Below are positions 1 to 64,000 of a stretch of 64,000 nucleotides of DNA, one piece after another (the stretch's first letter is position 1; every line of letters begins with the position of its first letter). The notes under the pieces are model-generated. The model had not been told where the DNA came from. It ran no database searches and worked only from the letters and a program-made list of their open reading frames with translations. This DNA comes from Glandiceps talaboti (lineage: Eukaryota > Hemichordata > Enteropneusta > Spengelidae): contig NC_135556.1 in NCBI RefSeq assembly GCF_964340395.1, forward strand, positions 16,498,642 through 16,562,641. The letters are read 5' to 3'. The position numbers were made by a program, and so were the translations under genes.

Positions 1-29
1 TGTGTGTGTGTGTGTGTGTGTGTGTGTGT
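1..29. repeat. (TG)n microsatellite at window edge
   Basis: Pure TG dinucleotide run cut by the window start. Confidence 0.95.
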
Positions 30-2333
30 CTAGGTTTCATCATAGACCCTCTCCAGGGTTTCACCCTACCACTTCTAATCCATACTGCGTCTTTGTCTTA
101 TCAGCGAGTTCAATCACATTGGTAATCAAACTAAAAGACATGACTCATTACTTCAACTATCTGATGACTCCATCGTGTTCAACCGAGCATGACTAGAAAA
201 GGGTTATCAGCCATTCAATTCAAAGTCTGACTTTCCTTATAAGCTGTATTGCCAATATTCTATCTGAGCTTATATACCATCAGAATATTGAAAAATTACT
301 AATTTAGCTCACAGGAAAAAGATGAAACCACTCACTCTAAAATCTTTTTGCATTATTTCTCTTGGAAAGAGAGCTGAATAGTATGTGTAGTGACATGTAC
401 ACTAGACACAGGTTTGTCTGCAAACTATGGAACAATGATGAGGTTATAGGGAAAGAAGGAACCTCTCCATCAACCTTAGGTTCTTTATTCTGTATCAATT
501 GGCTGAACAGCTTACATATTCCTCATTCTTGGGGGTGGGGGTGTTGTTATTTCTGAATAGATGAATTTACACCAGTCAATGATATATTCATGAATTAATT
601 TCAAAAATAAGGTTCATCATGATATATATAAAGGACATCACTAAAACTACACAAGAGAATGGTGGGTTTTGTTTCAAGATATTTTATTTCAATATTTCAC
701 AAGGTGTCATTGAACTGTAAGTATCGCATTACTATTTCAGTCATGATTATTTGCCCCTGTACACATGTATGGCAAAGTATTACTTCATTATCCATACAAG
801 CTGGCTTGTCTTATCAATTCCATCACTTACTATATTTATGGTTGACGTTCAAAATGAAATAACATTTACTTGTATAATTACAGAAAGATATTTAGTATTC
901 TGAGGATCTATCACTACTTTAACATAGTCTGAGTAGAGAAAACCCACTAAGTGAGTTCTAATTTAAAGTGGCCATAAGGATGACAAATAGCTATTTACTT
1001 TGGATTTCTAATTGACGAACAAACGAACTCAACTGTTTTTTCTTCTTGAAAAAAAAATGTGTTACAAAATATACAACATCAAGTTGATAACTTATTAAAT
1101 TGCAACTATTAAAAAAAAGTGTAAAATAGTTAGTTATTGTATGTACAATAACTAACTTTTTACTAATTTTATAGCTTTCAGTCACAAACACAGAATTGGT
1201 CTATGTTGTTTCACATTATTTTTCGAATGTCAAAAAAAATATAATACAATACAATACAGTTGTTTGATCAATACAAAATCCAAATTAATACCCATTTGAC
1301 ATCTATGTGGCCACTTTTAATGATGATGACCATCATGAATAAACCCAAATGAATACATTCTGAGTTTTTTTACAGTCAATTTTTTTTTACTTATTTTCTA
1401 TTCTAATACTACTTTGACGCTAATATCATGAAACTCTTACATAAATATGATGTATAAATACAAACATTAGACTTCTGAATGTGTGTCACAGCAGACAAGT
1501 AACCCTGTACTAAGAGACACTAAAGACCATTATCTTATACCCAGTATCGATTCCAATGCAATTCAATGGAGAGCACGCACACCGAACCCGGGCAATAATT
1601 TTCCATATCACGCCCCGGCATACTTTGTCCAAATATGGCAAGTGGCACACTCATCGATATCCATTCTCTCAGTGATTTGGCTTTGTTAATTTCTTCACAT
1701 TTTTACATTTTTGCAAATAAAATAATATTTTAGTACCAATTTATGTGATTATGTGATTCAAATGATGTTTTCGTACCACTACATGGGGTATATGATAAAA
1801 CCTGTACAGCCTGGATATGGGTTTTCCAAACCTTGGTAGTACGGCTTACGTTCCCTCCTAGAATCAGGCCCTTCCGCCATACAACCTTGGTCCACGAAAC
1901 CCATATCAGGGCTATATAGATTAATATTAATGAAATACTGTTGACCTTGTATCCTAACATTGCAAGTGACATATCCACTACAGAATGTCAAAGGTGTCAT
2001 TCCAATGTGACTATATTTCACTATCAAATTTTCTTCATGGAACTACTGACAATATATTTTCCAGTGAAAATTTTCATATGTCACATTGTGTTACAACAAA
2101 AAGGTTGATGTCAGTAGCATTTGAAAATCAAACATGACAGCAAACTGTCCAGTATATTCAGCCTTCTGAGATCCATAGATGTCATTTCTTTCTACACAAT
2201 ATGGTAGACCAACTGGATAACAAGCCATTCATTAACCTATTCTGATGTTGTTACTTTCCTATTGGTTACTGTGAACTCATATTCTTTCAGCTACTGTAAA
2301 CTTGTACTTCTATTTACTACTGCATTTCTGTTG
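30..2333. other. Intergenic region downstream of TAF7
   Basis: No convincing exon is seen here. Small open frames lack coding character or flanking splice sites. The main recognisable content is the inverted-repeat element at 966-1318. Around 1800-1920 the plus strand has a short tract reading as Pro/Gly/Tyr-rich peptide broken by stops; I cannot assign it. Confidence 0.6.
966..1318. mobile_element. Foldback MITE, AGTGGCC-ended family, copy 1
   Basis: The ends are inverted copies of AAGTGGCCATA, and a second inverted block (TTTACTTTGGATTT against AAATCCAAATTAATA) lies inside. The centre is a near-perfect palindrome, GTTAGTTATTG against CAATAACTAAC. A related element with the same ends and centre lies at 43371-43730. 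TTAA occurs at both borders here, but because the ends are palindromic the target duplication is ambiguous. No coding capacity is seen, so it would be non-autonomous. Confidence 0.8.
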
Positions 2334-2363
2334 TCATGACAGTTTGGCTTTAAGTAGGTCGAA
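2334..2363 (-). CDS. TAF7: Putative terminal coding exon of TAF7
   Basis: A polypyrimidine tract followed by CAG on the minus strand opens a phase-0 frame reading FDLLKAKLS and then TGA. The preceding exon ends in phase 0 at 3216 with a GTGAGA donor. Human TAF7 ends in a short leucine-rich helix of similar length at this point. Sequence similarity is too short to be decisive. Confidence 0.5.
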   Translation of the reverse strand, partial: FDLLKAKLS

Positions 2364-5300
2364 CTGAAAAAAAATCAACATGTACAGATTATTATAATTC
2401 GGTAAAGAATGGCTTAAAAAAACTATATGTTTGACTTATAGTGTACTTAGAAATGGATAATAGTGCGAGATAATTGGTTTTCAAATCTTACAACAGTTCA
2501 TTGCTTTCATATCAAGTGTACATTGTATAACACTGTTTCAATTGCTTTAATTTATAGGCCTAGCAAGTAACTTTTTCAATCTGTAAACAATGTTTCAGCT
2601 AAAGAGCTGACTGCATCTCGCTGACTGAGAATGGAAGTGTCACAACTTGGATTAAATTTAGTTGTCATTAAGATACTACATGTAGTAGTCTTTTTTGTAC
2701 AACATGTACTTCTATGTACAGGAAAGTCTAGGGAATGTTATTGTATTGAAATGACTGCTAAGATCTATCAATGCAGAAGAAGTATTATGCAATTCAGACT
2801 GTCTTAATTATAATTTGAAAAGCACTTATAATACTTAAATTAAATGCACTAAATTGGCTTTGTAATACAAAGACATAGGGAAGACCTACATATCTACCTA
2901 CATTGCATAACTATGGTAAATAATTTTCAAATTGCAATTAAGGCAATAAGACCTTTCGTCTCACGACAGATCTCACGAGATCCCGTGTGAGACATTGCAT
3001 TCACAGCAACCACATGTGAGGGTGGTCAAGCTGAAAGTGTCAAATGCTTAGCAACACCATTGTTCTCAACATCATCGCACATGGCCACACTGAAAGTTTG
3101 ACCATGATCACATGTTTGACAACCGTTGTTGCTAGGCATATTTGCATAACTCTCAAGATCTGCAATGAGACGTAAAATCCCTTATTCGTATTGCATAATA
3201 GCTACATATTCTCACCTCTGTTTGTTTTTTCTGCTCTTCTTCTCTGATTCTTTCTAAAGCTTCTTGGAAACGTTGCTGAATAAGAAAGATATAGCTGATT
3301 AAAAATAGCTTTCTCTTAAGTAAAAAGTCTTTATATTTTCCCCCAATATTTCTACCACTGGTATACGTTGCTTGGGCTTAAATCAAGAAATATCAAACTC
3401 TTTTCAAGAAAATTCAATTCATTTGATGATCAATAGGTGAATGAGTTTATTTTATTATAATATCAAACGATTATTCAATATCTAGATATGAAAATATCAA
3501 TTTTTCCAAGAATGATTAATATTCTTTTGTGGATCATTTTTGTGGACAGCATGAACATAAGAGCAAGTGTCACAGATGACATATTCATATTTTCAGTAAA
3601 CTTAATATTTTAACAACATCGCATGTCCTAGTTTGACTGAAAGGTCAATAGACTGTCTCAAGGATATTGGATTCAGACCACACAGGATTCCAAGCATACT
3701 CGAATACATGAGACGACAGTCTGCATTTCATAAATATCTAGGATTCATAGTGATCATTCATCAATGTTTTGAGAATACTTTTAGGGCATGATCACGCCTA
3801 GAAAAGCTATATATGGATTGCATTAATTATTTGGCCATTGGCCATGCGTTATGTAAATTTAGACTTTAAGGACGTCACAATAAAGTACACTTGGGACAGG
3901 CACTTCAGTTCAATTCTTGGTAAGAGGACTTGGCTTCGCGGGAAGTCAATGAACGAGGCACTATGCTGGGTGTTTGCCTTGTTTTCCAGTGTAAATCTTT
4001 AAACACAAACTGTGTATAGTCTGAGCTAATTCCCTTTAAAGTTCAAGTGTGATCCAGGTACGTACATACAGAAGTTGAGTCGGATATGAGATATGAGATA
4101 TGAGAGTGTTATTACTTGGTCTGTCAGCTGTGTGCGAAGATCAGAAAGTAATACAAGTACTTACCTTGAGAGCTGGGTTTTCTACATTAGCAATAGCTTC
4201 TTCCTGTGTTCTCTGTCTGTCTTGTAATGCTTCTATTTCTTGTTCTAGTTCATCTAGCTTTGTAACTAATTCTAATGGTGAAAATACAAACGGAAATGTC
4301 TGAGTTGGAGTTTATTGCTTTGCTAACATAATGCTAAATGTTGACAAATTATCATATTTCAGTATTATTTTAGTGTATTAATTTAACTCAATCACTATTT
4401 CAACTCTGATAGATTGGGATGTTTATCTGAAGGCTAACAGCTGACGAAACAAGAAGGTATATTTCAGTATTGTATTAATTTAGTATAAATCTAGAAGCTC
4501 TAGAAGCTACTTCTTGCACGGGCGAGTTGGAATTTTGTTTCTCCAGGGTCTTGCTTGGGAGGTCTTGTAGGCAGAGCCCCCAGCAGCAAGAGTCTGGGTT
4601 ACCAAGACTACATAATATTATGATATTTCAGCATTATCTTAGTTGACATAGAGGAACATTGTTCATTTAACTTTGCTTTGTTGTTTGCTTTGATCTGTGT
4701 CTTTGCTTAACACAGAATACAAAATTACATGTTATATATAATCAGACATCATTTTAGCTTTACGTTGTTATTAAATTACTTTGATGTGCGTCTTTACTTA
4801 ACACAGAATGCAAAATTACATGTTATCAGATATCATTTTAGCTTTACCTTGTTATTAAATTACTTTGATGTGCGTCTTTACTTAACACAGACTGCAGAAT
4901 TACATGTTACTTATATTCAAGTATTGTCTTAACTTACACATGAAGTAGTGTATGAAGTAGTGTATGAATTGTTCATCATTTTTACTGTACTTTTGATTGC
5001 CTTGCAGTATATCTCCACTTAATACAGTCTGCAAACTTACATGTACATGTTATATTTACATATTGTTTATTTCAACTTTACCTTGTTGATTACTTTGCTG
5101 TGTGTCTTCACTTAATGCTGACTGTTGACTCAACACATCCCTGTCATCAATCATCTGTTGACTGGTACTACCACCATCTTCATTATCATCAAAGTCCATA
5201 ATGTTCACATCTTCATCTTCATTCTCAGAGCTACTGATGTCCTGAAAGATCTCTCGTAGTTCATCATGTTCAGCTAGAGGTACACAGTAGATAGATATTG

Positions 5301-8300
5301 TTTTATTATAGTGACACAGTTTCACATACAAAAGTATACACGTACATAAAGTACTCAAAGAGAAAATTCTTTGTAATATACAAGTAGTAATTATGTGAAA
5401 CCCCAGCCAGGTAATTGGCTTATGAGTCACTGTACCAAAAGTATCTCCACGTGTGGTATTCGAGAAAAAAAAAAAAAAAAAAAAAAAAATATATATATAT
5501 CGCTATTATCGCTTTTCCCCTCAATTAAACGTCAGTGTTGTTGGTGTTGATGGTGACGTTTATAGTATAGACATAGTCATCAAAACATTTATACACTGAT
5601 AAACTGATAAACTCACACAATTTCAAAAAGTTCAATGAACTTGCGTGTTTCATTTCTTATACTTTCAAAATGAGAAACTAATTTTCGCACAGTGCTTCCA
5701 CTACCTTTTTTGAAGTGTATATTTATGTTGCATACAAAAAACTGGGCCTGTAGCCGTCTTTACAAATAAACTTACTTACTAATTGGATGAACGTATGTTT
5801 TATCTCAACAATGTCAAAGAGACCACATCACGACTGTTCTTTGTTGCATGGGTTGAACAAACCATAAGGTATTTTGTATGACACTTGTTGTAATGATTAC
5901 CACAGTTATAGACATTGTGATTTTCAAACACGTACACTAGAAAGCAGGGGAGTCATCACGAGTAACTTAGTAGGTAGTTCTGTCATACAATGATTTCAGA
6001 GAGTTACAGATTAATTCATGCTGCTTTTCACCTAAAAGAAGTCTTCATAGAAACCCCCACCCCACCCCCACCCCTTCACTAAATACTTTATTTCTGTGTG
6101 ACTACTAGATGAAAGTTTTTTTCATTAAATTTTAACCACGAAGGAATGGAGCCCACAAAAAGCCACATCATCTACTCAAGGACACATTGTAGTAGCATAA
6201 TACCCAATGATATACTTGATAATGTAGAAAAGAGGTAACGAAAACACTATTTCTCTGTACATCACGATCCTCACCACACCTCATTCCAACAGTCTACACA
6301 AAGTGTAGATAAAGAGAGATAAACACAGTACCTCAAAAGATTGTCAGCATTTCCCTTCCTTTGACTGCACTTACCTAGACTTTGAGGTCCTGATAGATTT
6401 GCTGGTGACATAGTGTTTGAATCTATGTCTAATAAACCTCCTGGTTTACTATCATCTTTGCTATCTTCATCAGCCAATACTTCCCATCCTATATGTAAGG
6501 TTAAGGTCCTAAACACATAAACCAGCCTTCCTTAGCTTTACTGTAATGTACCCATATGACAATGTCCTAAACTACTGTCCTCCTTATTGCAGTGCTAACA
6601 TTCATGACATCAGCAGAAATAACATTCTCTTGCTTCAATGTATCCGCATCAAATCTAGACAAAATTTCACTCTTCTGTCAATCCATGACATTTTCCATCA
6701 ACCAGTTTAATGCACAAAAGTTCATTTCTTAAATTTTCTTGTCACATAATGCTCTATTTTCAAGGGTTTTCATTATTTTTTGTTTTGTTTTATTTCCTTG
6801 TTTTGTTGTTGTTTTTTTAACTTTTTGCTGAAAAGAAGTTTCAATTGCATTGACAGTCCTTGAAAGTACTGGTAAAGATAATTACCCGACCGACCCAATT
6901 TTTACCTACGACATCAAAATAAAATAATATTTTTATTTTTGCCCGCCTTTAGTATTTTGCAGAACAGTGCCCTCTCTGTCAAGAATAAGTACGTGTCTGG
7001 ACTGTTGATGTCATCTACAGTCTTGGCGGTAACAATGACACTTATTCACATACAGAGCATTTCTTTCATGACAGAAGTTATTCAAGTACATGGGCTGAGA
7101 ACATGCCATTGTGTAAATAAGCTGGGAAAGGGCTTGCTACCAAGAATCCAATAAAAAGAAGATAGAGAGGAAGAAAAGGAGAGGCAGAGAAACATGAAGA
7201 AGATTATTTATTTTTTTTACTTTTTTTCTTTAAATTGACCGACTGAAATATAGTTGCCATGAAAAAATAATGAGAAACATAAAAAAAATAGGGTCACCCC
7301 TGAGATATCCTTGAAGAAAATGCTTCAGGGCAAAATGAAGTCCTCAAGAGTTTTCTAAAATTTGGAATGATTACCATATTGAAGTTCTTGTGTTCAGTTT
7401 GAGGTTCACAGTCCTGCTATGATTCAAAGAGGTTTGATTGTGATACAGGGATATCATATTATTACAAGTACATGTATTCTAAATCTTAACTTAAAAGGAT
7501 ACGCACAACATGAGCATCAGTGTCCACTCTAAACAGTCTTTTTACTTCTTTCTCTGTGTCTGGTGATTCTATGTACTGTAAATAACAAGAACAAACCATA
7601 GTATAATGTTAAACTAATATGCCTGTGTTGACTAATAGTGATACCTGTCATACAATATCAGTAACATAAACAAAAGAAATGACAGATACCACACGTTGAT
7701 GGCAGTCACTAAGAACAGTCACAATGACTCTATTGTCACAGTGGAATTTCAGAACACTTGTACTACTTTATTACTTTGTATAATATGAGAAAATATTGAC
7801 ATGAAACATTGCAGTGAGCTGCCAAGTGTCAGGAAGGACCACCAAGTGTCACTTGTGATGTTTCAGCCAGTAAACACAATGGAAGGGTGATTCAATAACA
7901 TACAAGAATTGTGTATGGAAACTCCTCTCTTCTTCTACCCCTTTGATGTGTTTCATCTTTTGCTCAGCAATTACTTTAAGGCTGATGGCCTAAAGTATGA
8001 ACAATATACTAAATAATAAATCACTTTATGAAACAATTAAATTGTTTACTGAAAGTAGTCAAACTATATAATTTATTCTCCTGCTGTCTGATTTCATCAT
8101 TATGTGAATGATCTCAACCCATGCCTTCATTAAGAACTCATTGAACACTGAAAATATATATTTGATGTAATGAAGTCGACACAATATATTGATGAACATA
8201 TGACAAACTATGAAGGGAGAACAGAGCATTTATTGGTACATGGTATGGTACTGTTCCATCTGTGTGTGCAAAAACTGTGTTAAAAGGCCCACTTTGAAGG

Positions 8301-11300
8301 TGTGAAAAACAGTTGTTTGAGAAAGCTATAGAAAAGATTGGCCAGGAACAGAAGAATAATCCTATGTAATCCTCATGGCTCCACTGGTAAGGTAACACTA
8401 CTGTGAGAACCTGAGATTGAAACCTTGGCCTTTAACATCACACACTTCTGATGCATGATCTAAATAATATATCCTATTTTGATTGAATTCATTTGTCAAG
8501 AAAATATGGTATGTCATTGTTCGCATGTCACTTCCAAGCTTGACATCTTGAAGTGCTTTGTGACTATAATTCACTGCTATAAAAGACTTGCCTGTCTTCA
8601 TGTTACAAGATTTGACTGCATGTCAGATAAGTACATATCTGGGTGACTAACATAATAGTTCATGCAATCAATACTGCTCTAGAATTGATTTCTGACTATG
8701 CTAGTATAGGGCTAGGTACTTATAGTGCTAACACTGGGCTTACAGGGCCTACTGGAATGGTTAATACCTGCACTAGCTCTACATCTGTATGTTACACCAC
8801 GCTACATGTAGTTCTATGCTAACACTAGGCTGACAATATCATGTCTAATCAGTATGTGTGAGGAACTGGAAAAGCTAATGCCTGCACCAGTCAAATGTCC
8901 ACATGATGTGAACACCAGGCTGGCACTTGCTCAAAACTCAGAAAGGGATTCTTGAACTCTACTTTGTGTAGAAACATAAACCACAATATTATGACATACA
9001 TGTACAGGTGAACCACAAGTTATATTGTAAGAGCAGCATCTGACAGGCCTTAATCTAAAGGTGCTTAATCTATAGGTGAACAGGCAATGGCGGTCACAAT
9101 TGTCTCTACCTTGTTTTACTGACTTCATGTACAATATTGAAAGTGTAGGCACATGTATATTGAACACTGTATACATCTGGATTGAATGGTCATATTTAAT
9201 TTATTTCATTAAAAGTTTTTGTTATCAGGAGAATTCACATACATGTACTATAATTACTCATGATAGGCAAATTGTTAGTGTTACAGCGTGTAACAATATC
9301 ACTAGCAAGTCAGAATGCAATTGGTAATATGAATAAATTACCTGGACACATCTAAATTTACTGTGTATACCAGTAACTATAGGAAACTGTAAACCTGAAA
9401 ATTTTCCCTAAAAACTTTAATATTTCTACTTTAAAATTTCACTGAAAACAAAAATGCAAAAATATGTAGTGACTAAAGGCCTTCTTGTACATAAACACAA
9501 TGTACTAGTCTGGTAATTAGTGAAAATTAGTCTTTGAGAAATAGCTCAAGAATGTAATATCACCAAAGTTTCTACTGGTGACATTGCAATGGTTCTGTGT
9601 AATTCATTAAATGTCGTAACATTGACACTTCGACAGCTCATATAGAAATGTAATTATAAACAGTACTAATACAATGTATGCACACACATTATTGCTTGAA
9701 AAAACATCAGTTTTTGAAATTGAAATCTCAAATGTGGCAAGCTTGAACACCAAATAATGCTGGAAAAATCAGATCTGGTTACTGTCAATGACAATCCTGT
9801 TTGGCTTGTTCGGCTGAGTAATATTTCTGAGGAATGTGTCAAAAACTACAAATGTTACTTTATCTTGTACCACAGAAAAAACTATGACTGTCTTTATGTT
9901 AAATGGTTGGTTCTGTCTGTAGGTCTCTTACAAAGTGTCTTACACATTACATACAGTAACGTGAATATGTGAATCCCTTAGTTGCCATTGGGTGCCGTAG
10001 GGAATCTAGAGCAAGGGAGGGGGGGGGGGGGGGGGGTGATTCATTTTGTCCACTGTATTGTACATGTGAGAATGAATGTTCATGGATTCTGGGTTCATGC
10101 TTAGTAATGAAAATTTCTACTCTGAGTCAAAATATTTCTTGGAAGTGAATCCCAAATTTTCGCTGACGTCTTGTCAGCATCATCAGAGGTCACTCAGGTG
10201 TACTTCTCATTTCACGTGTCTCTTCCGAGACATGTGACAATAGCCCATTGTAGTACACCCCTGATGATACTGACGAGATGATTCACTTCCTGTGAGTATA
10301 AATTTTCATTACTATGTATTGTAAATTTATTGTATTCATCCTTTGTGTTATATTTTCTGTTTCTGACAGTTATTGAAACTATAGAAAAGAGAAAAAAGCA
10401 TAAACATAGTTATGCAAAATACGGTAAACACAACAAATTGAATCCTCTCAGATGTTGAATTTTAGTCAGCTTGCCAAACTGCTGCGATAACATGTAAAAT
10501 TCCTCTAAAATGTTCTCACAGAAATCATGCATAACTTTACATCTTCTCTTGAAAATACAAAATTAATGTATTCAAATGTAAACATGTTACTGCTTAAAAT
10601 TCGGGAGGGGGGGGGGGGGGTTGCAACTCATCCTCCTTCATTCAACATACAACCTGACGCAGTGATTCTTAGTATCAGCTACAAATATTTTCACTGGCCC
10701 ATCATCCTCTATCACAACTATACCCCTGGGGTTGTTGAGTTTATGGGCCTTCTCATCTATGCGACAGACATATTTGCCATTCTGATCAAACTTCTGAACT
10801 CTGCTGTCATCAGTGACATACATGTGCCCACTTTGGCCAAAGCTGATACCTTTGGGATAATGCAATGCTGTACCGGTACCAGAACCTAATTCGTGCTTGA
10901 AGTTGCCATATGCATCATAGACTTGAACGTTATGGCCAGACCTATCTGCCACAAACAGGAAACCTTGAAAATTGAAGGTAATGAAATATGGAGATGACCA
11001 CTTCCCTTTACAAGGATAAATATTAAGAAGCATGCCCTCTTGTGTGAATCTTTTAATCTCAAAACTGACTCTAGTAGCATCAACAACATACACGGTACTA
11101 TCTAAAGGACTTATGGCTATCCCCAAGGGCTTGGACAGCTTGCCATCCCCAAACCATCTAAGCAGCTTCCCGGTTTCATTTATCACTGCTACTTGATGAC
11201 GAGAATCATCCAACACAAAATATACATTGTCTGCTGACACTGCAATGTCACGGGGTTTGACCGTTCGATCTAGCTTAAATTCATTTTTGACATTTCCATG

Positions 11301-14071
11301 TTTGTCAAGAATTTGAAGCCGATCATTACCAGTGTCAGCTACAATGATATCCCTGTGTTTATTGACTGCTAGCCCGGTGGGTTCTTTGAATTGACCCACC
11401 TGACTACCCTTCTTCACTCCTATGGTTTTCACTAACCCACTGATGACAGAGAATTCAAAAGGTGACCCAGGTATGTGTTGATCATCAAATGTCAATGTTA
11501 CTCTGTGTTGGCCATCCATATCACTAGTCACAGTAACAATCTGACTGCCATCTGTAAGAACTTCTGTCGGCAGGGTGACCACTGACCCACTTGGTTTTCT
11601 CAACTCTGCTTTCACGTCTTGAATAGTGATTTGTCTTCCTTCAGTATCTTTCATCTTAACTATCAAGTTCAGAGATTCACCTTTAAGGAGTTTATGTGGT
11701 ATATTCTCAATGCTGCATCTGTTGAGATCAACATCGCTATCAAATACCTGAGACTTCACAGTTTGTTTTTCAAAAAATGCGGTCTGCTCTGTGGGGTGTC
11801 TTTTTGTTTTAGGTGGTAGTGGGGGTACTTTTTGACGGATTATAGCTGGTTCCACTCTGCTAGTATGCTTTGGCTGCCCTTCTTGTTCCTTTGAAAGTCC
11901 TGGCTGAGTGTCAAGTGGATCGTTGTTAACAGCTGGGATTCCTGGCGGCAACATGACTGGGTGTTCCTTTTTCTCCTTCAGAAAACCTTGGCCTGTCTGA
12001 TCTGATGACTCTGTACAAGAATCAGAAAAGAGAGGAACTTGGACACCAAGTAATGAATGTTGTGGCTGTGAATCCTCCACTTGCTGTGGGTTTGATTTCT
12101 TATCAGGTTGCAGTACCTTGCTGATGTCTTTCATTATACCTCTAATGTTCGACAAGACATGAGCCGGAGTGCAATTTTGAACCAGTTTTTCAACATTTCT
12201 GCAAGTGTTCTGTATTGTGCTGTGTTCATACTCTAATTCATCGATCACGACCTCTCTTAGTTTCTTTTCGATTTGATAACCCTTAGTCAGCTCTGCCAGA
12301 GCTCTGGCCTCATCTTCCCGTACTTTCTGGATCATTTCCTCTGTCCTGGCTTTCACATCATCTTTCTTCTTTAGGTGATTGGTTGTCAATTGCTGACATG
12401 CCTGCTTAGCTGTGACAAAAGTTTGATGGGCACACGTTTCCTTTACTTTCAATTCAGTAAGATGTCTGTTTAGTTTGTCTGTAAACCTGTCTGCTGCTTC
12501 TTGTATCTCTTGGTGGACATGTTCTGGAATGCAATGTTTTATAACAATGCACTCTAGGCAGACGAGAACTTCACAGGTGTCACAGAAATATTTAAGCTGA
12601 TTACCTGGGTGAACTGTACAATTCAAAGATGGCTCACAATCTGATGATGGAGTCTTGCGCTCTTCAATGGCGAGAATCCGGTGTGATCGTGTAGATGCAA
12701 TATTTTTATGTATATCAACACAGGACGAGCACAGTATTTGTTGACACTCCTGACACCAATTTGTTGAGATTTTTTGTTGACATCCTTCACACTTTGTGTT
12801 ACTCTTCTTCCCCAGTATTTCACTTCTTCTCTTGAACTCCTCCACAAAATTTTTCATGAAGAAGTTGTTTGGCAGTGCTGACACAAGATCACTAGGTAGT
12901 GGGCAACAGGTTGAACATAATGGACAGATAAGTTCCTTCTTTGGGCCAGCAAGCTGAACTAAGCACTCCTCACAAAAAGTGTGTTGACAAGGCAGAAGTT
13001 TAGGTTTCTTGTACTCGTCAAAACAGATAGCACAGGACAGGAAATCTTCCGTGATACCTTCTAGTACTTGTGTTGCACTAGCCATTTTGAAAGAACATGA
13101 CAAGTTCTGAATATTTCGCTAGAAAGCAAACACTCACGATGCATCACATGACAGGCTCACCTAGACTAGTATATAAATGCTGGATTCTCAATCCTCACAT
13201 ATACTCAAAACAATTAGAGTTGCAAAGAATTTTCAATTGTCAGTAAGTTAAGGTGTACTATGCATATCTACATGTGATGAGAGTCGAGTGCCTATTTATA
13301 ATGAGGTCAAAGGTTATATCTACAGTCCAATATAGTCTGTCAATTGGTAAATGTACAAAGTAAAACAACATGGATTGATGAACTTTAACCTTTGAAGCAA
13401 ATTTTGTAAGAAAAGTCCCTCCTACAAAAATGGGAATTTCAAAACAGCCTTCCAATTTTCTTTATCCGTATTTTTACATCAGTGATTCAATCTTGATAAA
13501 TTCTAAATTAGCAACACACTAAATAAAAGAAACATTGTTTGTACACTGTAGTTGTTATCAACTAAACAATGGATGGTGTCTGATAACAACAGAAATTCTG
13601 TCAATTAGATGAAGATCAATAAACAATTGTTGCTTGGTTCCTAGTCAGCTGTCTAACCCTGTTTGTCACATTCCATTGTTGTCATGTACATGTTATAAAT
13701 ATTATATTATATTGTCTATATGCCTCCGGATGTAAATATTCTATGACAGAAGAATTGAAAGCCCAGTCAAGTCTTTTAATCATCAATTATGTGTTTAAAA
13801 AAAACATGTATTTTAATATTTACATAACAATATTAATTTTCAATATTATCAATATTCTATAAAGCTGTGAAATCTTTTCCATAAATTTATACCAGAATAT
13901 TATTAAGTTCATTATTTGGCTTCAAATACAATCAAGTATTTAAATAACCATTACTCTTACGAAACATTTGTTTAGATTTAGTTGAAACCTCTTTAAATAA
14001 TTTTAAATCATTGTACGTTCCCATTTTTTTTAAAATAGCGTTTTACCTTTGTTGAGACAATGTTTCTGCGC

Positions 14072-14108
<37 letters not shown>

Positions 14109-16555
14109 TACCTTTTTCAGCCATACTTGTAATTTTTTTTCCCGTGCAATACCTTTTGATTTATTTCATTTATTTCGCCTATGAGCACTGTCGTGGATAT
14201 ATGGCGCTATATAAATGTTTATTATTATTTATTATATTATTATGACTAAGATATGTTAGGTTGCTTGACCTCACTGGCCTGCTTCATCTAGGAATTGACC
14301 AATGTGTGAGGGCGCCCTGTCGTGGTGTACCTTACAGACTAGTAGTAGTAACCATGGCTATATAAAATACCACAATAACGACTACTGATAGGATAATAAA
14401 TTCATCGTCATACTAATTGGCATATGTCGACGGGCAAGATTTGGAGCATATGCCTGACTCATACATTTTACGTAAAATATGCTTGGTTCATGAGGTGACA
14501 TAAATAGGAACCTGGTACAGTGGGTAGGATGCTATGTAACACGAATACATGTAGCTATGACTGTGGAAGTAAGTACACTGTCACAAATATAAGTATGTGT
14601 AGAGTGAATTGTATATGCTTCAAGGAATTAAGGGTCATTGTATAGGCCAGTGTCAGTATCAAAGGGAAGTGGGAGTTTACCCTCCTTGACAATATCATAG
14701 CTGTTGATGCTTACACATATTACACCCTCAAATTCACTAAAATCTGCTGCAGTCAATAGAAATAAAAGGCAAATTCTCTCGGTTCACAGACAATTGTGGT
14801 AGTCCCTTCATTGCATGTTCTATTGTACATGATCACTTGCTGTAAAAACAGCAAAATTCAAGATGCCTACCTTTTTCTTTGCAGTTTTCCTAAATCTTCG
14901 TTTTCGTACATTTTTCAGAGGTGGTGTGACTGAAACACAAGTTAATATGACTTATGATAAACTTGTACTTCAAAAACTTTTGAAAAAAGAACAGAATTTG
15001 AAGCTTTTCAGGATGGAATATTTATTATCAGAATAATACTGACAAATGTGTTACTAATGAACCTCCTTGCAAATTACTACAATGGATAAAACCATATCAA
15101 TATGTAATGACCACCTAGTACGTCTGGTTATCAAACCCAATCAGCATCCAACAAATTGATTATTGTTGACGAACAGAATTCTCTGCAGACCAAAATAGCA
15201 TCATGGGCGGCACAAACAGTAAACGCTATAAACATCTTTCATGTTATTTACACAAGGACATCAAACCAATGTACACAGTAACCCCAACGACAAGTAGAAA
15301 AATTAATCATCAATTTAATAGGCAACAATTACAAGAAAATATTGAAAGGCTACATAACATGTACTAGTGGTTTCAAACATGAACAATGATTTCACTTACT
15401 GCCGTGATTGTATTGAAATTTTTTCTCCAGTTTCTCTTTCTTTTTTGGATGTGCTTCATCCTCTTCTGGGATAGCCTCTTGTTCTTCTGTTGTACAAATC
15501 ATCATCTAACAGAACAGATTATTACAAAAGTCATGTATGCAAATAATAATTTATTGGATAATATCCAACCATGTATGTGGTCTACAGGCACTGCAGACAG
15601 GCTCCTACTTGGTTTAATTAAACCCTAATGTCTGAATCCCAGAGACTTGGAATAGTACTTAGTATAGATAATACTATGATTTATTAGTGGAACCATAGAG
15701 ATTATACAGGCTTATACTTTTCTTTGAAGTCAACATTTTCAAAGTTCAGCTTTAAAATAGACGACTGCTTCTCAGGTGTAAATTTTAATCTGTCATTGGC
15801 CTCATTTACGCAAGCTAGTTGATTGGCCATGAAATGAAAATTAAAAGAAATTGCTTCCTTCACCCCTTAATATCTATCATGTACTGAATAGATATCTCAA
15901 GTTCATATTCACGGCAAGAGACATGAACACATCAGTGAAACTGATATTTCAAAATTACGGTAATTGCAACATGAAAATACTATAAGTAACGTCAATAATC
16001 TTGTTCATTGTAGATAAGTTTGCAGTAAAACAGTAACCATGACTACTTGTTAAACACATGTATTTCAAAGTTATACATCAGTTATTGAAAAGACAAAAGA
16101 TTGCATTATTTGGCCACAAGGGGCGTTATTTGGAAGTGTGGGCCAGATTTGTCCAGTACTTCGTCATACTTTTACAATCCTTTTTTCTCCACATTTCATA
16201 CATGGCAAAAGTGAATGACATTGTTTGTTACCGGGGTAACCCAAACTTTCTGTACAGTAATGTATGGTGTCCTCTCAAATAGTATTTTTCAAAAATAAAT
16301 GTGCAAAATGGGGAGCTGGAATATACAAGTAGCACATTCACACAATGTTTCTTGATCAAAAATTTGGGCATTCACAATTTAAAGTGTGAATTTGAATACA
16401 AAATAATCATAATCAAACGTACCTGTGCAATATCAGCTGTTTTATAGAATGTTTTCCTATCTGTTGTTTTGTGTGATTCAATGGTTGAAGGCAGATCTAC
16501 CAACTAAAACAAACAGAACCAAATCAAAGATGACAACAATATTATCCACATAACA

Positions 16556-16595
<40 letters not shown>

Positions 16596-16779
16596 TAGAC
16601 AGACAGACAGACACACATACATACATACATACATACATACATACATACATACATACATACATACACAAACACATACACACACAGACATACATACATACAT
16701 ACATACATACATACATACATACATACATACATACATACATACATACATACATACATACATACATACATAGAGATAGACA

Positions 16780-16815
<36 letters not shown>

Positions 16816-18415
16816 ACATACAACATACAGCAATACTACTGCTGCTACAACATTAATGATTTGGGATCTAGTAACATTTTCATGGAAAACAATTTCTGTA
16901 ATTGTCAAACCATATCTTGAAATTACTTTATTACCGAGAAATTTCATCACATAACTGTGTACTCACAAGTCACATAGAGTACACATTTTGCTATTTAGTA
17001 TTGGCTAAGGTAAACATATATTTGCCAATAAATTTACATTTTTAACAATATCTATCAATTTCAAAAAGTTGACCATTAAATGTTTACCTTTGCAGAAAAT
17101 GCATCTCCTTCAAAACGAACTGTAAAATGTCTTCCATCAGCTGAAAATTAACAAAAAAAAGGTTCTTTTAGATTTCATTATTTCAACAACTGTTATTTCC
17201 CACTATCTAACATCTAGTAAGTCTACTCACACATTAACTTTTATATTTAAAAAATTATGTTATTATTTACCAAAGGATGGTTTGCACTAAATACAGCAAC
17301 ACAAAGTCAATTCTGCTTTTCTTTTACATGTAATGTCTGGTACACCACATGCAAACCAAGTTGAACATGTCCAAACAAAAAACATGGGCTTTTACACTAG
17401 GTCGCTATACATCACAACAACACAAATCGAAATCATTGGTTCTATAATTCTTGAAGTATGACTCAAACTATTCAAAATTGTCATCATATTTCCTGATTAT
17501 TCATATGCTATACTTGCAAAGTATAATTTTATTCCCAACTAATATTTTTTTCAGCCTTAAATATACTTGTGACTGACATAGGGATTGTATCACTACTCAT
17601 TTTCAACTCGTGGTAACAAGACCCCTTATGTTACTATTTCTTTTCTTGGCTGAATCATAGACATGCCTATGGCTGAATGATTGGAGAATAACATGGTCAT
17701 CTAACCATGTATATCGTACAAAGATACATTGCATATAAACTTAAAGAGCCACTACACTTTGCATTGTGTTTGGTTGTATTGGGTTGGGAAATGATCTAGA
17801 TATAAACCAAGATTTGAAGGACTTACAACCTTTATATGTTTACCCCGATAACTCACTTTAATGTATTTATAATTTCACCTGTGAACCATACACGTGATAT
17901 TGTTGTTGCTCGTTTTAGGCACAGTCACATTGTTGCTAGACTTGTGTATATATCGTAACAATGACCGACAATTATATTTTTTTGGAAATATCGTATTAAA
18001 AAAACCCGGTCATTATTTTGTATTATGATCATCCTGGACTAGAATAATACCGTCCTGGAATAGAATATTACATGTAGCTCACAAGTGACTGATTTTAGGG
18101 CAATAATTCAGTACTTACGTTGTGATTCAATTGTTAGTTTATCTTTCATCACAGTTCCCGATTGTATAAGTTTTCTCAGACTGTCTGATTTGTGCTGAAA
18201 ACAACAACAGAAAGATAAGTAGTACAATAGTCAATATTAATGTAAATTGTAATAATGCTTCCCTAGAGTAATAGTCTTTACTTAGCACAAATTCTCTGCC
18301 CGGGCCGAGTACAAGAACTCACCGCTGGCATCCGCAATATATATTGATTTTCAAGTTCTTGTGGATAATCTGATTTCTTTAGACCACCAGGTGCTCTTTT
18401 TGCCTTCGAAGACAT
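2334..18415 (-). CDS. TAF7: Transcription initiation factor TFIID subunit 7 (TAF7), 12 exons
   Basis: TAF7 is a nuclear TFIID subunit that contacts TAF1 and the promoter-bound preinitiation complex. Coding exons in transcript order: 18415-18323, 18194-18119, 17140-17088, 16503-16423, 15505-15400, 14929-14871, 7575-7503, 6488-6375, 5273-5082, 4271-4165, 3275-3216 and 2363-2334. All junctions keep phase and use GT-AG, giving 347 residues (human TAF7 has 349). Family landmarks: ELENQYILRMP near the start, PDGRHFTV, LVDLPSTIES..TDRKTFYKTADI, NVRKRRFRKTAKKK, YIESPDTEKEVKRLF, an acidic block starting EHDELREIFQDISSSENED, and a C-terminal coiled coil (ELVTKLDELEQEIEALQ, NPALKQRFQEALERI). The last exon (nine residues plus stop) rests on a strong acceptor, correct phase and total length only. 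The 5' UTR may contain an intron, since an acceptor-like TTTTCTTGCAG precedes the ATG by about 8 bases. Confidence 0.93.
2932..3195. mobile_element. Foldback element next to TAF7 exon 11
   Basis: The two arms are inverted: the left has CGTCTCACGACAGATCT and the right reads CGTCTCATTGCAGATCT on the other strand, with AATAAG outside both. Its right end lies about 20 bases from the donor of TAF7 exon 11. No open frame is seen. Confidence 0.7.
4672..5040. repeat. 84-bp-type tandem repeats derived from the end of TAF7 exon 9
   Basis: Two clear units (period 84, about 4748-4911) and two more degenerate ones lie in TAF7 intron 9. Each resembles the 3' end of exon 9 plus its splice donor (5082-5130). 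The block ACCTTGTT..ATTACTTTG.TGTG.GTCTT.ACTTAA is shared, and on the minus strand the copies keep GTAAAG at the donor position. Confidence 0.75.
5276..6374. other. TAF7 intron 8 sequence
   Basis: No gene is seen. At about 5745-5785 there is a retroelement-like 3' tail (GGGCCTGTAGCC..TTTACAAATAAA followed by CTTA repeats), recognised only by its general form. Confidence 0.4.
5466..5500. repeat. Poly(A) followed by (AT)n
   Basis: About 24 A residues followed by AT repeats within TAF7 intron 8. Confidence 0.9.
10102..10314. mobile_element. Foldback element with TAGTAATGAAAATTT ends
   Basis: Both termini carry TAGTAATGAAAATTT in inverted orientation, followed by matching inner blocks (GGAAGTGAATC, TCATCAG, GTACACC). 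The left arm has a strong hairpin, GCTGAC against GTCAGC. It is non-coding and lies about 0.3 kb downstream of the TRIM gene stop. Confidence 0.8.
10638..13103 (-). CDS. TRIM-NHL protein, intronless (RING, two B-boxes, coiled coil, filamin, NHL)
   Basis: Single-exon gene of 821 residues, a putative RING E3 ubiquitin ligase of the TRIM2/3/71-like group. A C3HC4 RING at about 24-63 has C24, C27, C39, H41, C44, C47, C60 and C63. B-box-type zinc ligands follow at about 105-141 and 162-200, then a coiled coil to about 335, a Pro/Gln-rich linker, a filamin-type Ig domain at about 465-555 ending in IPGSPFEFSV, and NHL beta-propeller repeats from about 565 to the end (EPTGLAVNKHRDIIVADTGN and similar). 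The second Met (13085) sits in the better context CAAAATGG and may be the real start. The gene lies wholly inside TAF7 intron 6 on the same strand, and lack of introns suggests retroposition or an intronless family expansion. A possible AATAAA lies near 10326. Substrates are unknown. Confidence 0.93.
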   Translation of the reverse strand: MSCSFKMASATQVLEGITEDFLSCAICFDEYKKPKLLPCQHTFCEECLVQLAGPKKELICPLCSTCCPLPSDLVSALPNNFFMKNFVEEFKRRSEILGKKSNTKCEGCQQKISTNWCQECQQILCSSCVDIHKNIASTRSHRILAIEERKTPSSDCEPSLNCTVHPGNQLKYFCDTCEVLVCLECIVIKHCIPEHVHQEIQEAADRFTDKLNRHLTELKVKETCAHQTFVTAKQACQQLTTNHLKKKDDVKARTEEMIQKVREDEARALAELTKGYQIEKKLREVVIDELEYEHSTIQNTCRNVEKLVQNCTPAHVLSNIRGIMKDISKVLQPDKKSNPQQVEDSQPQHSLLGVQVPLFSDSCTESSDQTGQGFLKEKKEHPVMLPPGIPAVNNDPLDTQPGLSKEQEGQPKHTSRVEPAIIRQKVPPLPPKTKRHPTEQTAFFEKQTVKSQVFDSDVDLNRCSIENIPHKLLKGESLNLIVKMKDTEGRQITIQDVKAELRKPSGSVVTLPTEVLTDGSQIVTVTSDMDGQHRVTLTFDDQHIPGSPFEFSVISGLVKTIGVKKGSQVGQFKEPTGLAVNKHRDIIVADTGNDRLQILDKHGNVKNEFKLDRTVKPRDIAVSADNVYFVLDDSRHQVAVINETGKLLRWFGDGKLSKPLGIAISPLDSTVYVVDATRVSFEIKRFTQEGMLLNIYPCKGKWSSPYFITFNFQGFLFVADRSGHNVQVYDAYGNFKHELGSGTGTALHYPKGISFGQSGHMYVTDDSRVQKFDQNGKYVCRIDEKAHKLNNPRGIVVIEDDGPVKIFVADTKNHCVRLYVE
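14060..14245 (+). mobile_element. Non-LTR/SINE-like 3' tail fragment
   Basis: A poly(T) run is followed by a segment ending GGCGCTATATAAATG and then TTATTATTA-type repeats. That end is a common 3' end of invertebrate non-LTR retroelements and their SINEs. No body is recognisable. Confidence 0.5.
16553..16813. repeat. (ACAT)n/(CA)n compound microsatellite
   Basis: ACAT, CA and ACAG runs in TAF7 intron 3, just upstream (minus strand) of exon 4. Reading frames across it are artefacts of the repeat. Confidence 0.95.
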
Positions 18416-18788
18416 CTCTGTTTCTGCAAGAAAACGAATCGATCACTGACTGTGGTGTTGTGTTGAATATAACCTTTGACCTATGAGATGATTACATTCT
18501 TAGCTACGTGGTTCGTTACTCTGTTTTAAATGTAATTTTTTTTTTATCCCCTTTGACAATTACAATAACTATATTTATTGCTTTTAATGAATGAATTATC
18601 TATATAATTCTGTTTTAAATTAATATTTTTATCTATAATACCATATGGTGAACTTTAATACAGGACGTACAACAGACTACAAATACGTAATTACGATTAC
18701 GCGTCAATATGGCTCGATGTGCATGATATGCTTCCGGTATACCTGAGATTAAAACTAGTCACAGAAATGTGTTTCGTGTCGTCATAAA
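18416..18788. promoter_or_regulatory. Shared head-to-head promoter region of TAF7 and the NIPA gene
   Basis: Only 373 bp separate the TAF7 ATG (minus strand, 18415) from the NIPA ATG (plus strand, 18789). An ETS-type CTTCCGG lies at 18731-18737. The NIPA start sits in AAAATGGCCG, which resembles a YY1 site overlapping the initiator codon. No TATA box is obvious in a suitable place. Both genes look like housekeeping genes, consistent with a bidirectional promoter. Confidence 0.6.
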
Positions 18789-27531
<8,743 letters not shown>

Positions 27532-28177
27532 AACCAGGTTTCATATGTTCAACTATCTTGCCTAAAAACTGATTACGCTTTCGCTGTAAATATTTTAGCT
27601 TCAAAATACATCCGATGCCTTTTAGTTTTAAATTTATGAAATGGTGCTTTTATATGAATTATGGGTCAAGTGAATGTCACATTTTTTTGAGAAATTAAAA
27701 AGATTGGAAAGAGGAAACAAATAATGATAAATACTTAGTCACATATATTTACAAATGTCTGTAATTTTTAGAGGGGAAAGTCAATGTATAGATAACTCAA
27801 CTTTTTAGTAACTCAAATGATATCTAATAAAACTCATTTATTTGCAATGTAGAAATGCAAACAATAGTTTATTGATGATTCATAATGCTATCACACAAGT
27901 GAAGGAACTGAGAGTATAGTTCTGTAAACTATAGTGTCTATTTGCATGACGGGTGACTTTGCTTTGAAACATTATTCTATCACCCATATCTGCACCCCTA
28001 CATGTAGTTCACCCATATCTGCACCCCTACATGTAGTTCAGGACTGCTGTAGTGACACCTCCAAAGAGTTGCGCTTTGAATACCTGGTGCAAAAGTTTGA
28101 ATAATTATGTTATTTACCACCACATAGATCATGTTGTACATTTACCACATGATGTCATTTGAATAATCAGAAACACT

Positions 28178-28315
28178 GACATAATTACATTTTGGCCAAT
28201 CAAATTTCAATTATTTGAATAAACTAATGATCTCGCATAATTAAATTTTGGCCAATCAGATTTCAATGACTTATTTGAATAGTCTGACATAATCATATTT
28301 TGGCCAATCATTTTC
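28178..28315 (+). repeat. Three degenerate tandem units with CCAAT boxes
   Basis: CATAATTA.ATTTTGGCCAATCA occurs three times at spacings of roughly 58 and 51 bases, followed each time by variable AT-rich sequence. Confidence 0.7.
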
Positions 28316-29800
28316 TCTGTGAGATTTCTCTGATCTGACAGTCACATTTTCATTTTGACCAATTTCTGTATGATTTCCCAACTAACAGTGGAATTTTCCA
28401 AATAATAATGATACAAACATTGATAATTCTAAAACTGTGTTGCAAGGTCACTTACCATGTGATAAAACAGGATATGTACACTGTGGTGTAATATACATCT
28501 TGTTTTAATATTACACAGTGAGAATATGTAGTAAGTAAATACAGATTCAAACTCACATGTTTTTCATCATATTTGCCCTACATCTTAATGATGTCATAGT
28601 TGTACATTATCTAGAACTACATTTGTATGTTCGAGGGCAAAATTTTGGCTTCATCTTTCCAAGAATGTGGTTGTTATATATGAATTCCTATTGGTGGTGC
28701 TTGAAGGTATTACACTTAGAATGCCATCCGGTATTGTATGACTCAAATGTATCACATCCTAAACCCAGTGATTTTCTCTTTACATCAGGGATCATGAAGA
28801 GAACCCCTAAAACTTGAAAGTAACGATTGAGTCTTAAATCTAACGATATTTTGCTGATTCACACGTTCTATTTTATCTGAAACTTCTTGAAACTGTCAGT
28901 AAATTATAAGAAATGAATGCATCATCAAAAAACCACGGCCTCTTTTACGACACCGCCAATAACAGCTCTGGTTTGAGAGAATGAAGGAACGCAGAAGGTT
29001 CAAAGTTGTAACATGTTGGAATAATGCAAAGAATTGTGTCTATAGCCTCAGTGTTCATACTGCCACCATATTTTAATACAGTGTGTTGGTATAGTGAAAA
29101 GATTTGCATATACTAAGCCTCAGTGTCCATACTGCAATCATATTGAATACACAAAAGTATGGTATTCTAAGGATTAATAGTTTCAGTGTGTTGGGATTAG
29201 TGAAAAGATATGCATGGCCCCCCCTGGACCCTCACTGCAGTGGTAGTGTATATATGCATGTGTTGCATTAAAATGACAATTCACCAGTTATGGTGTAATT
29301 TTCTTCTGGAAACAGTGATATATTCACAAATGGAAAAGTGTGTGTAAGCAGTCAGAATACAACCATATGTTGGAGTTACCACATTTACAGTATTAAACAA
29401 GCTTTGTACTGATTTTATTAAAGGGGCACAAGCTGAGTTTATACATTTTGTGGCGAAATTTATGCTGCATATTTAAAAGTCACTCATAGTATTCTACATA
29501 CTGAAACACACTTAACTGTCACTTGCAATTGACTGAACTCTAACCAGTATTATAAACTATCTGATAACATCATTTTTATAGTATTGAAAAATGTGGAGAG
29601 GCCAAACTAGCCAATCAACTGTTCAAACAATGCCAGAAAACAATTGAGATGTTATAGAAAGCATGTATTGACTTTAATATCATACTAGAATAGTTTAATT
29701 GAAGGTTTTATGTAAATATTTGCAGTTAAAGTATAAAAGGTTGCAAACTCAGTTTGTGCCATTTTAAGTCTCAATGTTTCTTAGGCCAAAAAAAAAGAAG

Positions 29801-30128
29801 AAAGAATTGTTTCTGGTCAGCGCATCCATCACTTAAATACCCTCACGCCGGTCTTTTATTTTCGTGTTTGTCCAGCCCATGCAGTCTGCAGATTCGAGGG
29901 GAAACACAAAAATGACCCTCCCTACATCGGTGAAGACAACTGTAGAACCAATCATGAACAAGCAAATGACATCTGCCCAACATACACACTTGCTCTAAAG
30001 TACTAAATAAAAAGAACAGTAGCAGCCATAAAATACTAGACTGTGTGACAGGTCTGTTGAGAATTTTTTTAAAAAATCATGCCGTACCATTTTAGACCAA
30101 CTGTCCTGACCAGAAATAATTCTGACCT
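29801..30128. mobile_element. Foldback element with AGAATTGTTTCTGGTCAG ends
   Basis: The left end AGAATTGTTTCTGGTCAG is matched on the opposite strand at the right end by AGAATTATTTCTGGTCAG. The interior is non-coding. Confidence 0.65.
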
Positions 30129-30587
30129 ATAAGGGTTATATCTTGGTTAATGTTTTAATTCAGGATATTTGATCCTGCTCCAACATTAGCCAAAATTTTA
30201 TATCTATATGCTTCTTGCATGCTTTCAATGATACTTTTGATTGAATTTTAGAATATATTTATGATAGGGTGTACACTGTATATTTTTTCATATATTTTTG
30301 GTTTTTAATTTCTATATTTTATATTGTAATGTGTTGTTATTGTTACTATTATGAATATGATGTATTTTTATAGTAGTTTCCCACCCAAAACACTTAATTT
30401 GTTTATATGAGGGGTTATTTTGGAATTGAATTGTAACAAATCTGATCATTCATTTTGATTTCCTCGTGGATGAAGATGTTAAATGGGAATCATTGATCGT
30501 TACAGATAAAGTAGTAGGCAAATCTAATGTATATAATTATGTGAACATTTTACAATCTCCTTTTTTGTGTTGACTAGTTTTATTATA

Positions 30588-30669
30588 TTTCGTCACGTCA
30601 GTGGAGTAAGGTCATATCTGCTATACAATTGTACAGATACGACCTTACTGCACTGACGTGATGATTTGT
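30588..30669. repeat. Short near-perfect hairpin repeat
   Basis: Arms of about 30 bases: TCACGTCAGTGGAGTAAGGT on the left and TCACGTCAGTGCAGTAAGGT on the other strand at the right, around a short centre TATACAATTGTA. A related half-copy lies at 25561-25612. Confidence 0.8.
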
Positions 30670-31310
30670 GATTTGTACAGCTGAATTTTAAACTCATGAT
30701 TGAATAACATCCCATAATACCTTGCTACTGGACTGTCTAGTTTTGCCAGCCTCTTCAAGTCCTCCTGTATAAATGTTACCGGTGATTAAATTGTCATCAG
30801 TAATTAAGCTACATTCTATTGTTCTAATTTATCAATGTCTCAGGAATAATTAATGTCAAACCAGGCTATTCCAAATCTTCCAGTCATGTTGTTTTTGGAA
30901 ACAAACAAATTACAGTCAAGCGAGATATCGCTGTTACTCAAGGTCTCACTTTTATTCAAAAGATCACTGAAATAATGACCCTGTTATATACAACATGTAC
31001 GCATTTTTGGCAGTGAAACCCAAAAACAAAGAATGAATTAATTATTTAATTGTCAAGTCAGGTATTATTTATGAAATGCTAGTGTTGTCAAATTTTTTGA
31101 GATTTAATTTATGGTGGTTTAATAACATTTTATTTTGTAGCTCACTTTCACTTTTAAAGTATGAATGGTAATAAATAATGTGCAATATACCAACTTATTC
31201 ACAATGTAAGTACAAATGGGAACAAGCAATGTACAATATACTAATTGCAACAGATTCATCTTTTAAAGCAGATTTGTTTCGGTGAGGTTGATGAAATTGA
31301 CTGTTGTACT

Positions 31311-31480
31311 ATGTATGTATGTATGTATGTATGTATGTATGTATGTATGTATGTATGTATGTATGTACTATGTATGTATGTATGTATGTATGTATGTATG
31401 TATGTATGTGTGTGTATGTATGTATGTATGTAACTATGTATGTATGTATGTGTGTGTATGTATGTATGTATGTAACTATG

Positions 31481-31511
<31 letters not shown>

Positions 31512-31538
31512 CAGTATGTATGTATGTACGTATGTGTG

Positions 31539-31577
<39 letters not shown>

Positions 31578-31604
31578 CAGTATGTATGTACGTATGTGTG
31601 TGTG

Positions 31605-31635
<31 letters not shown>

Positions 31636-31693
31636 TTCCTTGCCAATGTCACTTCTTGTGTACACGACTTAATATATAAATAAATAAAAATAA

Positions 31694-31724
<31 letters not shown>

Positions 31725-31799
31725 TGTATGTATGTATGTATTCCCTTGCCAATGTCACTTCTTGTGTACACGGCTTAATAAATAAATAGATAAAAATAA

Positions 31800-31831
<32 letters not shown>
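31311..31831 (+). repeat. (ATGT)n microsatellite with a repeated unique block
   Basis: Long ATGT runs are interrupted by short spacers. A block of about 50 bases (CTTGCCAATGTCACTTCTTG..) followed by AAATAAATA and ATGT repeats occurs twice, at about 31638 and 31744, so the composite itself is duplicated. Confidence 0.9.
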
Positions 31832-31833
<2 letters not shown>

Positions 31834-32040
31834 TTGCTAATTTTTGTTTGTTTGGGCTCGCTGTGATATAACATCTCGGTTGTTTGCTGCATAAAAAGAA
31901 GCCAATAGCATACAACAGACGTTCCTAGATTTAACTTGTCTATGTCGGTGAGTGATTTGTGGTGGTTTGGCATTGCGCCCTCGTCGAGCTGTGTGTTATT
32001 TCCATAAATCGCCCTCACCTTTTAAAATAAGGCGTGTGTT

Positions 32041-32142
32041 TGTTCGTGTGTGACCTTGAAGACGATGTTTTTTCGCGTGACGATTTCAACCTGCAGAAAA
32101 TAGCGCATGTCTTTAACTTTATGTACAAGCAAGGTGTGAAGG
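32041..32142 (+). other. Possible 5' non-coding exon of the 35933-42206 gene
   Basis: The sequence ends in a consensus donor (AAGG|GTAAGTAA at 32142/32143) and has no long open frame. The next convincing acceptor on this strand is at 35920. Linking the two is inference; no promoter motif stands out. Confidence 0.3.
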
Positions 32143-35100
32143 GTAAGTAACATCACTGATTTCACTATCGCTGCTGTCGTGGCATGCTGTGCTTCTGTTG
32201 ATGAGCTTCAATGTATCATATCAAACTGGGGTACAACATGTCCGACTTCCCAGCCTAGGGTCAGATCGATCGCTGTGTATCCGTTTACGGTTTATAACGC
32301 GTTCAGACTGCGCTACGGATGTCGAGAATAAGGGAGGTACTGTCTTTGTATTCGAGTACTGGGTGTTACTTGGGCATCAATAACATCAGACAGTAGTAAC
32401 GATTTTGGTTTACAGTATTGTTTATTGGCATTTTGCACCGTCAGATCTCGAACATTCATGTATCTTGACTTACTGAACTCAGCTCAGTGGACGCCATTAC
32501 AGATTTACACTGTCCACTGTACCATATACATTTCGAATATGAATATAGCTTCACGCATGTTAAAACGTTGTGCGTCGTATCGTAAAGCCTAAAGGGTGGG
32601 AATACATCTCTACATGATGTACCACTTCATGCCATCGACGATTTCGGAAGTATTTCTTGAGAAGACCCAGAAGTTCATCAGTGTACACGACATCAACATT
32701 GACAGACATGGATATCAACATTGACCGATTTCATTGCAGATACGAGCGCCACCAAATTAGCCGGGGGGGGGGGGGGGTATTGTTAATTTGTAGGGGTTAC
32801 TCTACCCATAGACCCACCACCAAGGGTTGAGGGTCTATGCTCTACCAGTATCACCCCTCCCCATGAGAATTATAAATTACTATCCTAACCTCATAGAATA
32901 GAATAAAGTTGATCATATGATGATGATTTGGTTGGAATACACGATGGCATGATGTAATAGTTGCGAATATCCAATGTAATGGTGATTCCAATGTTGAAAT
33001 GTTTATGAGTGTATCGAAACAGTGTTGCAACCACCTCTTTCTTTTTCGTATGTGCCTAATCTGACTATTTGTAAGGTATGTGACAAATTCTATGCTTATT
33101 CCAATTAGTTTCAACAAGTACTATTAAATTAGATTGGAGGTCCCTTCCCCTTCACTCATCTAAAATAGCCAGCACAAAAAGCTGCTATCCATCACAAAAC
33201 ACTTGTTATTGGATGGTACTAAGTGCATACTATAATTACCACACAGTGACACCTACACAACTGAGGAGAATATAACACATTGAAACAATGGGCAGGAATA
33301 ATTATTCAAAGCTGGGCTGAGGTCATTCTGTACATAGACACCTTTTGGTTATACTTGGGTACTTTCCTATTTTTCTCTTCACTTAATTAGCATACTGTAC
33401 TTAATGTAATGTAGCAATAGTTGGAAGACATCTGGGATTGATAGACAAGTGGATAAACATCCGGAATGTAAATGCACATATGTCTAGCAACAAGACCAAG
33501 CCCATAGCAACAGTCACTGTCATTATTTTTCTCACTGTCTTCACGTTTTTGTTCAACCTTTCCAGCATAGATATATGGTCTTGTAGACCTCTCAGTTATA
33601 CGGCTATGTAAATATTTATTTTTTTATTTTTTTTATTCAGCACAAAACCAGCTATGGAAGCTGTTTTTTAAGGTTGCCATGCAAAACAGAATAAAAGAAG
33701 AAAGACAAATAAATACACATTAAAACATTATAAATCATGAAAATGAAAAACTAAGAAACTATAATGATTTAAGTTCAGTTGGTCAGTCGGTGTTGTTGCT
33801 ATATTAATTTCTTTTGTTTTACATTATGTCATAAATATTGACCGAATTTGCAGACAACTCCTGACAAATTGTGCTATCGGTAGGTGACATTGTCTCATTA
33901 TTGTGACGAATTGCTCCTCAGTTGAGAGTGATTTTACATTATTAAGTGTTTTTTTTCACACTGAACCATTAATTCTTTTCTTTGTTCAATAAAACTTATG
34001 AACTCTATCACAAAATGCTATTCATCCTCAACCTTATTACATACTTGTACTTTACAGTTTCATTCCTGCTCTAGGAACATTCATATTCTCCCAGTTTCAA
34101 TTAAGACCTAACAAAAAATTGTTTGGTTCCAGTTACCCGACCCCACCTAGTTTTTCACTGCCGACCCTAAACTTTTTTAACGTACTCAAGAAAAACATAA
34201 TAAAATCGTAAAAATTGTGAAGTCTCACGAGAAATAGTGGATGTGGAAACTGTCCTCCACTTAAAAAGACAATATAAAACTGTTTTTCCAATCTTTAATG
34301 GCTGTACATCTGATGAGAAGAAACCAATAACACAGAGACCATATGGAAAACAATGTAAAACATAACTACCTGAACTAGACACTCACATATTAAAAAAAAA
34401 TTAAAAAATGAAATAAAAAATCTACCTAACCCACCTATTCGAAAAGTGAGCCTAGTCGGAACCACACAATTTTTTTTGTTAGGCCAAACCGGGATATGCC
34501 TTCTCGTAAAGTTTGCACCTTGCACAGCTGTACAGCCTCATACCTGGCCCATGAAGGTTGTTATTGTACAAATGCTGGTTGGAAAGCAAATATTTTGCTG
34601 TGACCCATTGTGGAGATATTTATATTTGAAAATAAAACATTAAATACATGTACAACATTCCAAAATTAGGCATCAATATGGTGATTAAATATGTACAATA
34701 AGGATTGAAAACCCAAAGTGCAGTATTTCGTATGAAGTAATTGGTACCCACAAAATTACATGTGTAATACATCGTACACCAAAAATATATACTGACTGGT
34801 TATTCGGCTATAGTCAGCAGTTTAGTCTTCACAACGTGGACTTTAATGATGACGACTGTCTCAGCTGAGTTTAGACACTGTATTTATTTATTTATTTTTT
34901 GATTTGGGTTTCAGTGGTTGGAATAAAAATATATATGGTAATACAGAAAAATTAAATACCGAAACAATATTTTACAAATTATAACCCCTTAATATGAAAG
35001 TAATTCTGAATCAATCAATTTGGAAGAACTGATGTAGGACAGATGTAATAGTAAAACATGTAAAAATAAACATAATCAGAAATGGTTCTGTGCAAAAATT

Positions 35101-35920
35101 AAAAAAACACACACTTATTTGCTACTAGACATAGTAAATTTGGTATGTTTAGTCATAAATTCTGAACCATATTGAGGCTGCATTCATATGCTAACAAGTT
35201 ACCTTAAAAACATGCTTTATTCCCTCACAAGTCGGATATACAGTGTACGTCAAATGTGTGAAAGAGTATGTTTGTTGATTGCTAGTGTTAAAACTGAGTG
35301 TAATATATATAGTCACATGTTGTCATAATGCTAGGCTAGGTACCGTATGTTTCATGTAAATTCTGACCAAAATGAGCTGCTAGAAAAGCTTGGATATTAG
35401 CTGTGACTAAATTACAGTATTTGCAATATTTTTAATTCCATAGCTAGACTGTATATCAGTGAATGTGTGTCAGTAATATTGATATTATTACTTAAAACTT
35501 GGTTTTCAAAATGGGCACAAGTACATAATGGTATGTTATCGATGCAAGTGAAAATGCAATGTTTTTTGTACTACAGCAGTATACATACCTCAATTAAACC
35601 ATAGATATTGGATATAGAAACCATCTATGATTAAACCATTCCAGTATAGTTAATATTAAATTTGATGCATGCGATGAAGGCTTTAAAAATAAAATTGTGA
35701 CATTATTGTACATGACAGGTGTTGCCATGACATTTTAACATATTGTGAATGTGTATGTAATTTTGCAGACGTGATGTCTTTATAGTACAAACAAAAAAAT
35801 TGCCAGAAACTTACATTATGTAAAATATAGAGAAGTTTTATAATTTGTATTTAAACCTGTTGATGTTCCATCTATTTCAGAACAAGAAATGATTATCTTT
35901 ACTTTGATATCTGTTTCCAG
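32143..35920 (+). other. Probable 5' intron / intergenic sequence
   Basis: No coding exon is seen. It contains a G16 run (32762), a 9-bp-arm hairpin at 32806-32838 (CATAGACCC against GGGTCTATG), a LINE-like AT-rich tail near 33615-33730, and the foldback element at 34105-34485. Confidence 0.5.
34105..34485. mobile_element. Foldback MITE with CCTAACAAAAAATTGT ends
   Basis: The left end GACCTAACAAAAAATTGTTT and the right end on the opposite strand GGCCTAACAAAAAAAATTGT are inverted repeats, followed by GGTTCC, CCCACCTA and CACTGCCGACCC-like blocks. Related fragments occur at 25099-25155 and possibly 6885-6925 and 52518-52560 (CCCGACCGACCC). Non-coding. Confidence 0.75.
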
Positions 35921-35932
35921 GGTAATGTGAGA

Positions 35933-38900
35933 ATGGAGGAAAGTGGGGAGTATCATAATATGTATCCACAGCCTGGAAGAAATACTGGGTGGCTTGGCAA
36001 CCAGTATGAGGAGGAAGGTAAGTTTTCCTTTTATTTTTTTAAATAGTGCCGTGAGAAGTGACTTATTTTAAATAATATAACTTAAAGTGCATTTTCTTTG
36101 TAGCTGTCCTTTGGGATTATTTGGTGTCTGAAATTTTTGTATTTGATATTTTAAGGCCTAGAGTTGAAAACTAATACTCACAATGATAGGCAATGACCAC
36201 ATAATTGAACACAGACACAGACACAGACACAGACACAGACACAGACACAGACACAGACACACAGTAAATATATGCACAAAGATGCACAGACACAGACACA
36301 GTAAATATATGCACAAAAACACACAGACACAGACACACAGTAAATGTATGCACAAAAATGCACACACAGAGACCCAGACACAAACACACATACACAAGTA
36401 ACTGTATGCACCGAAAAAACACACACACACACACACACACACATGGAGACTCATACATTAGTAAATTAATGCACACACACACACACACACACACACACAA
36501 CATAATTTGTTCCACAATTACAGGCAATCAATCAGTTTTCACATTCTCCTGTCAATTGTTTTTATCTCTGTAGCTTTTGAACCTGAAGACTACAACCAAC
36601 CACTAATCAACATGCCACCTGTATTTGATTTCGAACCTGACTCAGAAGAAAGTGATTCATTTGATGAACCACTAGACTTCAGTTTGAAAACCATGAACGA
36701 AGAAGACAGTCTAGACATAGAACAGAATGAGCCATTGGATTACAGCTGCCGTGGCGCCCTCACAGGTGAAAGTGAACCATGTGACTTACAGATAAATAAC
36801 CCTCCAATTGATTTTACACAAATCCGAATAAAGACAGAACCAATTTCTGACACAGAAGAAGAGCCGGAATCTAATCCTGTGCCAGAGATCGGAGTTTGCA
36901 ATAGCATGGAAACTGTGGATGAACTCAGTGACCCCAAACATAATCAACTTATATGTGTGCAATGTGACAATACAGAAACAGAAGATCTTTATATTACAGT
37001 AACCTGTGGACATGTCAGGTGTCAGCGCTGTATTAGCCGGAAGAAATTCTGTTACTGCATGGTTGATGAAGGTAGGTTAAAAGATGCCAAATTCTAAAAA
37101 AAATTTTGACTGTTTTGTTTCTGTGTGTAAATCCATTGTGACAAGATGAATGGAAGTGTTGCAGTGTGATCAATCTGATTAAAATCCGATGTAGTGTACA
37201 CACATGATTTCTTTTTGGCTGTTACGTTAACTGTTGTTTGTTCTTCTGCGAGTACTCGTTACATACATCTGACACAATACCATAGGTTTTCCCGAGCCAC
37301 ACAAGAGTGCTGAGTGAATTCACTGAACCAATGAAAACATGTAATACACCGAAACATACATTCAGTTGAAAATAGCACGAACAAAGATCGTAAACAACAA
37401 AGTTATTGTTATTGTTTGGTCATTCTCTTTCTTTCAATTTCGAATGTTGAGTGTTATATCGCCGCGAGACAAAAAGTGGCTTAGTGTAAATGTGTTATTC
37501 AATAAAAATACTTAAATGAGAAGATTAATGATATACATTGTATGTTTCATTTCACAGTTAATCTTCAAGGAGCAGAGGATGAAGCAGATAGGAAAGTAAA
37601 TAATGTATCCCATAATGTATCTATTGATACACAAATTGCAACAACAGATGCAGCTGTTGGCACGACTGACATTTCTAAGATGGATGCATCTGTTTCTACT
37701 GTTGAAATTGAAAGCATAGATGTTGCTGTTAACACTGTCCGCATTCCTAGGAGAAATAAATCCACCAAAACTCTGAAGATTCGAACAGCCAATGCTACCT
37801 CTGGGACAGATAACCTTTGGAAACATGATGTCAGCGTTAATACAGATGAAGAACTTGGTGCTCCACATAGCGTTGATGTTTGCATTGGCACATCTGACAA
37901 AGCCTTCCCGCATGTCGATGCATGTGTTGGAGGAAATAATCCTGCATTCATTTGTACAGCGAATGTTTATGTTGAAACTGAAGGTGCTAGCTTACTAAAA
38001 GATGCTGCTGTTTTAACAGAGAGATCATATGGTACCCTTACAACTGCTGATGTTGCTGTTGAAACTTATGCAAATGTATCAGACAAAGCCACGGATATTG
38101 ATGCAGATGAGATTGCTGTTGCCACAACAGATGTTGCAGTTGAGACTATTGCATTTGTATCAGACAAAGCTACGGATATTGATGCAGATGAGATTGCTGT
38201 TGCCACAACAGATGTTGCAGTGGAGACTGTTGCATTTGTATCAGACAAAGCTACGGATATTGATGTAGATGAGATTGCTGTTGCCACAACAGATGTTGCA
38301 GTTGAGACTATTGCATTTGTATCAGACAAAGCTACGGATATTGATGCAGATGAGATTGCTGTTGCCACAACAGATGTTGCAGTGGAGACTATTGCATTTG
38401 TATCAGACAAAGCCACGGATATTGATGCCGATGAGATTGCTGTTGCCACAACAGATGTTGCAGTTGAGACTGTTGCATTTGTATCAGACAAAGCTACGGA
38501 TATTGATGCAGATGAGATTGCTGTTGCCACAACAGATGTTGCCGTGGAGACTGTTGCATTTGTATCAGACAAAGCTACGGATATTGATGCAGATGAGATT
38601 GCTGTTGCCACAACAGATGTTGGAGTTGAGACTGTTGCATTTGTATCAGACAAAGCTACGGATATTGATGCAAATGAGATTGCCATTGCAACATCCGATG
38701 TTTCAGTTGAAACTATTGCATTTGTGTCGGACAAAGCGACCGATATTGATCCTGATGAAATTTCTGTTGCAGTAATTGATGTTGCAGTTGAAACTGATTC
38801 TTTGGTAACAGACAAAGCTACCTTTGTGGATAAAACTGCCTTTCATGTTGCTGTTTCTGATGTTGCCATAGAAACAGATGCTGTTGTGTCAGACAAGGAA

Positions 38901-41900
38901 ACATTTATTGATGAAAGTGTCTTTGCAGTTGAAGTGACTGATGTAGCGATTGAAACTGATGCTGTTGTATCAGACAAATCAACATTTGTGGACAAAACTT
39001 CCTTTAGTGTTGCAGTCTCTGATGTTGCCATAGAAACAGATGCTGTTGTGTCAGATAAAGCAACTTTTGTGGATAAATCTGAATTTAGAGTTGCAGTGAC
39101 GGAAGTTGCAGTTGAAACTGAACCTACAGTATTTGAAAAATCAACCTGTATTGAGGATACTGCATTTGCAGTTGAAGTGACTGATGTAGCAATTGAAACA
39201 GATGCTGTTGTGAGAGACAAGGAAACCTGTATCGAGGAAAATGCTTTTGCAGTTGAAGTGACTGATGTAGCAATTGAAACAGATGCTGTTGTGAGAGACA
39301 AGGAAACCTGTATTGAGGAAAATGCTTTTGCAGTTGAAGTGACTGATGTAGCAATTGAAACAGATGCTGTTGTGAGAGACAAGGAAACCTGTATCGAGGA
39401 AAATGCTTTTGCAGTTGAAGTGACTGATGTAGCAATTGAAACAGATGCTGTTGTGAGAGACAAGGAAACCTGTATTGAGGAAAATGCTTTTGCAGTTGAA
39501 GTGACTGATGTAGCAATTGAAACAGATGCTGTTGTGTCAGATAAAGCAACCTTTGTGGATAAATCTGAATTTAGAGTTGCAGTGACTGAAGCTGCAGTTG
39601 AAACTGAACCTACAGTATTTGAAAAAGCAACCTGTATTGAGGATACTGCATTTGCTGTTGAAGTTTGTACTGCTGCAGTTGAAACAGATGCCATAGTATT
39701 TGACAAAACAACAAGTATAGATGATGGAGAACTTAAAGTTGCTGTAATTGATGTTGCCATGGAAACTGAACCTACAGGATATGACAAAGAAACTTACATC
39801 AGCAAATCTGATTTTTATGTCACGACTATGAATGTTGCTGTTGAAACAGATGCAGTATTATGTGATAAAACAACTTCCATTGATCAATCTGCATTTGCTG
39901 TCGAAGTAAGTGATGTTGCAGTCGAAACAGATGCTTTTGTGTCAGACAAGACGAATATTGCTAAAGGCGACTTTCAGATTGCAGTTGCAGATATTTCAAT
40001 CAATAAAGATGGTTTTCTAACAGATCCACTGTCCAATGATAGAGATATAGATAACGAATATTATACTTTAGTACCAAAGAAAAGAACCAATGCTAAAAAC
40101 CCTAAGCCTTCCATAGTAGTACGTAATACATCGATTGCATCTGATGGTGCCCTTTCTCCCCCATCCTCACCCACTGGTGCTGTTGATTACAATTATACCT
40201 CTGATGACAGTGTAGATGCAACTGACCTGGATGCCACGCCTTCACTAATAGCTCTTAATACAGATGTTAGCAAACCTACTGCCATTCCAACCTTTATTGG
40301 TGCCAAAGAAACAGTCTCCACAACTGTTACGAGAAAGAAACGGAGACTTCAGAATTCCAAAGAGTCAAAGTACGAAAATAATTTGTCATCAGAAGCTGAG
40401 AGTACATTGGATCTAGTGTCAAATGTGAATGCGACAGATGTTTATGAAAAAACTGCAGTTATTAACAAGACATCTTTGAATGGTGGTGAGGATTTGTCAC
40501 GGGAAGCCTCGCAGGGTATGTATGGTGACAACAACAGGTTTATTTCAAGAAAGAGAAAACCAAATCCAGTTGATGAAATGGAAGTGAAAAAACCCAAGCA
40601 AATCATTATAATGAATGGCTATAGTGACAAAATGTGTAGAACGAGTAGATACGAGTCTAGAACACAGAAGAAATACAAAAACTTAAATGTCCATGAGCAA
40701 GGCACTGAAGATAAAATAGAAGATGAATTAGATGATCCGACAAGACGGCATAGAATAGCACTAGTGCGAGCATTTCTCCTGGCAAACTACAAGTGTACAC
40801 CAGATAGCACAGAGATTATGAAACGATCACAGCTCCTCGCTGAGTTTGATAAATACTGTGAAGACCATGGCTTCAAGGATCATGTGTACATTGATATATT
40901 TGCAATGACGTATGCGGTGACAACTACATTCAATGACTGCGATTACAGTGGTAAGTGGAAGCGCTTCATAGGAATAGAGAAAGCCTCACCTGTACCTATT
41001 TTGGCATTATTCAAACCAGGCACAGTGCTAGAAATGGCAGATTTCCAAACAGCAGCCATAGACTTCTTTGCACGAAACTATGAAATATGCCCAAACAGTG
41101 CAGTAAGTGCTGACTCTGTTGTTGATTTGTTACTACAAGAATGTCAAGAAAGGGAGCTTAAACTTCCACCGTCACTGTCAAGTCGGACAAATTTACAACG
41201 AGATCTTTGCTTACACAGATGTAATGCTTTATTCTTTAATTGTCTGTATGATGAAAAAACTGCAATGGTGCATGGAATTAGAAGAACACCTGAACCGAAA
41301 CCAGACAGTGAAGTTAGTGATGAAGCAGAAGCCAGTAAAGATGACAAAACAGGAAAATCACAGAAACTTATAGATGGAGAAACAAGTGACAAGGAACATA
41401 CAACAGATAGTTCAGAGGAATCAGCTGCAAAGTACCAAGAAAGCCCAGAAGATGATGGAATTAAAGTTACAACCCGAGACATCTTTGAAAGTTTATTCCG
41501 AGCATTTGTACTTGTATATTACCAATGTTCTGATGACTCAGAAGCCAAGATAGTGCCTAAATCAGTAGAAAGAGAATTTAGAAGACAGTTCCTGCATGAA
41601 GGTCGCAACAAATACCCTATCACAATATTACATGGATTACGTCTTGTCGGTATCATACAGAATACCTTTCCCAAGTGTAAAATTGTCCAAGGGTGTTTCA
41701 CTAAGCTCGAACACAAAAAACCTAACGAGGTGGCACCCTTGGTTAACATGTTAAAGCAATTACATGGTGATAGCGATCACGATTTCTTAACCTTGACCAC
41801 ACATTATATCAGTAAGAATTTCAAGGGAAGAGAGAAGAGTAAACTCCGTGTCTCAGTCATGTTGGATATGCTAAAGGCTCACTGTGAACGGCACAACTAT

Positions 41901-42206
41901 GCTATACCCGAAGCCTATGAAGATGAGGACAAAACATACAAAATCCTCGGTTTGATATGTGAAGCATTCTTCAGAGAGTGTGAGTATGATGAAAAGCTAT
42001 TCACCATCTATGGAGTTACTAAGGATGATGATCAGAGGAAGAGGAAGGGAGCCGGCAACTTATCTTTTGTTAGAATAAGGCTGGAAAGATTGGATGTCGG
42101 TGTACAAGGACGATGTAACATTCATTCTATTACCCCACACAGGATACTCGAACAAAAGGAACGGTTACTAAAACAAACATGTCAACCAAATACCTTAAAA
42201 TCATAA
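35933..42206 (+). CDS. Large repeat protein: RING-like cluster, 24 x 27-residue repeat, four RFX-like domains
   Basis: Coding exons 35933-36017, 36574-37071 and 37558-42206 join in phase (1743 residues); the start ATG has A at -3 and G at +4. I do not recognise the protein as a whole. Residues 30-194 are acidic with EPLDFSLKT, EPLDYSCRG and PIDFTQ motifs and RIKTEP, then a RING-like ligand series CVQC..CGH..CQRC..CYC that is short for a true RING. Residues 354-1000 are 24 tandem repeats of 27 residues (type VAVETxAFVSDKATDID). A basic/acidic linker follows. Residues about 1255-1690 hold four degenerate copies of an 85-residue domain (starting FxxxNYxCxPDS, ending CxYDEKxxxxxGI) that resembles RFX winged helices. 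Nuclear DNA-associated function is inferred. AATAAA at 43071 is a possible poly(A) signal. Confidence 0.85.
36209..36499 (+). repeat. (ACAGAC)n and (CA)n microsatellites
   Basis: ACAGAC repeats, then a sub-repeat containing AGTAAATATATGCACAAA in several copies, then CA runs, all in the intron between the first two coding exons of the large repeat protein. Confidence 0.95.
38034..39974 (+). repeat. Coding minisatellite: 24 tandem 81-bp units
   Basis: Twenty-three units of 81 bp and one of 78 bp encode the 27-residue repeat without a frameshift. Units 1-9 are of one type (SDKATDIDADEI) and nearly identical. Units 15-18 are of another (RDKETCIEENAF) and nearly identical. The rest are more diverged. 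Silent differences alternate between neighbours within both homogeneous blocks. Confidence 0.95.
40740..42035 (+). other. Region coding four RFX-like winged-helix repeats
   Basis: Copies at about 40741-40965, 41020-41282, 41469-41712 and 41779-42030. Shared pattern: a helix with F..NY.C or VYYQC, a basic/hydrophobic helix, a third helix ending F..C.Y/F, then DEK..hydrophobic..GI/GV. The second copy (FARNYE..SAVSADSV..LLLQEC....LKLPP..HGIR) is the closest to the RFX pattern. This is a by-eye family assignment. Confidence 0.45.
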
Positions 42207-43370
42207 TATTGGTTTACCCCCCTCCCCATCCTACCACCCATGCTTAATAGAAGAGTAAATATTTATCTCTGTTTTACTCAAAATGTATATGTTACAGCTA
42301 CAGATAATTTATTGCCATTTGCACTGAAGACATAATATGTTTGAATTAATTTTTACTTTTACACATTTGCAGAGTTTGTATATATTCTCCATCTTCTACC
42401 CATACGTATACATGTACTTTATAGCAGGGCATGCTAACTGTGTGATAATCGTTTTAAAAGTGCCTTTGTGAACTAACTATACATTTTTCTATTCGTACAA
42501 CTGGCAGAGATGAAGCAAATTAATGGTTCCCTGTATTTTATATTTTCCTATTACAAGATGGTTTGACATAGTCTAATTAGAAAAAGTACAAATCAAAAAT
42601 TTGACATGCCAGAAATCAAATTATATATTTTGTATGATGAACATTATTAGATTACTCAAACTATTATTGATTTTACACAAAAAATATTGTTATGGTTTCA
42701 TATAAAAACCCAGATGTTTTATCCAAATTGTTTTATACAGTGTTATTGTAACAACAGTATTACTTTTTAATTCAAGACCCATGGTGTATGACTTTTGCCT
42801 CTTAATCAAGCAAATCTTCTTTTGGAGATTGAAGATTACAGATTCTAAAATATAAGATTTATTTTGAAAACACTCAAACTATTCCTTGAAAATATCTTTA
42901 TTATATCAGAGATTTTTTATGTGTGTAGTGAAATGTGATTTGTGTTTCTTTTCTGCATGTTTATACCTAAAAAAAATGATGTAGGCTTGGTGTTTCACTC
43001 ATTGGACATTATGTTTTTGACACACAACTTCAGAGATATTTCAACTCTAGACTAACAATAACAGAGACACAATAAACACAGCAGGGTCCTTTGCCCAATC
43101 ACATTGAACACTGAAAAGCATTGTTATTCTTTCACAGTGCAGTAGAAATAGGCTTCTAATGAAAACATTACACATAGTCTTGATAATCGTAATGGCTGCA
43201 ATTGTTTATTTTCTAACTGATAATCAACATTTCAACTTGACTACTTCTACATCCCCATTGTGCATGGCACCTATGTATTAAAATATATTCAATGAATACT
43301 GGTTTTGCCTGGCAACATTCCTTGTTGGAACCACTAATTGTTGGCCTAAATCTGGTTCTAACACATCTAA

Positions 43371-43730
43371 AGTGGCCATATGGATGAGGAATGGGTATTT
43401 ATTTTGGATTTGTAATTTATAAAACAATTTTATCATGACTTCCTACTTGAAAAGCCAATGTGAAACAACATACATGTTGTATGTCAAGTCATTGTTTCTA
43501 AGTCAATACATTGCGAAAGATTAATAAATGTGTAAAATCTCTGTTATTGCACATACAATAACAAACTTTTGACACATTTTTAGCTTTTTTGCAATGTATT
43601 GAGTTACAAACACAGATTTGGTCTAGATGTGTTTTCACATTGATTTTTTCAAGTAGGAAGTCATGATGAAATTGTTTTATAAATCCAAAATCCAAAATAA
43701 ATAACCCGATCCTCATCCATATGGCCACTT
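43371..43730. mobile_element. Foldback MITE, AGTGGCC-ended family, copy 2
   Basis: Long inverted arms of about 85 bases: AGTGGCCATATGGATGAGGA..TTATTTTGGATTT..AAAACAATTTTATCATGACTTC on the left and the same on the opposite strand at the right, with a central TTATTG..CAATAA pair. It is better preserved than the related element at 966-1318. Confidence 0.9.
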
Positions 43731-45089
43731 AAAATAATCAATTGTCAAGACACCAGTCATTTGCCTTTTGCCCACATTTCTTGCCTGGTGCTAAACAATT
43801 ATATATACTTATCAAAATATTGATAATGGTTTTTAAGTACATTTTTTGAAAATCATAACTGATTTCCTTTGGATTGATTGCAAAGTTTACTTAAATTTAA
43901 TTTCAATTTAAACATATGCAGGTGGTTGCCCTGTACATGATATACTAATGAGAGAAAACACATGAAATTTTGATCTCTTGCAGCCGCATGTTTTAAGATT
44001 TGTATTATTTGATGTAAGCAACTCCAATTTGTGTTTTTGAATTCACAAGGTGATTTGTATATTTCAGAGTCTCTCTATAAACATGAACTTATCCCAGTGC
44101 TATTGTATATAAGTGATACCCAATGAATCTGGTTGACATGTATGTGGCACACAATTTTATTATTATAATGTTATAATTTCAATTGTGAATATGTGTCTTA
44201 TGATTAAAACACACCGAGGAGCTGTAACAATGGGCTGTAACAATTTCATCTTCTGTGATGTTGTAGCCTCCTGGGCATTAAAGTGTTTGAATTTTCACAG
44301 ATACATGAACAGATGTTCAACATAATTCTAGGATTTAGGTTTACTGCAATGCAGAGTACAGCAAAGAATGTGACAGTCAGCTTTGACAAGAACAATTGGT
44401 CAAAAGAAAGCATGAAATCAACAAGACTATCACCAAGACTTCGTTTTGAATATGCAAAGTGTCACATCTTTTGATATGATCTGTTTTGCTGCAAAATGGT
44501 TTACATATCGAACTCAGAAATGTAGACATTTTATAACGACAACTCCAAATTTCGAACTCACAAAAATGATCCCTTAATGGTGCTGAACATAAAAGAAATG
44601 CTTGTGGCTTTTGTCCCCATCTTTACAACTCTCAGATATGTGTATATGTATGTTTACAGGTGACAAGATAGAGAGAATATACTTAACTATAGACTTGATA
44701 CTTACACTTTTGGTTTAAGTATACAGAGTTAATCATCTATGTATTTTTTCGGCTAATATTTGTGAAGCAATCCTATCATTTATGAGATCATAATTTTTTT
44801 AAACAAACTTCATGTCCACTTTACTTCATGTTCAAGTTCATACTTATTGTATTCAGTATTTCAACATTTGGCAACTATTCAATGTCTGTATATCATAAGT
44901 GATAAATTGGGGGATGTTTTTGTCTTTCATCATGCTTTTATGAGAAAGAACCCAAGATTAAAAGATTTTGAAATGTATAGCCTCAAGTCAACAACTGATA
45001 CATATTTTTGTAATCTATTTTTGTATATTAATAGAAAAAAAAATGCACCAGTCAGGATAATCTGAAATACGTATATGACTATATGCAAG

Positions 45090-45290
45090 GATGACTCTCA
45101 TTGGCTTTTCATAATGTTGATTCTTTCAACCTTAACCAATCAAGACAAGCAATTCATATGACGTGAATGTCACACAACATATGTTTATCAAATTTGTGTG
45201 GCGGGTCCTCATTGGCCTTTTCTGTAAAGTCAATACTTGCAACCAACCAATCAAGGCACGTGTCTCATATGACGAATGATTTGAACAATG
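45090..45290 (+). repeat. Two-unit direct repeat, period about 114 bp
   Basis: Each unit runs TCATTGGC.TTTTC..AA.GT..AT.CTT.CAACC..ACCAATCAAG.CA and ends TCATATGACG. Each has CCAAT boxes in both orientations. Confidence 0.7.
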
Positions 45291-45888
45291 TCATTGAACT
45301 GTCTAATCAATTCAAGTTATTGTTTCATGTAAACACTGATGCCAAATGACCAATACTCAATAACTGTCTCGTTTGTACAGGTATGACACTTATTTTCTTC
45401 AGTTCTTTGAAATGTAATGCAACTCTCTCCAGTATTAAGGTACTTTGATCACAAATCACGTAAGCTCATTTTATTTGAATTACTATATATGCTGTTGTAT
45501 TCTGTTTTGCAAGTAATTGTAGCATCCATGTAATACCAAACCTTGTGTTTGATTATGTATTTTTATTTAAATGTTGTAGATGATATTCATAACATTGGAT
45601 CATCTAGTTTATTGTAGAAAATAGGCCCAAGTTCTTTAGGTATGTTTATGTGTAGATAAATAGTAGTATATAGTTTACATAGTAGTGATCGTACTTTATT
45701 GTGACAGATGTCAAGTCTTAACAAATGAACCTGGTTGTCCTAATAAATACACAGAGGAGTTGAAAACTATACACTACTGCATTCTGTCTCGGTTTCATTT
45801 TTCATGAATGGATGGGATGTGCACAACATACAGGACTCTCATTGAAATACCTACTATACTATATTTGCAAACACTTGCACATTCCAAT

Positions 45889-46044
45889 TAGTCTATCTGC
45901 TAGACCTCGGATGTTCTTCCGATACAATACGACACACGACCGAACATCGCTATCGAGGATGGAACATGTTCGGGCAAGCCCTCACTGCGAACTTCGTTCG
46001 CTTATAGTATCGAAAGAAAGCCCGAACGTCTAGCAGCAAGACTA
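45889..46044. mobile_element. MITE with TAGTCT ends and 9-bp target duplication, copy 1
   Basis: The ends are TAGTCTATCTGCTAGAC and, on the other strand, TAGTCTTGCTGCTAGAC. The element is flanked on both sides by the direct repeat CATTCCAAT (45880-45888 and 46045-46053). A related copy lies at 48509-48635. TSD length suggests a Mutator-type transposase in trans. Confidence 0.85.
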
Positions 46045-46656
46045 CATTCCAATTTGCCATACTTAGTATTTGAATTGTATTATACTTATTTTTGTTTTAT
46101 TTTTTATAAAAAAGAATTGTGCTGATAGTTCCTTTCTTTTTTATGCAGCCAACCATAGACCCTCCTCCACCAACGATCTATAAACCAACTAAGCTCTTGC
46201 ACACAAACAAAATCACACTGCAATCCTTTCAGGGTTTGTTAGTTTGTTTGTTTGTTTTTTGGGGGGTTTTTTTGTTGTTGTTTTTTGTTTGTTTGGTTGG
46301 TGTTTTTTTGTTTTTTTGTTTTTTGTTTGTTTGGTTTTTTTTTGGGGGGGGTGTGACAATGTTATGTTGCATGCTCTGTATCACATCACTGTGGAACTGT
46401 CAAGGCTATCCCGGAGTCACACAGGCCCAGCATACATAGTACCTGCAGGTTCCGTATAAGTAATTGTCCTCGACTGTCTGAGTCATTACTTACACTCAGG
46501 AGCACATCCCACCCCAAAAAAAATCACACCCGTCTTGTGAATGAGTTGTAACTTTTGTTATAATTCCATCATATCATAAAGCTACAGGTAGTTTCTTGTT
46601 GCCAAAAAAATCTTGTCACTAAAGTAAATGTAGTTTGTAATTCATTCACCAACTAA

Positions 46657-46692
46657 CACTCACTCACTCACTCACTCACTCACTCACTCACT
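46657..46692. repeat. (CACT)n microsatellite
   Basis: Nine or so tandem CACT units. Confidence 0.95.
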
Positions 46693-47386
46693 CCATAGTA
46701 AACGTGTCCGGCCAAGCTCGGAAATTGCCCGCCCACTCAAAAATCGTGTACGCACAGCTTTTTTCACGAACAGCTTCGTTGGCTGCACCTGATAATTTCA
46801 TATAACATGCAGCAGTATACACTCAGAGTTATGTAATATCTTGGTTGATTCACAGACAGGTCTATGGCTTGATATGGATTGTATGTTGTAGTTATGATGC
46901 ACTTCAATTACACACACACACACACACACACACAAAACACGACGCACACGCAAGGTTACAATTGTCGTACGATCATACATTTATTTGTTATATTATTATG
47001 TATACCAACAAAGTTGTATTTCAGTAAGAAAAAAGATTGAAACTCAGTAAAGATGAAAGATAAGTCTTAGTGATAGATATTTCGACTTAATTAGTGCCCA
47101 TTATCCAAGGAAGAAGTAAACCAGGTAGAAGTGTGACAAATGATAACTTGGACAGAAAGAAAAGTGTCGATTACCACAGTACACAGTTCATTGTTCATTG
47201 GTTAGTGTAGTCATTGCAGTCTTCGAAATGTCTAACTTTCTATTTTCTCTTGAAATGCCACGTACTAAAATCTTACATGAATGCTTAGTGGAACTCTTCG
47301 CGCGATGTCAATGTTAAACGGAGGAGAGGACTTGGTTCATATGTTAATATGCAAATATTTGTACCTCTTCGCTGTGTTATTGTCAT

Positions 47387-47832
47387 TTAAGGTACATAAC
47401 AAGGTTGCAATGCATTAGTGATCAGCTCGAGTAATTCCTCAAAGAATACTTGGTCCTCCCGAGTTGCTTTGTACCCGATGTAATCCATACAGACATGTGA
47501 TGGGAGCAGAGATTCTTTGATCCTGATAACGTCCCTATGTGTGTTATCCATAAAAATATGAATAACGTTACAAGTATCTTTGTGGTGAAGGTATGCAAGT
47601 TCCCTTTCATCTTCACATCTTTTGTCTTGTGCCGAAAACCTGCTGATAAGAACTATATTGACGGGGCAGTTTTTAATGTAGGTTGCGTTCTCGTCTCCGT
47701 TGGTGTAAGCATTGACTTTAACATAGCGAGGGTATTCTGAGTTCTGTAGAACACGAACCAGGCTATCCTTCACCCAGTCATTGTCTCGTTGACTACAGTT
47801 GACGTAGATATCATAAAGTGCTGGGCTATCCT
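47387..47832 (-). CDS. TIR-domain exon of paralogue A
   Basis: 147 residues. Box 1 is YDIYVNCSQRDNDWV, followed by NCPVNIVLISRFSAQ and CEDERELAYLHH, where a Glu falls near the position of the catalytic Glu in NAD-cleaving TIRs. The end, FFEELLELI, matches the last TIR helix. The exon joins the preceding 61-bp exon in phase 1. Confidence 0.85.
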
Positions 47833-50800
47833 CTGAAATATATATATAAAAAGGTTGGAAAATGAGGGAGGGGGGGGGGGTCAATTACATTTGTATTTAC
47901 TGTTTTCAAAACGTGTCTGTGAGATATCATAAACCCCCGAGAACTTTCATCTGATGATTAATTGATGAAAACGAAAGAATTATTAAAGATAAACGTACCT
48001 TCTACTCTTTCCTGGCGAGTGTCACGAATATTCGACATCCTGTCAAGGGTTACTCCAGGCTTGGATAAGGAAAGACAAATATTACAAAATACATAAAATT
48101 ATGATAAAAACAACGATAATGCCAGCCACAACTCAAGATTGAAACGTCTATGTAGTTTATTCCTCTAGTTTGGGTATTATGATCATTACACAGATGTTAC
48201 TGCCTAAACATGGGCTTTTTACGCATGAAGATCTTAAGTTATATGCCTGGTATGGAGGGGGGGGGGCAAATGACATCCCGATCAGAAGGAGTAATTAAAC
48301 GTTCATGGGGAGTTTTTAAAATGTTTATTACATGCAGAATGAACGTTTATATTGCTATGGGATGTGGTTAATGAACGTTTACAATTTAGACTTAGATTGC
48401 CAAGTTTTGAGATTATCGCGTAATAAGTCGCAATTTATTTAATTTATAATTTGTCTCGTATATTAACCATTTGCGATATAAATTTGACTTGTCTGGCAAG
48501 TATCCATGTAGTCTATCAGCTAGCCCTCGGATGTTCTTCCGATAAAATACGACACACAGCCGAACAACGCTATGAACTTCGTTCGCTTATAGTTATAGCA
48601 TCGAAAGAAAGCCCGAACGTCTAGCAGCAAGACTAGTATCCATGGTGCAATATATATCCTGTCTATATTGCAACATGTAATATAGATGCACTGCACACTT
48701 GACAAAATATTCGACTTACATTTTCATCCCAGTTAGTTGGAATTAATCTGATCTGTTGGGGTGCTCTGCAAAATGCAGTGACGGTTGATCCAATGGCTGG
48801 AAATTCATCTTCTTGGGTACACAGTGGTAGAATATGCAGTACATTCTCACTCATGGCGCCCTCATGTGGAGATGGGAATTGACAGAGACAGCCACATCGA
48901 TATTTGAGGTCTGGAAACTCCCTGCAACGTATTGCTTGGACGTAGGAATTCAGTCTACCGATGAGTCTATACGGGTTGGATCCTTGCACCAAGCCAACGT
49001 CGACACTGATAAGATGTTGTTCTGGTGACTGCTCCTTTAAAACGATTCTGAAAGAGAATTCTTCAGTGGTGAATCTTCCAATGTTATGGTACACCTTGTA
49101 ATGACGTGAGATCTGGATGCACCTGGAAACAAGTCTTGAATATATTGAATCTGGTTTGAAGAATCCAAAATCAAAATAGAACCGTTTAGCTTGTGCAGGA
49201 CTAAGATCGTCTGGATCTCCGTTGTAGACAGGTCTCATAGATGGAATTATGTATTCATCAACCTTAAAACCGTGTGGTGGACATAATATTCTTCCTAGAG
49301 GACACAGGAAATCGTAGCACTGAAGAAGTGTAACGAGTACACCTGGGTAATCTGTGATGGTATCCAATAAGCTTTCAAGAAGCTGGTGATGAATAAAACC
49401 ATCGCTGGCAAGACGGTTCCATTTACTTGCGAGAGTTGGCATTCTGTCCCTCTCTTCGGGTACGTTAACAATCAGTTTGAAAGCATCTATAAGAAGCCGG
49501 GGATTCATCAACACAAAATGTCGTAGCACCTCGTCGCTGTTGATGTAGATTACGTGACCGGTATCATGGAAGAATTGCAGCATACGAACCATCTCTTCCC
49601 TGCTTTTGATACCACAGTGTTTTTGTGCATATTCAAAGATATCCTTAAATGGTATAAATCCCTTCAAGTTCACGGACGCTGGGCATTTCAACTTGCGCAA
49701 AACTGACATCAGTCTTATCCAACACGCCGATTGCTTTACAGAACTTCCTTGGAGTATACTTTTAAATCTGAGCCAACGAACTGGAAAAGACTTTTCAGTG
49801 CTGTCAATGGCCATACATCGTTTTCGTATTTCAGATTGCAGCTTCTTTACATCTTCATCAGAACGTATAGAGTTTTCAATAACCCAGAGAGGTGTATTGT
49901 CCAAGTTGATCACTAGACGGTTGCAGTACATAGAGTTCGAAGCATACAACATCCTCTTCAAATAGTCCGCAACTGTATGTCTAAAATTTGCACTGACCGT
50001 GTCCCTATGTGTTCCAACGATGAAAATTAACGAGTTTGGGTTCGATGTGTGTGTACTTATTGAGTGAAGCCAAAAAAGGAGGCGTGTCATCACACCTTCT
50101 ATTGATTCTGCACATTTGACTAGATTGAAAACTACCAGGAATATCGCACGTGAAGCTATGAAAACATGATGCGTGTTGTAGTAAAGCTCGTCGCCAGGGA
50201 AATCCCAAAGGCTCAGTTTCACAGGAAGGCTTGATCTTTTGAATTCTTTTAAACTCATAACATGTTGAGTGACGTATCTAACAGGTACCTTACTACCAGT
50301 CTCTGCATTCTTTGAAAGGTACAACTCAGTCGCTAAAATGAACAAAGAAGAAACACCTGCAATAACCGAAGATGTCGTTAAAGAAGTCGGTAGAGTATAT
50401 CCACACATATGAGCAACCCATAATCCAAACAATGTATGTATTGGGAAGAAGATGGGAGCACTGAGATGTAAAATACCGGTCACTGTGGGTCCGAACTCCA
50501 CTCCGAGAGATATTCCGAAAACAATCAGAGTGTGAGAGGTCACAGTGTACACAGACAACCTAGAGATAGTTGGTGTCATGAATCCAAATGAAATCAGTAA
50601 TGATAGCAAGATAACCACGACAACCATGGCCCATTTTAACTTTCGCCACATTGTAAAAGTGTTGAAATTCTTTCCACGAAGCTTTATGTACGTTTTGTGT
50701 GCAAGGAACCCAACAACTTGACCTGTCATTATTGTCATTTGAAATTCGAAAGAAGGGATAGCTCCATACCTGTCGTCGCATGGGGCCAACAGGAGTGAAA

Positions 50801-51557
50801 ATCCAAATAACACCTTATGGATAATACTCGTACTTAAAAGTATACCGAGGAGAAATCCACCAATTACTGTACAACAATATACTCCGCATATCAATACATA
50901 TGACGATTCTGTCGTATGGTTAACAATTGCATGTATATACTTTTCATTGAAATTACAAAGTTTTTCGATACACACAAGAGCCAACGACAATCCTGTGGCA
51001 AGTTTGTACGAAGTTGTTTTGTCTGCAAACAATGCAAATGTGATAAAAATTGTGGCTAGCGACATCACAAATCTGTTCTCCATTGGGAAGTTCAAAGCCA
51101 AGATTATGTTTAATTCTGCACAAAAAGAAAACAGAAGAAAAATGAGCAGAAACCCACAAAGGCCCATTCGCTCCTGAGTATTTTCACGTTTACTGTTTTC
51201 TTCTATCACTGTCTTTGCAAGTAACCATGACATCTTGTCTCGGTACTCATTTTGATCTGATTTGATATATTTCCATTTTTCATCAACATCAACAGATTTA
51301 CACATCCGTGTATCCACACCTACGGTCTTGCCTTCATTAGGATCAAAATTTTCACCCATGAGTTTCTTCCTTAAGCTAGTCTTTCCGGCACCAGCATCAC
51401 CAAGGATTTGGACCTTGACATCATTCCGTGGCAAACTACCACACTTTTCTAAGTATTCGGATTTCTCTTGAAGAAAGTTATTGAAAATCAAATAGCCAGC
51501 GTCATGGGGATTAATTAAATTAAATTGTCGCCATAGTCTCCTGAGATATTGTTCCAT
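47387..51557 (-). CDS. Roc-COR-TIR protein with membrane-split GTPase domain, paralogue A
   Basis: Coding exons 51557-48720, 48059-47999 and 47832-47387 join in phase (1114 residues). Residues 53-60 are the P-loop GDAGAGKT, and T78 in GKTVGVDT may be switch I. Residues about 131-415 are strongly hydrophobic, with eight to ten predicted membrane spans. The GTPase then resumes: LSLWDFPGDELYYNTHHVFI (switch II, about 448-467), IFIVGTHRD (G4, about 511-519), then a COR domain (about 590-900: RMLQFFHDTGHVIYI, LMNPRLLIDAF, RPVY). The last exon is a TIR domain starting YDIYVNCSQRDNDWV. The usual Gln after DxxG is Asp. An acceptor (TTTCAG) sits two bases before the ATG, so an upstream exon exists and may be coding. 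Likely a membrane signalling GTPase; partners are unknown. Confidence 0.88.
47999..48059 (-). CDS. Linker mini-exon of paralogue A
   Basis: 61 bp encoding PGVTLDRMSNIRDTRQERVE between COR and TIR. It is flanked by a usable acceptor and a GTACGT donor. The matching exon in paralogue B has diverged much more than the flanking exons. Confidence 0.7.
48509..48635. mobile_element. MITE with TAGTCT ends and 9-bp target duplication, copy 2
   Basis: Same ends as 45889-46044 and a similar interior (CGGATGTTCTTCCGATA, GAACTTCGTTCGCTTATAG). It is flanked by the direct repeat GTATCCATG (48500-48508 and 48636-48644). It sits in the first intron after the main exon of paralogue A. Confidence 0.88.
50300..51170 (-). 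other. Segment coding the membrane module inserted in the Roc domain (A)
   Basis: Hydrophobic stretches include CGFLLIFLLFSFCAELNIIL, SYKLATGLSLALVCIEKL, VIGGFLLGILLSTSI, KWAMVVVVILLSLLISFGFM, TLIVFGISLGVEFG and SVIAGVSSLFILATELYL. The segment lies between the P-loop/switch I half and the switch II half of the GTPase, without an intron. Confidence 0.85.
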
Positions 51558-51637
51558 TTCTGAAAGTGACAGATCAAAGAACTGTGTCATAATTAAGTAC
51601 ATCCTCTTTTTGAAACTTGGTAGATCGCGAATTCATG

Positions 51638-51812
51638 ACATACATACATACATACATACATACATACATACATACATACATACATACATACATACATACA
51701 TACAAGTTCCATATGCATTTCTTTATACATACATACATACATACATACATACATACATACATACATACATACATACATACATACATACATACATACATAC
51801 ATACACACACAC
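51638..51812. repeat. (ACAT)n microsatellite
   Basis: ACAT repeats in two blocks just upstream of the acceptor of the main exon of paralogue A. Confidence 0.97.
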
Positions 51813-52350
51813 AAACAAACACATATACACACGGCCATCACTAAAATTTACATGTAGTAAAATAGAAAATCGTGCCACACATGGTTTCCTGGTGTTTACT
51901 TTTGATTTCCTTTACCAGGAAGACAGCAGAACATTCGTGACTTTACATGTGATTTCCTTATTTTCCTTTTTAAATACTTCTGTGTATCCCACTAAGATGT
52001 AGCACATCTAAGACAGGGGTGGGGCAGTGTCTTAATGAAATTATTTCATTCAACAAAGCAATCAGTTCATCTGATACGTTTGATTGACAGTTGTCATTGG
52101 TGTATATTGTTGGGTTGATAGTAATATGTTTGCTCGAGTGTGCTATCATCATAAAAATCGTCTTACACTTCCAAGTTAAACCCTCATCGCAGACTGAAAC
52201 AACCCAAAATTTCAGAGGTCATATCGTGATTATATCCCTGAGAAATCAACTGTCTCATGAAGCTTCAATTAATAAACTAATTGTCTTGCCATTTCTTGCC
52301 CTACTATGTGGATAAAATTGTCCCACCTATTTTAGAGTATATCTGGTGTG

Positions 52351-52998
52351 GAACAAGCAGAATTTACGGAAGGGAGGGGGGGGGGTCCTCCCCAGTTTTG
52401 ATTTGGGATAGGAACAGCATCCCCATGATTGCTAAGGGAGGGTCTACGAGGGGGTGCTTGACTCACACGGTGAACACCTTTTGGAAATTAGGCCATATAA
52501 AATAATAGTGTGTTTTCGATAACCCGACCGACCCAAGTTTAAACCACCAACCCTACATATTGCATTCAAAAAGGGTAAAATGGTAATAATTTACGTCCAT
52601 CTTCATGCCTTCGCCTCTGTGATCAGAAAGTTAACAAACATTTTTTTTAAATGTTGCTTAAGGACAATCATGAAGAAGGCTATTTAGAGGCATGCAATTT
52701 AAAACCATACGCATTATTGAACGTCATGGAGTACTAGAATATTGTCTTCGATACCACAATTTCACTCAACACATTATTATTAATTATGCCTATATTCTCG
52801 AGATTTTAACCCATAATTAGAACGAGTGAAACTCTTGAGTAATGGCCTAGGACCCCCAATTTCTTGGATTGTGTCTATTACGCTCTGTAAATAACAATGC
52901 ACAGTTCTCTCCAGTTCATGAGACGTCTTTAAATACGTGTCCACAAATTTCTCCTCAACACCCCCCCCCCTCCGCCGCCGTAAATTCTGCCTGTTCTC
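52351..52998. mobile_element. Putative inverted-repeat element with G-rich ends
   Basis: The left end GAACAAGCAGAATTTACGGA followed by a G run is matched at the right, in inverted orientation, by GAACAGGCAGAATTTACGGC followed by a G run. Inside are a CCCGACCGACCC motif and a fragment shared with 55225-55340. Confidence 0.5.
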
Positions 52999-53450
52999 AA
53001 AAAGTGAATGTTGCAATATTGGAGAAAACTCTAGCAAACCGTTTTTACGGGAAAAAGGTGTAGAGAATTTCTAAATAAATATGAAAACATTAGAAAACAT
53101 TATTAAAACAATGTTCCGCCCATATCCTCTTTGCGGCGTGTCGGTAAACTCGAAAAAAGGAAAAGCGAAAAGGGGAAGTAGGGAAATGCAGACATAAATT
53201 AAGTTAAGTGTGCTTTATTTTTTCTGATAACGTTAGAGACAGCGTGATCAAGCAAAGCCTTCACGACAGGGTATTTTCCTTCAATACATACGATTGTTGA
53301 ATATATCAGTGAACAGAACACTAAAATGAACATAAACGATATGTTATTAAAATTGTTTAATATTTCACGATTTAAAGGAAAAAGACAATTAACAGTTTTT
53401 GTCCATGACCTTTGATGGAAAATTATGAAAGGGTTTTAATGGTGGATTCT

Positions 53451-53516
53451 ACATACATACATACAGACAGACAGACAGACAGACACATACATACATACAT
53501 ACATACATACATACAT

Positions 53517-53553
<37 letters not shown>

Positions 53554-53614
53554 TACATACATACATACATACATACATACATACATACATACATACATAC
53601 ATACATACATACAT
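53451..53614. repeat. (ACAT)n/(ACAG)n/(CA)n microsatellite
   Basis: Compound tetranucleotide repeat. Confidence 0.97.
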
Positions 53615-55354
53615 AAAAAGTATACATAGCACTGTAACATTAGTCAAAGTGGATACTGTCAAGGTAAGAAGGTACCAAAGGCAGGTTACAATATTTTTGA
53701 TTGTTGGGAACTTGAATGTAATATCATGGAAAGAATTCGTAACAGACGTAATACTTCCTCATTATTAACTATATAGTTTGCAACACAAACTTTAGTTTAT
53801 CTTACACCTATACCCGGAACGTTTGTGTCGCGAAAAAAAAGACCGAACAGAACAGCATCTTTGCGACCTGTGACTATTTACAATGACAAGACAACAATAT
53901 AGGGAAGTCCATGCCGGAATATCTATAACATAAATCAAGATTATTCTTGGTGACCCATTAAGTATATTGACCAGGGTGATACTTCCACGATTTACCAATA
54001 TGGAAACGCCCAAACGTTTTGAAGTTGATTGAAAAAAAAACCCAGTGAAAGCCATTACTTGGCAGTTTAGTCTGATTTCCAGTGTCAATAACAATGTACA
54101 TGAAGTTTCCATGGTGATTGCTACTACACGGTTGCCCATGCCCCTACGGGTCAATATCCGAATATAAACAGAGGTTTATCCTGTAATAAACCACAGGTAA
54201 CGGCAATACACTGGGTTTTCTCACAGGAAATGTTGAGTCAGTTAGTAAAATTCCACTCCACCATAAAGCAACATGCATATTCACATCTAACATTTTCACA
54301 GTTCAAACTAAATGCAAGAGAAATAGATACATTTATGGAGATATTTATGTCTTACCTAGGTCTCTACGATGGTATTCCTGTGGCAGCCCTACTTCAATTC
54401 ACTGATATGACCTAGCTATACATGACATTCGTACTTATGCATGGGGTCAATCACGAGATCACTCATATTGTCAACAACCTCATTCGACAGAGTATTTCAA
54501 TGGTTTGATACTGACATGTTTAGTTTTGGGTGTGTCTGTTTGTTTGTTGTTGTTTTTTGGTGCGGTGGTTTTTGGATAAACATGTACATTGCATGACGAT
54601 AGTTCTACAGACACACTGGAGTTGTTCATCTTATAATAGCGGTTTTATCCATTCATGCATCCCCTCCCAACAGTGATATTGCACCAATTATATACTTTTG
54701 AATGTATGTAGCTCTCTGTATTATTACGTTTATGTGCATTTAGTATAACCATGGACCCCTATTATACATCCATGGTATAACATAAGTAATGGGCGATAGG
54801 ACCGTGACGTGCGTGATAGACAGACAATGACCCCACAAACATGTAAATACGACATCACATTTTCCTCACATACTTCCGTGTAATAACACAACGGGATAAT
54901 GGGATAATACAATGGGACAGTCTGCAGAACTGTTGGGCCTTACAATAATCTGTTGTCTCGGACCAACGTTAATTTCGTACGCCGCTGATGCCAACTAGTA
55001 CATGTTTTATAAATTATATATCGCTTTACACAACACCTACACTGATACACTTTGACGTCACTGTGCATCATGTACTACAGACTAATCTTACTATCACCGA
55101 TCATCAAACTGTATACACAGCGACAGATTTGGGTGAACAATAGACCCTCCACCCACGGAGGGTCTATAGGTGAACTATATAGAGTATATATATATATATA
55201 TGATAGATACCAATTTAGTTGTCTGAAGATCGCTCGAAGAGTGAAACTCTGAGTAACGACTTATTAAATCCTTATTCTTTTGAATTAAGTCTATAATGCT
55301 CTGCTAATATTTGCATCGAGCACTCTTCTCTCCAGTGAAACACTTACATTCATA

Positions 55355-55448
<94 letters not shown>
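55355..55448. repeat. (TA)n microsatellite
   Basis: About 90 bp of TA, left border of the ribozyme-bearing segment. Confidence 0.95.
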
Positions 55449-55791
<343 letters not shown>

Positions 55792-56897
55792 TTGGTAGTA
55801 CTGGAACTCTTTCAATATGCAGTAAAAATACCCCCCCCCCCTCTCAAAAACAAGATTGACACAAACAAACGCGCCAAGCCAACTTGTTTCCATTACATGT
55901 AATATGATCTCTGTGACTAACCTTAAAAGTCTTCCATACGTATATACCCTTTGTATCAGTATGTATGTTGATTTTCCGTTCAACGTGCGCCGAACTCAAA
56001 AATGCTATTTCTGTTTCCTTGTCAATACTATTTGTAACTAAATAACATAAAAGTGGGCCAGGCACTCCGATATTCTGAGCTTGTCTGACGAGATGTGCAG
56101 TTGACGATCTTACCTGACAAATCAAGTATCAATGTTTCCGACGTGTACAGACGGTACGTTTTTGGTCTTTGGGGCAGATTTAACGCTACCGTTCCTTTTA
56201 TGGCGATCCCGTATTGAATAACCGTTGTTTCCTTAGTTCTCTGTACCCGCTTTGTCTCAACAGAAGTTGGCGTTTAGACGTTCAGCAGTCGCTGAATTCC
56301 AGATAACCCTGGGTCACGGGTGAATACAAGTATTTGTATGACTCGTAACCCCGTTTTGGCAAGTCACGTGATTGTTTAGAGAAACTTTGTCTTATAGTAC
56401 AGATTGTGACACCTGGTTACCTAGGAAACGTGTTAGAAATAGTACTAGTAGGGTATCCAAAGCTATATAACAAGTTTGGACGAAGATTTTTTTTTATTTT
56501 GTCAGACTATTTCAAGTTATTTGCGTACCAGTGTTCAGTACACTGGTGCGGTGGACTTATGCCACTGGTTATCTCTGTCTCAGTGTCGTGGCTTTACTTG
56601 TAATTAATATATTTAGAGATCATAGTACATGTAATAAATGTGTCTAAAGCAGTGTAATTTAAGGTAATTAATTGAACAGGTTAGCCTATTTTATCTCTAT
56701 CTTTGATAGAAGCATCATAGGAGTCAGTGTGGTCGATTGGCTATTGCATCTGGCTTGGAATCTGTTCAGTTTAAAGTTATATCATGAAAAACAGCGAACA
56801 ATCATATGACAAATAATCTGAAATCATAGTCGACTTTGCGCTCATAAAATGACTTCATTCTAAGTAACCTAGTCCACTCACGCGACATACAATACGT

Positions 56898-57325
56898 TTA
56901 TCCCCGTAACACATTGCTGATCAGCTCTAGTAATTCTTCATAAAATACTTGCTCCTCCCCAGTAGTTTTGTACTTGATATAATCCAAGCAAACATGCGAA
57001 GGGAGGAGAGCCTTTTTTATCTTGGTAACCATCTCATGTTTGTCGTTCAAAATGTGGATGACACTCGAACTCTCATGGTAAAGATATGCCAATTCTCTGT
57101 CTTCTTCACATCGTCCATCCTTTGCCGAAAATCTGTTGACTAGAAGGATTTTTACAGGACAGTTTTTGATGTAGGCCGAATTCTCTTCCCGATTCGTGTA
57201 CGAATTAACCTTAACATAAAGAGGCCATTCAGTATTTTGCAGAATACGTAGTAATGTATCTTTTACCCAGACATCGTCGCGTTGGCTACAACTGATATAG
57301 ATGTCATATAGGGCTGGATTATCAG
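56898..57325 (-). CDS. TIR-domain exon of paralogue B
   Basis: 141 residues. YDIYISCSQRDDVWVKDTLL at the start, NCPVKILLVNRFSAKDGRCE and DRELAYLYHES in the middle, YEELLELISNVLRG at the end. The acceptor TTGTAG gives phase 1 with the mini-exon ending at 57649. A CA microsatellite (57411-57441) lies in the preceding intron. Confidence 0.85.
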
Positions 57326-57408
57326 CTACAATAGAAAAGGGGAAAGACGTAAGGTAAGTACATTGCAGTATATGTTAATATGTGGGGGCTAAAGTGTGAC
57401 TTGTAATG

Positions 57409-57446
<38 letters not shown>

Positions 57447-60400
57447 CCACCTTCACAGAAGGAACATTATGTATGGGGCTTTCAAATGTATTAGTTTCGC
57501 ATGTGTTATATTGCTGACACAATCTTCAACGACATGTATGGGTAGTCCTATACCAAATCTAAGTTACAATAGTGACAAATATCAAGAAGCATAAACATGA
57601 TAAACATGCTGTAATAAACATAAGTACACAATGACTGGATATACGAACCTGGACGTGCCTCACCTATTCTCTGACAACAGTCATGGCTCAACATCCCTAG
57701 GCCTGGCTCATCATGTAAGGTCTGATGGCGGGATACACGAATACAAATAAAAGATACTAAGACATGCATGTATACAAATATATGTATGTACAGTGATGCA
57801 AATCGTTGCCATGTTACCGAAACAAAACAGGATGCCAAAGTAGTGCTTCTCCTAAAGTAGGATACACCAAACTGAGTGTCAAAAGAAAGGCCCAATTCGG
57901 ATAGAGATGGACAAAGACAGATAGTATATAGCGACCATTGTCTCAGTAATTATGCATATAGTATAAAAGTAGTAATCTACACGGCAAGACAGGTAAACGA
58001 TATTGTCAAACATTCCTGTCGTTGTAGACTAACACTCTACAAAGTTAAAGTTTGGCTATATTTCATTTCTTCCCTATGTAAACTCGAGGTACAGTATTAT
58101 TCTCAATTTATTAATTTCAAATTCTAAACAAATGCCATTTAGATGCACTTTAACTTACCCCTTCTTTCCAATTAGTTGATGTTAGTTCGATACTTTGAGG
58201 TGCTCCCTGACAAAGTTTAGTAACTGTTGAACCCATGGCTGGAAAATCATCCCCATGGTTACAAAGAGGAAGAACATGGAGTGCGTCCTCACTTGTGACA
58301 TCTTCATGTGGAGGTGGGAATTGACAAAGAACACCGCATCGGTATATTAAGTCCGGAAATTCCCGGCTACGAATTGCTTGAATATACGCATTCAGCCTAC
58401 TGACAAGTTCATATGGATTAGACCCCTGCACCAACGCTACGGTAACTACTATGAAATGTTGTTCAGGTGAGTGTTCTGTTAAATCGACTCTGAAAGAATA
58501 ACCTTCAAGTGTAAATCTTCCAACGTTGCGGTATACTTTGAAATATTGTGAGATCTGGATACATCTCGACACGAGTCTTGAAAATATTGAATCAGGTCTA
58601 AAGAATCCAAAATCGAAATAGAGCCTTTTGAAGGGCTGAACAGGACCAAGCCTATCGGAATCGTCCTTGTATATGGGTCTCATAGATGGAATGATGTATT
58701 CGTCAACCATAAACCCGTGTGGTGGCGATGCTATTCTTCCTAAGGGACACAGAAAATCATAACACTGAAGAAGTGTCAGAAGTACACGAGTGTGTTCCGT
58801 GATGCTTTCTAATAAATTTTGAAGAAGCTTATGGTGAATGATGCCATCTTTGGATAGACGGTTCCACTTAGAAGCAAGACTAGGTTTTCTGTCCTTCTCT
58901 TGGGGTATGTTTACAATCAATTTGAAAGCGTCGATAAGCAACCTTGGATTCATCAGCACAAATTGTCTCAGTATTGGGTCATTACTGATGTAGATCAAGT
59001 GACCGGTGTCATGGAAGAATTGCAGCATACGAACCACCTCTTCTCTGGTTTCGACACCACAGTGTTTTTGAGAGTAATCAAACACGTCCTTAAAAGGCAA
59101 AATGCCCTTATCATAGACATCATCTACGCTTTCTGGGTTCCAAAGGGTTGACACTATGCGTGACAGTGTGGCATAAAGACCTGGTACACCAACCGTTGTG
59201 TTTACTGCAATTTCTCTTTTGAGCAAGCTTTTAAATTTGAGCCAGCGAACAGGATATGTGTTTTCGTCGTCATCGATGGCCAAACAACGCCCTCGAATGG
59301 CAGTTTGAAGTTCCTTTACGTCGTTATCAGTTGACATGGAGTTTTCAACCACCCAGAGAGGAGTATTGTCCGAGTTAATGACGAGACGATTACAGTACAT
59401 AGAGTTGGTATCATACAGTGTCTTCTTCAAATACCTTGCAACGTTTTGCCTTATAGTGTTGTCAACAGAGTCTCTGTGGGTTCCAACGATGAATATTAAC
59501 GAATTCGAATTTAATGTATGTGTACAAATAGAATGAAGCCAAAAAAGAAGGCGCTGAACAACACTTTCTATAGATTCAATGTCTGCACATTCAGCTAGAC
59601 TAAACACAACCAAAAATATGGCACGTGAAGCTATGAAAACTTGATGCGTGTTATAGAAGAAGTCGTCACCAGCAAAATCCCAGAGGCTAAGTTTTACTGG
59701 AAGGCTGGTCCTTTTCAGTTCCCTTTGGTCGATGACATGCTTCGTAACAAATCGAATGGGTACCTGATGACCAGTTTCTGCAGTTTTCGAACGGTACATC
59801 TCAATGGATAAGATAAATAAGCCAGAAACAACTGCCAAGAACGAATTTATAGTGAACGTGATTGGCGGTTTATAACCACATATGTAAGCAATAACTATAC
59901 CAACTACTACTCTTATTGGCCAAAGGAAAGGTCTACCTAGACGAAAGACACCGTTAATGGTTGGTCCAAATTCTACACCTAGTGACATCCCGAAAACTAG
60001 CAAAGTGTTGGACATACACGTGTACACAAACACTTCTGATAACCATGGTGTTAAAAATCTGACGAGAACCAGTAATGCCAGTATAATGACTTGAACGAGA
60101 ACGGCACACCCGAACTTTATCCAAAATGACAACCTGTTTAGATGTTCTCCTCTGAGATAAATGTAAATCTTATGCACTGTGTATCCACTACCAAAGCCGA
60201 TCACCAATGCTGACATGTCGTCATAGAAAGATAGCGCTGGGTTGGGAAGAATGTCTTTACTATAAGATGGGACGAGCATAGTTGAAAAAACAATCAACAT
60301 ACCATTGCAAAAACTCGTACTCAGAATCACCCCAATGAAAAATCCACCAAATGATGTGGAACCATAAACAAAGCATACCAACAACTTGGATATCTGTGGA

Positions 60401-61035
60401 TCCATAAATGTATGCACAAATTCTTTATTGAAGTAATACAGCTTTTCGATAAACACCAGTGCCAATGAAAATCCTGCTGCCAGCTTATAAGAAATGGTTG
60501 TGCTTGAAAACAATCGGAAGGTCAGGAACAGCGATACATATGACAAGACAAATCTATTAGCAAAGTGAAAGTTTAAAGCAAGGATTATGTTTGCAGATAA
60601 AGAGAATACGATTAGGAGACTTATCACCAGGAAACCAACAAGGCTCCCTCTCTGGTCAGTGTTCAGACTTCCATTACTATCCTCTATCACACTCTTTGCA
60701 ATTAACCATGATAATTTATACTTGTATTCATCCTCTTCTGAACTTATCTGTCGCCATCTCTCGTCGACATCAACAGATTCACACATCTGAGTGTCTACGC
60801 CAACAGTCTTTCCTTCTTTCGGATCAAATTTTTCACCCATGAGTTTCTTTCTTAGGCTAGTCTTCCCTACACCAGCATCACCAAGGAGTTGGACTTTGAC
60901 ATCACTTCTGGGAAGGTTCCCGAACCTTTCCGCATTTTTATATCTCGCTTGAATTGTGTTGCCGGACGCTAAATTACCTGCATCATGGGGATCAATCAGA
61001 TGAAACTGCCAAAGTCTCGACAGATATCCCCTCAT
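56898..61035 (-). CDS. Roc-COR-TIR protein with membrane-split GTPase domain, paralogue B
   Basis: Coding exons 61035-58159, 57721-57649 and 57325-56898 join in phase (1125 residues). The exon layout is identical to paralogue A. P-loop GDAGVGKT (residues 52-59), GKTVGVDT, a hydrophobic module of about 290 residues (GFLVISLLIVFSLSANIILA, FGGFFIGVILSTS, AVLVQVIILALLVLVRFL, LLVFGMSLGVEFG, FLAVVSGLFILSIEMY), then LSLWDFAGDDFFYNTHQVFI, IFIVGTHRDSV, and COR (RMLQFFHDTGHLIYI, LMNPRLLIDAFKLIVN, EYIIPSMRPIY). The TIR domain (YDIYISCSQRDDVWV) is on the last exon. Gln after DxxG is again Asp. An acceptor (TTTCAG|AT) directly precedes the ATG, so the true 5' end is further upstream. It is a tandem duplicate of the neighbouring gene on the same strand. 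Confidence 0.88.
57649..57721 (-). CDS. Linker mini-exon of paralogue B
   Basis: 73 bp encoding 24 residues (TLHDEPGLGMLSHDCCQRIG and four more) with a GTTCGT donor. It occupies the same position and phase as the 61-bp exon of paralogue A. Confidence 0.65.
59760..60660 (-). other. Segment coding the membrane module inserted in the Roc domain (B)
   Basis: Same position as in paralogue A, between switch I and switch II, with eight to ten hydrophobic segments. Conserved marks across both copies include NIILALNF, YKLA.G.SLALV.IEKL, FGISLGVEFGPT-like and CGY. Confidence 0.85.
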
Positions 61036-61659
61036 ATCTGAAATTGAAAAAGTACATTATGTGCCTTGCTTAATTTCTGAAAACAGCAACGTAATATAAT
61101 TAGTTTACACAACATGCAGACCAAGTTGAACACCAACAAAATACGTTTAACCAGCCCATGGGGATGGAATAGTTAATATTTACTACCAAATCAAAATATA
61201 CATGGCTAATATTTAATATCAAATAATCAAAGGACATAGCTACTAAGATAAAAAGAGAAATGTTACAAAAGTATGCTGTGAAATCATTTTGCCATTCATT
61301 ACTGTATGTTTATTTATGTGTTATACCATTGTTGCGTAGTTTTCACAATGTAAACATTTCTAAACCATGACCCTGGGGGCCACAGATTATTCTTTGGTTG
61401 TTGGAATTACCAATAGAAGTATATAGAACTCGTAGACTCTCTCACAGTCCTCGAAGCTTCGCATAAATAGCTAAAACTTGTTTTTTTTTTTTTAAATTTC
61501 TACTGCATAATTGTACTCATATACTAGTATCCCAGTATCCCTAGCCCTGTACTGTGTGCCGTCATCGATCACATAGAGCTAACATTTTGTTGATGTGTTA
61601 GTCAAATAGAACTCGTTGGTTTCAATCAGTAAATCTGTTTGAGTACAGTGGCACTTTGA

Positions 61660-62060
61660 CCACAATATTAATAAAGTTTATTCGGCACTCTAGGCCATGG
61701 GCCTTAAATGTACATATCTGAATAAAGAATAATGGTTCATGGTCACAAAAGTACAATGTACGTTCAACATAGAATAAATAAATCATCTTATGTAGAGAGG
61801 TTTTCTTCCTAAAGCTGTTTTCGTATTTTCATGTCAAAGAATGTAAATTTTCCAAGGTTTTGAAGAATGGAAGTGTTTGTTGACTGTATTAACAAAATAA
61901 ATTTCCAATCACATGCATTTGAGAAATAAAATTCAGGAATAAACTTAGATCTGACCTTTTGGTATTTAGGGCACACTAGTACAAAACGGTACTCATCCTC
62001 TACATATTTGCAAATGTACAAATTCTTTGCTCTCGGGTAAGGCTTACCGAGTTCTCTACC
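61660..62060 (-). pseudogene. Decayed 3' end of a LINE-type retrotransposon
   Basis: The minus strand encodes YVEDEYRFVLVCPKYQKVRS followed by KFIPEFYF and later LQNLGKFTFFDM, the usual C-terminal end of non-LTR ORF2 proteins after the reverse transcriptase. Upstream, RICTFAN continues the family pattern in another frame, so it is frameshifted. A tail with GGCCTAGAGTGCCGAATAAA follows. Confidence 0.7.
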
Positions 62061-62740
62061 CTTTTCACCGTTACATATCTACTTACATGTACTTCATTGT
62101 ATCTCGAAAATCACAGTTGTGTCTATTCCTTTCACGCTGGTCATGTGAATTTAATTGTAGAATATGGATGTAATTCCTACATAGATTTTCAATGCTTGTA
62201 AATCTATGACATATTTACAACTTTGATTGTAATCTGTGACATATTTACAAATTCTCAACTTTGAAAGGTTATTGTGAGAAGAATAACACCAATAAATAGT
62301 GGAAAAAACGAGAAGTTACTGATTACTGATTGGTAATTCTTAATTGTTTTAAGAGTAAATTTTAAAAGAGACATCCATATGAGTTTGGCAATGCCACTAA
62401 TTTAGCAGAAATATGGAGGAGAAGACTCACATTACCGAAAGGTAAATTTCATAAAATAACTGTGGTATTTTCAAGTATTCCATGATTTTAAATTATTGCA
62501 TGGTTTGATATTTTATGACTCTAAATGTGGGCTCCTACATGTCCTTATTTTCAAAAATGTTTTCACCATGGACCTGGGACACCCCGCACCCTCCCCACCA
62601 GAAGCTATCATGGGAATGCGACCTTTCCCAAAAATGAAGATAGAGGGGAGAGCCTAGAATGTAAAAATATGTCGCCAGTAGCATTCTTATCACCCCTTTC
62701 CCCATCAAACTAGTAGGAAGGGATTAGAAGAGCACCCACG

Positions 62741-62848
62741 GCGGTTAATCTTTCAGTATTGGGGATATTAGAGCCCCACTGCGGCTAATCTTTCAGTATT
62801 GGGGATATTGGAGCCCCACTGCGGCTAATCTTTCAGTATAGGGGTTCA
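62741..62848 (+). repeat. 40-bp tandem repeat, about 2.7 copies
   Basis: Units begin GCGGCTAATCTTTCAGTATT at 62741, 62781 and 62821, with one or two differences between units. Confidence 0.93.
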
Positions 62849-64000
62849 TTTCGAGAGGGAGCATGACATTTTTTTGCGAGTACGAGGAGGGGTGCCAAAT
62901 CGTTTCTTGCCGTAAATTCTACTCGCTATAAAACGTCTTGAAATTGTTGTACAGGTCGTTTGTCAGCAACGTTTCACAGTATGATTACTGTGCAATGACC
63001 AATGATGGTCTTTAATCAGCAAAATCGAGATGGCACGCCTGGATGTAGCTACGTATAGTCCTGCTTACATGACGGTGCACGAGTCTGTATTACTGACTTG
63101 ACTCTAAACACCGGATCCGGAGTAGGAGGGACAATTGTCAGAATCGAGTCCCGGATTACTCCGCATGCAAGCAGGACTAGCCTGGATGCTGGGTGTTCGC
63201 GTCTGTATAGTTTAGAATATATAAATAATACTATACATACACTTGTCAACGATGGCATGAAAGTAGGTCATACATGGAAATTTTCCAGGTTTGAGGATTA
63301 GAGGCTATAACAGGTAATTTTTGACAACAATTGCGAAATTATTCTGGGGCGATAGGGATTGGTGAACAGTACAGATAGAGGCTGTTGCGTTAATCTGATA
63401 GGACACTGGCAGAAACAGCTAGCTAACCCGTTCCGTTCAGTGGTCACTTCTTCCTGTCGTAAATTAGCAATAAAACAACACTGTGAGAGTAACCCACGAC
63501 ATATTCACATGCATTACAAAATAATGTGAAGTTTCAAATTACCCACCTCTGGATTTGTCAGTAATGTATCGGATTATGTAACAAAATCTTCAGTTATAAG
63601 CATATAATGCAACTCTTGGTCAGCGTCATACGGTGAGGGCAAACATATACAAAATGAAGATGTTGTTGACGTCATATCCTCGTACCGGCTTTCACTTTCG
63701 TAGATCTATTGTCATTCACAGAGGTCATTCATATAGCTTCAAAATCATCATGTGACTCACGAGATGTGAGAGACGACGTCTCGTACGGGGTCACGAACTG
63801 TGTGTGGACACGCGTTTCTCAAGTTGCACAATCTACTTGTGATTACTGTTTGTAATGTGTGTTCATGGGATCATGCAAATATAATATCACTGTGCACTTC
63901 CCCATTATATGTAACCGTACTTACATGTAATTGGAGAACAACAACAATTTTTTGATCTTCTTCCGTATCAGTGTGTATAGTTCTGTGACCTCGATATGTC

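Follow-up and report, generated by a model that had tools for sequence, protein, structure and literature searches.

A Glandiceps talaboti tandem gene pair predicted to encode Roco-type GTPases with a Roc domain split by a ten-span membrane insert, and its relatives in other animals

The stretch of Glandiceps talaboti DNA analysed here (the window; 64,000 nucleotides, C9:16498642-16562641) carries on its minus strand two tandem paralogues, genes A and B, in which the Roc domain of a predicted Roco-type GTPase is interrupted by a putative membrane domain and followed by COR and TIR domains. In gene A, an uninterrupted frame of 979 codons (48663-51602), along which residues are numbered below, contains exon 1 (48720..51557), which starts at Met16 and encodes the Roc N half, the membrane insert, the Roc C half and COR. 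The start at 51557 is probably the correct codon, since the first Met of paralogue B aligns there. The exon frame ends before the TIR domain, with a consensus donor (GTAAGT, phase 0) after codon 961, at 48719. Two further predicted exons, namely a 61 nt linker (47999..48059; PGVTLDRMSNIRDTRQERVE) bounded by AG/GT sites and a third exon (47387..47832) holding the TIR domain and the stop, bring TIR into frame with the same phases as in paralogue B, giving a joined product of 1129 residues if translation is taken from the first Met.

When numbering begins at the second Met (51557), the P-loop GDAGAGKT occupies residues 53-60 and DFPG residues 452-455, exactly where an earlier note on this DNA had placed them, about 400 residues apart in one frame; in the 979-residue numbering they are residues 68-75 (51378..51401) and 467-470, separated by 399 residues. 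About 290 mostly hydrophobic residues lie between them (the note had said about 285), in ten hydrophobic segments. The Roc motifs G1 to G4 are all present (GDAGAGKT, Thr93, DFPGD and GTHRD), and G68, G73, K74 and T75 are invariant in an 11-row family alignment. The Pfam Roc match (E=1.7e-18) falls into two stretches, the best being 434-534. The Roc N half (residues 61-106; 51285..51422), placed by Pfam and by AF2 strands at 61-68 and 102-106, comprises β1, the P-loop helix, switch I with Thr93, and β2. The insert, placed by AF2 and hydropathy, occupies residues 107-459 (50226..51284), its ten hydrophobic helices falling at approximately residues 146-435 (50298-51167). The Roc C half (residues 460-600; 49803..50225), placed by Pfam and a Rab33 alignment, includes β3 with DFPGD (residues 467-471; 50190-50204) as well as the G4 motif. 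The COR region (residues 601-961; 48720..49802) rests on fold matches and on a Pfam COR-A match at residues 628-787 (E=1e-7; 32.4 bits against a curated cut-off of 35.3). The separate frame at 47387-47884 matches TIR_2 (E=1.3e-4; 22.8 bits, below the cut-off of 28) and TIR (2.9e-4, below its curated cut-off), is matched by family TIRs at 42-65% identity, and contains exon 3, which aligns with seven other family TIRs. A Pfam search of gene A returned no LRR or kinase. The order Roc, membrane segment, Roc, COR, TIR read from the letters alone is thus upheld by the Pfam matches to Roc and, below cut-off, to COR-A and TIR_2, together with the AF2 fold; TIR does follow COR, although not in the same exon frame, being joined through the two further predicted exons.

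Based on an AF2 model and structural alignment, the two Roc halves close into one G domain that superposes on 170 of 173 Rab33 residues at 2.7 A, with the alignment covering residues 58..599 of gene A, so that the ability of the halves to form a GTPase fold, left by the earlier note to a structure model, is supported. The COR domain follows the Roc G domain in the model (314 of 323 residues matched in the RocCOR structure 4wnr), and fold matches to LRRK1, LRRK2 and Roco extend to residues 904-961. The insert, which the note had set between switch I and switch II, does lie between the switches and is placed more exactly by AF2 in the β2-β3 (interswitch) turn. Confidence in the model is moderate (pLDDT 75.9, pTM 0.67), with pLDDT below 50 at switch I (91-100) and before the first span (140-152), and coupling between bundle and hairpin lies outside it. 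Roc is not contiguous in sequence, yet the G fold is closed in the model; by its motifs and predicted fold, the gene A protein is therefore a variant of the Roco GTPases and not an ordinary member, because contiguity of Roc in sequence does not hold.

Within the insert, the family consensus has ten separate hydrophobic 19-mers between the motifs, with hydropathy peaks (26 sequences) at residues 152, 178, 201, 236, 255, 283, 324, 352, 386 and 410, and helices occur at these ten positions in both AF2 models, one of which is of the insert alone. Both ends are predicted to be cytosolic, as the mean K+R count is 13.3 in the cytosolic loops versus 4.2 in the others, although 3.7% of all loop-label assignments score as well. 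Hydropathy and loop charge thus support, rather than prove, an even span count with both ends of the insert in the cytosol, and the expectation of an even number has held in the bilaterian set, at ten. The weakest span is the fifth hydrophobic segment, a short helix at 260-270; if it did not cross, there would be nine spans, which would put the last three K/R-rich loops on the outer side and separate the Roc halves across the membrane. A role of the insert as transporter or channel, with Roc-COR as its regulatory or effector module, is improbable, given that fold matches of the insert alone do not rise above background, their scores being at chance level for helical bundles, that its best Pfam match in gene A has an E of only 0.33, and that no internal repeat was found in it.

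Paralogue B consists of exon 1 (58159..61035), with the same architecture and the motifs DFAGD and GTHRD, exon 2 (57664..57721; TLHDEPGLGMLSHDCCQRI) and exon 3 (56898..57325), with the TIR domain and stop, all on the minus strand. Joining its three exons yields a product that agrees with NCBI model P0001 (isoform X2 of Glandiceps talaboti LOC144438639) in every one of its 847 residues, of which exon 1 spans the first 686. This isoform begins within the insert, without the Roc N half; therefore, alternative products of gene B may exist. A third tandem copy lies just past the window (C9:16564533-16567454). Over 964 aligned columns that take in the insert, genes A and B share 59% identity, and the gaps in their alignment are whole codons. 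Ka/Ks is 0.12-0.14 for the two parts of Roc and 0.20 for COR, while in the insert, where 45.8% of codons specify the same residue, it is approximately 0.29 (Ka 0.43, Ks 1.5), Ks being near saturation throughout. By these comparisons, the insert is under purifying selection and yet is the fastest-changing part of the protein.

These data bear on whether the hydrophobic stretch could instead represent an intron, or be read through by chance, so that the mature Roc would be contiguous. The NCBI isoform without the N half could be taken in favour of that reading; however, purifying selection, the whole-codon gaps, the lack of any GTRAGT donor inside the insert of A or B, an insert whose frame stays open at 14 of 20 other loci of this genome, and its retention in Ptychodera, Branchiostoma and Lingula proteins speak against the splicing out that the earlier note had named as a refutation. 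The intron or read-through explanation was accordingly rejected, on selection, whole-codon gaps and recurrence among same-genome loci, and we regard it as barely credible.

Searching the whole 590-Mb assembly turned up 49 matches, of which many were partial. Twenty further loci were fetched, and 14 of them, matched by pattern, carry a single open frame that spans both motifs, at a distance of 374-434 residues, and shows 7-10 hydrophobic peaks; at one of the 14, L028, this frame is only 501 residues long. L014 is a fifteenth by eye, with the P-loop and DFYG(D) 388 residues apart in one open frame, and the open frames at L014, L015, L018 and L021 measure 943-984 residues. Four stops were counted in the genome-search match at L008, in the L014 region, yet a 945-residue frame with the P-loop and DFYG is open there. 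The same-genome alignment took in 17 of the 20 fetched loci, after L011, L026 and L028 had been dropped as broken or short and P0005 and P0006, which appear to be encoded by L013 and L010, had been excluded; DxxG is lost in three of the 19 aligned copies (L015, L018 and L021). Loss of G motifs or frame in some family copies, and the absence of gene A from the 16 proteins returned by the protein search, would be compatible with gene A itself being a decaying copy without function, but it retains G1 to G4, an open frame, splice sites and TIR, which makes decay very improbable.

The earlier note had proposed a search of metazoan proteomes. Among relatives beyond this genome, the insert is carried by P0002-4 and P0008 of Ptychodera flava, by P0009 and P0011 of Branchiostoma and by P0010 of the brachiopod Lingula, and proteins of a coral-type clade have an insert at the same place. 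Profile comparison with hhalign links the insert rows of hemichordates and amphioxus to those of Lingula P0010 and amphioxus P0011 (E 5.9e-7 global, 2.1e-5 local). COR-A scores above cut-off in five of nine relatives scanned (P0002, P0007, P0009, P0010 and P0111) and below it in P0001, P0008, P0031 and P0016. The same searches returned nine spanless Roc proteins with 43-263 residues between the motifs. In five of these (P0012-P0016), the 136-263 intervening residues are hydrophilic and have no hydrophobic peak. Because such ordinary Roc proteins carry long hydrophilic loops there, the β2-β3 loop of Roc is a tolerant site at which long loops are common and spans are not.

For the coral-type clade, a search with P0031 returned 253 proteins at E<=1e-6, with Porites lobata P0085 and Oculina patagonica P0111 among the matches listed. 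In 112 of the 120 coral-type proteins examined (P0017-37 and P0043-141), the motifs are 370-445 residues apart; the other eight (P0086, P0088, P0089, P0091, P0095, P0109, P0110 and P0128) were left out of the motif counts since the P-loop was missing or the gap lay outside 340-460. In P0109 and P0110 the gaps are shorter, at 285 and 287, and contain 4-5 peaks, which argues against a fixed span number. The coral consensus has eight strong peaks preceded by a weak one (124-142, 1.0), so the coral insert probably has eight spans, a count for which summed K+R is 15.4 in the cytosolic loops versus 4.5; evenness holds in corals only if the weak first peak is no span, and would give way to an odd count if it is. 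G4 also differs: its Asp occurs in none of the 112 coral-type proteins, which have GTQRG (49), GTHRG (40), GTQRR (17) or another or no motif (six), and nucleotide specificity may therefore be different in this clade.

The coral insert sits at the same place as the bilaterian one, and hhalign detects no similarity between them (E 0.54, 0.23 and 0.27-0.35), leaving homology of the two inserts unsupported by profile comparison. In a tree on Roc and COR columns, bilaterian rows group together (98/98), as do coral rows (98/99), and both insert clades together with the spanless P0016 are split (99/98) from the other eight spanless rows; since P0016 is a long branch, one gain plus a loss and two gains are both possible.

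At the C-terminus, TIR is present in A, B, P0002-4, P0007 (TIR_2 at 1.1e-5 and 26.4 bits, below the cut-off of 28), L011 and L013, and Death in P0008-10 and also beside L016, L017, L020, L023, L024 and L027. By tblastn with six queries at E 0.01, two of the 20 fetched loci showed a TIR, six a Death domain and 12 neither, the third tandem copy being one of the 12. The coral proteins P0031 and P0111 have neither domain on a profile scan. The exchange of TIR and Death, the tandem copies and the large copy numbers would fit an immune or cell-death receptor family, a role suggested because of the known roles of the two domains.

Among known systems, the closest are the Roco proteins (LRRK1, LRRK2, DAPK1, MASL1/MFHAS1 and bacterial Roco), which share the Roc G motifs, COR after Roc, and both folds. 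However, Roc is contiguous in the Roco structures matched, whereas it is split in the gene A protein, in which no LRR or kinase was found; we know of no polytopic domain inside the Roc of known Roco proteins. FeoB and other membrane GTPases combine a G domain and a polytopic domain in one chain, but in series, whereas those of the gene A protein are nested. The KAP family, for which Pfam includes a model, has members such as Kidins220/ARMS and PifA with few spans, and neither A nor B matched it in Pfam with an E of 1 or below. To judge from the title of Aravind et al. 2004, given in PMC8195603, KAP P-loop NTPases have transmembrane segments inserted within the NTPase domain. The likeness, membrane helices inside a P-loop domain, is one of principle only, with the spans of the gene A protein predicted; in the passages of PMC8195603 KAP NTPases are ATPases, whereas the gene A protein is by its motifs a Ras-like GTPase. 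The sea anemone 'Novel Gene 1' (NG1) combines LRR, Roc/Ras, COR and TIR_2 in one protein, according to passages of PMC5094078. It thus resembles the gene A protein in having Roc, COR and TIR_2 in a single animal protein and differs in having LRR and, as those passages describe it, no spans and no split Roc, with the place of TIR unstated. The same source describes anthozoan transmembrane NLRs with 3-5 N-terminal spans, which are likewise immune-type NTPases tied to the membrane, but with spans that are not inside the NTPase. Combining Roc, COR and TIR_2 within a single chain is therefore not new by itself, and to that extent the earlier view that the architecture is undescribed needs qualifying. 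As for the split, no account of a Roc or other Ras-like GTPase interrupted by a polytopic domain was found in the PMC literature, which leaves most subscription journals outside, and the passages of PMC5094078, PMC8195603 and PMC11378527 describe no Roc split by spans.

That the architecture of an integral-membrane Roco GTPase with a discontinuous Roc is real is very probable. For its working, we infer that the protein inserts into a membrane of the cell, binds GTP, is coupled through the hairpin, dimerises through COR and has an immune role. The chain would run from β1, the P-loop, switch I and β2 into the ten-span domain, and on through β3, switch II and the remainder of Roc to COR and the adaptor; with both ends of the membrane domain cytosolic, the Roc halves would meet there and form a normal G domain. 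A ligand, a lipid or a mechanical change might then move the first and last helices of the membrane bundle, which could pull on switch I and switch II as levers and set the nucleotide state, because the membrane domain sits in the β2-β3 hairpin joining the two switches. The interswitch hairpin of Arf-type GTPases moves with nucleotide state. A new nucleotide state would change COR dimerisation, TIR or Death domains would cluster, and innate immune or cell-death signalling would start. Within this scheme, membrane-proximal signalling by the adaptors is likely, whereas gating through the β2-β3 hairpin is tentative and somewhat less than an even bet. The explanation as a whole, a membrane Roco GTPase in which a nested ten-span domain gates TIR/Death signalling via the hairpin, is somewhat favoured.

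Its main rival holds that the insert merely puts an ordinary Roc-COR-TIR/Death switch on the membrane, with no sensing or gating. An anchor would also be expected to change fastest, span number seems to vary by clade (10 versus 8, with no detectable sequence similarity), and spanless Roc proteins P0012-P0016 accept long hydrophilic loops at the same place. However, ten spans in the interswitch hairpin would be odd when a single terminal helix would suffice, the insert is under purifying selection, and its length and profile similarity are kept from hemichordates to brachiopod and amphioxus; a purely passive role is thus rather unlikely. The function favoured here is that of a membrane-embedded Roc-COR signalling switch, probably in innate immunity.

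Ras-like switches usually reach membranes via lipid tails or separate domains. Here the link between switch I and switch II itself encloses a ten-span domain, so that events in the membrane could act directly to set the nucleotide state, and these proteins may offer a natural test case for interswitch coupling in a family that includes the Parkinson's protein LRRK2. They make up a large family in animals, with outputs through TIR or Death, one not found in the literature searched, and suggest a class of invertebrate immune membrane receptors expanded in corals and acorn worms. A bolder proposal, speculative and rather doubtful, is that the Roc β2-β3 turn serves as a docking port into which animals have at least twice independently plugged unrelated polytopic domains (ten-span in bilaterians, eight-span in corals), resulting in a receptor class in which a nested membrane domain gates the GTPase mechanically via the interswitch, with interchangeable TIR/Death outputs. 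In the TIR domains themselves, the RC pair is followed, three residues past its Cys, by a Glu in seven of eight aligned family members, the eighth, paralogue B, having Asp; this Glu is not diagnostic of NADase.

Within the Roc domain, the turn between β2 and β3 looks like a general site of insertion, since some of the Roc proteins without membrane spans that were found by the same searches as the family (P0012-P0016) hold 136-263 residues between the P-loop and the switch II motif DxxG, with zero hydrophobic peaks in that interval. Among the coral-type relatives listed (P0017-P0037 and P0043-P0141), none of the 112 proteins used in the motif counts has the final Asp of G4, the later Roc motif that reads GTHRD in gene A. 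The forms seen among these listed matches are GTQRG (49), GTHRG (40), GTQRR (17), GTHKG (3) and GTHRE (1), and the motif was not found in two of the 112.

Within the Glandiceps talaboti genome, the family loci L015, L018 and L021 have lost DxxG, yet each still contains the membrane insert within a long open frame; they are possibly nucleotide-dead regulators. A third tandem copy, L009, lies just right of the window (C9:16560533-16568454) and has a 993-residue frame with P-loop, insert and DxxG; a TIR exon was not found within 4 kb downstream of it. A 192-bp ACAT tandem array (51638-51829) sits immediately upstream of where gene A starts.

Elsewhere in the window, a plus-strand frame of 1554 codons (37542-42206), with no Pfam match below E 0.09, carries in its N-terminal half approximately 20 copies of a 27-residue repeat, which corresponds to two tandem arrays of 81-bp units (38049-38821 and 38766-39664). 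Pfam identified an 821-aa minus-strand protein with RING, B-box, filamin and NHL domains (10638-13103), of the TRIM2/3/71 type, as well as a plus-strand exon of a NIPA-type magnesium transporter (26737-27531; E=2e-58).
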